From assembly GCF_015291745.1 (NCBI RefSeq), contig NZ_CP030059.1, positions 5,297,501-5,361,500 on the forward strand: a stretch of DNA of 64,000 nt, given 5' to 3'. Below are positions 1 to 64,000 of this stretch, piece after piece; position 1 is the stretch's first letter, and every line of letters begins with the position of its first letter. The stretch is from Bradyrhizobium sp. CCBAU 53351 (lineage in GTDB: Bacteria; Pseudomonadota; Alphaproteobacteria; Rhizobiales; Xanthobacteraceae). Below the pieces are notes generated by a model that was given only the letters and a program-made list of their open reading frames with translations, was not told where the DNA came from and searched no databases. The translations under genes and the position numbers were made by a program.

Positions 1-2
1 TC

Positions 3-971
3 GGCTACGCTCATTCGTTTTTTCCCGGCCGCATCCAGCTCACCAGCAATGCAAATGGCGACGCCTTCAACATCCGTACCCCGTCTTTCGAGGAAGTCGA
101 GCAGACAATCTCAACCTTGATGAAGCCATTCTTCCGGCAGGACTACAGCCAACGCAAAAACTACTCATTGTCTCGTCACGTGTTCGGTGTGGGACGGTAC
201 TACGTCAAACGGATTGTCTTCCTGGCGAAAGGATATCTGGAGCGCGATCCCCTTCAAGTTCATTACGCCATCACGCCTTATCTGGCCGAACGACGTCGGC
301 TTCGAGACTATCCGTCCGCAAACTGTTTTAGCAGAAGCTGGAAATCCGAGCTGCTTGCGCTGAGGAAGAAATCGGCCTCGCCAACGATATATGTTCCTCT
401 CGCCTACTTTCCCGAATCGACAATCGACTACTGGATTCAAGACAAGTCGATCCTCGACTACGAGAACAAGACTGCGGAGATCGTAGCTGCTATATCGCGA
501 GTCTGCGTCGTCGTGATCAAGGAGCATCCTCATATGCTCGGCACGCGTAATCCGGCCTTCTACAAACGACTGAATTCGATCCCGAACATCGTAATGGCTC
601 CGCCAATGGAATACTCTGCCGAAATCATGGCCAACAGCGACGCGGTGGTGCTAGGCGCAGGCAGCGGAGGCGTCGAAGCCGTGCTGCACGAAAAGCCGAT
701 TTTCACCTTCAGCCAGACGAGCTACTGGTTTGCTCGCTCGGGCGCAGTCTACCTCGATCTTGCCTGCGTAGGAAGCTGGGCCGACAGCATCATCGAAGGC
801 CTCAGGTCCGCAAAACCGTTGTCCGCGAGCGAGAAACACGAATTCATAAAAGCATGCCTCGAGAGCACAGTCCGCCCCCGGGCCGGAGGGCGTCGGTGGC
901 CCCTGATCGACCTGCTGGATCTCGAGCTGCTACTCCAAGCCGTCGGTAACAGTGGGTTCCGCGAACCTTGA
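3..971 (+). CDS. Surface-polysaccharide biosynthesis protein, 5' end outside window
   Basis: The frame is open from the left edge with no stop, so the gene begins outside the window. A TTG and an ATG near 117-122 are probably internal, because the residues before them (GYAHSFFPGR and onward) read as normal coding sequence. The visible C-terminal part has IKEHPHMLGTR, followed by a GAGSGGVEAVLHEKP segment. That pattern resembles the nucleotide-sugar-binding half of capsule-type (KpsS/LipB-like) and other GT-B glycosyltransferases. The next gene, an FkbM methyltransferase on the same strand, starts 18 bases later, suggesting co-transcription. The glycan role is inferred from the motif and the neighbours; substrate unknown. 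Confidence 0.7.
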   Translation, partial: GYAHSFFPGRIQLTSNANGDAFNIRTPSFEEVEQTISTLMKPFFRQDYSQRKNYSLSRHVFGVGRYYVKRIVFLAKGYLERDPLQVHYAITPYLAERRRLRDYPSANCFSRSWKSELLALRKKSASPTIYVPLAYFPESTIDYWIQDKSILDYENKTAEIVAAISRVCVVVIKEHPHMLGTRNPAFYKRLNSIPNIVMAPPMEYSAEIMANSDAVVLGAGSGGVEAVLHEKPIFTFSQTSYWFARSGAVYLDLACVGSWADSIIEGLRSAKPLSASEKHEFIKACLESTVRPRAGGRRWPLIDLLDLELLLQAVGNSGFREP

Positions 972-989
972 TACCAGGATGAATCACCC

Positions 990-1904
990 GTGAACAAGAC
1001 AGAACGAACTTCATTCTTCGAAGTAAAACCCGGCTTTGATGCCATTCGGTATCTGCTGAGCTTTGGGCTGCTTACGCTCCTGGCGCGCCGTGCCCGCAAG
1101 CGACCAGCGGCGATGTTCGTCGAAATATCCAGCACAGTCGACCGACATATCCTCTCGGAGGGCCTGTTCGAAAAGGGGGTTATAGAGGCGTTGCACTACG
1201 TCATTTCCCGCTCCGGCACCACGAAACTGATGATCGATATCGGGGCCAATATAGGTAACCACAGCGTCGCGCTGGCGCCACTATTCCAGCGCGTGGCAGC
1301 TGTCGAGCCGCATCCTGTCCTCTTTCGCGTACTCGAAGCGAACATGTTGCGTAACCGGTTGCCGCACGTTTCATGCCATAATTTCGGCCTGGGCAAGACC
1401 GGGGGAACGGTGACTCTCGAGGAGTCGCCAGACGAGCACTCCATCAGCCGCGTCGCGGAAAGATCAATGCTGCCCCCCGAAACGTTCGGGCTATCAGAAC
1501 AGCAGTTCGGAAATAAATATTCGATCCAGCTCGAGTCGGCGCAGGACTTCGTGAAGCAATACGCCGATCAATTGTCAGAGACGTTTATCAAGATCGACGT
1601 TGAAGGAATGGAGCAGGAAATTATCGAGGCTCTCGAGCCACTGCTCCGTCAATATCGACCCCTCGTGGGCTTCGAACTCTTCACAAAAGCGCAGCCCAAT
1701 CTGATCAATATTGCCCGCTCGATACCTGGTTACGAACTCTACGCCATTCGCGTGCACGACACGGGGCGCTCGAAGATATGGCGCTCCCTGAAACTGCTGT
1801 TCAAGGGTCGAGAGAATACGCTGGAGCGGGTTGATCCAGACAAACTGGACGAGGTTTACCCGCTGGTACTGATGGTGCCGGTTGCCTCGAAATTAGAGCG
1901 TTGA
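990..1904 (+). CDS. FkbM family SAM-dependent methyltransferase
   Basis: 304 residues. The SAM-binding motif I is clear at about residues 81-92 (MIDIGANIGNHS), and the FkbM hallmark FIKIDVEGMEQEIIEAL follows in the C-terminal half. FkbM proteins O-methylate sugars or polyketides; in surface-polysaccharide clusters they usually methylate a glycan hydroxyl. The gene follows the capsule-type gene by 18 bases on the same strand and is convergent with the PhyH dioxygenase gene downstream. The family call is firm; the acceptor sugar cannot be read from sequence. Confidence 0.9.
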   Translation: MNKTERTSFFEVKPGFDAIRYLLSFGLLTLLARRARKRPAAMFVEISSTVDRHILSEGLFEKGVIEALHYVISRSGTTKLMIDIGANIGNHSVALAPLFQRVAAVEPHPVLFRVLEANMLRNRLPHVSCHNFGLGKTGGTVTLEESPDEHSISRVAERSMLPPETFGLSEQQFGNKYSIQLESAQDFVKQYADQLSETFIKIDVEGMEQEIIEALEPLLRQYRPLVGFELFTKAQPNLINIARSIPGYELYAIRVHDTGRSKIWRSLKLLFKGRENTLERVDPDKLDEVYPLVLMVPVASKLER

Positions 1905-2009
1905 GCAGAACCTAGGAGACGTAGCGCGAAGAGCACCATCACACGCGAAGCGAAAGGCCCCGAGATCCGTATCAGATCACCGCGCTCTATTCGCGATCGC
2001 TTGGATCGC

Positions 2010-2912
2010 TCATCGAAGGTATACGCGATTGATGTAAGGATCTATGGCCAGGCCGTTCTGTTCGGTTTGATACTTCATAACAGGACGCTTGGGACCGCCG
2101 ACGTATTCAGCCAGGGAATAGAGAACCTGGAACAACAGACGGGTTCGCGTCTTCGGCGGCACGCCGCGGTGTACGCCGTAGGTGTTTTCGATGAATGCCG
2201 TTCCGGCCGGTCCAGTGAACGACAGCATATTGTCCGCGCCGAATTCGCGGGCAACTTCCGCCTCGGACAGCCGGCGGATTTCAGTCAACTTGTCGATCTT
2301 ATGCGTTCCGCGGACAAAGGCGTGCGGGCCTGATCCCTCGTCCACGTCGGTAAGATAAACAAACAGTTTGACGAAACGGAAATCATCGACGTCGCGGTGA
2401 TAAAGTTCGGCCTCTTTCGCTGCCTCACCATGAGCAATCGACCACCACGCTGTCATGTAGCTGATAGTTGGTTTGGCGCCGAGCGCCTCAGCAACAGCCG
2501 ACAGGACGATTGGGTTATTGGCTATCGCGAGCGCGTGGGGGGCGCTGACCACGTCGAGATGATCAAAATTCGCGACATGCGTTCCCTTCGGAGCGTTATC
2601 CGGAGCTTTGAACTTGCCGACCTCGGGACGGTAGCCATCGAAAGCGAGCCGGGTCTCAAAGTACTCTCTCATCTCCTTAACTTGCTGCGGCGACAGCAGG
2701 CCCGGCAGCATCGCATAACCGTCCGAATCCAGGCGACCGGACGTATCGGCAGCTTCGGGCCGGCTCGGATATTTGGGCAGAGTTGCCGCCAGTCGATCGG
2801 CCGCAGCATTTCGTTCGGGCATGCCGACGACACGGCGCTGCGCGTACATGTGCCGGTATCTCGGGTCGAACAAAACCTTTGCGCGGTTGCTGATTCCCGA
2901 GATTATTCCCAT
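2010..2912 (-). CDS. Phytanoyl-CoA dioxygenase (PhyH) family oxygenase
   Basis: A 300-residue Fe(II)/2-oxoglutarate dioxygenase. The metal triad is visible as YHRDVD (His172, Asp174) and GVHRG (His248), with Arg residues shortly after that could hold 2-oxoglutarate. I start it at the ATG at 2912 because GAGGGG lies just upstream; the frame continues 34 codons further but that extension looks non-coding. Family members hydroxylate small molecules, lipids or sugars. Sitting between an FkbM methyltransferase and a flippase, it probably modifies a glycan or its lipid carrier, but this is inference from position. Confidence 0.85.
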   Translation of the reverse strand: MGIISGISNRAKVLFDPRYRHMYAQRRVVGMPERNAAADRLAATLPKYPSRPEAADTSGRLDSDGYAMLPGLLSPQQVKEMREYFETRLAFDGYRPEVGKFKAPDNAPKGTHVANFDHLDVVSAPHALAIANNPIVLSAVAEALGAKPTISYMTAWWSIAHGEAAKEAELYHRDVDDFRFVKLFVYLTDVDEGSGPHAFVRGTHKIDKLTEIRRLSEAEVAREFGADNMLSFTGPAGTAFIENTYGVHRGVPPKTRTRLLFQVLYSLAEYVGGPKRPVMKYQTEQNGLAIDPYINRVYLR

Positions 2913-3032
2913 GAAATTCCCCTCGCTGCAAATCGTCTTCCTGGACAAAGCTCTATATCCATTAGGCAGCTTCAAGTACAGCCCGATAGCGCAGGACCTC
3001 ATGACAGAGCGCAAAGCTCGTTGCCGATACGT

Positions 3033-4313
3033 TCACTGGCGCGATCCAGCTACGGTTATCCGGTAGCCCGCGGACGAGAGACGCTCCAACCTCGAGATCA
3101 TCACGACCTCGGCGATAGCTTGGATGGCCCGTGCGCATCCGAATGAGAGCATATAGGCCGTAAAACCCAGCTGCAAATAGGCCGAAATCGCAAAGAACGC
3201 AGTGCAAGATCCGAAGAACAGGGCTGCGCCGACAAAAACGCCGCGCTCTCCATCCAGAGCGATCAGGGCCCAATCGAAAACCGGCGTCACTTGAACAGAC
3301 AAGGTAGCCAGAGTGCCAACGACGACAATAATTGAAAGCTGATACTTCAGCCAAAAACCATCGTACCAGATCAGATGGAGCACAACAAACGATGCGGCGG
3401 CGCCGGCTGCCATCAGCAAAGACAGCCTGCAGGCGTGCCGTAACGACATGCGCAGGATGCTTGGGCTTTCAACAGCAGCCCTCATGCGGATAAAGTCTGG
3501 CCCCAACTTCTGAACATACACGCTCGTCATGGTAAAAGCGGCACTGATCCATATGCCGCAAAAGGCATATTGCGCCGCGGAGACAGGCAGTGAGAAGTGA
3601 ACTATCCACAAGCGGTCGAAGCTCACGGGGACCAAAGCAAGACCGAAGGCGGCAAAAAGCCATACACCGTCAGATCTACCCGAGATGAACGCGTCGACGC
3701 TCTCCTCACTCGAAGTCGATGACATCGCTTCGCTACGAATGATGGCTCTGGAATAATAGAGAAAAGCAAGGCCGACCAGGGCCGAAGAAACGGCCTCCGC
3801 CGAGAGGCCGCCCTGCCAACCAATCGCAGCACTAAAAGCCGCCGAAAATGCCAAGGCGAGAACCGCGCGGATAGTTGCGGACATACCAAGCCCGACCAGC
3901 CTGTCGTAGGCTCGGAAAAGCGATGCGGAGATGGCGAAGGCGTTGGCGGCAAATGCCAGGACAACGAGAGCCGCGGCTGGGGCAAGCAGCCAACGGCCAT
4001 AGACTACGAAGGTAATGAGCAAGACGACACCAAGTGCAGCCACATGGCGCCATGCCAATCTGCGAGCGTCAGAACCAAGCGTTGCGCGCAATTCATCAGC
4101 GCGCCCGTACGCGACGAGGCGAGTGAACTTCTTCACCATCCCCTCGACCAGACCGAAGCTCAATACACTGGCGATAGCTCCTACCAAAGCGAACGCGGCC
4201 GAATAGTGAGCAAAATCCAGCGGCGGGAGAATGGCGGCAAGGATTCCTGATTTCCCAAGCGTGGTCGCGCTCGAGAAGGCCATAAGACCAAAGAAAACGT
4301 GATGCGACTTCAC
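3033..4313 (-). CDS. Multi-pass polysaccharide flippase (Wzx/MATE-like)
   Basis: 426 residues made mostly of hydrophobic helices separated by short charged loops, in the manner of Wzx O-unit translocases that move undecaprenyl-linked oligosaccharides across the inner membrane. The start is taken as the GTG at 4313, which overlaps the TGA of the upstream acetyltransferase gene (GTGA), a typical translationally coupled junction; an upstream extension in the same frame is Arg/Cys-rich and unlikely. It shares the minus strand with the hexapeptide acetyltransferase, so the two form an operon. A second flippase lies at 22178-23719. Confidence 0.8.
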   Translation of the reverse strand: MKSHHVFFGLMAFSSATTLGKSGILAAILPPLDFAHYSAAFALVGAIASVLSFGLVEGMVKKFTRLVAYGRADELRATLGSDARRLAWRHVAALGVVLLITFVVYGRWLLAPAAALVVLAFAANAFAISASLFRAYDRLVGLGMSATIRAVLALAFSAAFSAAIGWQGGLSAEAVSSALVGLAFLYYSRAIIRSEAMSSTSSEESVDAFISGRSDGVWLFAAFGLALVPVSFDRLWIVHFSLPVSAAQYAFCGIWISAAFTMTSVYVQKLGPDFIRMRAAVESPSILRMSLRHACRLSLLMAAGAAASFVVLHLIWYDGFWLKYQLSIIVVVGTLATLSVQVTPVFDWALIALDGERGVFVGAALFFGSCTAFFAISAYLQLGFTAYMLSFGCARAIQAIAEVVMISRLERLSSAGYRITVAGSRQ

Positions 4314-4831
4314 TTGTTGGACTTCGGAAAAATTCGCACAGGAGAACCGACCGCGATACAATCCGCCGGGACGTCCTTGGTTACAACTGCACCAGCTCCG
4401 ACAATCGAGCGATCGCCTATGGTCACACCGGCGAGGACCGTTGCCCGAAACCCGAGCCACACCCCCTCACCAAGCACAATGGGCTTGGCTACGTGCGCGT
4501 AAGGTATCGGTCCATTGATATCCAGACCGCCTGTCTCGAGGCAGGCGCCCTCCGAAAGTCTCACATGGTCGCCCATTTGGATGCCGCCCATCGCACCCAG
4601 CACGCAAGAAGGACCGATTCGTACCCCCTTTCCGAACGTGATCCGATCCGGACACTTTACCCGACAGTTCCAATGGATATAGAAGTCCTTCTGCCAGGAG
4701 TCCGGCCACAGGTAACTTGCATAGGCGCGATTGCAAATGCCAAGCACGCTAGACGCGAACTTGTCGACCACCCATAAGAGCGCCCTAGCGCCGCGTGTGG
4801 CAAAAAGTCGGGCAGTAAGGATTTTTATCAT
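4310..4831 (-). CDS. Hexapeptide (left-handed beta-helix) O-acetyltransferase
   Basis: 173 residues. The C-terminal half shows the isoleucine-patch repeats of the LbetaH fold (IVLGEGVWLGFRATVLAG, then [20 protein letters not shown]), ending in the standard VGSPVRI segment of the WcaF/NodL/LacA group. These enzymes transfer acetyl from acetyl-CoA to a sugar hydroxyl or amine. The stop overlaps the GTG start of the flippase gene downstream. It most likely O-acetylates a repeat unit of the surface polysaccharide; exact acceptor unknown. Confidence 0.88.
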   Translation of the reverse strand: MIKILTARLFATRGARALLWVVDKFASSVLGICNRAYASYLWPDSWQKDFYIHWNCRVKCPDRITFGKGVRIGPSCVLGAMGGIQMGDHVRLSEGACLETGGLDINGPIPYAHVAKPIVLGEGVWLGFRATVLAGVTIGDRSIVGAGAVVTKDVPADCIAVGSPVRIFPKSNK

Positions 4832-4882
4832 GGAACCATCTTAAACTACGACTTCCTCAACCTCAACGCACTCGGGCTGGAA

Positions 4883-6316
4883 ATGATGAGCGACGTCCAG
4901 ATCTCTCACCGATGGCTGGTAGTCATGACGGCGATGGTAATCCTCTCGCCTCTAGCTCTCGTTCTGAGCCTGCGGCTCCTTACCGAATATGGAACTTGGC
5001 GACCCGTCAGCTTCCTTGGTTGGACTTTCGTTGCAGGATGGTACGTCGCCTTTCTGAGCGGATTTATGGTGCGCGTGAGGAGCATTCCATTCGCGCCGCG
5101 CATCCGATGTTTCGCTAATCATTGGGTGATTGTTCTTTCGCTCGCGGCGCTGATCGGCGCTGGCATAATGACCTATGAATTCGCGATCGTTCGGGGTTAC
5201 GGATTCTCCACTCCGATCTACGATTTGCGAACTATGCAGGTTCAACAGGCTGCTGCCGGCTTCCTCGGGTCGTGGTTAGGGGGCTTTGGTCGCCTGCTCG
5301 TCTCTGCGATCGTAGTTGCGTGGATCGTTACCTGCTTAAGATGGCAAGACGTTTCCTGGGGAGGGCTGGTCGTCCTGCTATTCTCGACTCTCGCGATTTT
5401 TGTTTACCAGGCGACGTTTGAAGGAGGTCGATCCTTCGCCACGGCTCTGCTGCTCTCCGTGCTCTTTGCAACCGCGAGCTCCTCGATCGCTGACGTCAGT
5501 CGCGACGGTCAGGCTCGGCTGAGTTCGCTGCGGCTTCGGCACGCAGCTCCGTTGGTGTTCACTTTTGCAATGTTGCTTGCGAACAACCAATACAATTTGA
5601 ACGTTTTCGCTTCGCGCGGCGCCCAAATCATCCAAACCATCGAGCAACAGCTGGATCATACGCTGTCAGCCCCAGATTCGGCGCACGACACCGCCGATGA
5701 AAAAGCACAGAAAGTCGAGCAACTCGAGATTATTGGTAAAGCGAGAGCCAGTTCGGCCCCGCCCTACGCGCTCGCGTACCTTCGCTACGCCTCGGATTTC
5801 GATATCGACCTCTCCTCGATCCAGAACTTTAATCAGCTGGCTATCAAATACTCGCGAGCGATGGGTTGGCTTTATGTCACGCAGGGCATCAATGAATTTG
5901 ATCGAATCTTCCGGCTCGTTGAGCTGTCGCACTCGCACGGTCTCTATGAGTTTCCGCAGATCGCTCAAATCCTCAGCAAGCTTTCAGGAAAAGACATGCG
6001 GTACGATCTCGCGGAAAACTTGCCGAATGTCGGAACCTACTTCACGTTGATGGGGGCATTTTATCTCGACTTCGGAGCCATACCGAGCTTGGTACTGGCA
6101 GCCCTGATGGGCGCCTGGCTTCGCCATGGGCTACAATGCATACTGGGGCACACCACCAACATTCTTTCCCTCTCGGCACCGCTTGTTTTCGTTATCGTGG
6201 CGGCTGCACCGGTCACCACGTTACTACCAAACTTGTGGCCGTGCTTCGTTTGGATAGCAGTGATCTGCGCAGCACCTCATTTTATCGCTGGCTCGCGCCG
6301 AGAGGAATTTGCCTGA
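4883..6316 (+). CDS. Integral membrane protein, probable Wzy-type O-antigen/EPS polymerase
   Basis: 477 residues with about a dozen hydrophobic segments and one long polar loop (roughly residues 240-370), the layout of Wzy oligosaccharide-repeat polymerases. Short motifs such as FEGGRSFATALLL before the loop and LGAFYLDFG-type text (LMGAFYLDFGAIPS) after it resemble the O-antigen polymerase / repeat-unit polymerase families, which are very divergent. ATG at 4883 is followed at once by a second ATG. Its divergent position next to a flippase and acetyltransferase supports the role. Polymerase is an inference from topology and context, not from a catalytic motif. Confidence 0.65.
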   Translation: MMSDVQISHRWLVVMTAMVILSPLALVLSLRLLTEYGTWRPVSFLGWTFVAGWYVAFLSGFMVRVRSIPFAPRIRCFANHWVIVLSLAALIGAGIMTYEFAIVRGYGFSTPIYDLRTMQVQQAAAGFLGSWLGGFGRLLVSAIVVAWIVTCLRWQDVSWGGLVVLLFSTLAIFVYQATFEGGRSFATALLLSVLFATASSSIADVSRDGQARLSSLRLRHAAPLVFTFAMLLANNQYNLNVFASRGAQIIQTIEQQLDHTLSAPDSAHDTADEKAQKVEQLEIIGKARASSAPPYALAYLRYASDFDIDLSSIQNFNQLAIKYSRAMGWLYVTQGINEFDRIFRLVELSHSHGLYEFPQIAQILSKLSGKDMRYDLAENLPNVGTYFTLMGAFYLDFGAIPSLVLAALMGAWLRHGLQCILGHTTNILSLSAPLVFVIVAAAPVTTLLPNLWPCFVWIAVICAAPHFIAGSRREEFA

Positions 6317-6728
6317 GTGGCTTAGGCAACTGTATCGACGCGCTGCGATGGTCGATCTGCGTAGCCCCGTCTTCGGCCCAACTTCGGTTCCGGAAAGCAT
6401 ACGGAGCGATTGCGCAGCAGATCTTGCGAATACCGTAGCTCGCAGATAGCCCGGCCTCACCTGCACCACATGAATGCGGGCTTGCGGGACGGTCAGCAAG
6501 CGGTCACATCCGCCTGCGCAAAGATAACAAGGTCGCTCCTGGCCGCAGGAATTGTTGGGCATGCCCTCTCCCAACGGGTTGTTCACGGCAATGCTGCAAG
6601 CTAGTGATCAGCCATGATTGGAACGTGGGCTTCATCATCGTCAAGAGACGAATTGCACTTGCTTAACTGCCCCCTCCTTCGGCAGTCTCTCTTCAGGCTT
6701 CACCTTCGCGATCGGATGAGAACTCGTC
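6317..6728. other. Intergenic stretch without a recognisable gene
   Basis: About 410 bases between the polymerase-like gene and the broken acyltransferase gene. Short open frames on both strands have no recognisable motif and no consistent coding pattern. A small hairpin (CTGCC with GGCAG across a short loop, about 6668-6686) lies ahead of the acyltransferase start and could be a terminator or leader element; it lacks a T-run. Nothing else stands out. Confidence 0.5.
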
Positions 6729-8737
6729 GTGACGTATAGACAAGACATAGACGGTCTTCGCGCGCCATCTCCATCCTCGGTGTCTTGGTCTTTCACTTCT
6801 TTGGAGCAACGCTTCCTGGCGGCTTCCTGGGTGTCGATGTATTCTTCGTTGTATCCGGATTTTTGATTGTCGGGCTGATCCTCGACGAGATCAGCGCCGC
6901 CTCTTTCTCGTTCCTGCGCTTCTACGAAAGGCGCATTAGGCGACTGGTTCCAGTTGCTGCCATCGTCACGCTGACGACCTGTCTGGCAGCGTGGTTGCTC
7001 TCGCTGCCGCCAGAGCTCATCGACTTCAGCAAGAGCCTCGCGGCATCCGCAACATTTCTTTCAAATTGGTATTTCCTTGCGACGGTTGGCTACCTCGACG
7101 GCCCTGCCACGTTAAAGCCCTTGCTGCACACGTGGTCACTTTCCATCGAAGAGCAATTCTATCTTGTTGTTCCTGCCGTCATGGTCGCGTGCGCAAGGTT
7201 GCACCGGGTCAGGCATTTCTCGACTTTCGTTCGCAGCATCGCTCGCCTTTGCAATCTGGCTTAATATGACCGCACACTTCGATGCCGCGTTCTATAACTC
7301 CTTCGCTCGCATATGGGAGTTGTCGCTGGGCGGTCTTGCAGCCTTTGCCTATCGCCGCAAAATCCAGATTCCTCGGTTGCTCGCCTCTGCACTTCCGCGT
7401 GACCGGGATTATTGTCATCGGGACCACGTTCTTCCTGACGCCGATCGAAGTACAACGTCACCTGCTTTCGGTCTCCTCGGCTTGTGCCGGCGCCACCTTA
7501 CTCTTGATTGCGCCCCCATATGCGCAGGACGGACTCTTACGATTGCTCTCCTCATCGCCAGCAACCCTCATCGGACGAATTTCCTATTCTCTTTATCTAT
7601 GGCATTGGCCCGTGCTGGTATTCGGACGGCTGTACTTCGAACCGCTCGCGCTGAACGTGGCACTCGGCCTCATCGTGCTCACCTTTGCGTTGTCGACCGC
7701 AACCAATTATCTTGTCGAAAATCCAATACGTCAAAAGCGACTCCTGATCGGAATGCCGCGCGTCTATATCATGGGCACCCTAGCGACATGTGCCGTGCTG
7801 GCATTTGCTGCGAACGGTGTTCGCACCAACGGCGCACCGAATCGTCTTCCGGAGCGCGTGGCTTAGGCCCTGGCCGCGCGCAACGTTGTAGACGGCCCCA
7901 ACTACCACTGTTTCGATCCACCAGGCACGGATTTCGTTTTCTCAATGGTCGAGAAAAACAAACAAAGACGAGCTTTGCCTCATCGGCAAGCATGATCCCG
8001 CCAAAGTGGATTTCATCGTCTGGGGTGACAGTCATGGATGGGCAACATCGCCCGCGCTGATAGAGCTCGCGGAGAAATATAGACTAACCGGCATCCTCGC
8101 CAACTACGCAGGCTGCCCGCCGCTAGTAGGTACCCACAACGGCTGGCGCGGAACAATCAAATCCTGCACCGAATTCTATGACGCAGTCGAGAATCTCATT
8201 CAGAGGCACGGCGTCAAAAATGTCTTCCTGATCGCTCGATGGAGCTTATACACAATCGGAACGATGCAAGGCAGTGAAGCGCCTGCAAGCCCTTATCTCG
8301 TCTTCAACGAAGATTGGAATATAGAACCTAATCGGTTGAAAGTTTTTGAACAGTCCCTTTTCAACACGGTTCGACAGCTGCAAAACGTGAATGTGTATCT
8401 CTTCAAGGAAATCCCAGAACAGCGCCAGAGCGTTTATCGAATCCTAGCGAGAAACGAGTTGCTCCGCCGCAGCAGCGACGAAGCGTGGACGACGTGGCAG
8501 ACGCACACCGAGCGTCACAAGCCCATCGACGACATCATCGCGTCTGCTGCCGAACGGAGCGACAACCTCACGATCATCGATCCTATTCCGATGAGGTGCC
8601 CGGATCGAAAGTGCGTTGTCGAGATGAAAGGGAAGCCGCTGTACTGGGACGAAGATCATTTGAGCAAGACCGGCGCGAGATATCTTGAGCCCGTTTTTGA
8701 ACGGGCCTTTCAGCGTATGGCGAAACGAAACGAATAA
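6729..8737 (+). pseudogene. Broken OafA-type acyltransferase with C-terminal SGNH domain
   Basis: Read across frames this is one protein of the acyltransferase-3/SGNH family. GTG at 6729 gives YRQDIDGLRA; a frame change at 6759-6766 leads to GVLVFHFFG, FLGVDVFFVVSGFL and LLHTWSLSIEEQFYLV. A second change near 7195-7230 leads to FYNSFARIWELSLGGL. A third near 7365-7400 leads to ISYSLYLWHWPVLVF. An in-frame TAG stands at 7864, and a last change near 7955-7965 opens the SGNH part (VDFIVWGDSH, DEDHLSKTGA). The intact family O-acetylates or succinylates glycans at the membrane. Protein between lesions is well kept, so decay is recent or the local sequence is faulty. Confidence 0.85.
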
Positions 8738-8902
8738 GCCAAACCATCGCTTTGCTGTCAGTAAGCTGACTCCTGCCCACGTCACGCACATGGGAGAGCT
8801 TGTGGTAGGATCTCCCGCTACTCCAACATAGCACCGCAATGCTTGCGCGCAACCGACTTGACCGCTAGGAATATCGCGTGCGTATTTTGTTCGGGAACGC
8901 TG

Positions 8903-9985
8903 GTGGACCACAAGAATACCCTCCGATTTGACGTGGCCAGAGGGGTCGCGGCCCTCGTGGTCCTAGTCGCCCATGTGGCGCAGGCGTTCGCTTGGCGCCT
9001 CTATGGTGGCGGATCGTGGCTTGAAATGATGTCAGGTTGGGCAGCGCGGTTTGCTGTACTAATCTTTTTTTTGCTGTCCGGCCGATTAATTGTAGCAAGC
9101 ATCGCGTCCAACATAAGTCGGAACGGATACTTTGACGCGAGTGGCTATATACTCAGCCGTATCGCAAGACTTTACCCACCATTATTGTTCGCCGTGGCTC
9201 TGGCAGTGGGAGCTGTCACGATCGTCCACATATTCGATCTGCCAGGAGCAAATGGAACACCGCTGGGCGATCTGCGCGCGTCAGGCCTTCATTTCACGGC
9301 AGGTGAGCTTATGCGTAGTCTGCTGCTTTACAATGGCATGACGGTCGTCGACGGTCCATTATGGACACTCTACATCGAAGTGAAGCTCTATGTCAGCGCG
9401 GGCGGCGCCGCAATCTTCGCCTTCAGTCGCGCACCAGTAGCCAGATTAGTTGGAGCAGCCTTCGTCCTTTTTGCGGTTTTGACCGCAGGTGAACATTATC
9501 GCTTCTGGTTCTTCGCCTCTGTTTGGTGTCTTGGAGCAATCACGAATCTGCCAGCCGCGCATAAAGCGAAGATATTCCTCCCAATCGCGGCTGCGGCGAT
9601 TCTGCTTTGTTACGCCGCGCCAACTTTTTCCGACTATATCGACAGTCCTCGCGGCAGCTTGGTACAGGTGATAAGTTGCGTTGCAATTGCATACGCATTC
9701 CTGTTGCGCAATTGGGCAGAACTCCACTTTCCTGATTGGCTTCTCAAATCAGGAGACTTCTCGTATACGCTCTATGTTAGTCATTTCCCCGTCCTCGCAG
9801 TTGGCTTGTCTTTGTCGCTTCAAATCGATCAGACGTCGGTCGTTGTGGCGGTCATTGCCGCGCTATGCTCAGCCGCCGCGGCCTTGCTGCTCGCCTTCAT
9901 TGGAGCGCCCCTGCTTGAGAACACAGCCGTAACGAAGAGGATTTTGAAGCGATGGTTGACCGCAGAACCTTCCTGGGCAGCGTAG
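8903..9985 (+). CDS. OafA/YrhL-type membrane O-acyltransferase (acyltransferase 3)
   Basis: About 360 residues of ten or so membrane helices. Family signs are RFDVARGVAALVVLVAH at the N-terminus, the FFLLSGRLI segment, a RIARLYPPLL stretch, GPLWTLYIEVKLY, and FSYTLYVSHFPVL near the end. GTG 8903 is chosen because the canonical N-terminus starts a few residues later; a TTG at 8843 is possible in the same frame. Such enzymes move acyl groups onto surface glycans. Its 3' end overlaps the start of the alpha/beta hydrolase gene by 34 bases, pointing to a coupled pair. It follows the broken paralogue directly. Confidence 0.85.
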   Translation: MDHKNTLRFDVARGVAALVVLVAHVAQAFAWRLYGGGSWLEMMSGWAARFAVLIFFLLSGRLIVASIASNISRNGYFDASGYILSRIARLYPPLLFAVALAVGAVTIVHIFDLPGANGTPLGDLRASGLHFTAGELMRSLLLYNGMTVVDGPLWTLYIEVKLYVSAGGAAIFAFSRAPVARLVGAAFVLFAVLTAGEHYRFWFFASVWCLGAITNLPAAHKAKIFLPIAAAAILLCYAAPTFSDYIDSPRGSLVQVISCVAIAYAFLLRNWAELHFPDWLLKSGDFSYTLYVSHFPVLAVGLSLSLQIDQTSVVVAVIAALCSAAAALLLAFIGAPLLENTAVTKRILKRWLTAEPSWAA

Positions 9986-10659
9986 CCGCTTCATTGCTCC
10001 CATCGCATTCAATGGGCGATCCTTCGCGAGCAGTAATTTTTTGGTTCTACACCAGCGAAGCAATGGGTATCTCCGATTGCCCCGTCTCCGATAGCAGATT
10101 TGTAGTTGCCTCTGCGGACCTTCCTTGCCATGGCAGAGACATAAGATCTGGCGAACCCCCCGAACTGAAAGGCTGGCGGTATCGCCTCGAACGCAACGAA
10201 GATCTTTTCGGAGCTTTCACCTCGAGATGCATTGAAAGGCTCGACCAGCTGCTTGCAGCCGGGGAAGCGGATCCGGAGCGGGTGTTCGTTGGTGGCGTCT
10301 CGCGTGGCGCTTTTGCCGCCTTTCATCTCGCATTGCGAGAGCGTCGCTTCAAATCGGTTATCGGGCTCTCGCCAGTGGTCGATCTTTCTGACTTATCCGA
10401 GTTCGAAGGCTATGCCGGCGAGACTGGTGCTTTGCACCAGCGTGCTGATGCGCTCGGTTATGTAAGTACGTTCCTATCGATTCAAAGCCATGATGAACGT
10501 GTTCGCACGCGCTCGACTATTGCGCTCGCGGACGAAATCATTCGAACTCATCCACCCCCCGTTGATGTGACGCTGCGTGTCGAAGCCGGATCAGGCCATA
10601 CCGTCACATCTCAGATGCGTAACGCCGCTAGTGCCTGGATTGTGGCGCGTTTAAGATAG
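9952..10659 (+). CDS. Alpha/beta hydrolase (esterase-like), probably exported by Tat
   Basis: 235 residues. The nucleophile elbow is visible as GGVSRGAF (G-x-S-x-G), an LSPVVDLSD segment follows, and GSGHTVTSQ near the C-terminus supplies a likely catalytic His. The N-terminus has DRRTFLGSVAASLL, a plausible twin-arginine signal, which would place it in the periplasm. It overlaps the upstream membrane acyltransferase gene by 34 bases. A natural reading is an acylation/deacylation pair acting on the same glycan, but the substrate is unknown. Confidence 0.75.
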   Translation: MVDRRTFLGSVAASLLPSHSMGDPSRAVIFWFYTSEAMGISDCPVSDSRFVVASADLPCHGRDIRSGEPPELKGWRYRLERNEDLFGAFTSRCIERLDQLLAAGEADPERVFVGGVSRGAFAAFHLALRERRFKSVIGLSPVVDLSDLSEFEGYAGETGALHQRADALGYVSTFLSIQSHDERVRTRSTIALADEIIRTHPPPVDVTLRVEAGSGHTVTSQMRNAASAWIVARLR

Positions 10660-11874
10660 CGTTTGTAGCCTCGATCCGACTGCCGTCACCTGACGAGAAA
10701 GACGATAGGCACGTGCCATAGTATAAAAGCTATGATGCTCAGGTCCGATCTGGCTGATGGCCGAGGCATCGACGACTCTGACCGTGGATTGGTCCGAAGA
10801 CAGTCCGGCGGTCTTCATGGCGTCGAGATCGAGGGAGTGATGAAGATGAATGCCACGGAGGAATAGATCCAGGCGACGAGACTTGACCAGTTCCGGCCAA
10901 GGAAGCGATAGGCGCGCCATCGCTTGCGCAGCACTGCGATGGACGGGCGTCATCGAAGCGTCCTCGAGCGAGACTCGAAGTGCATCCTCGACCAATATCT
11001 GGGCGTAGACACTTAGCACCCGCGAATTCGGGAAGAGCCCAAATTTGTTGAAAAGCGCCTCTGCCACCAGCCCCGGTGACGTCGCCCTGAGGAGCGTGGC
11101 GATTGCATTATTTGTCGGGAGCCCGAATATCGCTCGCTGCTCAATCCCGTAGTCCAGTCTGCGGTAGTCGAACCGAGCGGGACGTCTCGTGAGCAAAGCG
11201 CTCCCGTCCAAACTTCGCTCAAACGACAGCCAAAACCCCTCCGATGTCCGCTCCACCCGCGGTCCAGAAACTCCTGGTGTTCCTTGCTCCAATTGGCCTA
11301 CATAGCAGATGATGTGGTCTGATACGAAAGGTCGCCGGACACTGGGAGAAACGGATAGTGCGACGATCTTTGGCGAATTGATAACGCCCGCCGCGATCCA
11401 AAGCCGTCGCGACTTGAATGTTTCGGCGCCAGCGAAGACGGTTGGACCACTGTCCCCAATGTCAAACCTATCGGCTAGCAGGGGCAGAAATCGCAAATTG
11501 CCGCCGCGCTGGCGCGAAAGCCTCGCCCACTCGCGCCGTGGGCGCACCGGTCTTCTCGGCACGAAGAGCCAGCGGCGACCAATCCTATCCTGGATCGAGG
11601 ATCGCGGATAGAAATACTGGAATAGCTCCACTAGCTCTTTGCTGCTCTCCTGCGCGTAGGGAGCCTCAATTCCGGTCGGCACAACTCCATGCCAAAAATT
11701 GCCCAGCCCCCCGACCCCTGTATAGGAGCAGGGGATAGACTTCTGATCACTATAGAACTCTAATTCCGCCTTCTCAGCTCCACCAATGACCAGCACCTTT
11801 CGCGAGGCTGCGAGCCCAATGGCCGCGCCGAGCGCCGCGAGTCCGGAGCCAATTATGATGTCGTCGTAAACCAC
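10651..11874 (-). CDS. FAD-dependent oxidoreductase, short GMC-like
   Basis: 407 residues. A dinucleotide-binding motif opens the protein (IIIGSGLAALGAAIGLA), and IAAGVINSPKIVAL matches the mid-domain strand seen in glucose-methanol-choline enzymes. The C-terminal part has IHLHHSLDLDAM and VVDASAISQIGPEHHSFYTM, resembling the GMC C-terminal motif. It is shorter than the usual 500-600 residues of the family. Its start overlaps the epimerase-like gene by 22 bases in a three-gene minus-strand operon with a glycosyltransferase. It may oxidise a sugar or sugar alcohol; substrate unknown. Its stop overlaps the 3' end of the convergent hydrolase gene by 9 bases. Confidence 0.78.
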   Translation of the reverse strand: MVYDDIIIGSGLAALGAAIGLAASRKVLVIGGAEKAELEFYSDQKSIPCSYTGVGGLGNFWHGVVPTGIEAPYAQESSKELVELFQYFYPRSSIQDRIGRRWLFVPRRPVRPRREWARLSRQRGGNLRFLPLLADRFDIGDSGPTVFAGAETFKSRRLWIAAGVINSPKIVALSVSPSVRRPFVSDHIICYVGQLEQGTPGVSGPRVERTSEGFWLSFERSLDGSALLTRRPARFDYRRLDYGIEQRAIFGLPTNNAIATLLRATSPGLVAEALFNKFGLFPNSRVLSVYAQILVEDALRVSLEDASMTPVHRSAAQAMARLSLPWPELVKSRRLDLFLRGIHLHHSLDLDAMKTAGLSSDQSTVRVVDASAISQIGPEHHSFYTMARAYRLSRQVTAVGSRLQTLS

Positions 11875-12518
11875 GTCCTATTACTCAGATAGAGGTAGCC
11901 GTACCATTTGTATCCCATTGCTCGCAGAATAAGATCTATTGGGCGGAGCGCACAGGGCCATCGATGTAGCATGCTCATAGCGTGGCCATATAGCGCGAAC
12001 GCGATTTCCTCAAGTCTACTCGCAAAAGGTCGCTCGTAACGCCTGATCAGGCGAACTGGTTGCTCGGCGCTGTCCAGCCATTGCGGCGCAAGCATAAACG
12101 CGGCCAAGTCGTCGTAGCTCGTCGCAATGGTCGCCCCGGCTGGCAATTCGGATGGCTGTTCGTACATCATACCGACGGTCAAAATACGTGCGCCCAGCTT
12201 TTTACGCGCTAGCGTCTCGGCCAACAGCTTGACGGTAGGATAGCGGTAGCAACGCGTTCGGGAGGCCACGTTCGTTGTGGCAGACGAGATGTAGACATAC
12301 TCTCCCACTCCTGCGCGCCCCAATTTGTCTATCAACGCCGAATTCTCTTCGACCTTCCGCGAATAGGACAAAATCCACACTCGATCATTTGGCAAAAAAC
12401 TCATGCCATCAAGCTCACTATGGGAGATCGCAACATGGAAATGTGCGGCGATGTCGGATCGCCTCGAAAGCCGACGCCAGACGGTGGAATTCTTTCCGAC
12501 AATGACTTCGCGTCCCAT
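11853..12518 (-). CDS. Divergent NAD(P)-dependent sugar epimerase-like protein
   Basis: About 221 residues from the ATG at 12518. The same frame continues upstream to 12599, but that extension lacks domain character. The N-terminus (MGREVIVGKNSTVWRRL) resembles a Rossmann first strand with a degenerate glycine motif. A central EYVYISSATTN followed by YRYPTVKLLAETLA places Ser and a Y-x-x-x-K (YPTVK) as in SDR epimerases. It is short for an extended SDR (usually 300 or more). It lies between a glycosyltransferase and a GMC-like oxidoreductase with overlapping ends, suggesting the two redox proteins act on one intermediate. Confidence 0.6.
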   Translation of the reverse strand: MGREVIVGKNSTVWRRLSRRSDIAAHFHVAISHSELDGMSFLPNDRVWILSYSRKVEENSALIDKLGRAGVGEYVYISSATTNVASRTRCYRYPTVKLLAETLARKKLGARILTVGMMYEQPSELPAGATIATSYDDLAAFMLAPQWLDSAEQPVRLIRRYERPFASRLEEIAFALYGHAMSMLHRWPCALRPIDLILRAMGYKWYGYLYLSNRTWFTTTS

Positions 12519-12611
12519 ATCGACGACTAGCCCAATAGCCGCCGTCTCAGGTGGCCGACTCTTCGCAGATGTGGCCCCAGTGCATCCAGAGGACTCCATG
12601 CAGCATGCAGA

Positions 12612-13364
12612 TCAGAACCGAGCATATTTAAGCAGCGCGTTGGAGGCATAGCGAGAGAAGTGAATCGTCGAGCGCGCAACACTGAGACCTTCAACCTCCC
12701 GATACGTTGACCAGACTTTCTTCGCCGAGTTGATCTTGCTTCGAGAAATCGAGCCCGGCAAAATTCGATAACGCATGAGATCTTCGTGCAGGGCTCGGGC
12801 GAGATAGCCTTCTCGAAGCAACTTCAACCAAAGAGCGAAGTCATCGTAATAAGTCTTCCTCATCTGAAAGTCTCCGGTCTGCTTCCGGTCGACCATCGCC
12901 GTCGAAGTTGCGATTGCGGTGTTTCCGAGCAACATGCGGTAAGTAAGCCTGTCCGGCACTTTGATCAGACGTCCTTCGTTTCCGCCATCCTCACCGACAC
13001 GTCGGAATTGGGTATAACTCAAAGCGGCTCCCGACCGGCGCATGAAGTCTACTTGACGCTCGAGCTTCGTCGAGAGCCACCAATCGTCGCTGTCCAAGAA
13101 CGCGATAAACCTGCCTTGCGCTTGTCGAAGCGATGCATTACGCGCCATTGCAGGTCCCTGATTGGTTTTCTGCGCAATCAATCTTACTCGGCGATCCTGT
13201 TCGACGTATCGAGCGACGATTTCTCGCGTCTCGTCAGGCGAGCAGTCATCGGTAACAATCATCTCCCAGTGGGGATAGGTCTGCTGTTGAACAGATGTAA
13301 TGGCCCGGTCAACGTACTTCGCAGCCCGGTAGGCTGGGGTGATAATTGAAACGAGATCAACCAT
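12612..13364 (-). CDS. Glycosyltransferase family 2
   Basis: 250 residues with a GT-A fold N-terminus: VSIITPAYRAAKYVDRAITS, the WEMIVTDD strand, and AFLDSDDWW with the nucleotide-sugar/metal-binding acidic motif at about residues 91-94. It should transfer one sugar from a nucleotide donor to a lipid-linked acceptor on the cytoplasmic side. It is the first gene of the three-gene minus-strand operon with the epimerase-like and GMC-like genes. Donor and acceptor cannot be told from sequence. Confidence 0.9.
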   Translation of the reverse strand: MVDLVSIITPAYRAAKYVDRAITSVQQQTYPHWEMIVTDDCSPDETREIVARYVEQDRRVRLIAQKTNQGPAMARNASLRQAQGRFIAFLDSDDWWLSTKLERQVDFMRRSGAALSYTQFRRVGEDGGNEGRLIKVPDRLTYRMLLGNTAIATSTAMVDRKQTGDFQMRKTYYDDFALWLKLLREGYLARALHEDLMRYRILPGSISRSKINSAKKVWSTYREVEGLSVARSTIHFSRYASNALLKYARF

Positions 13365-13657
13365 CTGACGGAGTTCCTAAAACCTTCACCCATCGCTCTC
13401 CAACCCATTTAGGGAAAGCGACGACTTTTATTCGGGGTGACGCATTGCGGCGCTCGCGTCAACACTAAGTCGCAAGCCACCCGAGACACGCCGCTCATTC
13501 CTGGCTGGTGCCGTAGACTATCGAGCCCTAGCTGATCTTAAGCAGGGAAATCGGTATTACAATACCTACAAATGTATTTAGAGTTGCAAGGAAAAGCGAT
13601 ATCGATACCACTGTCTGTCGGAAATATCGTAAGCAACTTTATCGAACTGGAGACCCG

Positions 13658-14620
13658 ATGTCGCTCGATCAATACCAAAACGGTCGACTCCTCGTTACAG
13701 GAGGGGCAGGCTTTATCGGATCTCACTTGTGCGAGCGGCTCCTGAACGACGGCGCCGAAGTTGTGTCAGTAGACAATTACTTCACCGGTAGCCGCCGCAA
13801 TATAGGGCACCTTCTGCAAAATCCATTATTCGAGGCGGTGCGGCATGACGTCACCTTCCCACTTTACATAGAGGTAGACGCGATCTTCAACCTGGCCTGT
13901 CCGGCATCCCCGATCCACTACCAGCGCGACCCCGTGCAGACCACCAAGACCTCGGTGCATGGCGCCATCAACATGCTGGGGCTAGCCAAGCGGCTCAAGG
14001 CGCGCATCTTCCAGGCCTCGACCAGCGAGGTCTATGGCGACCCGTTGATCCATCCGCAGACGGAGGATTACTGGGGCAACGTCAATCCGATCGGCGTCCG
14101 CTCCTGCTACGACGAGGGCAAGCGCTGCGCCGAGACGCTGTTCTTCGACTATTGGCGCCAGCACGGCCTGCCGATCAAGGTCGCGCGCATCTTCAACACT
14201 TACGGCCCGCGCATGCAGCCCAATGACGGCCGCGTGGTGTCGTCCTTCATCGTCCAGGCGCTCAAGGGCGAAGAGATCACCGTGTTCGGCGACGGCGGGC
14301 AGACCCGCTCGTTCTGCTATGTCGACGACCTCGTCGAGGCCATCATGCGGTTGATGGCGACTGCGGAAGACATCACCGGCCCAATCAATATCGGCAACAA
14401 TTCCGAGTTCACGATCCGCGAGCTCGCCGAGAAGGTCATCGAGCTCACGGGCTCGCGCTCCAAGCTGGTGTTCAGGCCGCTGCCGCAGGACGATCCGCGC
14501 CAGCGCCAGCCCGACCTCACCAAGGCCAAGGCGGCGCTGAACTGGCAGCCGAAGGTCGCGCTCGAGGACGGGCTGAAGGAGACAATCGCCTATTTCAAGC
14601 ACATGCTCGACATTGCCTGA
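13658..14620 (+). CDS. UDP-glucuronate decarboxylase (UDP-xylose synthase), extended SDR
   Basis: 320 residues. The NAD-binding motif TGGAGFIGS is at residues 14-22, the UXS-type [10 protein letters not shown] motif at about 80-89, the TSE triad partner near 122 and YDEGK (Tyr151, Lys155) follow. [16 protein letters not shown] is also typical. The enzyme converts UDP-glucuronate to UDP-xylose for surface polysaccharide. Codon use changes inside the gene: the first 70 or so codons use A/T-ending codons like the region to the left, the rest the high-GC pattern of the genome. This suggests a recombination joint near 13,870. Confidence 0.92.
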
Positions 14621-14624
14621 GCTG

Positions 14625-15498
14625 TTACAGACGGCCGGGTTCCGATTCGTCGCTCAACTCGCAACTGTCACTTTGCGGCAGCCCGACCGCCCATCCCATA
14701 AATCCAACCAGCAGCGCTGAATTCGTCAGCGAGACGCTTATTCGATCCCGACGAATAGCAGGCCAGCGAACACAAAGGACGCGACGGCATCGTCTGCCTG
14801 CCGACAACAAACCCAGAATGAACACAGCGACGAGAAGCAACGCGGCGGCAACACCAACCTCCACTGCCGCTTGCAGGACAACGTTGTGCGGTTCTGTCTT
14901 GTAGCAGGATTGTTGGGCGAACGTTTCTATGCCTTGGCCGAAAAAGCCAGCTTTCGGGAGCAGGTTTAGGGCTTCAGGTCCAGCGAAAATACGGTCGGAC
15001 CTCCGCGGAAGCCCAAGACCCGCGGCTTGAACTCGCCGCTCCGATCGTAGACCACAGCCCAACCCTTCAGCAGGGTCCCCACCAAGACGATCGCCGCCGT
15101 GATATAAGAGAAGCGCCACGGATCAAAACGATGACCCACGGCCCGGAACGCAGGATAGTAGCCATGGAAATCGCGAGGAGCGCGTACTCGTGACCGCTCG
15201 CAATTCTGCCGTTCACGACGGCTGAAGCCACCATGAGCACTGCTAATGCGGCAAACAAATAGTCGGCCGGGATCGGCCGAAATTTCCTCGCTATCACGAC
15301 GAGCGGCGCGATCAATACAGCTGCCGTTATCGCTGGATGCCCTTTCCCGCCCATCATGCCGTTGAGAAGGACAAGGACTGAGTTAGCTGAAATCCAAACC
15401 GCTATCGCTGCGTTGGTAAACCAGGTCTTCGTCATCAGTTTGGTCGCTGACACTTGATCGCCGAGAGGATCAATGACTCTGCTCCCGTGACGACGCAA
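14625..15498 (-). pseudogene. Remnant of an O-antigen ligase / polymerase (WaaL/Wzy_C type)
   Basis: Two pieces on the minus strand. The upstream piece (15067-15498) is a run of membrane helices such as YLFAALAVLMVASAVVNGR. The downstream piece (14625 to about 14970) carries GFFGQGIETFAQQ and EPHNVVLQAAVEVGVAAALL, the Wzy_C-type glycine loop and PHN motif. Between them the reading frame jumps: part of the link (KGWAVVYDRSGEFKPRV) lies in yet another frame that stops near 14970. The total is far short of the 400 or more residues of an intact ligase, so the middle is lost. The ligase normally joins O-antigen to lipid A-core in the periplasm. Confidence 0.7.
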
Positions 15499-15623
15499 AA
15501 AGCCCCAATGGCATCAACATCGATCATGACTAGAACTGATCGAGCAGCGAGACCTATCTTGTCTGCTACCATTGCGGCCTCAACTTGTAAATATCGTCGC
15601 CAACTCGGTCAGGCACCGCAGCT

Positions 15624-16817
15624 CTAACCGCTCCGCGAAACCATTACATCCCGAGTCAATCGGACGAAATCTGCAACGAACGTCTCGACGCGCTGCTCCA
15701 GGTTAGGCAACAAATCGCGGACGGTCGCAGGCCCGGCTGTCTGCGCAACCTGCAACATTTGATCCGCCAGCGCCTCGGCGTCGCGGATGCCGAAATATCG
15801 CGCGCCGCCTTCGGTCTGCTCGTGATGGACGTCGAGGTCGGACAGGATCATCGGGACGCCAAACGACTTGGCTTCCTCAACTGTCGTGCTCCACCCCTCG
15901 CACTCCGAAGGATTGATGAGAGCCGTCGACGCGCGCAGGAGGGCGTAGACGTGATCCAGCGGGATCATTCCGAGATGCCTGAAATTCATCTCGAGACCGC
16001 GCGACCTGACCTGGCTCATGGTGCTCTCGAAAAGACCGGACTCACGGAAGTCCTTCGTATTCCCGGAGGCGGCGACGACGACGTCGTGCCCCCGAGCCTT
16101 CAGCAGATCGAGCGCATCGATGACGAGCTGATGATTTTTGTGCCGCCAGAACTGGTTCGGCAGATAGAAATATCGTCGCGGAAGATCATAGTGGGCGATC
16201 ACGTCGAACGGCTTGGCGGCGAGCAGGCCGACAGGCGGGTCGGTCGCAAACCGAACGACCGAGACGCCGTTCGCATGGCCCGGATAGAACCTCTTGAGGT
16301 CGCCGAGCGCGCTGGCGCTGCTCAACATGATGTGCCGGCCGGAGGCAATCTGGGCTCGAAAGCCGAGATCGCGCCGCCAAAAGGCGCTCCTGGAGAACAG
16401 ATGGGGAAGCAGGCGATGCTGGAAATCCGGGAACCATGCGACGGCCGGAAATGGCAGGCGCCAGCCAAAGAAGCGCGCGGATTCGAACACCATGTCGATC
16501 CGGCCGGCCTTGAATTCCGCGGCCGCGGGCGCGTCCACACCAAAGACGATCGCGCGGGCGAGATCCGTCGTGCGGGCAAGACCCGTCGCGGCGTGATCGA
16601 ACACCGGTGAGCGCACGACCTCGACGCCCGGAATGCTGGCCAAGCCCGCGATCTCTTCGGGATCGTCCGCCGTACCGGCAAACAGCACCGGGGTCACCGT
16701 TCCCGGCGAATGCCGATTGAGCACCTCGAAGAGATTGCGTTGATAGTTGTGACCACCCGCCCACAGGCGGCGCGGAATGTTCGTGAATGCAATCCGCAGC
16801 GGCGCGCGCTCAGGCAC
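15624..16817 (-). CDS. Glycosyltransferase family 4-type (GT-B)
   Basis: About 397 residues. A GT-B donor-binding half is shown by RYFYLPNQFWRHKNHQLVI and by NPSECEGWSTTVEEAKSFG, the E-x7-E-type motif that grips the nucleotide-sugar. The start is taken as GTG 16817, which overlaps the stop of the epimerase gene and is preceded by AGGGGG at good spacing; an ATG at 16844 is in the same frame. It is co-directional with the epimerase, methyltransferase and acetyltransferase genes upstream. Retaining glycosyl transfer to a lipid-linked glycan is expected; sugar unknown. Confidence 0.88.
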   Translation of the reverse strand: MPERAPLRIAFTNIPRRLWAGGHNYQRNLFEVLNRHSPGTVTPVLFAGTADDPEEIAGLASIPGVEVVRSPVFDHAATGLARTTDLARAIVFGVDAPAAAEFKAGRIDMVFESARFFGWRLPFPAVAWFPDFQHRLLPHLFSRSAFWRRDLGFRAQIASGRHIMLSSASALGDLKRFYPGHANGVSVVRFATDPPVGLLAAKPFDVIAHYDLPRRYFYLPNQFWRHKNHQLVIDALDLLKARGHDVVVAASGNTKDFRESGLFESTMSQVRSRGLEMNFRHLGMIPLDHVYALLRASTALINPSECEGWSTTVEEAKSFGVPMILSDLDVHHEQTEGGARYFGIRDAEALADQMLQVAQTAGPATVRDLLPNLEQRVETFVADFVRLTRDVMVSRSG

Positions 16818-17742
16818 GGGCCAGCCCCCTGAACCATTCGACATAGTCGGCAAGCCCGTGCTCCAGCGGGAGCCGCCAATCGAAATTCATGTCGCGTAAA
16901 AGCCGGTCATCAGCCAACAGGCTCGCCGGATCGCCCGGTCGCGCCACGCCGGAATAGCGCACAAGAGTGTTGCTGCCCCAATTCCTGATCAGGCCGTTGG
17001 CAATCTCGGCCACGCTCGCCCCGCGCCCCGATCCGCCGTTGATCAGCTGAAGATCACCCTTGCGCACCTCCTCCGCGACGCGCACCAGCAAGCGGACGAC
17101 GTCGCGCACGTCGGTCCAGTCTCTGATCTCGGCGCCGGTCCCTCCCAGATCGAGAGTTCGCTCCTCGTTCCTCAGCCGCGAGCAGATGTCCCAGAGCAGC
17201 TGCTTGCGAAGGTTCGGACCGTAGACCGAGAACAAGCGCACGACGGTGCAGCGAAGCCCGAAGCTTTGCGCATAGCTCCGGCACAGCTGCTCCATCATCA
17301 GCTTGTGATGGCCGTAAGGCGACATCGGAGCGAGTGCTGCGCTTTCGGGAATCGGACCGAGATGGTCCGCGCCGTAGACCGCCGCGCTCGAGACGACGAC
17401 CAACCGGCACTCCGGCGCAAAGCTTCGAACCCAATCGAGCAGACGCGCCGTGCTCGTCACGGTTCGCGAAAAGTCCTCGAACGGGCGCGCGATCGACGGC
17501 CCGACCGACGATCCACCGGCCAGATGGAAGACCTGCGACGGCAGCCCCTGCGCGGCGGCGAGCGCGCTCAGATTGGCGGCGTCGACCTCGCCATTGATCC
17601 ACATCTGCAAGCCAAGGGCGGTCGCGTCTGCCGGATCGAGTGCGCCGTGACCAACGCCATGGACTGCACGCCCGGCGCCCGCCAGCTCGCGAACGAGATG
17701 GCGGCCGATGAACCCGTTCGCACCGGTGACCCACGCGGACAT
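16810..17742 (-). CDS. NAD-dependent sugar epimerase/dehydratase (extended SDR)
   Basis: 310 residues: VTGANGFIGRHLV binds NAD at the N-terminus, VVVSSAAVYG holds the catalytic Ser, and SPYGHHKLMME holds the Y-x-x-x-K pair. VVRLFSVYGPN and the DWTDVRDV motif are typical of UDP-glucose 4-epimerase-like SDRs. It belongs to the minus-strand run 22163-15624, with a 3-base gap to the methyltransferase gene upstream and an overlap with the glycosyltransferase gene downstream. It makes or interconverts a nucleotide sugar; which one is not certain. Confidence 0.88.
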   Translation of the reverse strand: MSAWVTGANGFIGRHLVRELAGAGRAVHGVGHGALDPADATALGLQMWINGEVDAANLSALAAAQGLPSQVFHLAGGSSVGPSIARPFEDFSRTVTSTARLLDWVRSFAPECRLVVVSSAAVYGADHLGPIPESAALAPMSPYGHHKLMMEQLCRSYAQSFGLRCTVVRLFSVYGPNLRKQLLWDICSRLRNEERTLDLGGTGAEIRDWTDVRDVVRLLVRVAEEVRKGDLQLINGGSGRGASVAEIANGLIRNWGSNTLVRYSGVARPGDPASLLADDRLLRDMNFDWRLPLEHGLADYVEWFRGLARA

Positions 17743-17745
17743 GAT

Positions 17746-18597
17746 CTAGACCTTGTGACAGACGAACGAATAGAGCCGGCCGGGCCGGTGGTCAAAGCGT
17801 TCGGCAAGCGAGAGCAGGGATGCGAAAACGTGTTGCGAAGCAAACGCAGCGCGCCACAGCGGGCCGACCGGGATCTTCCGCGTCAGTTTTTCGACGACCG
17901 CGGATCGCAGCGTCTGCATCCTGTAAGGGAACAGATTGATGGCGCTCCGCAGCGGAGCCAGGGTCTCGACGCTGGCAAAGCCGGCCGACTTCAGCGCCCC
18001 GGTATAGCGGTCGAGCAGGTAGGCATGCTCGCCGCCGTAGAGGTGATGCAGCGGGTGCTGGTCGAGGAAACGCGGAAGATCGTCTTCCTTGCTGATCACG
18101 TGCTCACGCGCCGCGATCAGCATGCCGCCGGGGCGAAGCACGCGAAACATCTCGCGGCAGGCGCCGTCGAGGTCGCGCGTATGGTGCAGCACGGCGCGCG
18201 CGAAGACGAGATCGAAGGTCTCGTCGGCGAACGGCAGCCGCTCGGAAAACTCCTCGACCACGTGGATGGGCAGCTGCGTGCTTGCCGCTAGATCACGGAT
18301 CGCCGCCGCGCCGACGATCGCGCTGCCATCGGGCTCGAGTGCGGTCACCTCGAATCCGCTGCGGGCCAGAGCGTAGCTGGCGATGCCACGACCGGCGCCA
18401 ACATCGAGTGCCGAGCCGGATCGATCAGCCAGAAGCGCCGTGACCGCCTGCCATTCGGAACTCTGAAAATAGCGCTCGGCGGCCGCGGTCAGCGGATCGT
18501 CATAGAAGGCGTCCCGCACGAGCTGCCCCTGATCCGGCTGATTGCGCAGCCAGACCACGGCGTCCTCCCACGTCGTGAACTTGCCCTCACCGCTCAT
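17746..18597 (-). CDS. Class I SAM-dependent methyltransferase
   Basis: 283 residues. Motif I reads [16 protein letters not shown] with the acidic EPDG at the end of the second strand, and [15 protein letters not shown] is the motif typical of the Methyltransf_11/25 family. The gene overlaps the acetyltransferase gene by 11 bases and ends 3 bases before the epimerase gene, so it belongs to the same polysaccharide operon. It probably methylates a sugar or the glycan end. No sequence sign of the exact acceptor. Confidence 0.87.
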
Positions 18598-19192
18598 CGG
18601 AACGGAGCTCCCTGACCAGCACCGCGGGATTTCCGGCCACGATCGAGAAGGCCGGGACGTCCTTGGTGACGACCGCGCCGGCCGCCACTACGGCGCCCTC
18701 TCCGACCGTGACGCCGCGCAGTACCATGGCCCCCGCGCCAACCCAGGCGTCATCGCAGATCCGGACCGGGCTTTCGTCGAGCGAGAGTTTGCGCGGATGA
18801 CCTGTTGTAAAAATCTGCCGGACCTGCGCGTGCCGCGCGGCCGCTCCGATCGGATGGGTCAGACTGTCGAAGACATTCGACGAATGGGAGATAAGAACCC
18901 GGTTTCCGATCTCGATGGAGCCGGCCGACCAGATCCGCGTCCCCTCGCCGACATAGCACCATTCACCGATCTTGATCTCGCCGCCATGGGCGAAGGTCAT
19001 GAGCTCACCGAGGATCCGGCTCTGTGCACCAATCACGATCCTGTCGGTGTCGCCGCGGATGTTCCGGATCCGCGCACTAGCGCCCAATGCGGCCCCGGCA
19101 TCGAGACGGCAAGTCGCACGTCCGAGCATACGCTGGGTTAGGTAGTCGGCATTGCGGCCGGTGAGCCGCTGGATGAGGAAGTTGAGGTTCAT
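18587..19192 (-). CDS. Hexapeptide-repeat acyltransferase (WbbJ/LbetaH type)
   Basis: 201 residues with left-handed beta-helix repeats across the protein ([35 protein letters not shown]) and the terminal block [20 protein letters not shown] with AGNPA. The His-Ser run near ISHSSNVFD is close to the catalytic loop in this family. It would O- or N-acetylate a nucleotide sugar or glycan. It overlaps the methyltransferase gene start by 11 bases, consistent with coupled translation. Confidence 0.88.
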
Positions 19193-19232
19193 GCAATCAA
19201 CTAAATTCGTCGTCCGGGACGTTCTAGCACGG

Positions 19233-20321
19233 CTAAATTCGTCCGACGAGGTCGCAAAACTGCTTCCATTGCACGTCCTTGCTGTAGATGTCCCGGATGA
19301 GGGCCCGACCGCGCGCGGCGATCTCCGCCGATCTCGGCCAATCCTGCAGGCTGCGTGAAATGACCTCCACGGCCTGTTCCGGGGTGCCGTAGGTCTCGAT
19401 AGTCACACCCTCCTGCATGCCGGCCGGATACCTCCCTGCGTCGGAGACAAGCAGTGCGCCACATCCCATCGCCTCGAAGCAGCGCATATTGCCGCGATCC
19501 TGGCCCGCCATGTCGATCGCCCCGTTCAGGACGATTTTGGACCGTCCGATCAACTCGTAGAGGTCTCGTCCAAAGACCGCCGTTTTAGCGATCCCCGCAA
19601 CGATCCTCGGGCGCCGATGTTGCTTCAGTGGAAGCAAGTAGCCAATCGAGCTCTCCGCGAGCCTAGTCAACCGCGACGAGTCGAGACAGTAAACGACGTT
19701 TCGGCTTCCCGCGAGTGCAGCAACTTTCTCGAGCGTTCTCGCCCGCGCCGAATGATGCCACGAGTAGCCACCTACGAACAGCACGTCGATGGGACGCTCG
19801 TCTCGCACGTACTCGCTCATTGCGGGATCGATCGCGGGAGAGAACCATTCCGCGCGGCAACCCTTGGTGCGCCAGGCGCTAAGAATCGACGTGAAATTTC
19901 CAACCACAGCTCCATAGGCGGTCAGGTCTGCGTTTCCCGACGGCGCCGCGCGCCAACATAGTGTCTTCCTCACGCAGCCGGGCAGCCTGCGGACGAAGGA
20001 ACTAGGAAATGCGACTGGATCGAGGTTGTAAAAAACTTCAGTTCTGTGGTGCTCGATCTGTGCGAGTAGAATGTCCTCAGGTGCACCTTTCAGGCCAACG
20101 CCATGTTCGCGTGCCCAGCGGCGTTGTAGTAGGCCATCGTTGGCGCAAGTCAGAAACGCATCCGCATTACCATCGAGCACAGGCTGCAGCAGGTGAAGTG
20201 CGCCGAAACGGTCATGCAAAAACACACGCCGCCGTTCCTCGAAGCTTTGCGTGCTGGCCGCAAGCTGGTTTAATCGCGGCCGATAGGACGGATACAAGGC
20301 ACTATTTTGGAACAGACGCAT
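19233..20321 (-). CDS. Glycosyltransferase, CgeB/GT1-like C-terminal domain
   Basis: 362 residues. The N-terminal half is divergent. The C-terminal half has [18 protein letters not shown] and then [19 protein letters not shown] followed by [18 protein letters not shown], the pattern of CgeB-like glycosyltransferases (E-A-x-x-x-G donor-binding motif and terminal alpha/beta segment). It sits 3 bases after the AsnB-like gene and 40 bases before the acetyltransferase gene in the same minus-strand run. Donor sugar unknown. Confidence 0.78.
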
Positions 20322-20324
20322 CGT

Positions 20325-22163
20325 TTAAGTGTACCTCACCAACATCCATTTCATGTTCAGGTACGGCCAGATCCGCCCGACGGACTCCCAATCCCAGGAT
20401 TTCGACGCGGTCAAACGGCCGACCGCCGCGCGCAAACCCGCTTCATCTACCAGTTCCGCAAATGCTGGCACCTTGCGGTCGAGCAGGTCAGCCGTCCAGC
20501 CGGCCAGCGGCCCGTTCAGCCATTCCGGCATCGGTGAGTTGAAGCCGACCTTGCGGCGCGCCGTGCGGATCGATTCCGGCATCAGATTGGCCATCGCCCG
20601 CCGGGCAACGGCCTTGGTATAGCCGTCCGACGATTTGCTGCTTTCGGGAAGCGCCATCGTATAGGTCACCAGCCGCCAATCCATGAAAGGCAAGCGGACT
20701 TCGACGCCGTGCGCCATGGAAAGGCGGTCGAAGTTGCGCAGGATGGTGGGTAGCACAGTGCTGTGAAACATCCGATAGAGTCGCTTGTTCAAGCCACCCC
20801 ATTCCTGCGGTAGCACATCGTCCTCTGCCACCAGTGGGAGCGGGGCGGGAAGATTGCGCAGGCCACCGCGCAGAAAATACACGCCCTTTCGCTTGAGAGC
20901 CAACGCACGCAGGACATCTACATAGCGCCGGGCCAGTTTCGAGCGCGATGCGAAGCCTTCTGCTGCATTCCGTATTTGAAACGCGAGCGCTTGTCCTTCC
21001 TGCAAATAAGCGCCCATCAGCTCGTCTGCGCCGTGGCCGTCGAGTGACACCGTAACGTTGTGTTGGGTCAATTGCCGATAGAGCAGCCATACTGCGCTTG
21101 GCAACGCGATGTAGACGTCATCGAGATCGTCGAGGATCTGGTCGAGGTCCGTCAGCGCATCGGCCTGCCCGATTTCGAGAAAAGTTGGCGCGACGTTGGC
21201 CCAGCGCGCGGCCTCCTCGGCCATCGGTCTCTCATCATTCGAGGCGCCAGGAAACGTCGCAACAAAGGCGTGGCGCCATTCGGCGCTGTCGCGCGGCCCC
21301 ATGCCCGCCTTCTCGTGCGCCGCCATGGTACAGATCACCGCTGAGGAATCGAAGCCTCCGGACAAGCACGTTCCGATCGGCACGTCGCTGCGCATGCGCA
21401 GGGCCACGGCGTCCTGGAACAGCTCGCGAAAGTGTGCCACACGTTCGGCCTCGCTGCCCGGCACGGCCGGCAGATGATCTACCGTCCGCCACCAACGCCT
21501 GACGCTGACCTTGCCCTGGCGCAGCCACAGGCAGTGACCGGCCTGCAAGCGGCGAACCTGCCGAAACAAGGTGCGCTCGCTTCCTTCGATCCCGAAGGCG
21601 TCGAGCAGCAGGCGGCGCGCCACGTCCGTATCAACGGCAGCATCGACCAACCCGCTCCGCACAAGTGCCCGCTGCTCGGAGGCGAAGACGAACCGTTCCG
21701 GCGAGACCGCATAGAGCAGCGGCTTGATCCCGAAGCGATCACGCGCAAGAAACAGGTCGCGCGTAGTCGTGTCGAAAATCGCCAACGCCCACATGCCGTT
21801 GAAGCGCGACAGCATCTGCTCCCGCCAAGCCTGCCAGGCGGCCAGGATCACTTCGGTGTCGGATTGGCTGCGGAACACCGCGCCCTGCTGCTCGAGCTCG
21901 CGGCGAAGTTCGAGGAAATTGTAGATCTCGCCGTTGAATACGATCACGTGGCGGCCGTCGGCAGACAGCATCGGCTGATAGCCGCCCTCGCCGGGATCGA
22001 TGATGGCGAGGCGACGATGGCCGAATGCGAGGCTACGATCCGCGTTGAACCAGGTCCCCTCGCCGAACGGGCCACGATGCGCAATCAGGCTCGTCAGCCG
22101 CGAGATCTCGGCCAGCTCGACCGCATTGCCACCCAGATTTACGATGCCTGCGATTCCGCACAT
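20325..22163 (-). CDS. asnB: Asparagine synthase (glutamine-hydrolysing) family amidotransferase
   Basis: 612 residues, full length for class B. MCGIAGIVNLGG exposes the catalytic Cys2 of the glutaminase domain, HRRLAIID and FNGEIYNF follow, and the synthetase domain has the PP-loop LSGGFDSSAV and SLDGHGADELMGAYL. It hydrolyses glutamine and amidates a carboxylate activated by ATP. Placement between a flippase and a glycosyltransferase suggests it may amidate a uronic acid or a peptide-like part of the polysaccharide rather than aspartate, as AsnB-like proteins in other O-antigen clusters do; this is inference. Confidence 0.93.
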   Translation of the reverse strand: MCGIAGIVNLGGNAVELAEISRLTSLIAHRGPFGEGTWFNADRSLAFGHRRLAIIDPGEGGYQPMLSADGRHVIVFNGEIYNFLELRRELEQQGAVFRSQSDTEVILAAWQAWREQMLSRFNGMWALAIFDTTTRDLFLARDRFGIKPLLYAVSPERFVFASEQRALVRSGLVDAAVDTDVARRLLLDAFGIEGSERTLFRQVRRLQAGHCLWLRQGKVSVRRWWRTVDHLPAVPGSEAERVAHFRELFQDAVALRMRSDVPIGTCLSGGFDSSAVICTMAAHEKAGMGPRDSAEWRHAFVATFPGASNDERPMAEEAARWANVAPTFLEIGQADALTDLDQILDDLDDVYIALPSAVWLLYRQLTQHNVTVSLDGHGADELMGAYLQEGQALAFQIRNAAEGFASRSKLARRYVDVLRALALKRKGVYFLRGGLRNLPAPLPLVAEDDVLPQEWGGLNKRLYRMFHSTVLPTILRNFDRLSMAHGVEVRLPFMDWRLVTYTMALPESSKSSDGYTKAVARRAMANLMPESIRTARRKVGFNSPMPEWLNGPLAGWTADLLDRKVPAFAELVDEAGLRAAVGRLTASKSWDWESVGRIWPYLNMKWMLVRYT

Positions 22164-22177
22164 GTCCTAGACAGCCT

Positions 22178-23719
22178 TCAGGGCAAGAAGCGGTCGGCAA
22201 TCGAACGGATGTCCTGCCAGCAGGCATTTCGATACGGCCCCAGTTGCGACGCGGCAACCGCGATCACGAAGATGGTCGCCGCAGTCAGCGACGAGACGGC
22301 TCCCACCCACCACCAGGAGGGTGCTGGCTGGAAGGGCGCGCGGTCCAGACCGTATCGCACTGCCAGTGCCGTCGCGATCCCGACGCCAAGCGGCATCAGC
22401 ACGCAATGCACTACGCGCGACCACATGTCCACGAGCTCGAAGTTACGGCGCAACAGGAGGACGACGGTCACCATCTGCGCAATCATGCCGGCGCACGCGC
22501 TCCAGCCCGCGGCCTGCCATCCGAAACGCGGCAACGCGATCGCGCTGGTGACGAGGGTGACGACACCCGTAATCAAGGCGATGAGCGCGTTGGAACGTGA
22601 CCGCCCCTCTGCCAGCAGATAAAAGGCGAAGACGTTCGCGCTCGATCCGAGTATCCCGGCAATCGACATGACGACGAGGACTCGCGCAGCCTCGGCCGCG
22701 ACCTCGGGCCCGGTCCAGACATGGAGCAGCGGGCCGGCCACGGAAATCAATCCGCCCAGGGCACTCGCGGCCAGGACGTTGAGAATCCACGACGATCGGA
22801 ACAAGAGATCGGCCTTTCGATCAACACTCTCCGTTTGCAGCGTGCTGAAGAAGGGAAACAGGATCTCGCCGATCTTGAGGATACCGACATAGGTCGCCTC
22901 CTGGAGGCGCTGTGCCACGCCATAGAAACCGACGAACTGCGGTTGAAGCAGCGCGCCGAGCAGATATCGATCGGCCTGCGCCGCAAGCAGTCCACCCCCT
23001 TGCGCGGCAACCTGCCAGCTGCCGAAGCGAACCAGCCTGCCAAGCGCCTCGCGGTGCAACGACGGCGGCGCCAGCCAAGGCCCCATCGCGCCGCGGGACC
23101 AGGCCAGGGCCAGCAGCAGGCTGATGGCGAACCCCAGCGCCTGGCAACCAAGGAATGTCGATGCATGGGGCGCGGCGGGAATCAGAAGGAGCATCGAAAG
23201 CGTCGTGACCACGGTGCTGACCATGCCGATCGAGGCAATCCGGCGATAGTCCTGCCGTGCGGTGAACAGCGAGAGGATGACGGCCGCTACGCATTGGCAG
23301 AACCAGCCGATACCGGCCAGCGCGAAGGCGAGGCCAAGGTCGTCGGCAGCCGGGCCAGCCAGATGGAATCCGAGACGTGCAAGCGGCGCCCCGGCGATCA
23401 GAAAGAACATGGTGACCGGGCCACCGGCGCCGACGGCGAGCAGGAACGCGGTCGCAAATAGGCGTCGTGCATCCTCACGATCGGATGGCTGCAATCGCTG
23501 GGCAAGCTCGCGGGCCGTCGACAGACCGAGCGTGTTACTGAACACCAGCGCAGGCGCAATACATGCGGTGACAAGACCCGCGACGCCGAATGCCGCGAGC
23601 CCGAGATGGGCGATCACAAACGGTAGTATGACAAGGTTAAGGACCACAGCCACGAGAAAGGCCGTCCCATTCCAGGCCGAGTTCCCTAGCAGATCGGGTG
23701 ACTTGTTCTTCGACGCCAT
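22178..23719 (-). CDS. Polysaccharide flippase (Wzx/MATE-like)
   Basis: 513 residues from ATG 23719 (MASKNKSPDLLGN); a GTG at 23728 is also in frame. It has about fourteen membrane helices, starting with NSAWNGTAFLVAVVLNLVILP, in the layout of the polysaccharide biosynthesis/MviN superfamily. It would export lipid-linked repeat units made by the genes downstream (AsnB-like, glycosyltransferases, acetyltransferase, methyltransferase), from which it is separated by only 14 bases. It appears to be the first gene of the long minus-strand operon that ends near 15624. Confidence 0.87.
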   Translation of the reverse strand: MASKNKSPDLLGNSAWNGTAFLVAVVLNLVILPFVIAHLGLAAFGVAGLVTACIAPALVFSNTLGLSTARELAQRLQPSDREDARRLFATAFLLAVGAGGPVTMFFLIAGAPLARLGFHLAGPAADDLGLAFALAGIGWFCQCVAAVILSLFTARQDYRRIASIGMVSTVVTTLSMLLLIPAAPHASTFLGCQALGFAISLLLALAWSRGAMGPWLAPPSLHREALGRLVRFGSWQVAAQGGGLLAAQADRYLLGALLQPQFVGFYGVAQRLQEATYVGILKIGEILFPFFSTLQTESVDRKADLLFRSSWILNVLAASALGGLISVAGPLLHVWTGPEVAAEAARVLVVMSIAGILGSSANVFAFYLLAEGRSRSNALIALITGVVTLVTSAIALPRFGWQAAGWSACAGMIAQMVTVVLLLRRNFELVDMWSRVVHCVLMPLGVGIATALAVRYGLDRAPFQPAPSWWWVGAVSSLTAATIFVIAVAASQLGPYRNACWQDIRSIADRFLP

Positions 23720-23871
23720 ACCCGCCACCCCGTCTCCACACCCCTCGCCGATCAGGTCCCCCAGATAGGCGCGAAACTGGGCTAACAGCCAGCCGGCGGA
23801 ATGTCGATAGCCGAGACGGGCGCCACCCCTCTGCTCCGCGATATTCAGAACCCACCGGCCGCCCTTCCAAT

Positions 23872-26583
23872 TTAGCTTAAGATGAGGAAGTCTATTAGAT
23901 TATGCGTCGCCATCTCTATGAGGCCGGTCGTCCCGTCTCCGTTTAGATCTTGGTGGAAAATGGTCTCGGCTTGCTTCAGAGCAGTGCTATTTCCGTCGAT
24001 TGTACCAGTGTTGTTCAAGAAGCCGCCCCTATTATCGGTAGTCCAAATGGTGAATTGGTTGGTGCCGGGGGTCTGCCACACTATCTCAAAGCCACCGGGA
24101 ATTTGCTCTGCTCCGATCGGTGTCCAGGCGTTGAACTGCCCCTGCTCCACCGGAGAGCCATAAAATTTGAGCTCCGGCCCCGTTCCGCCCCCAACTGTGT
24201 TCAAGTAAAAGTTGCTGCCGCTTTTAATCAGGCTAGTAGCACCGAACGTTTCGATCGTAGTGACCGTAACGCCAGTCGTACCGTCTCCATTGAGATCCTG
24301 ATGAAGAATGGTCTCGGCTTGCTCAAGAGTAGTGCTGTTTCCGTCAATTGTACCGGTGTTGCTTACGAAGTTGCCGCTACTGTCCGTTGTCCAAATCGTG
24401 AATAGGTTCGTGCCTGGGGTTTGCCACACGATCTTAAAACCGGCGGGAATTTGCTCTGCTCCGATCGGTGTCCAGGCGGTGAACTGACCCTGCGTCACCG
24501 GAGAACCGTAAAATTTGAGCTCGACCGCCGTCCCGCCCCCAACCGGGTTCATGCAAAAGTTGCTGCCGCTTTCAATCAGACTGGTCGCACCGAACGTTTC
24601 GATCGTGGTGACCGGAAGGCCAGTCATACCGTCTCCGTTCAGATCCTGATGAAAAATGGTCTCGGCCTGCTTCAGAGCAGTGCCGTTTCCGTAGATTGTA
24701 CCGGTGTTGCTAAGGAAGCTGCCGCTATTATCGGTCGTCCAAATGGTGAATTGGTTGGTGCCCGGGGTCTGCCACACTATCTCAAAGCCACCCGGAATCT
24801 GCTCTGCTCCGATCGGTGTCCAAGCGTTGAATTGACCCTGCTCCACTGGAAAACCGTAAAATTTGAGCTCCGGCCCCGTCCCGCCTCCAACCGGGTTCAT
24901 GTAAAAGTTGCTGCCGCTTTTAATTAAGCTGGTGGCACCGAACGTTTCGATCGTAGTGAACGTAACGCCGAACGTACCGTCTCCGTTCAGATCCTGGTGA
25001 AGAATGGTCTCGGCTTGCTCAAGAGCAGTGCTGTTTCCGTCAATTGTGCCGGTGTTGCTTACGAAATTGCCGCCACTGTCGGTGGTCCAAATTGTGAATA
25101 AGTTCGTGCCTGGGGTTTGCCACACGATCTCAAAACCGGCGGGAATTTGCTCTGCTCCGATCGGTGTCCAGGCGTTGAACTGGCCCTGCGTCACTGGAGA
25201 ACCATAAAATTTGAGCTCGGGCCCCGTCCCGCCCCCAACCGGGTTCATGTAAAAGTTGCCACCGATCTCAATTAGACTGGTCACGCCCAGAGCCTCAAGA
25301 GAGATAGGTGGGCTCGCCAGCGTCGTGGCCGTAACTACGAAATCGGCAAACTTGAAGTTCTCCACCCCCGCCACCGTATCGGTGCCGTCCGGCGTGCCGC
25401 CGCGCTGGTCGACCAGCGTGAAGGTCTGTGTCGTCGCGTTATACGTAATCGTGTAATTGGTCCGGTTGCCCGAATACACCGCGGTGTCGATGCCCGAGCC
25501 GCCGACGATGGTGTCGTTGCCCGCTCCGCCCGTGATCGTGTCGTTGCCGCCGCCGCCGTTCAGCGTATTGGCGATCGCGTTACCGACGATGGTGTCGTTG
25601 CCGGATCCGCCGATCGCGTTGTCGATGTAGGAGCGCGCGTCTCCGTTGTAGAGATAGGCGTTGTAGACGTTGCCCGAGGCGTAATGGCCGTCGCCGAGAT
25701 ACGCCAATTGCGTCGCGGAGAACACCGACGACGCACCGGGATTGAGATTGATGCTCAGGTTCGTCGTGTAGTTCGACAGGTCGTAGGTATCGACGCCGCC
25801 GCCATCCCATACCGTCTCGTAGATGCGGTCAGCCGAACCGCCGACGCCGCCGCCCGGCGCGAGCTGCCCGACGCCGTTGATGAACTCCTGCCCGGTGGTC
25901 GGATTCCAGGTGTAGACGGTGCTGCCGCTCTGGGTCGTGTAGTCCGCGCCGTACATCGTCTGCAGCGCGAGGATATCGTTGGCCATGTAGGTCTGCGAAT
26001 ATCCGTACGCCTCGTTGGTGTAGCCGGACGTGGTCGAACCACCGACATAGCTGCGATAGCTCATGACGGTGTATTCGCTGTCGTCATGCGCGCTCGGCAC
26101 TGCGACGTTGGCGGGGCCGCCGGCCTCCTGGCTGTGCTTGAGGCCGAAGGCATGGCCGAGCTCGTGCAGCGCCGTGGTGAAGTAGTAATTGCCGAGCTTG
26201 GCCAGCGAGAAATTGTACTGAGTGCCGAACCAGACGTCCCCGCCGGACGCGTAGTTGCCGGGATAGTAGGCGTAGGCGGTCGGATTGGCCGCCGGCGACT
26301 GCGCGACCATGATGTCGGCGCCGTTCGTGCCCGCGTATTGGATGTCGGCGTTGGTGTAGCTGAGGATCAATCCGACCGCGTAATTGATCGCCGCCTGAAT
26401 CTGGCTGGGCACCGGGGCAAAGCCCGACGTGGTCGGCTCGCTGCTGCCGCCGCTGTAGGGATTGGAGTAGTCGCTCGTCGCATCGGGAAAGCTGTAGGTG
26501 ATCGTGCCAGACCATTTGGCGCCCGACAGCAGGCCGTCGATCTCGGCGTTGTTGGTGGCACTGACATTAACGGCGGTAGCCAA
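23872..26583 (-). CDS. Serralysin-type M10 metalloprotease with RTX motifs and four C-terminal repeats
   Basis: 903 residues. The zinc site HELGHAFGLKH is at residues 140-150 and the Met-turn VMSYRSY at about 173-179, so the protease should be active. RTX nonapeptides (GGSGNDTIVG, GGGGNDTITG, GGAGNDTIVG) lie at 324-371 and should bind calcium. From about residue 430 to 895 there are four 116-residue repeats, each with a D-L-N-G-D-G calcium-loop motif and a TIWTTDS-type strand. No N-terminal signal peptide; the hydrophobic C-terminal tail fits type I secretion. No secretion genes are adjacent. It stands alone, downstream of an inverted repeat that could control it. Confidence 0.92.
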   Translation of the reverse strand: MATAVNVSATNNAEIDGLLSGAKWSGTITYSFPDATSDYSNPYSGGSSEPTTSGFAPVPSQIQAAINYAVGLILSYTNADIQYAGTNGADIMVAQSPAANPTAYAYYPGNYASGGDVWFGTQYNFSLAKLGNYYFTTALHELGHAFGLKHSQEAGGPANVAVPSAHDDSEYTVMSYRSYVGGSTTSGYTNEAYGYSQTYMANDILALQTMYGADYTTQSGSTVYTWNPTTGQEFINGVGQLAPGGGVGGSADRIYETVWDGGGVDTYDLSNYTTNLSINLNPGASSVFSATQLAYLGDGHYASGNVYNAYLYNGDARSYIDNAIGGSGNDTIVGNAIANTLNGGGGNDTITGGAGNDTIVGGSGIDTAVYSGNRTNYTITYNATTQTFTLVDQRGGTPDGTDTVAGVENFKFADFVVTATTLASPPISLEALGVTSLIEIGGNFYMNPVGGGTGPELKFYGSPVTQGQFNAWTPIGAEQIPAGFEIVWQTPGTNLFTIWTTDSGGNFVSNTGTIDGNSTALEQAETILHQDLNGDGTFGVTFTTIETFGATSLIKSGSNFYMNPVGGGTGPELKFYGFPVEQGQFNAWTPIGAEQIPGGFEIVWQTPGTNQFTIWTTDNSGSFLSNTGTIYGNGTALKQAETIFHQDLNGDGMTGLPVTTIETFGATSLIESGSNFCMNPVGGGTAVELKFYGSPVTQGQFTAWTPIGAEQIPAGFKIVWQTPGTNLFTIWTTDSSGNFVSNTGTIDGNSTTLEQAETILHQDLNGDGTTGVTVTTIETFGATSLIKSGSNFYLNTVGGGTGPELKFYGSPVEQGQFNAWTPIGAEQIPGGFEIVWQTPGTNQFTIWTTDNRGGFLNNTGTIDGNSTALKQAETIFHQDLNGDGTTGLIEMATHNLIDFLILS
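23899..25296 (-). repeat. Four tandem 348-bp coding repeats
   Basis: Within the metalloprotease gene the same block returns every 348 bases (116 codons), for example the segments starting near 24251, 24599 and 24947 are almost the same. The copies are highly similar at DNA level with scattered substitutions, so they can recombine to change copy number. Each encodes a beta-rich module with phrases such as VWQTPGTN and HQDLNGDG. Confidence 0.9.
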
Positions 26584-26648
26584 TGGTCTCTCCAGAGCAA
26601 CGCATCGCGTGCGATTCGGGGCGAAGGCATATGATTCTAGCTTGAGAG

Positions 26649-26665
26649 TTAAACGTTTGGTTTAA
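26649..26665. promoter_or_regulatory. Perfect inverted repeat TTAAAC-N5-GTTTAA upstream of metalloprotease
   Basis: A 6-bp perfect dyad with 5-base spacer, 66 bases upstream of the metalloprotease start and 120 bases upstream of the small exported-protein gene on the other strand. It is AT-rich in a GC-rich context, as expected of a transcription-factor operator between divergent genes. The regulator is not identifiable here. Confidence 0.4.
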
Positions 26666-26784
26666 ATTGGGCACCGGCGCCCACGCCCCTTCCATAAGGC
26701 TGTGTTAGCCATCAAATCCCGTAGTCATACGGGACGCGCGGGCAAGAGCCTGGTTCCCGGAACACCAGGAATATACAGGGTTTC

Positions 26785-27087
26785 ATGAAACGACGCTCAC
26801 TGCTGGCCGGCCTGTCTGGCGCCCTGATCGCGCTTTCCGGACTGCCCCATCAACCCTTCGGAGAACTGCCTGTCATGGTGGAGAAGGCCAAGGCGGACGA
26901 CAGCGGCAAGGCGGCGCGCGCGCCCTCCATGCCGATGGCCCGCGATCCTGCCGTTGCGGTAGCAGAGGAATACGAAGCCGCCCGCCGGAAGGGAACGCGG
27001 GAGGCCCTCGAGCTCTTCATTGCACGCCACAGTGATGATCCCCTGGCCGAGCAGGCGCGAGCCGAATTAAAGCGCCTGTCGCGCTGA
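26785..27087 (+). CDS. Small exported protein of unknown function
   Basis: 100 residues. The N-terminus is basic then hydrophobic (MKRRSLLAGLSGALIALSG), a likely Tat or Sec signal. The rest is polar and helical, with a TREALELFIARHSDDPLAEQARAEL stretch resembling a single helix-turn-helix repeat unit as in TPR/YbgF-like proteins (shown here only in part). It is divergent from the metalloprotease gene and has codon use like its neighbours. I do not recognise a family. Confidence 0.6.
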   Translation: MKRRSLLAGLSGALIALSGLPHQPFGELPVMVEKAKADDSGKAARAPSMPMARDPAVAVAEEYEAARRKGTREALELFIARHSDDPLAEQARAELKRLSR

Positions 27088-27206
27088 TCGGGCAGGCACC
27101 GCATCAGGCATGGCATTTCGGCAGGCGGGATCGGCGTCGGGCCGGCTTGCCGCGTGACCTTTCGGCACTATGGTAGGCCCCGCAATCTGTCCCGGAGCCT
27201 TTCACG

Positions 27207-28400
27207 ATGCCCTTTCCGCATGCCTCGGAAGCCCTGTCGCGCTTCACCGTGCTCGATCTGACCCGCGTCCGCTCCGGGCCGACCTGCGTGCGGCAACTGG
27301 CGGACTGGGGGGCGAATGTCGTCAAGATCGACGCGCTGACCGAGGACGCCGGTGGCGAGCAGCCGGGCGGCCCCCGGCGAGGTTCCGACTTTCAGAATTT
27401 GCATCGCAACAAGCGGGCCATGACGCTGAACCTGAAGGACGAGCGCGGGCTCGCCGTGTTCAAGCGCCTCGCCGCCAAGGCCGATGTCGTGGTCGAGAAT
27501 TTCCGGCCCGACGTGAAGAAGAAGCTCGGCATCGATTACGAGAGTCTCGCCGCAATCAACCCGCGCATCGTCTATGGCAGCATCTCCGGCTTCGGCCAGG
27601 ATGGCCCCTATCACAAGCGGCCCGGCTTCGATCAGATCGCGCAAGGCATGGGGGGCCTGATGTCGATCACGGGGGCGCCGGGCGAAGGCCCGATGCGGGT
27701 CGGCATTCCCGTCGCCGACCTGACGGCCGGCCTGTTCTGCGCCATGGGCATCCTCACCGCGCTGCTCGAGCGAGAGGTGTCGGGCAAGGGCCAGTGGGTG
27801 CAGACGTCACTGCTTCAGGCACAGATCTTCATGCTCGACTTCCAGGCCGCGCGCTGGCTGATGGAGAAGGAGGTCGCCAAGCAGGCCGGCAACAACCATC
27901 CGACCAGCATCCCGACCGGCGTGTTCAAGACTTCGGACGGCTATATCAACATCGCCACCACCGGTGGGCGGATCTGGGAGCGCTGCGCGCAGGCGATCGG
28001 GGCGCCGGAGCTCTATACCCATCCCGACTATGCGACGGCCCCTGCCCGTTCCAAGAACCGCGACGCGCTCAACGCCGAGATCGAGAAGCGCACCGTGACG
28101 AAGTCGACCGACACCTGGGTCCGCGAGCTCAACGAGGCCGGCGTGCCCTGCGGGCCGATCTATGCCATCGACCAGATGTTCGAGGACGCTCAGGTCAAGC
28201 ATCTCGGCATCGCCCAGGACGTGCCGAACGAGGAAAACCGTCCTATCCGGCTGGTTGGCCAACCCGTGACGCTGTCACGCACGCCGAGCAGGATGGTGGC
28301 GCGGCCGCCGGAATTCGGCGAGCAGACCGACGAGGTGCTGAGGGAGTTCGGCTTCGGCACCGACGAGATCGCGAGCCTGAGAGAAGCCCGAGTAATCTAA
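27207..28400 (+). CDS. CaiB/BaiF family (class III) CoA-transferase
   Basis: 397 residues, typical for the family. It begins with FTVLDLTRVRSGPTCVRQLADWGA, has the RNKRAMTLNLKD segment, and the ADLTAG motif (Asp171) that aligns with the catalytic aspartate of formyl-CoA transferase. GVPCGPIYAIDQMFED near the end is also a family mark. It would move CoA between carboxylic acids. It stands alone between the small exported-protein gene and a gene-poor stretch; the substrate is not indicated. Confidence 0.92.
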   Translation: MPFPHASEALSRFTVLDLTRVRSGPTCVRQLADWGANVVKIDALTEDAGGEQPGGPRRGSDFQNLHRNKRAMTLNLKDERGLAVFKRLAAKADVVVENFRPDVKKKLGIDYESLAAINPRIVYGSISGFGQDGPYHKRPGFDQIAQGMGGLMSITGAPGEGPMRVGIPVADLTAGLFCAMGILTALLEREVSGKGQWVQTSLLQAQIFMLDFQAARWLMEKEVAKQAGNNHPTSIPTGVFKTSDGYINIATTGGRIWERCAQAIGAPELYTHPDYATAPARSKNRDALNAEIEKRTVTKSTDTWVRELNEAGVPCGPIYAIDQMFEDAQVKHLGIAQDVPNEENRPIRLVGQPVTLSRTPSRMVARPPEFGEQTDEVLREFGFGTDEIASLREARVI

Positions 28401-29368
28401 GAGTGCGCTTTGTTGCGTCACACGTCCAAACGCATGTCCCCGCAAGACGCTGTCCACTTGGAAACGAGGATGGCAGGCGCTGTACGCCCCGCGAACGCTC
28501 CGCTTCCGGCTAAGGGCATCGAAATTAACTCAGTTGGCCCCGGCGAAAACCCGTTCGATTGAACCGAAGTGATCCAGCTCAATTTCTGGCAGGAAACGGG
28601 AAGCTATCGCTGTCTTCTGATAGTCGCGGCAAGTCGCCATCCCGCAACGTCATTGGCTGCGCCGCAGGCCTCGCAACGCAGCTGCTTCTCGCCATTAGCC
28701 TTTGTCCCCGCACCAAAATGGCTTCCGAGGCCGGCTCAAGACAGCTCGGACACACCAGCGGCAGACGCCTAGCTCTCCAATGGTCTATAAGGCTGAATAG
28801 ACCTCCAAAAGCTAAAGAGCGAAAACGATCTATTCTCATGTTGTTTGCTCGGTTGCGCGCGGCTTAGATTGTAGATCTGTAGGATGGATAGCCATTCAAC
28901 AGCCTAATGCCAAACGATCTAATACTTCCGGCGCCCTTTTTGCATGCTGCGAAGCCGCGCGCTGCGCGCCTCCGTCTGTCGCCAGAGCAACCCAACCTCA
29001 CCGCATCGGCGAGCTAGTGCGTGATGCTCTGGCTGTCGCCTTGCGGGAGCCTAGCCCGGTCTCCGCACCGGCGGTCGAGCGGGGGGAGCACCGGTTGCAA
29101 TCTTCGGTTTCGGAGAAATTTCGTCTGAACTCACGCAGGACGAAGTGGAAAGCTTATCTCAACCGAGGCACAACTCCCCACTATTCTTACCCTATGGGTT
29201 GGTGGCCTACAGCGATTGAAATGGGGCTTCCTGCATTCCAAGCGCCAGACTATTTCTAACGAATCATACTAGCATGCGAGTGAACGACAGGTCGAGTCTA
29301 TGGGCTCGGTAGTAAATTGGAGAGGAGCGTCTATCTAATGGAACGTGCCTCCCGTTCGGAGCAGGTCC
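28401..29368. other. Gene-poor stretch ahead of the CDP-sugar cluster
   Basis: About 970 bases. Open frames are short and lack motifs, apart from the zinc-ribbon remnant annotated separately on the minus strand. The 3' part is lower in GC than the flanking genes and precedes the cytidylyltransferase gene, so a promoter for the CDP-sugar genes may lie here. No tRNA, terminator with T-run or repeat was seen. Confidence 0.5.
28655..28790 (-). pseudogene. Possible frameshifted zinc-ribbon remnant
   Basis: On the minus strand one frame reads PLVCPSCLEPASEAILVRG and, a little further on in another frame, GEKQLRCEACGAANDVAGWR. Together these give a CPxC ... CxxC pair spaced like a small zinc ribbon, but only if one frame change is allowed. 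No start or stop context supports an intact gene. This is a weak call that could be chance. Confidence 0.3.
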
Positions 29369-30139
29369 ATGAAAGTCGTCATTCTTGCGGGAGGCCTCGG
29401 CACGCGAATCACGGAGGAGACCAGCACGCGACCGAAGCCGATGGTGGAGATCGGCGGGCGGCCCATCCTGTGGCACATCATGAAGATCTACAGCCATTAT
29501 GGCTTCCATGATTTCGTGATCTGCCTTGGCTACAAGGGCTTCATGATCAAGGAGTACTTCGCGAACTACTTCCTGCACATGTCCGACGTGACCTTCCACA
29601 TCGCCGAGAATCGGATGGAAGTGCATCGCGAGACCGCCGAGCCGTGGCGGGTCACGCTGGTCGATACCGGCGAAGAGACCCAGACCGGCGGCCGGTTGAA
29701 GCGGGTGCTGGCTTACGTCGTGGACGAGCCCTTCTTCGCATTGACCTATGGCGACGGTGTCGCCGACATCGACCTTGCCGCCGAAATCGCTTTCCACAAG
29801 GCGCATGGGCGCCGTGCCACCGTTTCCGTGGTGCGGCCGGCCAAGCGGTTCGGCGCGATCGCGATCGAGGGCGACCGCGTCATCAATTTCGAGGAAAAGC
29901 CAAATGACGACGGCGGCTGGATCAACGGTGGTTTCTTTCTGTTGTCCCCGTCGGTCGGCGAGCTGATCGCCGGCGACACCACGATCTGGGAGCGCGAGCC
30001 GATGGAGCAACTGGTGCGCAGCGACGATCTGCGCGCCTATGTACATCCCGGGTTCTGGCACCCGATGGACTCGCTGCGCGATCGCAACTTTCTCGAAGGC
30101 GAATGGGCCGGCAACCGCGCCAGATGGAGGATCTGGTGA
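29369..30139 (+). CDS. rfbF: Glucose-1-phosphate cytidylyltransferase
   Basis: 256 residues from ATG 29369, which has GGAG 12 bases upstream; an earlier in-frame start at 29345 is less likely because the family begins at MKVVILAGGLGTRI. The nucleotidyl-transfer signature LAGGLGTR...RPKPMVEIGG is intact, and FHDFVICLGYKG and WINGGFF are typical of RfbF. It makes CDP-glucose from CTP and glucose-1-phosphate, the first step to CDP-linked 6-deoxysugars. Its TGA overlaps the GTG start of the dehydratase gene (GTGA). Confidence 0.93.
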   Translation: MKVVILAGGLGTRITEETSTRPKPMVEIGGRPILWHIMKIYSHYGFHDFVICLGYKGFMIKEYFANYFLHMSDVTFHIAENRMEVHRETAEPWRVTLVDTGEETQTGGRLKRVLAYVVDEPFFALTYGDGVADIDLAAEIAFHKAHGRRATVSVVRPAKRFGAIAIEGDRVINFEEKPNDDGGWINGGFFLLSPSVGELIAGDTTIWEREPMEQLVRSDDLRAYVHPGFWHPMDSLRDRNFLEGEWAGNRARWRIW

Positions 30140-31200
30140 CGGATCCGGCATTCTGGCGCGGCAAGAAGGTCTTTCTCACCGGCCACACCGGTTTCAAAGG
30201 CGCGTGGGCGTCGCTGCTGCTGCGCCGCCTCGGAGCCGAGGTCTACGGCTATGCGCTGCCGCCGACACACCAATCTGCGCTGTTCGTCACCGCGCGCATC
30301 GCCGACGACATCAAGCACCACCTCGCCGATATCCGCGATCTGTCCGTCCTGCGCGCCGCCATGGCAGAGGCCGAGCCCGACATCGTCATCCACATGGCGG
30401 CGCAAGCGCTGGTGCGCCCGTCCTATGACGAGCCGGTCGAGACATTCGCGACCAACGTGATGGGCACCGTGCATGTGCTGGAGGCGGCACGGCATCTACG
30501 CTCGGTGCAGGTGATCCTGAACGTCACCAGCGACAAGTGCTACGAGAATAGCGGCAAGGGCGCCCCCTTCGGCGAGGGCGACCGGCTCGGTGGCGACGAT
30601 CCCTACAGCAACAGCAAGGCCTGCGCGGAGCTCGTGACGCATTCCTACCGCCACAGCTTCTTCAACGCGAGCGGTGCGGCGCGCGTCGCGACTGCGCGCG
30701 CCGGCAACGTGTTCGGCGGCGGCGACTGGGCGCGCGACCGCCTGGTGCCCGATGCGATGCAGGCCTTCCTGGCAGGCGAGGCGCTCCGCATCCGCAATCC
30801 CAATTCGGTGCGGCCCTGGCAGCATGCGCTCGACCCGGTGCTCGGTTATCTCGCGCTGGTCGAGCGATTGGCGGGCGATGAACGATTCGTCGGCGGCTGG
30901 AATTTTGGACCAGATGCCGCAAGCGAGGTGCCGGTCGGGACCGTGGTCGATCGCCTGATCGCCCTCTGGGGTGACGGCGCGCGGTGGACGGCCGACGCCG
31001 GCCCGCATCCGCACGAGGCCGCCTATCTCAGGCTCGATTGCACGAAGGCGCGGAGCGAGCTCGGCTGGGCGCCGCGGCTCGATCTGGCGCAAGGCCTCCG
31101 CCTGACCGTCGAATGGTACAAGGCGCTGCGCGAGGGCCGGGATCTGCGGAGCTTCTCGCTCGATCAGCTCGACCAGGTCGCCGGCACCGCGCCGGCTTGA
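30136..31200 (+). CDS. rfbG: CDP-glucose 4,6-dehydratase
   Basis: 354 residues from GTG 30136, chosen for its GTGA overlap with the upstream stop and the GGAGG just before it; ATG 30124 is in the same frame. LTGHTGFKGAWASLLL binds NAD (residues 14-29), VTSDKCYEN carries the catalytic Thr-Asp-Lys, and YSNSK (Tyr157, Lys161) completes the site. It converts CDP-glucose into CDP-4-keto-6-deoxyglucose, the branch point to dideoxy and branched sugars. The gene is convergent with the kinase-like gene and abuts it without a gap. Confidence 0.93.
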   Translation: MTDPAFWRGKKVFLTGHTGFKGAWASLLLRRLGAEVYGYALPPTHQSALFVTARIADDIKHHLADIRDLSVLRAAMAEAEPDIVIHMAAQALVRPSYDEPVETFATNVMGTVHVLEAARHLRSVQVILNVTSDKCYENSGKGAPFGEGDRLGGDDPYSNSKACAELVTHSYRHSFFNASGAARVATARAGNVFGGGDWARDRLVPDAMQAFLAGEALRIRNPNSVRPWQHALDPVLGYLALVERLAGDERFVGGWNFGPDAASEVPVGTVVDRLIALWGDGARWTADAGPHPHEAAYLRLDCTKARSELGWAPRLDLAQGLRLTVEWYKALREGRDLRSFSLDQLDQVAGTAPA

Positions 31201-32091
31201 TCAGCCCGGCAGATCGAGGATCCCGGCGATGCGGTCCTCTGCCGACACCGCGTGCTTCAGGTGCTCGCCCGACAAGACCGCCAGATAGGATTTGAGCAGG
31301 ACGACGAGCGCGAGGATGGCGCGCTCGATATCGGGCGAAAGGCCGGTTCGGCCGAAGGCGTCCTTTTGCAGGAACGGCCGGTTCTCCATGAAGGTCAGCC
31401 AATAGAGGTAGTCGTAGCCGGCGAAGCCGCGGAATGCGTCTTCCCAGTCGATGACGCGCGGCGCGCCTTCCTGGAGCATGATGTTCTTCGGCCCGAAATC
31501 GCCGTGACAGAGCGCCTCGGGCAAATGCGGAAGACGTTCGGCGAGCAGCGCGATCAGTCTGCGCACCCCGATGGCAGTGCTCTGCGCGAGCAGGCCGCGG
31601 CTCGAAAGCATCGCCAGCGCCTTTGCGGCGGACGCCAGATAGTGCTCGAACGAGGCAAGCCCGTCCGGCCGTCGGTCCGCGAGCCGCTCACTGCATTCGG
31701 CTGCCATTGCAACAGCTTCAGCGGGCTGTATCGGGGCGGTCAGCGGCGTGAGCGCGGGCATCATGAGGCAGAGCCGCACCGTTCCGTCTGAGAGGGGGAT
31801 CTCGAAACGTTCGAGCAGGGTCGTGTTGCCGTAGAGCTGCGCGAGGATCTCGGCTTCCTTGGCAAGGCTGGCGCGCGCACGTGCGCCCGGCAGATGTGTC
31901 TTCAGAAAGCGCTTTTCGCCGGAGACGTCCGCATTGTAGCAGGCACCGAGCGTGCCGCCGGGCGCCGGCATGACGGTGGCGTTGCGGCCAAAGGATTGCA
32001 AATGATGCTGCAGCGCCGGGAGGAGGCGCGCCCGATCGGCAGCGATGTCGGGGCGGTCGTCGGCTTCGAAGAACGCGATCTTACTCAGCAC
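31201..32091 (-). CDS. APH-fold phosphotransferase (aminoglycoside/choline kinase-like)
   Basis: 296 residues. RFLKTHLPG places the ATP-binding lysine (Lys64), ALCHGDFGPKNIML is the catalytic Brenner motif (His196-Asn203) and RVIDWEDAF the metal-binding aspartate (Asp215). The fold phosphorylates hydroxyls of sugars, choline or drugs. Its start overlaps the sulfotransferase-like gene by 11 bases, so the two form a coupled minus-strand pair inside the CDP-sugar cluster. Phosphorylation of a sugar or a glycan seems more likely than drug resistance, but this is inference. Confidence 0.85.
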   Translation of the reverse strand: MLSKIAFFEADDRPDIAADRARLLPALQHHLQSFGRNATVMPAPGGTLGACYNADVSGEKRFLKTHLPGARARASLAKEAEILAQLYGNTTLLERFEIPLSDGTVRLCLMMPALTPLTAPIQPAEAVAMAAECSERLADRRPDGLASFEHYLASAAKALAMLSSRGLLAQSTAIGVRRLIALLAERLPHLPEALCHGDFGPKNIMLQEGAPRVIDWEDAFRGFAGYDYLYWLTFMENRPFLQKDAFGRTGLSPDIERAILALVVLLKSYLAVLSGEHLKHAVSAEDRIAGILDLPG

Positions 32092-33034
32092 GATAGAGCG
32101 GGCTCAGATAGTCGATCCGGTCGTAGCCGAAATGACGAGCGAGGGCCGCCGTCCCTTGTGCGATCTGCTTGCGCTCCTCGTCCGAAAGTTCCTGGATCAC
32201 GGCCTGGTTGTAGTCCTTCGTGCTCTTGAGCACGGTCCCCCAGGGCGCGATGGAGTCCTTGATTTCGACGCCGTTCCAGCTCGGATAGAGCATGGTCTCG
32301 GCGAAGGGTACGCCGATGAAGTCGGCCGCCTCGGTCATGAACTTGCGCTTGTCGTCCACGAGGTCTTCGTAACGGAAGATCCGCACGTTCTCCGGGTACA
32401 TCCTGGCAAACATCTCGACCGTGGAGTGATAGATGTTCCAGGTGATCAGGTATTTGGTCAGCGGCTGCGGGAACGGGCGGCGCTTGGTGTCGCGGTATGC
32501 CGAGAACGGATTGCGCACGACGTGCAGGATGCGGATGTCAGGAAAGTCGCGCACCATGCGATCGGCATCGATCCCGATGGCGGGGGAGTAGCCGACGTGC
32601 ACCATGCCCGGGCGCGGCTTGGTGTAATAATTCTCCCAGGCGGCGAATGTCGCGCGGAAGAAGGCCTCGATGACCTGGCGGCGGAAGATCGGCGGCTGGC
32701 CGGCGATCCGGGCGAACTCGGCGACCCGCTTCTTCTCGTCCATCACGCAGTCCGCGTCGCGGAACTTGGAGCCGTTGCGCTTGCGCAGGAAGGTCTTCAA
32801 CTCCTCGTCGATCATCTGCTCGTAGAGCTCGATGGCCGTCAGCCCCTCCGGGAATTCGGGATAGCGGTACTGAACGCGCTCGACCGAGGCCAGGAAGTCG
32901 TTGAAACTGCGGTTTCCGAGCTGCGATTCGAAGGGATAGACGAGCAGGTCAGGATGGCCGTCGAAGTGACGATGAGTGACGTTTCCGCCGTGCTCGAAGC
33001 CCGCGGAAACCATGGCCAGCCTGAAGTCATTCAT
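32081..33034 (-). CDS. Sulfotransferase-like protein
   Basis: 317 residues from ATG 33034. HVVRNPFSAYRDTKRR matches the 3'-phosphate-binding motif of PAPS sulfotransferases and FRYEDLVDDKRKFM the later conserved segment. The 5' loop is unusual (SAGFEHGGNVTHRHF) instead of the common PKSGTT type, though some bacterial members carry a G-x-E-x-G-G loop. It would sulfate a sugar or lipid. It is the upstream partner of the APH-fold kinase gene and divergent from the SDR gene at 33188. The frame is open far upstream, but that part is antisense to the SDR gene. Confidence 0.8.
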   Translation of the reverse strand: MNDFRLAMVSAGFEHGGNVTHRHFDGHPDLLVYPFESQLGNRSFNDFLASVERVQYRYPEFPEGLTAIELYEQMIDEELKTFLRKRNGSKFRDADCVMDEKKRVAEFARIAGQPPIFRRQVIEAFFRATFAAWENYYTKPRPGMVHVGYSPAIGIDADRMVRDFPDIRILHVVRNPFSAYRDTKRRPFPQPLTKYLITWNIYHSTVEMFARMYPENVRIFRYEDLVDDKRKFMTEAADFIGVPFAETMLYPSWNGVEIKDSIAPWGTVLKSTKDYNQAVIQELSDEERKQIAQGTAALARHFGYDRIDYLSPLYRAE

Positions 33035-33187
33035 GCCTCTACCCCTGCGTCGAGCTTCGATCTGGCCCTCCCGTTTATCCGCATGGGCCGGATAATCAAG
33101 TTCGGATCGCCTTTCGGCCGTCCCGGGCAGGGGACTGCCGAAGCGAGACATTGACGGCCCCGGGGGTAGCTGATCTACCCGAGGCTT

Positions 33188-34105
33188 ATGCGTGTCTTTG
33201 CCACCGGTGCGAGCGGTTTCCTCGGCTCCTATCTCGTTGCGGACCTCATGGCGCGGGGGCACGAGGTGGCCGTTCTGTTGCGCCCGGCAGGTTCCTCTTG
33301 GCGCCTCGGGCAGCTTCGTGACCGGCTGCAGGTGATCCCGGGCAGTCTGGAGCAGCCGGACGAGCTGCGCGGCGCGCTGGAGGCATTCGCGCCGGACGCG
33401 GTCGTACACATGGCCTGGCGCGGCGTCGCGGGCAGCGATCGCAACAGCCCGGTTCAGGCCGTCAACGTCGCCGATACGGTGGGCCTCGCCGAACTGGCAG
33501 CCGACGCCGGCGCCAGGATCTTCGTCGGAGCCGGGTCGCAGGCCGAGTACGGACCCTATGATCGCGCGATCCGGGAAGATGACGTGCCGCGGCCGACGAC
33601 ACTCTACGGCATGGCCAAGCTCGCGGCCGGATCGATGGCGATGCGCCTGTGCGAGGAGCGCGGGGTGCGTGCGGCGTGGCTCAGGATCTTCTCGACCTAC
33701 GGCCCGAAGGATGCCGACCACTGGCTGATTCCAAGCATGATTCGGAACTTGCGCTCCGGCCATCATATGGCGCTGACGGCCTGCGGGCAGCGCTGGGGAT
33801 TTCTGCACGCGCGCGACGCTGCCAGCGCTTTCCGCCTGGCGATCACGCATGAAGCGGCGTGCGGCATCTTCAATGTCGGCAGCCAGGACGCGCCGCCGCT
33901 GCGCGAGACGGTGACGCGGCTGCGCGATCTCGTTCGCCCCGGTGCCGCTCTCGGCTTCGGCGAGTTGGCGTATCGGCCCGATCAGGTTATGGTCCTGGCT
34001 GCGGACGTTTCGCGCATGCTCGCCTTGGGTTGGAAGCCCGAAGTGCCGTTGGATGAGGGATTACGCGAGACGGTAGACTGGCATGACGCGACCAAATCTC
34101 CCTGA
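33188..34105 (+). CDS. NAD(P)-dependent sugar reductase/epimerase (extended SDR)
   Basis: 305 residues. ATGASGFLGSYLV binds the nucleotide, VGAGSQAEYGP carries the catalytic Ser, and TLYGMAKLAAG the Y-x-x-x-K. Similar SDRs in CDP-sugar clusters reduce the 4-keto group of CDP-linked dideoxy or branched sugars. It is the first gene of a three-gene run: its end overlaps the transketolase N-subunit gene by 23 bases. The best guess is the last reductive step to the finished CDP-sugar; C-3 or C-5 epimerisation is the alternative. Confidence 0.85.
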   Translation: MRVFATGASGFLGSYLVADLMARGHEVAVLLRPAGSSWRLGQLRDRLQVIPGSLEQPDELRGALEAFAPDAVVHMAWRGVAGSDRNSPVQAVNVADTVGLAELAADAGARIFVGAGSQAEYGPYDRAIREDDVPRPTTLYGMAKLAAGSMAMRLCEERGVRAAWLRIFSTYGPKDADHWLIPSMIRNLRSGHHMALTACGQRWGFLHARDAASAFRLAITHEAACGIFNVGSQDAPPLRETVTRLRDLVRPGAALGFGELAYRPDQVMVLAADVSRMLALGWKPEVPLDEGLRETVDWHDATKSP

Positions 34106-34901
34106 GCCGAAGGAATTCGCACGACGCATTCGCGCACACGCGTTGCGTATGGTGCATGCCGCGAAGGCCTCCCATATTGGCGGATGCCTCTCCATGGCGG
34201 ACATCCTGGCCGTGCTCTACACGCGGATCCTGCGCGTCGATCCCGCCGATCCACAAGCAGCAAGCCGTGATCGCTTCGTGCTCAGCAAGGGCCACGCCAC
34301 GGCGATCATGTACGCCACGCTTGCCGAATGCGGTTTCTTTTCCGTGGCCGAGCTCGACACCTATTGTCGCGACGGATCGATCTTCACCGGACATGTCAGC
34401 CATGCCGTACCCGGCATCGAGGTTTCGACGGGCTCGCTCGGCCATGGCCTGCCAATTGCCATCGGCATGGCGCTGGCCGCACGGACGGCAGGGGTGGGCA
34501 GCCGGGTGTTCTGCCTGCTCAGCGACGGTGAATGCGACGAAGGCTCGAACTGGGAGGGCATCCTGTTCGCGCCCCATCACAAGCTCGACAATCTCTGCGT
34601 CATCGTCGACTTCAACAAGATCCAGAGCTTTGGCTCGGTTGCCGAGGTGTTGAACCTCGATCCGTTTGCCGAGAAATGGAAGGCGTTCGGCTGGCAGGTC
34701 GAGGAGATCGACGGCCACGATCTCGCTGCGCTCGAAACTGTGCTGGGCGGCGTACCGGCAGCGTCGGGCAGGCCCACCGTCGTGATCGCCCACACCGTGA
34801 AGGGCAAGGGCGTGAGCTTCATGGAGAACAAGCTCGAATGGCATTACCGCTCACCTTCGGATGAGCTGCTTGCGCAGGCGCTGGCCGAGGTCGGCGCATG
34901 A
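34083..34901 (+). CDS. Transketolase-like enzyme, N-terminal (ThDP-binding) subunit
   Basis: 272 residues covering only the N-terminal half of a transketolase. SKGHATAIMYATLAE, GSLGHGLPIAIGMALA and the thiamine-diphosphate/magnesium motif SDGECDEGSNWE (residues 147-158) with Asn178 are all intact. HTVKGKGVSFME closes the domain. It needs the pyrimidine-binding partner encoded next (start ATGA overlap at 34898). Split transketolases occur in pentose metabolism and in special sugar pathways; here the setting of CDP-glucose genes points to the latter. Confidence 0.93.
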   Translation: MTRPNLPEPKEFARRIRAHALRMVHAAKASHIGGCLSMADILAVLYTRILRVDPADPQAASRDRFVLSKGHATAIMYATLAECGFFSVAELDTYCRDGSIFTGHVSHAVPGIEVSTGSLGHGLPIAIGMALAARTAGVGSRVFCLLSDGECDEGSNWEGILFAPHHKLDNLCVIVDFNKIQSFGSVAEVLNLDPFAEKWKAFGWQVEEIDGHDLAALETVLGGVPAASGRPTVVIAHTVKGKGVSFMENKLEWHYRSPSDELLAQALAEVGA

Positions 34902-35821
34902 GGACGACGTTCATCGAGAGCCTGTCGCAGGTGGCCAGCGAAAACCCCGACATCTGGCTGCTCTGCGGCGATCTCGGCTATTCCGTGCTCGAGCCATTCG
35001 CGGCGAAGTTTCCCGATCGCTATCTCAATGTCGGCGTTGCCGAGCAGAACATGGCGGGGATCGCCGCCGGCATCGCGCTGTCGGGCAAGACGGTCTTCAT
35101 CTACTCGATCGGCAATTTCCCGACGTTGCGCTGCCTCGAGCAACTCCGCAACGACGTCTGCTACCACGGTGCCGACGTCAAGATCGTGGCGGTGGGAGCC
35201 GGCTATGCCTATGGCAGCCAGGGTTATACCCACCACGCGCTGGAAGATGCGGGGATCATGTCGATGCTGCCGGGCATCGAGGTGTTCGTGCCCTGCGATC
35301 CCATGGAGGTGCGCGCGGCAACGAAACTGATTGCAGGAAGTGGCAAGCCGTCTTACCTGCGGCTCAGCCGTCAGGGGGAGCCATATCTCGGCGTCGCCGT
35401 AACCGACCTGCGTAAGCCCAGGGTTTTGCGTGACGGACGGGACATCGTCATCCTCGCGTCCGGGCCGATCGCCTCCCGCGCGCTGGAGGCTGCCGACGAG
35501 CTGGTCAGGCGCGGCAAGGACACAGGTGTCGTCAGCGTCTCCTGCCTGAAGCCGCTCGACGAGGCGGCGATCCGCGAGGCCGTGCGCGACGCCTCGCTGA
35601 TCGTGACGCTGGAAGAGCACATCCTGCGCGGCGGCCTGTTCAGCTTGGCGGCGAGCGCGTTCGCCGGCGACGCGGTCCGGCCGCCGATGATCGGCATCGG
35701 CATTCCCGAGCAATCCGGAAAGATCTCGCAGGCGGGATCGCGGGAGGCGCTGCTCGATGCCGCGGGTCTCTCGGCTCAGGCGATCGTCGCCCGGATCGAG
35801 CAATCGTTTGCGAGACGCTGA
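34898..35821 (+). CDS. Transketolase-like enzyme, C-terminal (pyrimidine-binding) subunit
   Basis: 307 residues: the Pyr domain has VGVAEQNMAGIAAGIALSG, whose Glu activates thiamine diphosphate, with TVFIYSIGNFPTLRCLEQL; the C-terminal domain has DIVILASGPIASRALEAA and VVSVSCLKPLDEAAI. It joins the N-subunit to form a full active site, a ThDP enzyme that moves a two-carbon ketol unit. The start codon overlaps the stop of the N-subunit gene (ATGA). The sugar acceptor is not known; a 4-keto-6-deoxy CDP-sugar is proposed from context. Confidence 0.93.
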   Translation: MRTTFIESLSQVASENPDIWLLCGDLGYSVLEPFAAKFPDRYLNVGVAEQNMAGIAAGIALSGKTVFIYSIGNFPTLRCLEQLRNDVCYHGADVKIVAVGAGYAYGSQGYTHHALEDAGIMSMLPGIEVFVPCDPMEVRAATKLIAGSGKPSYLRLSRQGEPYLGVAVTDLRKPRVLRDGRDIVILASGPIASRALEAADELVRRGKDTGVVSVSCLKPLDEAAIREAVRDASLIVTLEEHILRGGLFSLAASAFAGDAVRPPMIGIGIPEQSGKISQAGSREALLDAAGLSAQAIVARIEQSFARR

Positions 35822-35834
35822 GGTCGCCTGCGCG

Positions 35835-36797
35835 TCAGGCGCCCGATGGCGGCGTGGAATCGAAATTGACGCGCTCGCGCTCGAACACGACGGGCTTCTC
35901 GCGCACCTGTCCGTAGATCGCGAGGACGTACTCTCCGATCATGCCCATGAAGAACAGCTGCACGCCGCCGAAAAAGAACATGGCGACGATCAACGTGATG
36001 ATGCCGGGTTCGGCGAGTTGCCGGTACAGGACGAGGCCAATCACGAAATTGACGAGAGCGTAGCCGATGCTCAGGGCCGAGATCAGAAAGCCCGCGAACA
36101 GGCCGAAGCGGACCGGCGCCGTGGTGAAGGACACCAGCCCGTTGAGGCCCTGGTCGATCAGCGCGCTGGCGCGGTTCTTCGAAAAGCCCTTCTTACGCTC
36201 GCGCCAGGTGTAGGGCACGCCGACCATGCGGCCACCGCACTCGAATGTCATCATTCGCATGAAGGGATAGGCGTCGCGGACATGACGCATCGCCTCGACG
36301 ACGCGCCTGTCGACGAATTGGAAGTCGCCGACGCCCGGAGGCACCTTGAGCTCGGAGAACCTGGTCAGCACGCGGTAATAGGCCTTGCGCAGCCCGCGCA
36401 TCAGCCGACCTTCCTCCCGAACCGCGCGGATGCCGTAGACGATCTCGTTGCCGGCCTCCCACAGCTTGACGAACTGGGGCAGCAATTCGGGCGGATCTTG
36501 CAGGTCGGCCGGCATGAACAGCAGAACGGCGTCCCCGCTGCTAGCCATCACCCCGTTATAGGTGTTGCGCAGCGGCCCGAAATTGCGCGCGTTGACGATG
36601 ATTTTCACCGCGGAATCCTGCGCCGCGATCCCACGCAGGATCTCGACCGTGCGGTCGTCGGAATCGTTGTCGCAGAAAATGTGCTCGCGCCTATATCCGT
36701 GTAGATTGTTCTTGAATACGTCGCGGATTGCCTCGTAGCAATCTTTGACGTTGAGTTCCTCATTATAACAAGGCGTTACAATGCTTATCGTCTTCAA
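35835..36797 (-). CDS. Polyprenyl-phosphate glycosyltransferase (GtrB/ArnC/DPMS-like)
   Basis: 320 residues. The GT-A half shows ISIVTPCYNEELNV and the LLFMPADLQDPPELL motif typical of dolichol/undecaprenyl-phosphate sugar synthases; GFSKNRASALIDQGLNG precedes two C-terminal membrane helices (about 230-255 and 262-290), and GMIGEYVLAIYGQV closes. It loads a sugar on undecaprenyl phosphate for transfer in the periplasm. It is convergent with the transketolase genes, and probably handles the sugar made there. Which sugar is unproven. Confidence 0.9.
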   Translation of the reverse strand: MKTISIVTPCYNEELNVKDCYEAIRDVFKNNLHGYRREHIFCDNDSDDRTVEILRGIAAQDSAVKIIVNARNFGPLRNTYNGVMASSGDAVLLFMPADLQDPPELLPQFVKLWEAGNEIVYGIRAVREEGRLMRGLRKAYYRVLTRFSELKVPPGVGDFQFVDRRVVEAMRHVRDAYPFMRMMTFECGGRMVGVPYTWRERKKGFSKNRASALIDQGLNGLVSFTTAPVRFGLFAGFLISALSIGYALVNFVIGLVLYRQLAEPGIITLIVAMFFFGGVQLFFMGMIGEYVLAIYGQVREKPVVFERERVNFDSTPPSGA

Positions 36798-37140
36798 TGC
36801 GAGACCCAGAGAGCTGCGTGATAGGCAATGATCCAGCCCAAAAGGGCTCCGACTCGCGTACAGACAAGCCTCGATCCGACTAGATCATCGTGGCAATCGA
36901 TATGCAAGCGTCGCCGCGCTTGAGAAGCCGCGGAGCGATGGAGGGATCATTGTCCACCGCAGCGCTGGAACCTAGCGATAATAACGAACTAAATGAGCAG
37001 AGATCTGAACATGCGACCAGAACAAATCTGGAGCGGTGCAGCACGGCCGCAACGGGGCCGCACCTTCAGTTGGCCCGCAATCGTTTTCAGGAAATCAGCG
37101 CGGGAACGGCAAAACAGGCTTCTCAGTACTTGGCCGGCCT
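36798..37140. other. Gene-poor stretch before the porin remnant
   Basis: About 340 bases upstream of the polyprenyl-phosphate glycosyltransferase gene, so its promoter should be at the left end. The remaining frames lack motifs; a 155-residue open frame running through (36993-37460) is only coding-like where it crosses the porin remnant. No repeat or RNA gene was recognised. Confidence 0.45.
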
Positions 37141-37450
37141 TCCGGATCGATGCTCAGGCCTCTATTCGGGGTCGCCTCGGTGTAGCTTTCAGTAATTCGC
37201 TGATATACGTAACCGGTGGCGCGGCCTGGGCTGATATGAATCACACCTACGTGCTCGCGAACGCTCTGTTGAGACGGTCTCCACCACCCGTACCGGCTGG
37301 ACGGGCGGCGCAGGCTTGGAATACGGCTTCACCCCATGGAATACCGGTTCATGCTCGTACGAGAAGCCGGGGAACGCGACGGTCGAGTTGTTCCGGAAGG
37401 TGCCGAAACCGGTGTAGCGATATTCAACACGGGCCGACCAGTTGGCTTTT
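37141..37450 (+). pseudogene. Omp31-type porin remnant with inverted tail
   Basis: On the plus strand 37141-37337 reads RIDAQASIRGRLGVAFSN, then IYVTGGAAWADMNHTYV and, after one frame change near 37275, TGWTGGAGLEYGFTP, the usual end of Omp31-like porins. The next expected residues (NWSARVEYRYTGFGTF) are found instead on the minus strand at about 37345-37450, so the last 100 bases appear inverted. A start and C-terminal strand are missing. It differs from the intact porin at 38961-39830, so it derives from another paralogue. Confidence 0.75.
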
Positions 37451-37513
37451 GAGCTGCTAATTGATTGCGTCTTTTTGTTTTTCTGGTAGCGAGCAGTCCC
37501 GACGGCAAAGCAA

Positions 37514-37999
37514 ATGATTTTGAGCACGCATGCAATCGTCGGTGGCGCGATCGCCAGCCTATTTCCGTTTCACCCAGCGGCCGCGGCATTCGCTGGTTTC
37601 GCTAGCCATTTTGTAATTGATGCAATCCCGCACTGGGACTATCCCCTTCGCTCGATAAGTCTGGGCAAAGGTGCTACCAATCGTCGCCTGTCCTTTAGCA
37701 CCGCGACGCTGACGGATTTCGCAATCATCGGCTTTGATGCATGTGCTGGACTCGGCCTTGCCCTTTGGATTTTTGCAGCGGAAGAATCATTTTGGACGGT
37801 TGTGATCGGTGCATTCGCGGCGATGTTGCCAGACGCATTGCAGTTTCTGCACACGCTCTACCCGCGCGGCTTACTTCATGCTCTCCAACGCTTTCATTGG
37901 TGGATACACTCTAAGCGCGCGTTGAAGGGATTGTTTGGCGTGGGTTCGCAACTTGCCTTTGCTGGAATGATTGCTGCACTTGCGAGAAGCTTCCATTGA
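37514..37999 (+). CDS. Small integral membrane protein, DUF457/YdjM-like
   Basis: 161 residues with about four hydrophobic segments. HAIVGGAIASLFP and ASHFVIDAIPHWDYPL near the N-terminus, and LPDALQFLHTLYP later, resemble the metal-ligand (His/Asp) motifs of the YdjM/DUF457 group of membrane-bound metal-dependent hydrolases. It is shorter than some members. No operon partners are close; it follows the porin remnant. Function unknown. Confidence 0.65.
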   Translation: MILSTHAIVGGAIASLFPFHPAAAAFAGFASHFVIDAIPHWDYPLRSISLGKGATNRRLSFSTATLTDFAIIGFDACAGLGLALWIFAAEESFWTVVIGAFAAMLPDALQFLHTLYPRGLLHALQRFHWWIHSKRALKGLFGVGSQLAFAGMIAALARSFH

Positions 38000-38960
38000 A
38001 TCCAGCGAGAACTGGCAGTCGCGGTACCCAACGAAGAGTTCAGGTTCCCTCAGATTTTAGCGGACGACGCTTTGTTTACCTTTCAGATCCCGGTCAAAGT
38101 AGACCGGTCTGCTCGATCCTTAGTGAGACTGCGAACTCATCAGGCAGAAGCGCGCTGGCTGTCTCGACAGCGATGCGCGGTGGGAGTCCTCGGCATGTCA
38201 TTGAGGAAGGGCGAAGTAAGACCACCTCATTCCTCTGACCAGCTTATTATCCGTTTAGTTGCGAGACCGAGAAATTGATGTCGAGGCGTCGGAATAACAC
38301 GGGGGAAATTGACCGCCTGCTAGCATCCCAATAGCCTCGCCCAAATGCTACCTTTCAGTCAAAACAATCGACAGCATGGATAGCCAGAATTTTCGTATAC
38401 GGCCTGCCCGGTGTGTCGGTCCGTCTACCAACGTTGCATCGAGCCTGTGGAACGGCAGAGACAGGGCACTTTCGATGCAACAAGTGCAGCGAGATCATCG
38501 CGCAGTAGCATACGCCGTACCGGTCTACACCAAATGTGACCAGGCGGCTGCACCTTCGGCGAAGTCCCTCCAGCCTGCTCGCAACACAAAGCTCAAGTTT
38601 GCCGAGATCATAGCTGGCGAGATATGCGAACCAAGAAACGAGTTGTATGCCAAAGCCCGGTTAGGCATTTGTCCGCTCATGAAAATTGAATGTCTCCACG
38701 ACAAAATCCAGACCATGCACTAACAGCGCGGCCGAAGCGGCGCGTCAGCGGCGGTCGAAACGATCGCCAACCCTGGGGGCACCACAGCGAAGTCCTCTTA
38801 AGGCTTCGAATCGTTGCCAGAACAATGGAATCCGGCAAGCAGACTGACGAGGTGCTAACGAATCACAAGCTTAGGGACGCGAAATTGGCATGCGCCCCGC
38901 TCGGTAGCGACGATGCCCGATAGAATTGCCGAGCATTCAAGGCAGTTCGCGCTGGCCAGT
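38000..38960. other. Gene-poor stretch of about 960 bases
   Basis: Located between the DUF457-like gene and the convergent porin gene. The longest open frame (38376-38723, plus, 115 codons) has no recognisable motif, no clear ribosome-binding site and mixed codon use, so I do not call it. Composition is lower in GC than the metabolic genes to the right. No tRNA, terminator or repeat was recognised. Confidence 0.45.
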
Positions 38961-39830
38961 TCAGTATTTTGCAACAACGGGCGTCGAAGTGAACGCATAG
39001 TTGAAGCCGGCCCGCAGCACGTGATCGTGGAAGCTGACGTCCGCCTGATTGGCGGTTCCCGCGAAGTATGTCTTGGTCCCAAAATCCATGTAGAGGTATT
39101 CGAGTTTGGCCGACCAATTCCGGGTGAACTTGCGTTCGGCACCTGCGCCAATGGTCCAGCCCAGTCGCGTATCAGTGGTACTCACCCCCGCCCCGATCGG
39201 AAAGTTGAACGCACCGAGTGGAGTTGTGCCACCGAGACCCGGTCCGAAGACCTGGATACCAAGGGTGGTCGCGGAAGAATATTTGAACTCGCCGATAGCG
39301 AGACCGCCCGTCGCATACCAAAGCGTCTGCGGATCCGATAAGCCGCCGACGCGCCCGCGGAACGTTGCGAACCACTGCAAGTCGTAAGAGAGATTCCCGG
39401 TCAATGTTGCAATTGAATTGAAATCCGTACCGCCGGGGATGCCGACGATGTTCGAACCGTAACGCGCGCTCGTCGTAGTTACCGTCCGTGACCACCGCTC
39501 GCCCGTTGCCTGAATGTCGCCCTCGAGGCCGACGACCCATTTCGGATCGACCTGCCAATTGTACCCCAGTTGACCGCCGGCCAGCCAACCATCGACGTTC
39601 CGGCCAAACGCACCGAATTGCGTGGCCGGGAATGGCAGTGCGATCGGCGCGATAGTTGTGTCCGCGCGGCCCCAGCTGTATCCGGCGTTCAATCCGGCAT
39701 AGAAGCCTGTCCAGCTCCAGACCGGATCGACGACCGGCGGCGCTTTCACATACGGCTTGGCCGCCAGATCGGCAGCCATCGCGTTCGTCGCGAGCAGCGA
39801 GAGCGCAGCTGTCACCACAATCAGCTTCAT
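38961..39830 (-). CDS. Outer-membrane porin, Omp31/Omp25-like beta-barrel
   Basis: 289 residues. ATG 39830 is preferred over one six codons upstream because AGGGGG sits just before it and it begins a signal peptide (MKLIVVTAALSLLATNAMA, cut before ADLAAKP). The mature part has the family phrases WTGFYAGLNAGYSWG, GGQLGYNWQ, TRLGWTIGAGAERKF and NWSAKLEYLYMDFG, the repeated strands of an eight-stranded barrel in the outer membrane. It stands alone. The last residues (TPVVAKY) end in an aromatic, as required by the barrel assembly machinery. Confidence 0.92.
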   Translation of the reverse strand: MKLIVVTAALSLLATNAMAADLAAKPYVKAPPVVDPVWSWTGFYAGLNAGYSWGRADTTIAPIALPFPATQFGAFGRNVDGWLAGGQLGYNWQVDPKWVVGLEGDIQATGERWSRTVTTTSARYGSNIVGIPGGTDFNSIATLTGNLSYDLQWFATFRGRVGGLSDPQTLWYATGGLAIGEFKYSSATTLGIQVFGPGLGGTTPLGAFNFPIGAGVSTTDTRLGWTIGAGAERKFTRNWSAKLEYLYMDFGTKTYFAGTANQADVSFHDHVLRAGFNYAFTSTPVVAKY

Positions 39831-39981
39831 GAATTCCCCCTGCGACAAAAATAAAAATCTGGCCGCAGCGTAACCCCGAACCTAGACCTCGGCTGTCGCA
39901 GGGCGGCAACATCCAGAAACAATCACAAGGCGTCAGCGCCTGGACTACGGCGACACAGAAAATCTAAGACGCTGATTCCAT

Positions 39982-41508
39982 TCAATTTTTTATTGTGCCG
40001 CGGTTGTGCCCCGCCCCAGTCCAACCGAGACGGCCGAGCAAACCGTCGATCACGGGCCAGAACAGCAGCACGATCGCCAGGGTCGTGATCGAGCCGACCA
40101 GGCCATTCGACCAGAACACCTTCAGCGTCCCGCCGGAGCCGATCATCGACAGGCGGAAGGCATCCTCGGCGCGGTTGCCGAGCACGAGCGCGAGGGTGAA
40201 CGGCGCCAGGGGAATGCCGATCTTCTTGAAGACGTAGCCGACGATACCGAAGCCGAGCATCAGCCAGATGTCGAACATCGCGTTCTGGATCGCGTAGGCG
40301 CCGATCGCGCAGGACACCACGATCATCGGCGCAACGGCGGCGAACGGCACGCGCAGGATCGAGGCGAAGATCGGCACCGTCGTCAGCACCAGCACGAGGC
40401 CGACGACGTTGCCGAGATACATCGAGGCGATCAGGCCCCAGACGAAGTCCTTGTGCTCGACGAACAGCAGCGGCCCCGGGTTGAGCCCCCACACCATCAG
40501 CCCGCCGAGCAGGATCGCCGCGGTGCCCGAGCCTGGAATGCCGAGCGCCAGCATCGGCAACAGCGCGGAGGTCCCGGAGGCATGCGCCGCCGTCTCCGGC
40601 GCGAACACGCCCTCGATGCGGCCCTTGCCGAAGCTCTCGGGATCCTTGGCGAAACGTTTTGCCAAATTGTAGCCCATGAAGGAGGCCGCGATCGCGCCGC
40701 CCGGGGTGATGCCGAGCCAGCAGCCGATGAAGGAGGAGCGCAGCAGCGTCACCCAGTATTTCGGCAGGTCCTTCCAGACGCTGAGCACGACGCGCAGCGA
40801 AATGCTCGCCGCATGCCCGCGCAGCGCCAGCCGCTCCTCCATCGTCAGCAGGATCTCGCTGATGCCGAACAGGCCGATGACGGCGACCAGGAAGTTGATG
40901 CCGCGAAGCAGCTCCGGCGAGCCGAAGGTCATGCGCAGATTGCCCGACACGGTATCCATGCCGATGCCGGCGAGCAGCAGCCCCAGCGACATCGAGATGA
41001 CCGTCTTGTGCTTGGCCTCGCGTCCCAATCCGACAAAGGAGCAGAAGGTGAGCAGATACACCGCGAAGAACTCGGGCGGGCCGAATTTCAGCGCAAAGGA
41101 CGAGATCATCGGCGCAAGGAAGGTGATCAGCAGCACCGCAACCAGCGAGCCGATGAAGGAGGAGGTGAACGCCGCGGTCAGCGCCTCCGCCGCCCTGCCC
41201 TGCTGCGCCATCGGATAGCCGTCGAACGTGGTCGCGACGGACCAGGCTTCGCCGGGAATGTTGAACAGGATCGAGGTGATCGCACCGCCGAACAGCGCGC
41301 CCCAATAGATGCAGGACAGCATCACGATCGCCGAGGTCGGATCCATCGTGAAGGTGAGCGGCAGCAGGATCGCAACGCCGTTGGGGCCGCCGAGGCCCGG
41401 CAGGACGCCGACGAAGATGCCGAGCACCAGCCCGACCATCATCAGCAGGACCGTCTTCCACGTCAGCAGGACGGCAAAACCGTGAAGCAGGAGACCAAAA
41501 GCTTCCAT
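39982..41508 (-). CDS. tctA: Tripartite tricarboxylate transporter, large permease TctA
   Basis: 508 residues, about twelve membrane helices. The conserved loop GIFVGVLPGLGGPNGVAILL, GITPGGAIAASFMGYNLAK and LALGIPGSGTAAILLGGLM are TctA hallmarks. It moves a carboxylate, coupled to an ion gradient, from the periplasmic binding protein TctC into the cell. It follows tctB by 12 bases on the minus strand, and tctC lies 168 bases upstream beyond a hairpin-forming repeat. The carboxylate is not known; citrate, terephthalate and others are possible in the family. Confidence 0.95.
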   Translation of the reverse strand: MEAFGLLLHGFAVLLTWKTVLLMMVGLVLGIFVGVLPGLGGPNGVAILLPLTFTMDPTSAIVMLSCIYWGALFGGAITSILFNIPGEAWSVATTFDGYPMAQQGRAAEALTAAFTSSFIGSLVAVLLITFLAPMISSFALKFGPPEFFAVYLLTFCSFVGLGREAKHKTVISMSLGLLLAGIGMDTVSGNLRMTFGSPELLRGINFLVAVIGLFGISEILLTMEERLALRGHAASISLRVVLSVWKDLPKYWVTLLRSSFIGCWLGITPGGAIAASFMGYNLAKRFAKDPESFGKGRIEGVFAPETAAHASGTSALLPMLALGIPGSGTAAILLGGLMVWGLNPGPLLFVEHKDFVWGLIASMYLGNVVGLVLVLTTVPIFASILRVPFAAVAPMIVVSCAIGAYAIQNAMFDIWLMLGFGIVGYVFKKIGIPLAPFTLALVLGNRAEDAFRLSMIGSGGTLKVFWSNGLVGSITTLAIVLLFWPVIDGLLGRLGWTGAGHNRGTIKN

Positions 41509-41520
41509 CGCGAATTCCGC

Positions 41521-42063
41521 CTAGCGGCCGAGGGCCGCTTCGAGCGGCCCTTTCGGCATGATGACGTCGAAGGCGATGTCGAAGGTGACGAACATGATCG
41601 CCGTGAAGAAGAAGGCTGTGAGCAGCGACTTCCACAGCGCGATCTTGCCGACGAAGCGCATGAAGCCCGCGATCAGGAGGAAGCTCGCGACATAGAGGCC
41701 GAGGAACTGCGTCAGCAGGCAGAACAGCAGCGTCGGCAAGAACACCGCCAGCACGCGGCGGCCTTGCGCGCGCGTGACGAAACTTCCGGACGAGGCACGC
41801 CGCGCCAGCAGCGCGACGACGAGGCCATAGAGGCTGCCGCCCCCGAGGATGACCGAGAGATAGAACGGGAAATAGCCGGGCTCGGGCCCGGTCGCATCCC
41901 AGGACGCGCCGGTGCGCCAATTGTCGGTGCCGAGCGTGACGGCCAGCGCGAGCAGCAGGAGACAGACGACGATCTCGACCGTGCCGGAGGACACGACCGA
42001 GGGCGAGTCGTCTTCAGGCGCGGTCGGATCGTCGACGACGATTTCTAGATCGGTTTGGGACAT
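41521..42063 (-). CDS. tctB: Tripartite tricarboxylate transporter, small permease TctB
   Basis: 180 residues with four hydrophobic helices. The paired FLPTLLFCLLTQFLGLYVASF and SLLTAFFFTAIMFVTFDIAF segments are typical. The N-terminus is acidic (TDLEIVVDDPTAPEDDSP). It pairs with TctA in the inner membrane. It is separated from tctA by 12 bases and from tctC by a long palindromic repeat, which may uncouple binding-protein and permease levels. Confidence 0.88.
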   Translation of the reverse strand: MSQTDLEIVVDDPTAPEDDSPSVVSSGTVEIVVCLLLLALAVTLGTDNWRTGASWDATGPEPGYFPFYLSVILGGGSLYGLVVALLARRASSGSFVTRAQGRRVLAVFLPTLLFCLLTQFLGLYVASFLLIAGFMRFVGKIALWKSLLTAFFFTAIMFVTFDIAFDVIMPKGPLEAALGR

Positions 42064-42092
42064 GAGCTCTGGTGCACGTCTGGGAATTGTTA

Positions 42093-42215
42093 ACCTCTCC
42101 CCGTTCTTACGGGGAGAGGTCGGCGCGAAGCGCCGGGTGAGGGGCTCTCTCCACGGCTAGACTCGTGGAGAGAACCCCTCACCCCGTGCCCTCTCCCCGT
42201 AAGAACGGGAAGAGG
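42093..42215. repeat. Nested palindromic intergenic element between tctC and tctB
   Basis: Outer arms CTCTCCCCGTTCTTACGGGG and its near reverse complement (CCCCGTAAGAACGGGAAGAG) enclose an inner hairpin GGGTGAGGGG...CCCCTCACCC and GTGGAGAG/CTCTCCAC. The left arm is itself palindromic. This is the style of dispersed intergenic palindromes common in Bradyrhizobium. Between tctC and tctB it could stabilise the tctC transcript or partly stop transcription. Confidence 0.85.
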
Positions 42216-42231
42216 GAGAAGAGAGAGCCAG

Positions 42232-43218
42232 CTACTTCGCGACGAACCCGGCTTCGGTCATCAGCGACTTGTTCTGCGCGTCATCCTCCTCGAGGAACTG
42301 CACCATGTCCTTGCCGGTGAGGAAGATCGGCTTCAGCGCCTGCTTCTCCATGTATTCCTTGTACTCCGCGGTCTGCGTCACCTTGTGGAAGAGATCGACG
42401 TAGAACGCCTGCTGCTCGGCCGTGACCTTGCCGGGCAGGAACATCGCGCGCAGCATCAGATATTGCACGTCGACGCCCTCCTCCTTGCAGGTCGGGATGT
42501 CGGCCCAGGACTGGGTCTCGGTCACCTTGGTGGTGTAGGAGATGCGCTCCTTGTCGAACACGCAGAGCGGACGCACCTGGCCCGCGCGCCAGACTTCGAG
42601 ATTTTCGGATGGGTTGTTGACGTTGGCCTCGGTGTGGTTGCCGACCAGCTGGGTTGCGGCCTCGCCGCCGGACTTGTAGGGCAGATAGGAGAACTTCGCG
42701 CCGGTCTTCTGCTCGAGGAACACGGTCAGCACGTGGTCCTCGCGCTTCGAGCCGGTGCCGCCCATCTTGAACGGCGCGCTCGCGGCCTTCGCCGCCGCGA
42801 CGAACTCCTTCACCGTCTTGGGCCCCGCGCTGTTGTCCCACAGCACGAACTGGTCGAGCGCGACCACCGAAACCGGGGTCAGCTCACGCCAGTTGAACGG
42901 GATCTTCGCCGACAGCGGCAGCATGTAGATCAACGAATAGGCGATCAGCACCTTGTTCGGATCGCCCTCGCTGGACTTCATGTACATTAGCGCTTCCGCA
43001 CCCGAGGCGCCGCCCTTGAGCGAGACGACGACCGGCTGCTTCATCAGATTGTTCTTCTGGATCGCGGCTTGCATCATCCGCGCCATCTGGTCCGAGGCGC
43101 CGCCCGCGCCGGCCGCCACCACGATCTCGACCGGCTTTGCCGGCTCCCAGCCGGCAAAGGCCGGCGTGCCGCACAGCGCGGCCGTCAGTGCCAGCGCGGC
43201 CTTCATTCCATGTCCCAC
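42232..43218 (-). CDS. tctC: Tripartite tricarboxylate transporter substrate-binding protein TctC (Bug family)
   Basis: About 328 residues. GTG 43218 is chosen because GGGGAG sits 7 bases upstream; ATG 43206 is the alternative, and a TTG at 43233 is less likely. A signal peptide (MKAALALTAALCGTPAFA) precedes WEPAKPVEIVVAAGAGGASDQ, a variant of the Bug motif. SLKGGASGAEALMYM and KMGGTGSKREDHVL are further family-like stretches. It binds a carboxylate in the periplasm for TctAB. It is the first gene of the tctCBA operon. Confidence 0.92.
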   Translation of the reverse strand: MGHGMKAALALTAALCGTPAFAGWEPAKPVEIVVAAGAGGASDQMARMMQAAIQKNNLMKQPVVVSLKGGASGAEALMYMKSSEGDPNKVLIAYSLIYMLPLSAKIPFNWRELTPVSVVALDQFVLWDNSAGPKTVKEFVAAAKAASAPFKMGGTGSKREDHVLTVFLEQKTGAKFSYLPYKSGGEAATQLVGNHTEANVNNPSENLEVWRAGQVRPLCVFDKERISYTTKVTETQSWADIPTCKEEGVDVQYLMLRAMFLPGKVTAEQQAFYVDLFHKVTQTAEYKEYMEKQALKPIFLTGKDMVQFLEEDDAQNKSLMTEAGFVAK

Positions 43219-43523
43219 GAGCGTGCTCCCCAAGTTCTTGCCTATGTTCTTGTTCGGATTGGAAATTCTGAAGATGAATTCAGAGCCATTGTGCGGGCGA
43301 ATACGATTGAGTTCAAGCCGTCCGACGTCATCCCCTTTATGACTTTGGAATGAGACCAGGCCGCGGAACGAGACAAAGTTGCATAGTCAGGTTAGAAGCC
43401 ACGGGCCTGGTGAGCCCGGAGAGCAAGACCAGGGGCCTTGATCGGATTCAGAAATGCCCCAGTCCCAGGCGCTTCGGTAAGTCGGCTTCATGATGAGTCG
43501 GAGAAGTTGAGAGTTGCGAATTG

Positions 43524-43877
43524 ATGCCGCGCCTGCTCTACATCAACGAAAAATTTGGCCATGACGCGACGATCATCCTCGAGAGCGGCGACGCCTGTTG
43601 GGTCTCCGTCGGCAAGAGGGGCGTCTTGGTGCGTTCGCACGGGCACAGCTTTTGGGGCGGCCTATTGGGAAGCCTGTTCGGCCCGAAGCTTTATCAGGAA
43701 CGGAATATCTACCAGGCCCTGAATGTTGCCCAAGCTCTCGCGGCGAAGTTTCGGCCGGTTCCACAAATTAAGTGCAAGGACATGATGCTGAGAGCATTCT
43801 GCACGGCGGCCTGGCAGTGCTCTTCACCCGAGTTGGTTAAAGCTGTATTGAATGATCCGGCGTTGCTTGCGGCGTAA
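43524..43877 (+). CDS. Small hypothetical protein
   Basis: 117 residues from ATG 43524. No family is recognised. The N-terminal 60 residues look like a compact beta-rich domain (RLLYINEKFGHDATIILESG, VSVGKRGVLVRSHGHSFWGG) followed by helices (YQALNVAQALAAKFR). It has no signal peptide or membrane helix, apart from a short GGLLGSLFG segment. It lies in a patch of orphan genes between the tct operon and the P63C remnant. Coding character is fair but the start is uncertain. Confidence 0.55.
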   Translation: MPRLLYINEKFGHDATIILESGDACWVSVGKRGVLVRSHGHSFWGGLLGSLFGPKLYQERNIYQALNVAQALAAKFRPVPQIKCKDMMLRAFCTAAWQCSSPELVKAVLNDPALLAA

Positions 43878-43951
43878 CTTGCTGCGCTTGCCGGACTCAT
43901 TTTGCTTCCATTTCGCCTTGCTATTTTCTGAGTCAACCATATTCCTGAAAT

Positions 43952-44625
43952 ATGAATACGCGTAAAAAAGTCATTTTGGACCACGTCCACGAGCGGCGGA
44001 GAACGCGTTGGAAGGTGCAATGGGGAGTTCCTGCCCGAGCTGCTGGGGGAACTGCAAGGGCAGCCGCGCTATCAGGTGACGAGCGACGGGAGATTGCGCG
44101 GAAGGCCGCCGAGGCCCGTTGGGCGAGACATTTGCCACAGGCAACTCATCAAGGCGTCCTTCGATCTGGGGACATCGAAATCGAAGTTGCTATCCTTGAA
44201 GACGGACAGCGTGTGATTACTCAAAGCGGCTTCATGGTGGGTCTTGGTCGCATTCGTCCGCCTAAAGGACGTCGATATTACAAGAGCGGCGCCAGTCTTC
44301 CTGCTTTTTTGACAGTGCAGAATCTAGTCCCCTTTATTGGCGAAGATCTTGTTACGGCAGCCCATCAGATCGAGTTCCGCACAAAATCGGGCGTCAAGGC
44401 GTTCGGGTACACGCCACAATTCCTCTCAGAGGTCTGTAGTATCTTTGCGCGCGCCCAACATGCTGGAGTCCTGAAGGCCGATCAGCACAAGATTGCCAAC
44501 CGCGCCCAAACTATCGCCGAGCAGCTGGAACACTCATCCACTTGCGTCTGATAGATGAAGCGACAAGTTACCAAGAATGTCGCGAGACACAGACGCGGCG
44601 CAATCCTTATCGGTGTGAGGAATGA
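43952..44625 (+). pseudogene. Truncated P63C-domain (phage-associated) protein
   Basis: The first 199 residues match the family's pattern: SGDERREIARKAAEARWA, then SGDIEIEVAILEDGQRVITQ and EFRTKSGVKAFGYTPQFLSEVC. The frame then stops at 44551, but the family continues (HLRLIDEATSYQE) in the next frame from about 44535, and this ends after 25 or so codons at 44623. Both a frame change and loss of the C-terminal half are therefore seen. P63C proteins are linked to phages and mobile regions; their role is unknown. Confidence 0.75.
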
Positions 44626-44750
44626 ATATTAGGCTCCTCCACGTGTTCGTTTAGCGATATCAAGCTAGGAGCCGGCTTATCAGCGCCGAGCCAGAGGATG
44701 ATTGGGCGAGCTGGAAAGGCGAGGTATTCGCTGCGGTTTAGGGACTACGC

Positions 44751-44996
44751 ATGAGCTTCCTTCAGGGTGCCCTGCTTGTCTTAATGCTGATCGGCGCTGG
44801 TCCAACCGTGTTCGCCAAGGGCGTGCCGGAGGATCCAAAACCTCAATCGCAATGCCTTGTGAATGCCTCTGAATTGCCCCCGGGAACGCCAAAGGTCATG
44901 TGCCCAACTCGCAGCTCGCCGGGAAGCTTTTGCGCCTGCCCCAGATTCACGAAGGACGGCAAGGCAGACGGATACTTCGTTGGGACGGCAAGATAG
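44751..44996 (+). CDS. Small exported cysteine-containing protein
   Basis: 81 residues. MSFLQGALLVLMLIGAGPTVFA is a plausible signal peptide (cut before KGVPEDP), and AGGGA lies about ten bases upstream of the ATG. The mature part has four cysteines (QCLVNAS, VMCPT, FCACPRF) that could pair in the periplasm. No family recognised. It is orphaned between the P63C remnant and the convergent enoyl-CoA hydratase gene. Confidence 0.5.
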   Translation: MSFLQGALLVLMLIGAGPTVFAKGVPEDPKPQSQCLVNASELPPGTPKVMCPTRSSPGSFCACPRFTKDGKADGYFVGTAR

Positions 44997-45013
44997 CCAC
45001 CCGTCCGGTCGGG

Positions 45014-45811
45014 CTACTTGCCCTTCCAGACGGGTGCGCGCTTGTTGAGGAAGGCGTCCATGCCCTCGCGGAAATCGTCGCTCATATAGGCCTTGAGGAT
45101 CAGGTCCTCGCCCTCTTCGCGCGACAGCGTGCGGCGGATGCGGCGCACGGCTTCCTTGGTCGCTTCCAGCGTGAGCGGGGCGTGGCTCGCCACGAGCTTT
45201 GCGGTCTCGTCGGCGCGGCGCTGCAGGGTCTCGACATCAGGGACGATCTCGTTGAGCAGGCCGAGCGACAGGGCCTCCTGCGCCTCGACCAGGCGCGCCT
45301 TGAAAATCAGATCCTTGGTGCGGGCAGGCCCGACCAGCGCGACGACACGGCTGATGTTCGACATCGACAGGCAGTTGCCGAGCGTGCGCGCGATCGGAAA
45401 GCCCATCCGCGTCGTCTCGGTGCCGATGCGCAAGTCGCAGCAGGCTGCGATCCCGGCGCCACCGCCGGTGCAGGCCCCGGCGATGGCCGCGATCACGGGC
45501 ACGCGGCACTGCTCGAGCGTGCCGAGCACGCGGTCGATGCGTGCCTCGTAGTCGAGTGCGTCCTGTGCGGTCTTGAACGCACGGAACTGGGAAATGTCGG
45601 TGCCGGAGGCGAACGCCTTGTCGCCGGCCCCGGTCAGGATCAGCGCCTTGATCGAACGGTCGGCGTTGATCTCAAGGCAGATCTCCGCCATGCGGTCATA
45701 CATGGCGAAGGTCATGGCGTTGCGCGCCTGGGGGCGGTTGAAGGTGATCCGCGCGATGCCGTCCGTGACGGAGTAGAGCAGGTCTTCGTTCGTGGTCGTC
45801 GGTGCGTTCAT
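45014..45811 (-). CDS. Enoyl-CoA hydratase/isomerase family protein
   Basis: 265 residues of crotonase fold. ALILTGAGDKAFASGTDISQF and IAAIAGACTGGGAGIAACCD form the oxyanion-hole region; FNRPQARNAMTF is the usual N-terminal motif. The position of the second catalytic Glu seems replaced (LGNCLSMSNISR where GGTQRL-like text is common), so the reaction may be isomerisation, hydrolysis or another variant rather than simple hydration. It ends the minus-strand run with the aminotransferase gene, 24 bases downstream of it. Confidence 0.88.
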   Translation of the reverse strand: MNAPTTTNEDLLYSVTDGIARITFNRPQARNAMTFAMYDRMAEICLEINADRSIKALILTGAGDKAFASGTDISQFRAFKTAQDALDYEARIDRVLGTLEQCRVPVIAAIAGACTGGGAGIAACCDLRIGTETTRMGFPIARTLGNCLSMSNISRVVALVGPARTKDLIFKARLVEAQEALSLGLLNEIVPDVETLQRRADETAKLVASHAPLTLEATKEAVRRIRRTLSREEGEDLILKAYMSDDFREGMDAFLNKRAPVWKGK

Positions 45812-45835
45812 CGCGCGCTCACTTTCAAGGTTAGT

Positions 45836-47035
45836 TCAGGCCACCTGAGCCTTGGTCATCGGGACCACGTCGCGCCCCTTCAGGACGTCCATGGCCGCCA
45901 GCACGCCGCCGCTCCGGTGCGGAATCTTTGCAAGATCGAGGCCCATCTCGACGCCGGCGAGCGTCCCCATCAGCATCAGATCGTTGAAATGGCCGATATG
46001 GCCGATGCGGAACACCTTGCCCTTGACCTTGTTCAGGCCGGTGCCGAGCGACATGTCGAAGGCTTCCAGCACGACCTTGCGGAACGCGTCGGCGTCGTGT
46101 CCATCTGGCACGCGCACGCCGGTCAGCGCCGGCGAGTGCGCAGCGGGGTCGGAGCACTGCGTCTCCAGGCCCCAGACTTTGACCGCGGCGCGCGTGGCGG
46201 CGCTGTGGCGCTTGTGGCGGGACCAGACATTCTCCAGCCCCTCCTCTTCCAGCATCTTGACCGCTTCGCGCAGGCCGTAGAGCAGGTTGGTGGCGGGCGT
46301 GTAGGGGAAGGTGCCGAGCTTGTTGAAGGTGATGACTTCCTGCCAGTCCCAATAGGAGCGCATGCCGGGATTGGCCTTGGCGACGGCGAGCGCCTTTTCC
46401 GAGACGGCGTTGAAACCGAGGCCCGGCGGCAACATCAGGCCCTTCTGCGAGCCGGCGACCGAGACGTCGATACCCCAGGCATCATGTTCGTATTCCATCG
46501 AACCGAGGCCGGAGATGGTGTCGACCATCAGCAGCGCCGGATGCTTGACGCGGTCGAGCAGCTTGCGCACCTCCAGCGGCGGCGTCACGCAGCCGGTCGA
46601 GGTCTCGTTGTGGACGACGCAGACCGCCTTGATCGCGTGCTGCTTGTCGGCGGTCAGGCGCTTTTCGATCTCGGCGAGGTCGGCGCCATGGCGCCAGTCA
46701 CTCGGGATGAAATCGACGTCCAGCTTGAACTTGTCGGCAATGCCGCGCCACAGCACGGCGAACTGGCCGGTCTCGCACATCAAGAGCTTGTCGCCGGGCG
46801 AGAACACATTGACCATCGCCGCTTCCCAGGCGCCGGTGCCGGACGAGGGGAAGATGATCACGGGCTGCTTGGTCCGGAACACGCGCTGCATCGCGGCAAG
46901 GACGGCGAAACCGAGCTCGGCAAACTCCGGACCGCGATGGTCCAGCGTCGGCATGTCCATCGCCCGCAGCACCCGGTCGGGCACATTGGTCGGTCCTGGA
47001 ATCTGTAGGAAATGCCTTCCAGTATGCACGGTCAT
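45836..47035 (-). CDS. Class V aminotransferase, serine-glyoxylate type
   Basis: 399 residues from ATG 47035, with GGGAAGGA upstream. IPGPTNVPDRVLRAMD, FPSSGTGAWEAAMVN and SVAGSQKGLMLPPG (PLP lysine Lys198) mark the serine-glyoxylate / alanine-glyoxylate aminotransferase group, which turns glyoxylate into glycine using serine or alanine. A second gene of the same family lies at 48615-49817. It is followed by an enoyl-CoA hydratase gene. The amino donor cannot be fixed from sequence. Confidence 0.9.
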   Translation of the reverse strand: MTVHTGRHFLQIPGPTNVPDRVLRAMDMPTLDHRGPEFAELGFAVLAAMQRVFRTKQPVIIFPSSGTGAWEAAMVNVFSPGDKLLMCETGQFAVLWRGIADKFKLDVDFIPSDWRHGADLAEIEKRLTADKQHAIKAVCVVHNETSTGCVTPPLEVRKLLDRVKHPALLMVDTISGLGSMEYEHDAWGIDVSVAGSQKGLMLPPGLGFNAVSEKALAVAKANPGMRSYWDWQEVITFNKLGTFPYTPATNLLYGLREAVKMLEEEGLENVWSRHKRHSAATRAAVKVWGLETQCSDPAAHSPALTGVRVPDGHDADAFRKVVLEAFDMSLGTGLNKVKGKVFRIGHIGHFNDLMLMGTLAGVEMGLDLAKIPHRSGGVLAAMDVLKGRDVVPMTKAQVA

Positions 47036-47207
47036 CGGCGTCCTTCCCGGTTGTGCCTTGATCTTGATGGCCGCCGAATAGCACCATTTGACCGGCTTGT
47101 CCCCTCTCCTAAAGACACCTTCCATGCATAAGCGATGGACCTCCGCCGCCCCCGCCGCCAGGGCGTATGACATCACGGATTTTGGACACCGAAGCCTGCT
47201 ACTCCCG

Positions 47208-47257
47208 TCGTGGCCGGGCTCGTCCCGGCCATTTGCCCGGGACAAGCCCGGACATGA
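47208..47257. repeat. Palindromic intergenic element
   Basis: GGCCGGGCTCGTCCCGGCC is followed closely by GCCCGGGACAAGCCCGG, so the element folds as a long imperfect hairpin. The pattern (two related inverted arms) is typical of dispersed palindromes in Bradyrhizobium-like genomes. It lies just downstream of the MFS gene on the minus strand and upstream of the class V aminotransferase gene; it may act as a transcript end or stabiliser. Confidence 0.75.
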
Positions 47258-47276
47258 CTGAAAGTCGTAAAGCGCC

Positions 47277-48560
47277 CTACTCCGCGGCCACCATCTTTTC
47301 GGATGCCCCCCTCCCCGCGGCCTCCGTGAACGGCCGCTCCGGATGCATCAGGAAGGCGGAGAAGCCCCCGAGCAGCAGCAAGCCCATCGACATCAGGAAC
47401 GGCAGATACCAGTTGCCGGTCACGTCGATCACGAAACCGGCGACCAACGGGGACACGATGGCGGCGAAGGCCGAGCCGGTGTTCATGATTCCCGAGGCGG
47501 TCCCGGAATATTTCGGGGCGATGTCCATCGGGATCGACCACATCGGGCCGATCACCAGCTCGGCGCAGAAGAAGCCGGCTGACAGGCACAGCGCCACCAC
47601 GGTGATGTCGTGGACGAACAGGATCGGCAGCAGCGACAAGAGCGCGCCCGTAAATCCCGCGACCGTGACGCTCAATCGTGCCAGGCGGACATTACCGGTG
47701 CGCTCGAGGATCTTGTCCGAGAGCACGCCGCCGACGCTGTCGCCGACCACGCCGGCGAAGAACACGCCCGAGGCGAACAGCGCCGAGTTCTTGATGTCGA
47801 GATTGTAGTTGTTCTTGAAGAACAGCGGCAGCCAGTTCAGGTACAGCCACAGGCACCAGCCGTAGCAGAAATAGGTCAGCGTCACCGGCCACATGCGGCC
47901 AAAGAGCGGTCCCCAGGGCACGCGCGGCCGTTCGCCGGTCGGGCGCGGCGGCAGCGCCGCGAGCTCCGCCTCGGTGATGGAGGCATGGTCCTTCGGCTCG
48001 TTGCGGAAGTACCAGACCCAGATGACGCCCCAGACGAGGCTGACGAGGCCGAGCACCACGAAGGCGCCGCGCCAGGTCAGCCACACGATCAGCAGCGCCA
48101 CCACCGGCGGCGTCACCGCATTGCCGAGCCGGGCGAAGGAATGCGTGAGCCCTTGCGCAAATCCGCGGCGGCTCGCTGGCGTCCAGTATTGCATCGCGCG
48201 CGTCGCGGTCGGGAACGTCGCGCCCTCGCCGAAGCCGAGCGCGAAGCGGGCAATGAACAGCGCGACGAGGCCGTGCACGAAGCCGGTCATGATAGTGGCG
48301 ACCGCCCAGATCATGCCGCACCAGAACAGCGTCTTGCGCGGCCCGAAACGATCGCCGACCCAGCCGCCGATCACCTGGAACAGCAGATAGGGATAGGCAA
48401 AGGCGGAGAAGACGAGGCCCAGCTGCGTGTTCGAGAGGCCGAGCTCCTTCTGGATCTCGCTCGCGGCGGTGCCGATGTTGACCCGGTCGACATAGGTGAT
48501 GAAGTACATCGCGCAGAGCATCGCCAGCACGACATGCGTGGCCTTGAACCGAACTCCCAT
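47277..48560 (-). CDS. MFS transporter, anion:cation symporter-like
   Basis: 427 residues, twelve membrane helices. ITYVDRVNIGTAASEIQKEL at the start and GWVGDRFGPRKTLFW (the MFS A-loop) are typical of the ACS family, which imports organic anions such as sugar acids, tartrate or phthalate. It sits between two class V aminotransferase genes on the minus strand and 54 bases beyond the second of them. The substrate may therefore be a carboxylate that feeds glyoxylate; inference only. Confidence 0.92.
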   Translation of the reverse strand: MGVRFKATHVVLAMLCAMYFITYVDRVNIGTAASEIQKELGLSNTQLGLVFSAFAYPYLLFQVIGGWVGDRFGPRKTLFWCGMIWAVATIMTGFVHGLVALFIARFALGFGEGATFPTATRAMQYWTPASRRGFAQGLTHSFARLGNAVTPPVVALLIVWLTWRGAFVVLGLVSLVWGVIWVWYFRNEPKDHASITEAELAALPPRPTGERPRVPWGPLFGRMWPVTLTYFCYGWCLWLYLNWLPLFFKNNYNLDIKNSALFASGVFFAGVVGDSVGGVLSDKILERTGNVRLARLSVTVAGFTGALLSLLPILFVHDITVVALCLSAGFFCAELVIGPMWSIPMDIAPKYSGTASGIMNTGSAFAAIVSPLVAGFVIDVTGNWYLPFLMSMGLLLLGGFSAFLMHPERPFTEAAGRGASEKMVAAE

Positions 48561-48614
48561 CTCGCCCTCCCTGATCGCTTTTTTTGTGATTTCCAGCCGC
48601 GCGTCCGGCGCGGC

Positions 48615-49817
48615 CTAAGTGCCCACCACTTTCAGATGAGGCGATGCATTGCCCTGCGGGCGCTGCTCCAGAAGCTTCATCGCGACATCGACACCGCCGG
48701 AGCGATGCGGCACGCCCGCGACCGACAGGCCCATCTCGACGCCGGTGAGCGCGCCGAGCAGCGTCAGCGCGTTGCATTCGCCGAGATGGCCGATACGGAA
48801 GACTTTTCCGGCCACCTTCGACAGGCCGGAGCCGAGCGACATGTTGTAATTGTCGAGCACCACCTTCCGGAACTGGTCGGCGTCGTGGCCGGGCGGCATC
48901 AGCACGGCGGTGAGCACCGGCGAGAATTCCGACGGCTCCTGGCAGAGCACCTCGAGGCCCCAATGATTGACGGCGGCGCGGGTCGCGGCGGCAAGCCGCT
49001 GATGCCGCGCAAACACGTTTTCGAGACCCTCCTCGAGCAGCATCGCGATCGCCTCGCGCAGGCCGTAGAGCAGATTGGTTGCGGGCGTGTAGGGGAAGAA
49101 GCCTTTTGCGTTGGGCTTGAGCATCTCCTCCCAGTCGAAATAGGAGCGCGGCATCTTGTTGCTCTTCGCCGCAGCAAGCGCCTTCTGCGAGATCGCATTG
49201 AAGCCGAGGCCGGGCGGCAGCATGAAACCCTTCTGCGAGCAGCTGACGCTGACATCGACCTTCCACTCGTCGTGGCGGTAGTCGACCGAGCCGAGCGAGG
49301 AAATGGTGTCGACCATCAAGAGCGCCGGATGGCCTGTGCGGTCGATCGCGGCACGGATGTCGGCGATGCGGCTGGTCGCGCCGGTCGAGGTCTCGTTGTG
49401 CACGACCATGACGGCCTTGATCGCCTGCGCAGTGTCCTCGGTGAGCCTTGCCTCGATCAATGCGGGATCGGCGCCGCGGCGCCAGTCGCCGGGGACGAAG
49501 TCGACCTCGATGCCGAAGCGACCCGCCATCTGGCGCCACAGCGTCGCGAAATGGCCGGTCTCGACCATCAGCACCTTGTCGCCCGGCGACAGCGTGTTGA
49601 CGATCGCGGCCTCCCAGGCGCCGGTGCCCGAGGAGGGGAAGATCACGACCGGCCCTTTGGTCTGGAAGATCTTCGGGCTGCCTTCGAGCACGATGCGGCC
49701 GAGCTCGCCGAACTCCGCGCTGCGGTGGTCGATGACAGGCATGTCCATGGCGCGCAGGACGCGCTCGGGGACCGGGCTCGGGCCCGGAATCTGAAGGAAA
49801 TGGCGTCCCTGATGCAT
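48615..49817 (-). CDS. Class V aminotransferase, serine-glyoxylate type (paralogue)
   Basis: 400 residues from ATG 49817, with GGGAGG upstream. It is clearly related to the gene at 45836-47035 along its full length: IPGPSPVPERVLRAMD, FPSSGTGAWEAAIVN, and SVSCSQKGFMLPPG with the PLP lysine at 196. The two copies differ in many places, so the duplication is old and the functions may differ (donor or ketoacid). It is divergent from the GntR gene, which probably controls it. Confidence 0.9.
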   Translation of the reverse strand: MHQGRHFLQIPGPSPVPERVLRAMDMPVIDHRSAEFGELGRIVLEGSPKIFQTKGPVVIFPSSGTGAWEAAIVNTLSPGDKVLMVETGHFATLWRQMAGRFGIEVDFVPGDWRRGADPALIEARLTEDTAQAIKAVMVVHNETSTGATSRIADIRAAIDRTGHPALLMVDTISSLGSVDYRHDEWKVDVSVSCSQKGFMLPPGLGFNAISQKALAAAKSNKMPRSYFDWEEMLKPNAKGFFPYTPATNLLYGLREAIAMLLEEGLENVFARHQRLAAATRAAVNHWGLEVLCQEPSEFSPVLTAVLMPPGHDADQFRKVVLDNYNMSLGSGLSKVAGKVFRIGHLGECNALTLLGALTGVEMGLSVAGVPHRSGGVDVAMKLLEQRPQGNASPHLKVVGT

Positions 49818-49888
49818 GAAAACCTCCCTGGCGGCGGGTCTTGGCCGGCTCTGGAGACTATTTTGCATTCATTTTTTGTCCTTTCAAT

Positions 49889-49910
49889 CGAAATTTGGTA
49901 TTCGATTTCG
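49889..49910. promoter_or_regulatory. Inverted repeat CGAAAT-N10-ATTTCG between divergent genes
   Basis: A perfect 6-bp dyad with a 10-base spacer in an AT-rich stretch between the aminotransferase gene (minus) and the GntR gene (plus). FCD-type GntR proteins often bind short dyads in their own promoter region, so this is a candidate operator. No experimental evidence. Confidence 0.35.
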
Positions 49911-49950
49911 GACGTCGACGCGACCAAACGGGCAAACTATTGTGCTGCAA

Positions 49951-50700
49951 ATGAAATCCACGATTCCCGACACCGGGGTTCCGATCGCGCCGCCCGGCGC
50001 AGATGGCGGCGACCGCCAGGAAAACCGTCCCGAGGCCTCGCTCCATGGCGAGATCCTGCTGCGGCTGCGCGACTACGTGGTCGAGGGCAACATCCCGGAA
50101 GGAGCCCGCGTTCCCGAGCGGCAACTCTGCGAGATGCTCGGCATCTCCCGCACGCCGCTGCGCGAGGCGCTGAAAGTGCTTGCGGCCGAGGGGCTGATCG
50201 AGCTTCTGCCGAACCGCGGCGCACGGGTGCGCCAGCTCAGCCAGCGCGACATCGAGGAGCTGTTCGACGTCATGGCGGGACTGGAGAGCCTTGCCGGACG
50301 GCTCGCCTGCGAGGCCATTACGGATGCGGAAATCGTCGCGATCGAGCAATTGCATTACGAGATGTACGGCCACTACCTGCACCGCGACATGCACGGCTAT
50401 TTCCAGACCAACCAGCGCATCCACGAGAGCATCGTCGCGGCCGCGCGCAACGAGACGCTGAAGACCGCCTACGCCAATTTCGCGGGGAGAATTCGCCGCG
50501 TCCGCTACTCCGCCAATTTTGCCCGCAAGCGGCAACGCTGGGCGGAGGCGATGCGCGAGCACGAGGCCATCCTCGATGCGCTGCGTCGCCGCGCCGCCAG
50601 CGAGCTCAGCGACATCCTGTTCCAGCACCTGCGCAACAAGCGGACGGCCGCGATCGAGCATCTGACCGAGCCTCAAGAGGATGCGCCGGCGGCGTCTTAA
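49951..50700 (+). CDS. GntR family transcriptional regulator, FCD domain
   Basis: 249 residues. The winged helix has EGARVPERQLCEMLGISRTPLREALKVLAAEGLI (recognition helix SRTPLREAL), and the FCD part has FDVMAGLESLAGRLA and HERIHESI-like text (NQRIHESIVAAARN) with His residues for a metal or ligand. ATG 49951 is taken; the frame is open further upstream across the promoter, which is not coding. It lies between the divergent aminotransferase gene and the FAD/Fe-S oxidase gene 103 bases downstream, and probably senses a carboxylate from that pathway. Confidence 0.9.
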   Translation: MKSTIPDTGVPIAPPGADGGDRQENRPEASLHGEILLRLRDYVVEGNIPEGARVPERQLCEMLGISRTPLREALKVLAAEGLIELLPNRGARVRQLSQRDIEELFDVMAGLESLAGRLACEAITDAEIVAIEQLHYEMYGHYLHRDMHGYFQTNQRIHESIVAAARNETLKTAYANFAGRIRRVRYSANFARKRQRWAEAMREHEAILDALRRRAASELSDILFQHLRNKRTAAIEHLTEPQEDAPAAS

Positions 50701-50803
50701 GGGCGGCCGGCTTGCTCATTTTGAATTCATAATATGTTCGATCAGGGACGATAATGAATAACTCAGCAAAGCTGAGCCTTACTGGATTAGTCCGGGATCA
50801 GGG

Positions 50804-53779
50804 ATGACAAACGCCTCCTCACTCGAACGGCGCCTGCGGTCGGAATTGACCGGCGACGTCCTGTTCGACCCCTTCAGCCGCGGCCGCTACGCCACCGACG
50901 CCTCGTTCTACCAGATCGTGCCGTCGGGCGTGGTCGTGCCCAGGACCATGGAGGAGGCCCTGCGGGCGCTGGCGATTGCCCGCGACGCGGGGCTGAAGGT
51001 CACCCCGCGCGGCGGCGGCACCTCGCAATGCGGCCAGACCGTCAATGACGGGCTCGTGGTCGATCTCTCAAAACACCTCAACCGCATCCTGTCGCTCGAC
51101 GTCGAGGGCCGCACCTGCGTGGTGGAGCCCGGCATCGTGCTCGACGATCTCAACCGGCAACTGAAAAAGCACGGCCTGTGGTTTCCGGTCGACGTCTCCA
51201 CGGCTTCCCGCGCCACCATCGGCGGCATGGCCGGCAACAATTCCTGCGGCGGCCGCTCGCTTCGCCACGGCACCATGCGCGACAACACGCTGTCGATGGA
51301 AGCTTCGCTCGCCGACGGCACGCTGAGCCGTTTTGGCGAGGTCTCGCGCGACCTCTCCGATCTCGATGCGAGCGACAGCGCACGCGCCCTGTTCCGCGAC
51401 ATGCTCGATCTCGGGTCCCGCGAGGCCGAAGAGATCGCGACGCGCTTTCCGAAGGTGCAGCGCCGGGTCGGCGGCTACAATCTCGATGCGCTCACGCCGC
51501 GCAACGCGCGCAACAACATGGCGCATCTTCTGGTCGGCTCCGAGGGCACCCTCGCCTTCACCACCAAGGTCGAGCTGAAGCTGTGGCCTGTGATCCGCAA
51601 CAAGGCGCTCGGCGTCTGCCATTTCGGCAGTTTCTACGAGGCGATGGACGCGGCCCAGCATCTGGTCAAGCTGAAGCCGATCGCGGTCGAGCTGGTCGAC
51701 CGCACCATGATCGCGCTCGGCCGCGACATCGCGATGTTCAAGCCGATCATCAACGCCGCGATCAAGGGCGATCCGGACGCCGTGCTCGTCGTGGAATTCG
51801 CCGAGGAGAACCAGGCCGACAATCTGGCGCGCCTGAAGCAGCTCGGCGAATTGATGGGCGATCTCGGCTTCGGCTGGACCAACGACACGCGCAAATGGGG
51901 CGGCGTGGTCGAGATCACCGAGCCCGCGCTGCAGAGCGGCATCGCCGATTTCCGCGCTGCCGGCCTCAACGTCATGATGTCGATGAAGCAGGAGGGCAAG
52001 CCGGTCTCCTTCGTCGAGGACTGCGCGGTGCCGCTGCCGCATTTGGCCGACTACACGCAGCGCCTGAACGAGGTGTTTGCCAAACACGGCACCAGCGGCA
52101 CCATGTATGCGCACGCCTCCGAGGGTTGCCTGCATGTACGGCCCGTGCTGAATTTGAAGCTGGAGAAGGACGTCAAGGCGATGCGCGCCATCGCCGAGGA
52201 GGCTTTCGCGCTGGTGCGCGAATACAAGGGCTCGCATTCCGGCGAGCATGGCGACGGCCTGGTGCGCTCCGAATTCCATGAGACGATGTTCGGCGAGCGC
52301 CTCGTCGCGGACTTCAAGGAAGTGAAGCAGCGCTTCGATCCCGAGGGCGTGCTCAATCCCGGCAAGATCGTCGATGCGCCCAGGATGGACGACCGCTCGC
52401 TGTTTCGCTTCAAGCCGGACTATCGCGTCGGTGAGTTGAAGACAAAACTCGACTGGTCTGCCTATCCCGGCGCCGGCGGCGGTTTCCAGGGCGCGGTCGA
52501 GATGTGCAACAACAACGGCGCCTGCCGCAAGCTCGAGGGCGGCGTGATGTGCCCGTCCTATCGCGCCACGCGCAACGAGAAGGACGTCACCCGCGGGCGC
52601 GCCAACACGCTGCGCCTTGCGATCTCCGGCCAGCTCGGGCCCGATGCGCTGTCTTCCGACGAGATGATGGAGACGCTGAAGCTCTGCGTCTCCTGCAAGG
52701 CCTGCCGCCATGAATGCCCGACCGGCGTCGACATGGCAAAGATGAAGATCGAAGTGCTCGCCGCGCGCGCGGCCTCTCACGGACTGACGCTGCGCGACCG
52801 CCTGGTGGGCTATATCCCGCGCTATGCCGGCCTCGCCGCGCGCTTCGCGCCGCTGGCGAATTTGCGCAACCGCAGCCCGCTGCTGCGAAAGCTGTTCGAA
52901 CGCTTTGCCGGCATCAGCGCGCGCCGGGCACTCCCCGCCTTCCGCAGCGACGTGTTCGTGCCGCCGGCGGACGCGGTCGGGCCGGAGAACGGACGCGAGG
53001 TCGTGCTGTTCGCCGACACGTTCAATCGCATCTACGAGCGCGAGAACCTCGACGCGGCGCTGCGCGTGCTCGCGGCCGGCGGCTATCGCGTTCACATGCC
53101 GAAGTCGGCCAAGGGCAGCCGCCCGCTGTGCTGCGGCCGCACCTTCCTGTCCGCAGGGCTCGTCGATGAAGCCAGGTCCGAGCTCGACCGGCTCGTCGCC
53201 TCTTTCGCGCCCTTTGCCGCCCGCGGCGTCGCGATCGTCGGTCTCGAGCCGAGCTGCCTCTTGACGCTGCGTGACGAGCTCGCCTCGCTGCGTAGGGATG
53301 ATGACGCCAAGGCGGTCGGCGCCCATGCGCTGACCTTCGAGGAATTTCTGGTGCGCGAGGCCGAAGCCGGCCGGCTGCAACTGCCGCTCGGCAGCGTCGC
53401 CGACAAGGCCGTGGTGCACGGCCATTGCCATCAAAAATCCTTCGGCGCCTTCAAGCCGGTCGAACAGGTGCTGCGCCTCGTCCCCGGCCTCGAGGTCGAG
53501 ACCATCGAGTCGAGCTGCTGCGGCATGGCCGGCGCCTTCGGTTATGGCGCCGACACCTATGATGCCTCGATCGAGATGGCCGAACTGTCGCTGCTGCCCG
53601 CCGTGCGGCGCGCAGGCGAGAATACGCTGGTCGTCGCCGACGGCACCTCCTGCCGCCACCAGATCCACGACGGCACGGGGCGCGAGGCGCTTCACGTCGC
53701 GCGCGTGCTGGCGATGAGCCTCGATCGCGCCGAACCCAATTCCACCTCAACCGCTGCAAAGGAGCCCAGCCATGGCTGA
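50804..53779 (+). CDS. FAD- and Fe-S-containing oxidoreductase, fused GlcD-GlcF type
   Basis: 991 residues. The N-terminal part is a PCMH-type FAD domain (VTPRGGGTSQCGQTV, NNSCGGRSLRHG, GSEGTLAFTTKVELK) with the C-terminal FAD-oxidase cap (SHSGEHGDGL, RFDPEGVLNPGKI). Two ferredoxin motifs follow (CNNNGACRKLEGGVMCPSY and CVSCKACRHECPTG), then a heterodisulfide-reductase-like domain with CCG motifs (PLCCGRTFLSAG, SSCCGMAGAFGY). Such enzymes oxidise D-lactate, glycolate or similar 2-hydroxy acids at the membrane. Its stop overlaps the GlcG-like gene by 8 bases, supporting glycolate or a relative as substrate. Confidence 0.93.
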   Translation: MTNASSLERRLRSELTGDVLFDPFSRGRYATDASFYQIVPSGVVVPRTMEEALRALAIARDAGLKVTPRGGGTSQCGQTVNDGLVVDLSKHLNRILSLDVEGRTCVVEPGIVLDDLNRQLKKHGLWFPVDVSTASRATIGGMAGNNSCGGRSLRHGTMRDNTLSMEASLADGTLSRFGEVSRDLSDLDASDSARALFRDMLDLGSREAEEIATRFPKVQRRVGGYNLDALTPRNARNNMAHLLVGSEGTLAFTTKVELKLWPVIRNKALGVCHFGSFYEAMDAAQHLVKLKPIAVELVDRTMIALGRDIAMFKPIINAAIKGDPDAVLVVEFAEENQADNLARLKQLGELMGDLGFGWTNDTRKWGGVVEITEPALQSGIADFRAAGLNVMMSMKQEGKPVSFVEDCAVPLPHLADYTQRLNEVFAKHGTSGTMYAHASEGCLHVRPVLNLKLEKDVKAMRAIAEEAFALVREYKGSHSGEHGDGLVRSEFHETMFGERLVADFKEVKQRFDPEGVLNPGKIVDAPRMDDRSLFRFKPDYRVGELKTKLDWSAYPGAGGGFQGAVEMCNNNGACRKLEGGVMCPSYRATRNEKDVTRGRANTLRLAISGQLGPDALSSDEMMETLKLCVSCKACRHECPTGVDMAKMKIEVLAARAASHGLTLRDRLVGYIPRYAGLAARFAPLANLRNRSPLLRKLFERFAGISARRALPAFRSDVFVPPADAVGPENGREVVLFADTFNRIYERENLDAALRVLAAGGYRVHMPKSAKGSRPLCCGRTFLSAGLVDEARSELDRLVASFAPFAARGVAIVGLEPSCLLTLRDELASLRRDDDAKAVGAHALTFEEFLVREAEAGRLQLPLGSVADKAVVHGHCHQKSFGAFKPVEQVLRLVPGLEVETIESSCCGMAGAFGYGADTYDASIEMAELSLLPAVRRAGENTLVVADGTSCRHQIHDGTGREALHVARVLAMSLDRAEPNSTSTAAKEPSHG

Positions 53780-54200
53780 CCTTACCCTCGACACCGCCCG
53801 CAAGATCCTCGACGCCGCCTTCGCAAAGTCCACCGAGCTGAAGCTGAAGCCGCTGGTCGTCACCATCCTGGACGCGCGCGGCGTGCTCAAGATCGCCGCG
53901 GCGCAGGACGGCACCAGCCTGATGCGGGCCGAGATCGCGCACGGCAAGGCCTACGGCGCGCTCGCCATGGGCATGGGCTCACGCGCGCTGTTCCAACGCG
54001 CGCAGGAGCAGGCCTATTTCATCGACGCCGTGAACACGATTGCCAAAGGCGCTTTGGTGCCGGTGCCCGGCGGCGTGCTGATCATGGACGGCGCGACGCT
54101 CCTTGGCGCCGTCGGCGTCTCCGGCGACACCTCCGACAATGACGAGGCCTGCGCGGTGGCGGGTATCCAGGCGGCGGGGCTGAAGGCGAACGCGGGCTGA
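53772..54200 (+). CDS. GlcG/HbpS family protein
   Basis: 142 residues. It starts 8 bases before the oxidase stop and has the family's ILDAAFAKSTELKLKPLVVTILD, LVVAQDGTS-like text (KIAAAQDGTSLMRAEIA), GKAYGALAMGMGS and GAVGVSGDTSDNDE. GlcG-like proteins lie with glycolate oxidase genes in many bacteria, but their role is not settled; some relatives bind haem. It is probably co-expressed with the oxidase. Confidence 0.9.
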   Translation: MADLTLDTARKILDAAFAKSTELKLKPLVVTILDARGVLKIAAAQDGTSLMRAEIAHGKAYGALAMGMGSRALFQRAQEQAYFIDAVNTIAKGALVPVPGGVLIMDGATLLGAVGVSGDTSDNDEACAVAGIQAAGLKANAG

Positions 54201-54206
54201 GCTGCT

Positions 54207-54257
54207 GTCCCGGCTCTGCAGCGCATCGCCGAAGAGGCGCTGCGCTTCGTCCGGGAC
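54207..54257. repeat. Palindromic element / possible bidirectional terminator
   Basis: GTCCCGG pairs with CCGGGAC and, inside, GCAGCGC with GCGCTGC, giving a two-part hairpin in the 77-base gap between two convergent genes (GlcG-like and enoyl-CoA hydratase). There is no T-run. Elements of this form are seen widely in Bradyrhizobium intergenic regions. Confidence 0.75.
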
Positions 54258-54277
54258 ACGAGAGCGGTCCCCGGCCC

Positions 54278-55060
54278 TCACCGTCCCGTCCAGACCGGCT
54301 TCCGCTTCTCGCTGAACGCCTTCAGGCCTTCCTTGGCGTCCTCGGTCATCGCGAGCAGCGCGATCTGGCTTTCGGTGTAGGCGATGCTCTCGTCGAACGA
54401 CATCGAGGCGATGGCGCGCATGGCGTATTTGCCGCGGCGGATCGCGGTCGGCGATTTGTCGACGATACGGCCGATCAGCCAGTCGACCTTGGCATTGAGC
54501 TCGGCCGTGGGCACGACGTAATTGAGGAGACCGGCAGCCTGCGCCGCCTTGGCGTCGAACGGCTCGCCGGTGAGCGCCCATTCGTTGACGAGGCGCGGCG
54601 GTGCGATCGACTGCAGCAGGCTCAGCACCTGCATCGGGAACACACCGACCTTGACCTCCGGCAGGCCGAACACGACGTGATCGGCCGCAACCGCCATGTC
54701 GGTCATGCAGAGCAGGCCCATGCCGCCGGCCATGCAGACCCCGCCGACCCGCGCGATCGCGGGCTTGGTGGCGTTCTGTGACAAACGTAACAGATCGGCA
54801 TAGTCGACATTTGGTTTGGAATGGTCCATCGCGAAAGCGGCGCCGGAATTCTGCAGATCGGCGCCCGCGCAGAACGCCTTGTCGCCCGCGCCCGTCAGCA
54901 CGATGACGCGGACGTCCTTGTCGTCATGCGCGTCGCGATAGCCCTTGGTGATGCCGGCGATGACCTCGCCGTTCAATGCGTTGCGTTTTTCCGGCCGGTT
55001 GATGGTGATCCAGAACGCCGGCCCGCGCTTCTCGGTGACGATTGCCGTGGTGTCGGTCAT
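54278..55060 (-). CDS. Enoyl-CoA hydratase/isomerase family protein
   Basis: 260 residues. VIVLTGAGDKAFCAGADLQNSG and VGGVCMAGGMGLLCMTDMAVA shape the oxyanion hole, and HVVFGLPEVKVGVFPM carries the usual glutamate. INRPEKRNALNGEV at the start is standard. It hydrates or isomerises an enoyl-CoA in an acid degradation pathway. It is a lone minus-strand gene with a clear promoter gap to the pseudo-caspase gene. It is only distantly related to the crotonase at 45014-45811. Confidence 0.9.
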   Translation of the reverse strand: MTDTTAIVTEKRGPAFWITINRPEKRNALNGEVIAGITKGYRDAHDDKDVRVIVLTGAGDKAFCAGADLQNSGAAFAMDHSKPNVDYADLLRLSQNATKPAIARVGGVCMAGGMGLLCMTDMAVAADHVVFGLPEVKVGVFPMQVLSLLQSIAPPRLVNEWALTGEPFDAKAAQAAGLLNYVVPTAELNAKVDWLIGRIVDKSPTAIRRGKYAMRAIASMSFDESIAYTESQIALLAMTEDAKEGLKAFSEKRKPVWTGR

Positions 55061-55228
55061 GGTCCGCTCGCTTCCTTGCCTTCCGTTTTGCAGCCATTTG
55101 CGGCAGGACGGGCGGCGCGCGCAAGGGCAATCTGCAACGCTGTGTCACCATAGCGTGTGGGCGCAAATTCGCTTGGCGATTGAATTACGGGTGACGGCCG
55201 CTATCCTGACTGGAGATTTTGATCACCA

Positions 55229-56623
55229 ATGAGCCATTTCATGCGCGCCGCGATGATGTTGTTGCTGGCAGGACTGCTCGCATCGGGCGCAGGCTCCGCA
55301 AGCCGCGCCGCTGATGCCGCGAAACTCGCGCTGGTGATCGGCAATGCGAAATATCCCGACAACGAGTTCGTGCTGAACGACGTCGCCAACGACGCCCAGG
55401 ACGTCGCTGAAGAATTGAAGCGCGAGGGCTTCGTCGTCGACCGGCAGAGCAATCTCACCGGCGACACCATGCGGCAGGTGCTGGATCGCTTCTACGCGCG
55501 CATCGAACGCGGCGCGGTGGCGCTGGTCTTCTTCGACGGCTTTGCTATCCAATCCAACCGGCAGACCTATTTGCTTCCCGTCGACGCGCAGATCTGGACC
55601 GAGCCTGACGTGGCGCGCGACGGCTTCAGCCTCGATGCCATGCTCGCCGAGATGAACACGCGCGGCGCCGCGATCAAGATCGCGCTGATCGACGCCTCGC
55701 GCCGCAACCCGTTCGAGCGGCGCTTCCGCCGTTATTCGGCGGGCCTTGCGCCGGCCATCGCTCCGAGCAATTCGCTCGTGCTCTACTCCGCCGCGCTCGG
55801 CGCGGTCGCGGCCGGCGGCAAGACCGATCACGGCCTGTTCGTCGCCGAGCTGCTTCGCGAGATGCGCGCGCCGAACATCAGCGCCGAGCAGGCCCTGACC
55901 AACACCAAGAACGGCGTGGTCGCCGCGACCAAGCGGGAACAGGTGCCCTGGCTGTCGTCCTCGCTGACCACGGAATTCTCGTTCGCAGGCTCGGTGCCCC
56001 GGCCGTCCGACAACAAGGCCGATCCGGCCGCGACGAAGCCCGAGCCTCAGAAACCTGAGCCGCAGAAGCCGGTCTGCGAAGCGCCCCAGGCAGAGCGTCC
56101 CTCGAGCGCCGACGATCTCGCCAGGGATCCGGTCATCGCCGATCTCAGTCGCAAGATCGCGGCGAACGCAAATGACATCGTCTCGCGCTACAAGCGCGGC
56201 CAGGTCTATGCGATCAAGCGCGCCTATGCGCTCGCCACGCAGGATTTCGACCTTGTGATCCGCAGGAATCCCGGAGATGCCGAGGCGCTCAACAATCGCT
56301 GCTGGACGCGCGCTGCAACCGGCGACCTGCAGGGCGCGCTCGGCGACTGCAATCTGGCGCTGCAGATCAATCCCGGATTGAGCGATGCGCTCGACAGCCG
56401 CGGGCTCGTCAACCTCAAGCTCGGCCGGACCAACGAGGCGATCAAGGACTACACCGACGCGATCCAGCGCAACCCGCGCTCGTCATCGTCGCTGTTCGGC
56501 CGGGGCATCGCCGCCCGCAAGAGCGGCGGTGACGGCGCCACCGATCTCGCCCAAGCGAAGTCCATGAACCCGAACATTGCGAAGGAGTTCGCAGGCTACG
56601 GCGTCACGGAGTGCGTGCCCTAA
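55229..56623 (+). CDS. Caspase-fold (C14) protein with TPR repeats; both catalytic residues lost
   Basis: 464 residues. A signal peptide (MRAAMMLLLAGLLASGAGSA) leads to a caspase domain with ALVIGNAKYPD and YLLPVDAQIW. The place of the catalytic His, usually FSGHG, reads FFDGFAIQ (Phe105), and that of the Cys, usually DACRNNPF, reads IDASRRNPF (Ser157). A Pro-rich linker follows at about 270-290, then TPR units to the end (SRYKRGQVYAIKRAYALATQDFD). It is thus probably a binding or scaffold protein of the periplasm rather than a protease. It converges with the molybdopterin oxidoreductase gene, and their 3' ends overlap by 4 bases. Confidence 0.88.
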   Translation: MSHFMRAAMMLLLAGLLASGAGSASRAADAAKLALVIGNAKYPDNEFVLNDVANDAQDVAEELKREGFVVDRQSNLTGDTMRQVLDRFYARIERGAVALVFFDGFAIQSNRQTYLLPVDAQIWTEPDVARDGFSLDAMLAEMNTRGAAIKIALIDASRRNPFERRFRRYSAGLAPAIAPSNSLVLYSAALGAVAAGGKTDHGLFVAELLREMRAPNISAEQALTNTKNGVVAATKREQVPWLSSSLTTEFSFAGSVPRPSDNKADPAATKPEPQKPEPQKPVCEAPQAERPSSADDLARDPVIADLSRKIAANANDIVSRYKRGQVYAIKRAYALATQDFDLVIRRNPGDAEALNNRCWTRAATGDLQGALGDCNLALQINPGLSDALDSRGLVNLKLGRTNEAIKDYTDAIQRNPRSSSSLFGRGIAARKSGGDGATDLAQAKSMNPNIAKEFAGYGVTECVP

Positions 56624-58710
56624 ACCGTCCTGGCCTTCCTGATCCAGACCTTGTTGTCATGGAATGCGGCCCCGCCGATCGGCGCGACGGTTTCGGCTCC
56701 CGTCAGCATGTTGATGCCGCGGCCGCCGATATGGTTCTTGTTGGGGTGAACGGACTCCGCGATCAGCACGCCGCGCCGCACGCCGTCGAACAGCGTCGCG
56801 ATCAGCGTGGTTTCGCCGCGGGTGTTGCCCAGCGTCACCGCATCGCCATCGGCAATGTCGAGCGCGGCGGCATCCAGGGGATGGATCATCACGCTCGCCT
56901 TGCCTTCGCGTTCCTGCGAGGACGGCGTCTCGTTGAAGGTGGTGTTGAGGAAGCTGCGCGAGGGGCTGGTCGCGAGCCGGAACGGGTGAGCCTGATCAAT
57001 TTGCTCGATCACCGCCCAATGATCCGGCAAGGACGGCATCTTGTCGACATCGCCCATCGTCACGCCGAACGGCGGATGCGCCCAATCGGCCCTGAAATGG
57101 AATTTCCCGTCGACATGGGCGAAGCCGTCGAGATAGTGGGATGTGCGGAAGTCCGGTTGCAGGTCGCGCCAGATGTCGGCTTCGAGGCCGCCGATGTCGC
57201 CGTGATTGCTCAGCTTCAACGTCGCATCGATCAATTCGCGCGGCGTCATCTCGAAACCCGGGTGCTTTGCGCCAAGCCGCGGCGCGAGCCCCTGCAGGAC
57301 CTCGTGGTTGGAACGGCATTCGCCGGGCGCATCGATCAGCTTCGGCCCGACCGAGATGTGCTGGTGGCCACCGCCGTAATAGAGGTCGTCATGTTCCATG
57401 AACATGGTCGCGGGCAGCACGATGTCGGCCATCTCGGCCGTCTCGGTCATGAACTGCTCGTGCACGGCGACGAACAGATCCTCGCGCGCAAAGCCCTGCC
57501 GCACCAGCGCCTGCTCCGGCGCCACCGTCATCGGATTAGTGTTCTGGATCAGCATCGCCTTGACCGGCCCCTTGCCGTGCAAGGCCTCGGCATCGCCGGT
57601 GAGGATACGGCCGATCTTCGACTGGTCGAGCGCGCGAATGCCCGGGTCGATGGCGTCGTGGCCCTCGATGATGGATTCGTTGAAATGCCACAGCGCGTAA
57701 TTGTTGAAGAAGGCGCCGCCGCCTTCATATTGCCAGGCGCCCGTCACCGCGGGAATGCAATTGGCCGCGTGCATCTGGGTGGCACCATTGCGGCTGCGCG
57801 TAAAACCGTAGCCAAAGCGGAAGAAGGTGCGCTTGGTCTCGCCCACCGCTTTCGCGAAGGCTTCGATCTCCGCCACCGGCACGCCGCAAATCGCGGACGC
57901 CCATTCCGGTGTGCGCGTCTTCAGATGCGCCTCGAGCTCGGCAGGGCAGTCGGTGTATTTGTCCATATAGGCGCGGTCGGCATGGCCGTCGCGGAACAGG
58001 ACATGCATGACGCCGCAGGCAAACGCGCCGTCGGTGCCGGGCCGCAGGATGATCTTGATGTCAGCCTGCTTCATGGTGTCGTTGTCGTAGATGTCGACCG
58101 CCGCGATTCTGGCGCCGCGCTCCTTGCGCGCACGGGAGGCGTGCGTCATCACGTTGACCTGGGTGTTGACGGGATTGGTGCCCCAGATCACGACGAGATC
58201 GGACTGCGCCATCTCGCGCGGATCGGCGCCGGCGATCTTGCCGGTGCCAATGGCGAAGCCGATGCGCGCAACGTTGGCACAGATGGTCTGATAGAAGCGC
58301 GAATATCTCTTTACGTGCGTGAGGCGGTTGAGCCCGTCGCGCATCACAAGACCCATCGTGCCGGCGTAGTAATAGGGCCAGATCGATTCCGCGCCGAACT
58401 CGCGCTCGGCCGCGTTGAAGCGATGCCCGATCTCGTCCAGCGCCTCGTCCCAGGAAATCCGCGCGAACTGCCCGGAGCCCTTCGGACCCGTGCGGCGCAT
58501 CGGGTACGTCACCCGCTCGGGGTGATGGATGCGCTCGGCATAGCGCGCGACCTTGGCGCAAACGACGCCGGCCGTGTAGGTCTGCTTTTTCGAACCGCGG
58601 ACACGGCCGATGCTGCGGCTCTCGACCACCTCGACATCGAGGGCACAGGCCGACGGGCAATCGTGCGGACAGGTCGAATGGCGGATTTCGATTTTGGCGT
58701 GCTGGTTCAT
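56620..58710 (-). CDS. Molybdopterin-dependent oxidoreductase (DMSO reductase superfamily)
   Basis: 696 residues from ATG 58710. The N-terminal [4Fe-4S] motif is CPHDCPSAC (Cys14, 18, 22) with GVVCAKVARY as fourth ligand. LVVIWGTNPVNTQVNVM, MLIQNTNPMTVAPEQ and ADIVLPATMFMEHDDLY follow, as in formate-dehydrogenase-like and other uncharacterised members that lack extra subunits. GDAVTLGNTRGETTLIA belongs to the C-terminal cofactor-binding domain. There is no Tat signal, so it is cytoplasmic. The substrate is not known. Another molybdenum enzyme is encoded nearby at 59935-62534. Confidence 0.9.
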   Translation of the reverse strand: MNQHAKIEIRHSTCPHDCPSACALDVEVVESRSIGRVRGSKKQTYTAGVVCAKVARYAERIHHPERVTYPMRRTGPKGSGQFARISWDEALDEIGHRFNAAEREFGAESIWPYYYAGTMGLVMRDGLNRLTHVKRYSRFYQTICANVARIGFAIGTGKIAGADPREMAQSDLVVIWGTNPVNTQVNVMTHASRARKERGARIAAVDIYDNDTMKQADIKIILRPGTDGAFACGVMHVLFRDGHADRAYMDKYTDCPAELEAHLKTRTPEWASAICGVPVAEIEAFAKAVGETKRTFFRFGYGFTRSRNGATQMHAANCIPAVTGAWQYEGGGAFFNNYALWHFNESIIEGHDAIDPGIRALDQSKIGRILTGDAEALHGKGPVKAMLIQNTNPMTVAPEQALVRQGFAREDLFVAVHEQFMTETAEMADIVLPATMFMEHDDLYYGGGHQHISVGPKLIDAPGECRSNHEVLQGLAPRLGAKHPGFEMTPRELIDATLKLSNHGDIGGLEADIWRDLQPDFRTSHYLDGFAHVDGKFHFRADWAHPPFGVTMGDVDKMPSLPDHWAVIEQIDQAHPFRLATSPSRSFLNTTFNETPSSQEREGKASVMIHPLDAAALDIADGDAVTLGNTRGETTLIATLFDGVRRGVLIAESVHPNKNHIGGRGINMLTGAETVAPIGGAAFHDNKVWIRKARTV

Positions 58711-58944
58711 GACCCAATTCGTAACACCAAAATACCGGCCAGCCGAGGGCATTTATCCGGCAGCGCCCATGCGATTTGCTCAAGCCGCACGGGCCGGCAG
58801 TTCCTGCTGCGACCGCGAAAAGCGGCGCAGCCACACCGAAAGCCGCCGGATATTCCCCTCCCGATTGGCCCTGTAAGGCGTCGACAGTTCGCATTCCCCG
58901 CCGCTAGAGTGCCGGGCAACAAGAACGACATCAGGGAGGTGGGC

Positions 58945-59919
58945 ATGGTTGCCCGAAGCTTCATGCTGGCGTTGGCTGCCGGCCTGCTCGCCGTCGTCCC
59001 GACTGCCCCCTCATTCGCCCAGGATTATCCCACCCGCGCGGTCCGGATCGTCGTGCCATTCGGTGCCGGCGGGCCGGCTGACGTCGCGGCTCGGCTGATC
59101 GGCAATGTGCTGCAGGAGAGCTTCGGCCAGCCCTTCGTGGTCGAGAACCGCACGGGCGCCGGCGGCGTCATCGGCACGATCGAGGCGGCGAAGTCGCCGG
59201 CCGACGGCTACACGCTGCTGATGATGTCCAACACCCAGACCGCCAATGAATCGCTGCTGACGCCGGACAAGCGCAAATACGAATTGATGCGCGACCTCGC
59301 GCCGATCGCGCCGGTGAACTATTCCGATCTCGTCATCGTGGTGAACCCGCAAGTTCCGGCAAAGACGCTGGCCGAGTTCATCGCACTCGCCAAGGCGCAA
59401 CCGGGCAAGCTGAACTACGCCTCCTCCGGGCAGGGCACGCCCTACCATATGGCCGGCGAGCTGTTCAAAGCCATGGCCGGCATCGACGTCGTCCATGTGC
59501 CCTATCGCAACAGCGGTGAGGCCCGCAGCGGCGTGATCGGCGGACAGGTTCAGATGATGATCGACGCGGTGCCGGCGATGGCGCCGAACGTCGCCGAGAA
59601 CCAGGTGCGCGCGCTCGCCACCACGGGCAAGCAACGCTCGGCCGTGCTGCCGAATGTGCCGACCGCGATCGAAGCGGGCGTTCCCGGCTATGAGGCGACG
59701 ATCTGGCTCGGCCTGATGGCACCGGCGGGCACGCCGAAGCCCATCATCGACAAGGTCAATGCAGCCGTTGCCGCGATGGTGAAGCGGCCGGACATCGTAA
59801 AGCTCTGGACGGAACAAGGCGCCGTGCCCATGTCGATGACACCCGAGCAGTTCGACAAATTCCTGCGCGGCGACATCGAGAAATGGGCCGACGTGGTCAA
59901 GAAATTCGACAAGTCCTGA
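58945..59919 (+). CDS. Orphan tripartite tricarboxylate transporter binding protein (Bug family)
   Basis: 324 residues from ATG 58945, with AGGGAGG just upstream. Signal peptide MVARSFMLALAAGLLAVVPT and so on is cut before QDYPTRAVRIVVPFGAGGPAD, the Bug core. NASSGQGTPYHM-like text (NYASSGQGTPYHMAGELFK) and VHVPYRNSGEA are canonical. It captures a small carboxylic acid in the periplasm. No permease is adjacent, so TctAB at 39982-42063 or elsewhere may serve it. It begins an operon with the molybdenum hydroxylase genes 15 bases downstream. Confidence 0.93.
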   Translation: MVARSFMLALAAGLLAVVPTAPSFAQDYPTRAVRIVVPFGAGGPADVAARLIGNVLQESFGQPFVVENRTGAGGVIGTIEAAKSPADGYTLLMMSNTQTANESLLTPDKRKYELMRDLAPIAPVNYSDLVIVVNPQVPAKTLAEFIALAKAQPGKLNYASSGQGTPYHMAGELFKAMAGIDVVHVPYRNSGEARSGVIGGQVQMMIDAVPAMAPNVAENQVRALATTGKQRSAVLPNVPTAIEAGVPGYEATIWLGLMAPAGTPKPIIDKVNAAVAAMVKRPDIVKLWTEQGAVPMSMTPEQFDKFLRGDIEKWADVVKKFDKS

Positions 59920-59934
59920 GGCCTCAGAGCGATC

Positions 59935-60405
59935 ATGCCGACCATTCAATTCCGCCTCAACGGTGCGGCGACGGCCGTCGATGCCGACCCCGACCAGACT
60001 CTGCTCGATGTGCTGCGCAGCCGGCTCGGCCTCACCAGTGCGCATTTCGGCTGCGGCGCTGGCGAGTGTGGCGCCTGTTACGTGATGGTCGGCGATCGCG
60101 CGATGGCCTCCTGCGACATGCCGTTGTGGTCGGTCGCGGACAAGGATGTCGTCACGGTAGAGGGCCTCGGCACGGCAGAGCAACCACAGCCGCTGCAGCG
60201 CGCCTTCATCTCCGAACAGGCAATGCAGTGCGGCTATTGCGTATCCGGAATTCTGATCAGCGCGGCTGCGCTCCTGAAACGCAATCCGTCCCCGACGGAG
60301 GCCGAGGTCAGAGCCGCACTAGATCGCAATCTGTGCCGGTGCGGATCGCACAACCGCATGGTCCGCGCCGTGCTGCGTGCGGCGGCGGAGATGGCGGCGT
60401 CATGA
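59935..60405 (+). CDS. Molybdenum hydroxylase small subunit, 2Fe-2S
   Basis: 156 residues. The plant-type cluster motif GCGAGECGACYVMVG (Cys40, 45, 48 and Cys60) is followed by the second cluster motif CGYCVSGILISAAAL and NLCRCGSHNRMV. This matches the small subunit of isoquinoline 1-oxidoreductase, nicotinate and aldehyde dehydrogenases. It passes electrons from the molybdenum site in the large subunit, encoded by the next gene, with ATGA overlap. Confidence 0.95.
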   Translation: MPTIQFRLNGAATAVDADPDQTLLDVLRSRLGLTSAHFGCGAGECGACYVMVGDRAMASCDMPLWSVADKDVVTVEGLGTAEQPQPLQRAFISEQAMQCGYCVSGILISAAALLKRNPSPTEAEVRAALDRNLCRCGSHNRMVRAVLRAAAEMAAS

Positions 60406-62534
60406 GCATGCCATCTCCTGCCCCGAAACTGCCGGTCAGCCTCGCGGCCAATCCAAAATTATCGTCATGGGTGCGATTCACCGATGACGGCCGTGTGGCG
60501 ATCTCGCCCGGCAAGGTCGAGATCGGTCAAGGCATCGTCACGGCGCTGGCGCAGATCGCGGCGGACGAGCTCGACGTCGATATCGGCAGGATCGAGATGA
60601 TCCGCGCCTCGACGACAAGCAGCCCGAATGAAGGCGTCACCTCGGGCAGTCTATCAATCCAGCAATCCGGCCGCGCGCTCCGCCATATCTGCGCCGAGGT
60701 GCGCCAGCGCTTCCTTCGCGCGGCATCCGAACGTCTCGGCGTGGAGGCGTCGCAGCTCGATGTCGATGACGGCACCATCTCGGGACCGGGCAACGTCAGA
60801 ACAAGCTATTGGGAACTGGCTGGCGATGTCTCGCTCGACCACAACGCCACCGCCGACTCGACAGCGAAGAGCATTGCCAAGCGCGTTGTCGCCGGGCATT
60901 CGGTCCAGCGCATCGACATTCCCGACAAGGTGTTCGCGCGGCCGCGCTTCATCCACGACCTCGCACTGCCGGGACTGGCGCACGGTCGCGTGCTGCGGCC
61001 GGAGATGTCGGGCGTCAAATTGGCCGCACTCGACGAGACCGCTGTGCGCGCGATCCCCGGCCGCGTTGCGATCGTCCGTGACGGCGGCTTTGCCGGCGTG
61101 GTCGCCGACACCGAGGCGGCGGCGGAAACGGCGCTCAAGGCCTTGCGCAAGGGCGCGAAATGGTCCGCGGGCGAGCCGCTGCCCGATGAAGACGATCTCG
61201 CGGGCTTCCTGAGGAGCCAGCCGGTCGAGACCACCGTCATCGACAGCAGGGGGGTGGAATCGGCCCGCAAGCCCGCCCAGATGCTCCGCCGGCAATATAC
61301 CCGCCCTTACATCGCACATGCTTCGATCGCGCCCTCCTGTGCCGTGGCGCAATGGGACGGTGACCGCGTCCATGTCTGGACGCACAGCCAGGGTGTCTAT
61401 CTGCTCCGCGCCGACCTCGCGATCGTGCTCAAGCTGCCGGCCGAGAGCATCATCGTCGAACACATGGAGGGCGCCGGCTGTTACGGACACAACGCCGCCG
61501 ATGACGTCGCGCTCGATGCCGTGTTGCTGGCGAAAGCGGCCGATGGCCGCCCGGTGCGGGTGCAGTGGTCGCGCCACGACGAGATGTCCCACGCGCCGTT
61601 TGGTGCGGCGATGGCCATCGAGGTCGAGGCCGATCTCGACGCCGACAGCGAGATCTCTGGCTGGCGCCATACGATCTGGAGCAACGGCCATGCGGCGCGG
61701 CCAGGACGCGCGGCGCAGCCGGCACTGCTTGCGGCGAGCGAGATCACAAATCCCTACCCGCGCATGATCTCGACCAACCCGCCGGCGGCCAATGGCGGCG
61801 GCGCCGACCGCAACTCCGTTCCGCTCTATGATTTTCCCGGCTGGACGATCACCAGCCACCGGCTGCTGACCATGCCGGTGCGGACCTCGGCGCTGCGGAC
61901 GCTGGGCGGACAAGGCAACGTCTTCGCCATCGAGTCCCTGCTCGACGAGATCGCCGCCTTGCGCAGCGAAGATCCGATCGCTTTTCGCTTGCGGCATCTG
62001 CGCGACGAACGGGCGCGCGATGTCATCAGCGCCGCGGCGCGCCGTGCCGGTTGGAAGCCGCAAAAACGACCCGGCATTGGTCACGGCGTCGGCTTTGCCC
62101 GCTACAAGAACATAGGTGCCTATTGCGCGGCGATTGCCGAGATCGAGGGCGCCGACAACATCCGCGTGAAGCGGCTGACGCTTGCCGTCGATGTCGGCGA
62201 GGCCGTCAATCCAGACGGCGTCATCAACCAGATCGAGGGGGGCGCAATCCAGGCCACCAGCTGGGTTTTGAAGGAGCGCGTCCGGTTCGACCGGACCCGC
62301 ATCACCTCGACCTCCTGGACGGACTATCCGATCCTGACCTTCAGCGAAGTCCCGGCGGTGGACGTCGAGGTGATTCAGCGGCCGGAGATCGAGCCGGTCG
62401 GCGCCGGCGAAGCCGCGCACGGCCCGGTGACGGCGGCAATCGCCAATGCAGTTTACGATTGTCTCGGCGTGCGCGTGCGCGACCTGCCGATCACGCGCGA
62501 CAGGATCATTGCAGCCATGGAGCGTGCATCTTGA
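60402..62534 (+). CDS. Molybdenum hydroxylase large subunit (isoquinoline oxidoreductase IorB-like)
   Basis: 710 residues from ATG 60402 (overlap with the small-subunit stop). PGKVEIGQGIVTALAQIAADEL, FIHDLALPGLAHGRVLRPE and EGAGCYGHNAADDVALDAVLLA are typical of the two-subunit xanthine-dehydrogenase family, and GGQGNVFAIESLLDEIA near the C-terminus completes the cofactor site. No separate FAD subunit is seen, as in the IorAB/nicotinate type. There is no signal. Substrate unknown: an N-heterocycle or aldehyde is plausible. The TGA overlaps the TTG start of the ModA-like gene. Confidence 0.93.
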   Translation: MSMPSPAPKLPVSLAANPKLSSWVRFTDDGRVAISPGKVEIGQGIVTALAQIAADELDVDIGRIEMIRASTTSSPNEGVTSGSLSIQQSGRALRHICAEVRQRFLRAASERLGVEASQLDVDDGTISGPGNVRTSYWELAGDVSLDHNATADSTAKSIAKRVVAGHSVQRIDIPDKVFARPRFIHDLALPGLAHGRVLRPEMSGVKLAALDETAVRAIPGRVAIVRDGGFAGVVADTEAAAETALKALRKGAKWSAGEPLPDEDDLAGFLRSQPVETTVIDSRGVESARKPAQMLRRQYTRPYIAHASIAPSCAVAQWDGDRVHVWTHSQGVYLLRADLAIVLKLPAESIIVEHMEGAGCYGHNAADDVALDAVLLAKAADGRPVRVQWSRHDEMSHAPFGAAMAIEVEADLDADSEISGWRHTIWSNGHAARPGRAAQPALLAASEITNPYPRMISTNPPAANGGGADRNSVPLYDFPGWTITSHRLLTMPVRTSALRTLGGQGNVFAIESLLDEIAALRSEDPIAFRLRHLRDERARDVISAAARRAGWKPQKRPGIGHGVGFARYKNIGAYCAAIAEIEGADNIRVKRLTLAVDVGEAVNPDGVINQIEGGAIQATSWVLKERVRFDRTRITSTSWTDYPILTFSEVPAVDVEVIQRPEIEPVGAGEAAHGPVTAAIANAVYDCLGVRVRDLPITRDRIIAAMERAS

Positions 62535-63229
62535 CGACACTGACCATCCTGAGCGGCGGCGCGGCGCAAGGCCTGGTGCGCGGCCTCGCCGAGGCCTTCA
62601 AGGCGCAGACCGGGTTCGGCATCGACGGCGAGTTCGGTGCGGTCGGCATCATGGCCGACAAGCTGCGCGCGGGAACGGCTGCCGATCTCGTAATCCTGAC
62701 ACAGGCTCTCCTTGCGAAACTTGCCGAGGAGAAGCTCGTTGTCCCCTCCTCGATCACGGATGTCGGCCGGGTCGAGACCGCCCTGGCAGTCCGCAGCCGC
62801 GATCCCAAGGTGACGGTAAGGACCGAAGCCGATTTGCGAGACGTGTTGCGCAGTGCCGACGCGATCTACGTCCCAGACACCAAGGCCTCGACCGCAGGGC
62901 AGCACGTTGCAAAAGTGCTGGACCGTTTGGGCATCGCCTATGAGGTCGCCTCGCGCCTCAAGATCTTTCCGAACGGCGCGACGGCGATGCGGGAACTAGC
63001 GAATTCGACTGCGTCGCGGCCGATTGGCTGCACACAGGCGACCGAGATCATCGCGACCGACGGCCTCGTGCTCTCGGGATCGCTGCCGCCGGGATCCGAG
63101 CTCGTGACGATGTACACCGCCGGCGTGGCCACGCGGGCCGCACATCCGACGGAGGCCGCCGCGCTGATCGCGCTGCTGACTGGCGCAGATCACAGAGAGC
63201 TGCGCCAGAGTGCGGGCTTCGTCGGCTAG
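62531..63229 (+). CDS. ModA-like substrate-binding protein without signal peptide
   Basis: 232 residues from TTG 62531, whose last bases overlap the upstream stop (TTGA). LTILSGGAAQGLVRGLAEAFKAQ, VGIMADKLRAGTAADLVILT and IGCTQATEIIA match the molybdate-binding-protein fold, a two-lobe periplasmic type. The protein starts directly with the first strand, with no signal peptide. It probably acts in the cytoplasm beside the molybdenum hydroxylase, perhaps in holding a small ligand or the metal; this is inference. Annotators may call it an ABC binding protein, which the missing signal makes doubtful. Confidence 0.8.
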   Translation: MTTLTILSGGAAQGLVRGLAEAFKAQTGFGIDGEFGAVGIMADKLRAGTAADLVILTQALLAKLAEEKLVVPSSITDVGRVETALAVRSRDPKVTVRTEADLRDVLRSADAIYVPDTKASTAGQHVAKVLDRLGIAYEVASRLKIFPNGATAMRELANSTASRPIGCTQATEIIATDGLVLSGSLPPGSELVTMYTAGVATRAAHPTEAAALIALLTGADHRELRQSAGFVG

Positions 63230-63237
63230 ACGGCCGC

Positions 63238-64000
63238 CTATTTGTGCAACTGGGTGAGACCGGTCGGCGGACCGTCGACGGCGGTCCAGCCGCCGTCCAC
63301 GAACAGCGTGCTGCCGCTGACATAGCTCGCGGCGTCCGAAGCGAGATAGGCGACCGCGGTCGCGACCTCGTCGGCGCTGCTCCAGCGGTTGAACACGGTG
63401 TGGCCGGCATAGAGATTGTAGATGTCGGGCCGCTGCTTGAACGGACCGGTCAGCGCGGTCTCGGCGATGCTCGGCGCGATGGCGTTGACGCGGACGCCGG
63501 CATGGCCGACCTCGGAGGCGAAGCCCTTCACCAGGAGGCCGATCGCCGCCTTGGTCGAGCCGTAGACGCCGAGGCCCGGCTCGATGGTCACGGCGCGCAC
63601 CGAGGAGCAGGCAATGATGCTGCCGCCCTTCTGCGCCACCATGATGCGGCCGAAGGCCTGGAAGAAGAAGACGGTGCCCTTGACGTTGAGGCTCAGGACG
63701 CGATCGAGATCCTCCTCGGTGTAGTCGAGGATGGTCTTGCGGATGTTGAGGCCGGGCGTCGTCACGGCGATGTCGAGCCGTGAAAACTTCTGCATCACCG
63801 TCTTGGCGAGCGCGTTGACGTCCGCGACGCTCGCGGCGTCGCAGCTCGCGGCTTCGGCCCAGCCGCCCTTGTCGCGAATGCCGGCGGCGGTTGCCTCTGC
63901 GGCGTCAAGCGCGCGATCGGCGCAGACGACACGGGCCCCGAGCCCGGCCAGCGCCTCAGCCGACGATTTGCCGATGCCTGATGCGGCGCCGAGCACCACG
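63238..64000 (-). CDS. SDR family oxidoreductase, N-terminus outside window
   Basis: The frame runs to the right edge, so the first few residues are missing. The visible start is VLGAASGIGKSSAEALAGLGA, the cofactor loop; IIACSSVRAVTI carries the catalytic Ser and GVYGSTKAAIGLLVKG the Tyr and Lys. VSGSTLFVDGGWTAVDG closes, as in classical 250-residue SDRs. It reduces a ketone or oxidises an alcohol with NAD(P). It is convergent with the ModA-like gene, 8 bases apart. Confidence 0.92.
   Translation of the reverse strand, partial: VVLGAASGIGKSSAEALAGLGARVVCADRALDAAEATAAGIRDKGGWAEAASCDAASVADVNALAKTVMQKFSRLDIAVTTPGLNIRKTILDYTEEDLDRVLSLNVKGTVFFFQAFGRIMVAQKGGSIIACSSVRAVTIEPGLGVYGSTKAAIGLLVKGFASEVGHAGVRVNAIAPSIAETALTGPFKQRPDIYNLYAGHTVFNRWSSADEVATAVAYLASDAASYVSGSTLFVDGGWTAVDGPPTGLTQLHK

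Follow-up and report, generated by a model that had tools for sequence, protein, structure and literature searches.

A conserved Bradyrhizobium gene cassette with a split transketolase that probably makes a C4-branched CDP-sugar

An eight-gene cassette in a 64 000-nucleotide stretch of the Bradyrhizobium sp. CCBAU 53351 genome (hereafter, the window) is likely to make a C4-branched CDP-sugar by means of a split transketolase, and is probably a transketolase version of the C4 branching that is otherwise carried out by YerE-type enzymes; the acceptor, the donor, the product and the destination of the sugar in the O-antigen are those that we infer. The yersiniose pathway consists of RfbF, RfbG, RfbH, YerE and YerF. 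The cassette lacks RfbH and a ThDP enzyme of the acetolactate synthase type; it has a split transketolase and, in addition, a kinase and a sulfotransferase-like gene. The two systems have in common the CDP-glucose start, a 4-keto intermediate, a ThDP enzyme proposed to act at C4 and an adjoining SDR, whereas the transketolase of the window would add a hydroxyacetyl group and YerE, according to PMC12247030, adds an acetyl group.

The cassette opens on the forward strand with rfbF (glucose-1-phosphate cytidylyltransferase, 29372..30139) and rfbG (CDP-glucose 4,6-dehydratase, 30130..31200), the products of which score 421.6 bits against TIGR02623 (cut-off 300) and 446.8 bits against TIGR02622 (cut-off 278), respectively. 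Between rfbG and the SDR gene, there are two genes on the reverse strand, for a putative APH-fold kinase (31201..32091; PF01636, 57.9 bits) and a sulfotransferase-like protein (32081..33034; PF13469, 41 bits), both of which are absent from the gene list of the original prediction. The forward strand then encodes the extended SDR (33188..34105), with Ser117, Tyr140, Lys144 and a GSQAEYG motif, the N-terminal transketolase subunit, TKN (34083..34901; PF00456, Transketolase_N, 157 bits), and the C-terminal subunit, TKC (34898..35821; PF02779, Transket_pyr, and PF02780, Transketolase_C), and the cassette ends with a GT2 glycosyltransferase on the reverse strand (35835..36797; PF00535). The reading frames of the SDR and TKN overlap by 23 nt, and those of TKN and TKC by 4 nt. 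The arrangement originally described for this region, that is, rfbF and rfbG, an SDR overlapping a two-gene transketolase, and a GT2 gene, is borne out by the curated RfbF and RfbG models, the Pfam domains and the coordinates. From its sequence, the GT2 protein is perhaps of the polyprenyl-phosphate type, and we propose that it is involved in the synthesis of a lipid-linked donor; its scores against the models of such glycosyltransferases are far under the cut-offs (PgfS, 173 bits against 500; ArnC, 117 bits against 529). In 18 of 41 clustered loci, a GT-C-like (DUF6056) gene follows GT2; this gene was not found in the genome to which the window belongs.

The N, Pyr and C domains of transketolase are all present, spread over the two chains, and in the alignment, the catalytic His and Glu residues, with the roles and numbering that we take to be those of transketolases, are retained together with the ThDP motif, as had been claimed for the latter. 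Against the full-length model NF004559 (cut-off 488), the two halves score 290 and 169 bits, each covering only its own part. For both halves, the best solved matches are in the likewise two-chain split transketolase of Carboxydothermus (6yak for TKN and 6yaj for TKC), the TKC of which keeps GEDGASHQ where that of the window has GSQGYTHH. The window has Gly and Gln in place of the equivalents of His461 and Asp469 (presumably in the E. coli transketolase numbering), and so departs from the pattern of a transketolase acting on phosphorylated aldoses. The loss of these two residues was considered as a marker of keto-sugar acceptors and ruled out: it is not diagnostic because other split transketolases of the order lack them as well.

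Contrary to the case that the original prediction had held up against itself, a gene order not kept in relatives, the order and strand of all eight genes are conserved in 29 of the 30 loci L040-L069 and, with the window included, in 30 of the 265 Bradyrhizobium genomes. In comparison with four of these loci, dN/dS is 0.05–0.25 for seven of the genes and 0.30–0.43 for the kinase. On the evidence of order, strand and dN/dS, the grouping of the eight genes exceeds chance. In two of the 30 cassette genomes, rfbG contains one in-frame stop, and locus L070 has the SDR, the transketolase and the sulfotransferase with no rfbFG nearby, an rfbG being located on another contig of the same genome.

The loci of the 45 genomes with an rfbG at least 74% identical to that of the window come in different versions: 30 contain the split transketolase, 11 contain RfbH and a YerE-like ThDP enzyme, and four contain neither, and in the regions fetched from the 45 genomes, the two versions were never found together. 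The 11 YerE-like loci keep rfbF, rfbG, the SDR (64–68% by tblastn) and GT2 (81–86%); alignment of three of them (64–66%) indicates that this is the same SDR as in the window, with the Ser-Tyr-Lys triad present. RfbH was detected by tblastn in all 11, and in the two loci scored, it reaches 717 and 712 bits with the equivalog model (cut-off 423). The ThDP enzyme of these loci, 585–594 aa long, has as its two best solved matches 5ahk, which we take to be YerE of Pseudomonas protegens, and 8rph; no paper tying the PDB name of 5ahk to YerE was found in the openly licensed literature. With RfbF, RfbG, RfbH, a YerE-like enzyme and the SDR, the sister loci resemble the yersiniose pathway. The CDG motif carried by 8rph is the one given for the YerE-like enzyme JanthE in the accessible part of PMC12247030. 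The APH-like kinase accompanies the transketolase version, and none of the 11 loci of the YerE-like version was found to have it. The split enzyme itself is not YerE-like, being composed of transketolase domains and not of the TPP_enzyme_N, M and C domains typical of acetolactate synthases, and TKC showed no meaningful match to the YerE-like enzyme of locus L223. The exchange suggests that the split transketolase builds a branched sugar in place of the YerE-like enzyme; because several genes are exchanged at once, the comparison does not single out the transketolase as the one gene that corresponds to YerE. The four sister loci that retain rfbF-rfbG with neither enzyme count against the branching reading.

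Combinations of rfbF and rfbG with split transketolases were found in four phyla, with RfbH present in some of them (L108, L109 and Methylovirgula have it beside rfbF, rfbG and the split transketolase). On a plasmid of Paenibacillus cellulosilyticus (L217), a relative of the SDR is fused to TKN, and the fusion gene lies between rfbFG and TKC. This fusion and the exchange at one locus both strengthen the earlier claim that the split transketolase performs a YerE-like step. A Lachnospiraceae MAG (L114) has the same eight gene families as the cassette, with a sulfotransferase-like protein that is 77% identical; in L187, the SDR is located more than 5 kb away from the transketolase. A search of 398 genomes of the phylum gave six matches to the sulfotransferase. 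Four of these are in Bradyrhizobium, and the regions fetched for the other two have no transketolase, which rules out the idea that the sulfotransferase is a strict partner of the transketolase; in L213 and L214, it occurs with no transketolase nearby.

In the transketolase tree, 17 of the 19 CDP-labelled rows belong to a clade of 27 rows, compared with none in a 66-row clade of other split transketolases, and the label requires six changes against a mean of 17.9 for shuffled labels (0 of 500 shuffles as low). The CDP label does not have one clean origin because the starred branches force at least four changes; the labelled rows L112 and L113 fall outside the 27-row clade, and two of the 19, L107 and L113, had no TIGR02622 match at E 1e-70. 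Among the unlabelled members of the clade, L071, L119 and L126 have a UDP-sugar 4,6-dehydratase-type protein (PF02719) nearby, and no polysaccharide or dehydratase gene was seen by eye in L118 and L188. Two split transketolases from Streptomyces plasmids were dropped because their neighbours provide no sugar context; both clusters contain LysW and further amino-acid genes, and one also contains non-ribosomal peptide synthetases.

As far as sequence comparison goes, the exchange, the fusion, the recurrence and the transketolase clade together give the branching idea strong comparative support. Besides the four sister loci with neither enzyme, the points that weigh against it are the in-frame stops in rfbG, the arrangements in L070, L187, L213 and L214, the surroundings of L118 and L188, and the labelled rows that lie outside the clade or have no TIGR02622 match. 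By family assignment, RfbF and RfbG would produce CDP-4-keto-6-deoxy-D-glucose. With a ketose phosphate or hydroxypyruvate as the donor, the split transketolase would then transfer a two-carbon ketol unit to the C4 ketone, and thus stand in for RfbH and the YerE-like enzyme of the sister locus; the resulting 4-C-hydroxyacetyl sugar would have a tertiary alcohol at C4. The SDR is proposed to be the reductase of this C4 ketol, converting the side-chain ketone into a 1,2-dihydroxyethyl branch, in a role like that of YerF, which is thought to reduce after the YerE step; structure prediction and fold comparison of the SDR did not separate reductase from epimerase or dehydratase. GT2 might put the sugar onto polyprenyl phosphate, from which it would be transferred outside the membrane, and the kinase and the sulfotransferase-like protein might add phosphate or sulfate.

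It is unlikely that the substrates of the split transketolase are ordinary sugar phosphates and that it provides the same glycan with a precursor or a further sugar, with the SDR reducing CDP-4-keto-6-deoxyglucose directly to a plain 6-deoxyhexose. The well-studied transketolases have aldehydes as acceptors, and the sequence and fold of the SDR are compatible with many NDP-sugar enzymes, but three longer open frames in the same genome (679–747 aa) are already transketolase-like, the transketolase is swapped for RfbH and the YerE-like enzyme while the SDR stays, the SDR can be fused to TKN, and the transketolase clade mostly accompanies CDP-glucose or UDP-sugar 4,6-dehydratases. It is quite improbable that the transketolase branches not the CDP-sugar but a sugar, free or phosphorylated, that is produced elsewhere, a situation that may apply to the bradyrhizose-type operons and their HldE-, SIS- and MurU-like genes: related split transketolases are present in these operons, where no rfbF/rfbG pair was found in the panel, but with the exception of L110, they form a separate clade of 15 rows, and the clade of the window occurs mostly with NDP-sugar 4,6-dehydratases. 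Adjacency as synteny inherited within a mobile polysaccharide island, with no common pathway, would fit the restriction of the 30 exact cassettes to one genus and the rearrangement of their flanks, but is hardly credible given the grouping of the same gene families in other orders in other phyla and the gene fusion.

Apart from the branching of a CDP-sugar by the split transketolase that we favour for the window, the original prediction raised a link to bradyrhizose, and this stands in part. The bradyrhizose cluster, as described in the accessible part of PMC4743980, consists of 11 genes including gdh. The position of gdh, found with the published primers, is immediately upstream of another split transketolase. 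Among the window, L008-L010 and L040-L079, the primers match, with up to five mismatches, only L073-L079; each has more than five mismatches to the window. Judged by its different gene set and separate transketolase clade, the locus in the window is not the bradyrhizose locus; what holds is that the latter, too, includes a split transketolase, adjacent to gdh on its downstream side. In both, a split transketolase adjoins an SDR (gdh in the bradyrhizose cluster), and the TKN subunits are 51% identical, whereas HldE-, MurU-, SIS-, ADH-, APH- and methyltransferase-like genes set the bradyrhizose cluster apart. The formation of bradyrhizose could begin with a heptose route (SIS-, HldE- and MurU-like proteins), followed by two-carbon addition at C4 by the transketolase; C7 would be oxidized and the ring closed, and the methyltransferase of the operon would contribute a methyl group, which makes ten carbons (7 + 2 + 1). 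We consider it an evenly balanced proposition that split transketolases are a further natural route of keto-sugar branching, beside the YerE-like and alpha-keto-acid-dehydrogenase-like enzymes, for surface glycans in several phyla, and that bradyrhizose itself may arise in this way.

The accessible part of PMC12247030 presents the addition of hydroxyacetyl to a keto sugar by split transketolases in miharamycin and amipurimycin biosynthesis as an unproven proposal, places all 13 gene-cluster transketolases of this kind in Streptomycetes and has no report of a ketone accepted by a transketolase in vitro, the proposed cases being pending. Those enzymes belong to nucleoside antibiotics, whereas the cassette forms a proteobacterial surface-glycan locus that has a CDP-sugar route and at which other genomes carry a YerE-like counterpart. 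No description of the cassette was found in the openly licensed literature, and an earlier one elsewhere is possible. If the branching reading is true, a rare C–C bond-forming step has undergone non-homologous replacement at one chromosomal locus, ketone-accepting transketolases extend from the Streptomyces proposal to the surface-glycan loci of several phyla, and these proteins would be enzymes for the synthesis of tertiary alcohols. The split transketolases would also provide a concrete lead on the carbon skeleton of bradyrhizose, a symbiont sugar that reportedly does not trigger plant immunity.

The cassette in the window reads rfbF, rfbG, an SDR gene and the genes for the N- and C-terminal subunits of the split transketolase (TKN and TKC) on the plus strand, with two minus-strand genes between rfbG and the SDR gene and a minus-strand GT2 gene after TKC. 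RfbF and RfbG both exceed their equivalog cut-offs and, among solved structures, the split Carboxydothermus enzyme (6yak/6yaj) is the top match of both transketolase halves. The two minus-strand genes, absent from the gene list of the original prediction, encode an APH-fold kinase and a sulfotransferase-like protein (32081-33034), both with putative roles in the pathway; the latter has the N-terminal motif GFEHGGN, which we take to be unlike the usual PAPS loop. Frames overlap in SDR/TKN (23 nt), TKN/TKC (4 nt), rfbF/rfbG (10 nt) and the kinase/sulfotransferase-like pair (11 nt). Elsewhere in the window, inspection by eye points to an acyltransferase-like region over open frames in different frames, which may be frameshifted (6785-8737), and a long, serralysin-like protein containing several ~100-residue repeats that resemble one another (23872-26583), a relative of which is also located 3' of rfbG in another Bradyrhizobium locus, L221.

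TKN was searched in 265 Bradyrhizobium genomes, and 40 regions around the matches were fetched, the 30 closest and ten weaker. All eight genes are present in the same order and on the same strands in 29 of the 30 cassette loci (L040-L069); L069 is a diverged version with no match to the window kinase query, yet with another APH protein. The full cassette, that of the window included, is found in 30 of the 265 genomes. In comparisons with four loci, seven of the genes have dN/dS values of 0.05-0.25 and the kinase has 0.30-0.43; a single in-frame stop interrupts rfbG in two of the 30 cassette genomes, which counts against the reading.

An RfbG match at E 1e-70 or better occurs in 95 of the 265 genomes, with at least 74% identity in 45, of which 30 have the transketolase cassette. 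Regions of 11-16 kb were fetched around rfbG of the remaining 15 (L220-L234). Eleven of these (L223, L225-L234) carry rfbF, rfbG, RfbH, a ThDP enzyme and SDR on one strand, with GT2 on the opposite one, the SDR being 64-68% and the GT2 81-86% identical to those of the window. The RfbH equivalog cut-off (423 bits) was passed in both loci tested (L223, 717 bits; L233, 712 bits), and RfbH of the other ten loci is at least 89% identical to that of L223. The ThDP enzymes of L223 and L233 score under every equivalog cut-off among the models listed; that of L223 has acetolactate-synthase domains. The two top solved relatives of the ThDP enzyme are 5ahk, presumably the Pseudomonas protegens YerE, and 8rph, with CDG in the aligned sequence where others have GDG. 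No region fetched contains both the transketolase and the YerE-like enzyme: the latter has no match in the window or in L040-L079, and the transketolase has none in L220-L234. The kinase and the sulfotransferase were not found in the 11 YerE-like loci. The other four loci (L220, L221, L222 and L224) have rfbF and rfbG with neither transketolase nor YerE-like enzyme, and L222 gives a weak kinase match.

The review PMC12247030, consulted in part, names CDG as the motif that marks the YerE-like enzyme JanthE. It also states that YerE transfers activated acetaldehyde to CDP-3,6-dideoxy-4-keto-D-glucose; RfbF, RfbG and RfbH together would be expected to make this sugar. A yersiniose-like sugar is therefore predicted in the 11 genomes with RfbF, RfbG, RfbH, the YerE-like enzyme and SDR. 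On the simplest reading of the exchange, the split transketolase would perform the corresponding step on CDP-4-keto-6-deoxyglucose, in line with the original prediction that it adds a ketol unit to this sugar; for this step, we infer the reaction, the donor and the stereochemistry. The exchange is strong context rather than proof because RfbH, the kinase and the sulfotransferase-like gene are exchanged too.

Outside the genus, 100 loci (L107-L206) were collected: the best 80 among the matches listed when named genomes were scanned with eight aligned TKN sequences, and 20 further regions from an order-level sample (TKN match in 63 of 397 genomes). By tblastn, with some contigs short, at least nine (L107, L108, L109, L111, L112, L113, L114, L117 and L187) have rfbF and rfbG within 10 kb of the transketolase. 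All of these except L107 and L113, which give no TIGR02622 match at E 1e-70, pass that model, and these seven loci come from Pseudomonadota, Actinomycetota, Bacillota and Bacteroidota. RfbH occurs together with the transketolase in L107, L108 and L109 (714-758 bits), and a Methylovirgula plasmid is annotated by NCBI with rfbF, rfbG, SDR, RfbH, both transketolase genes, GT2 and GtrA. A Lachnospiraceae MAG (L114) has all eight families of the window cassette in a different order, with the sulfotransferase-like protein 77% identical to that of the window and the SDR and kinase only 28-30%. In Paenibacillus cellulosilyticus, SDR and TKN are combined in a single 635-residue protein whose gene neighbours are rfbF, rfbG, a C-methyltransferase gene and TKC. 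This fusion ties the SDR and transketolase steps; contrary to this pattern, the SDR of L187 is >5 kb from the transketolase.

The transketolase tree started from 122 loci, including nine of the 30 cassettes; 114 concatenated TKN and TKC sequences were kept, and eight loci with a half missing or not in one frame were dropped (L009, L115, L127, L138, L147, L155, L157, L167). Labels came from tblastn context, except that L008 and L159 (own type) and L110 (bradyrhizose type) were labelled by hand. A 27-row clade (SH-aLRT 99) contains 17 of the 19 CDP-labelled rows, with L112 and L113 outside; a 15-row clade (SH-aLRT 100) accounts for 15 of the 16 rows of bradyrhizose type, with L110 falling in the 27-row clade; and a 66-row clade of other split transketolases (SH-aLRT 99) has no CDP rows. 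The CDP label requires six changes, compared with a shuffled mean of 17.9 (none of 500 shuffles as low), near-copies adding to the clustering; the starred branches imply at least four changes. Among the nine unlabelled rows of the 27-row clade, L071, L119 and L126 have a PF02719 protein nearby (332-343 bits), a gene next to the transketolase encodes a bacterial sugar transferase in L116 and an aldo/keto reductase in L135, and the sulfotransferase is present in L070 and L072; for L118 and L188, no such partner was seen by eye in the fetched regions. The catalytic residues are retained in the aligned rows. At the positions of E. coli His461 and Asp469, the sugar clades lack the equivalent residues, a loss rejected as a diagnostic mark because other split transketolases of the order share it; one annotated rhizobial relative lies among ABC-transporter and kinase genes.

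A link between a split transketolase and bradyrhizose comes from gdh, insertions in which abolish the sugar in ORS285, possibly by a polar effect, and which belongs to an eleven-gene cluster (PMC4743980, seen in part). Both gdh primers match with zero mismatches within the SDR gene directly upstream of the split transketolase in the Bradyrhizobium locus L073, and with 1-5 mismatches each in six further loci (L074-L079). The eleven-gene run of L073 (5094-15195, minus strand) reads HldE-like, NTP transferase, SDR, SIS, gdh, TKN, TKC, Zn-ADH, HAD-like, APH-like and methyltransferase. Pfam searches cover five proteins of L073 (NTP transferase, SIS, gdh, Zn-ADH and HAD-like, of which HAD-like gave no match) and two of L074 (HldE-like and SDR); the names HAD-like, APH-like and methyltransferase were given by eye. 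Among 27 genomes carrying reaction-centre genes, ten also have a TKN match (49-51% over residues 3-271), with the context checked in three (L073, L078, L079). The seven Bradyrhizobium loci assigned to the bradyrhizose type (L073-L079) all come from genomes other than the 30 with the cassette. The openly licensed literature searched yielded no mention of transketolase together with bradyrhizose. Ring closure of bradyrhizose through the C4, C5 and C9 hydroxyls, described as possible in the part of PMC9912281 seen, fits a carbon branch at C4, and a route of heptose plus two plus one carbons is suggested, the carbon count beyond the C4 branch being inferred. Bradyrhizose-type sets were also observed beyond Bradyrhizobium (L110, L120, L129, L134, L189-L193), in other families of the order and in MAGs labelled as other phyla.

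The genome of the window has a second sugar locus (L008, 2663-14503; C1, about 4.6 Mb), with genes mostly named by eye: HldE-like, SDR, HAD-like, APH-like, split transketolase, two DegT, dioxygenase-like, methyltransferase-like, resembling that of the bradyrhizose run, and cupin-like. Many further Bradyrhizobium genomes have a TKN match of 47-50% spanning roughly residues 16-259.

The gene families, the conserved cassette, the exchange and the fusion are direct observations. The sugar would be destined for the O-antigen, core or capsule, and the comparison with the YerE-like loci renders the branching proposal specific and testable.
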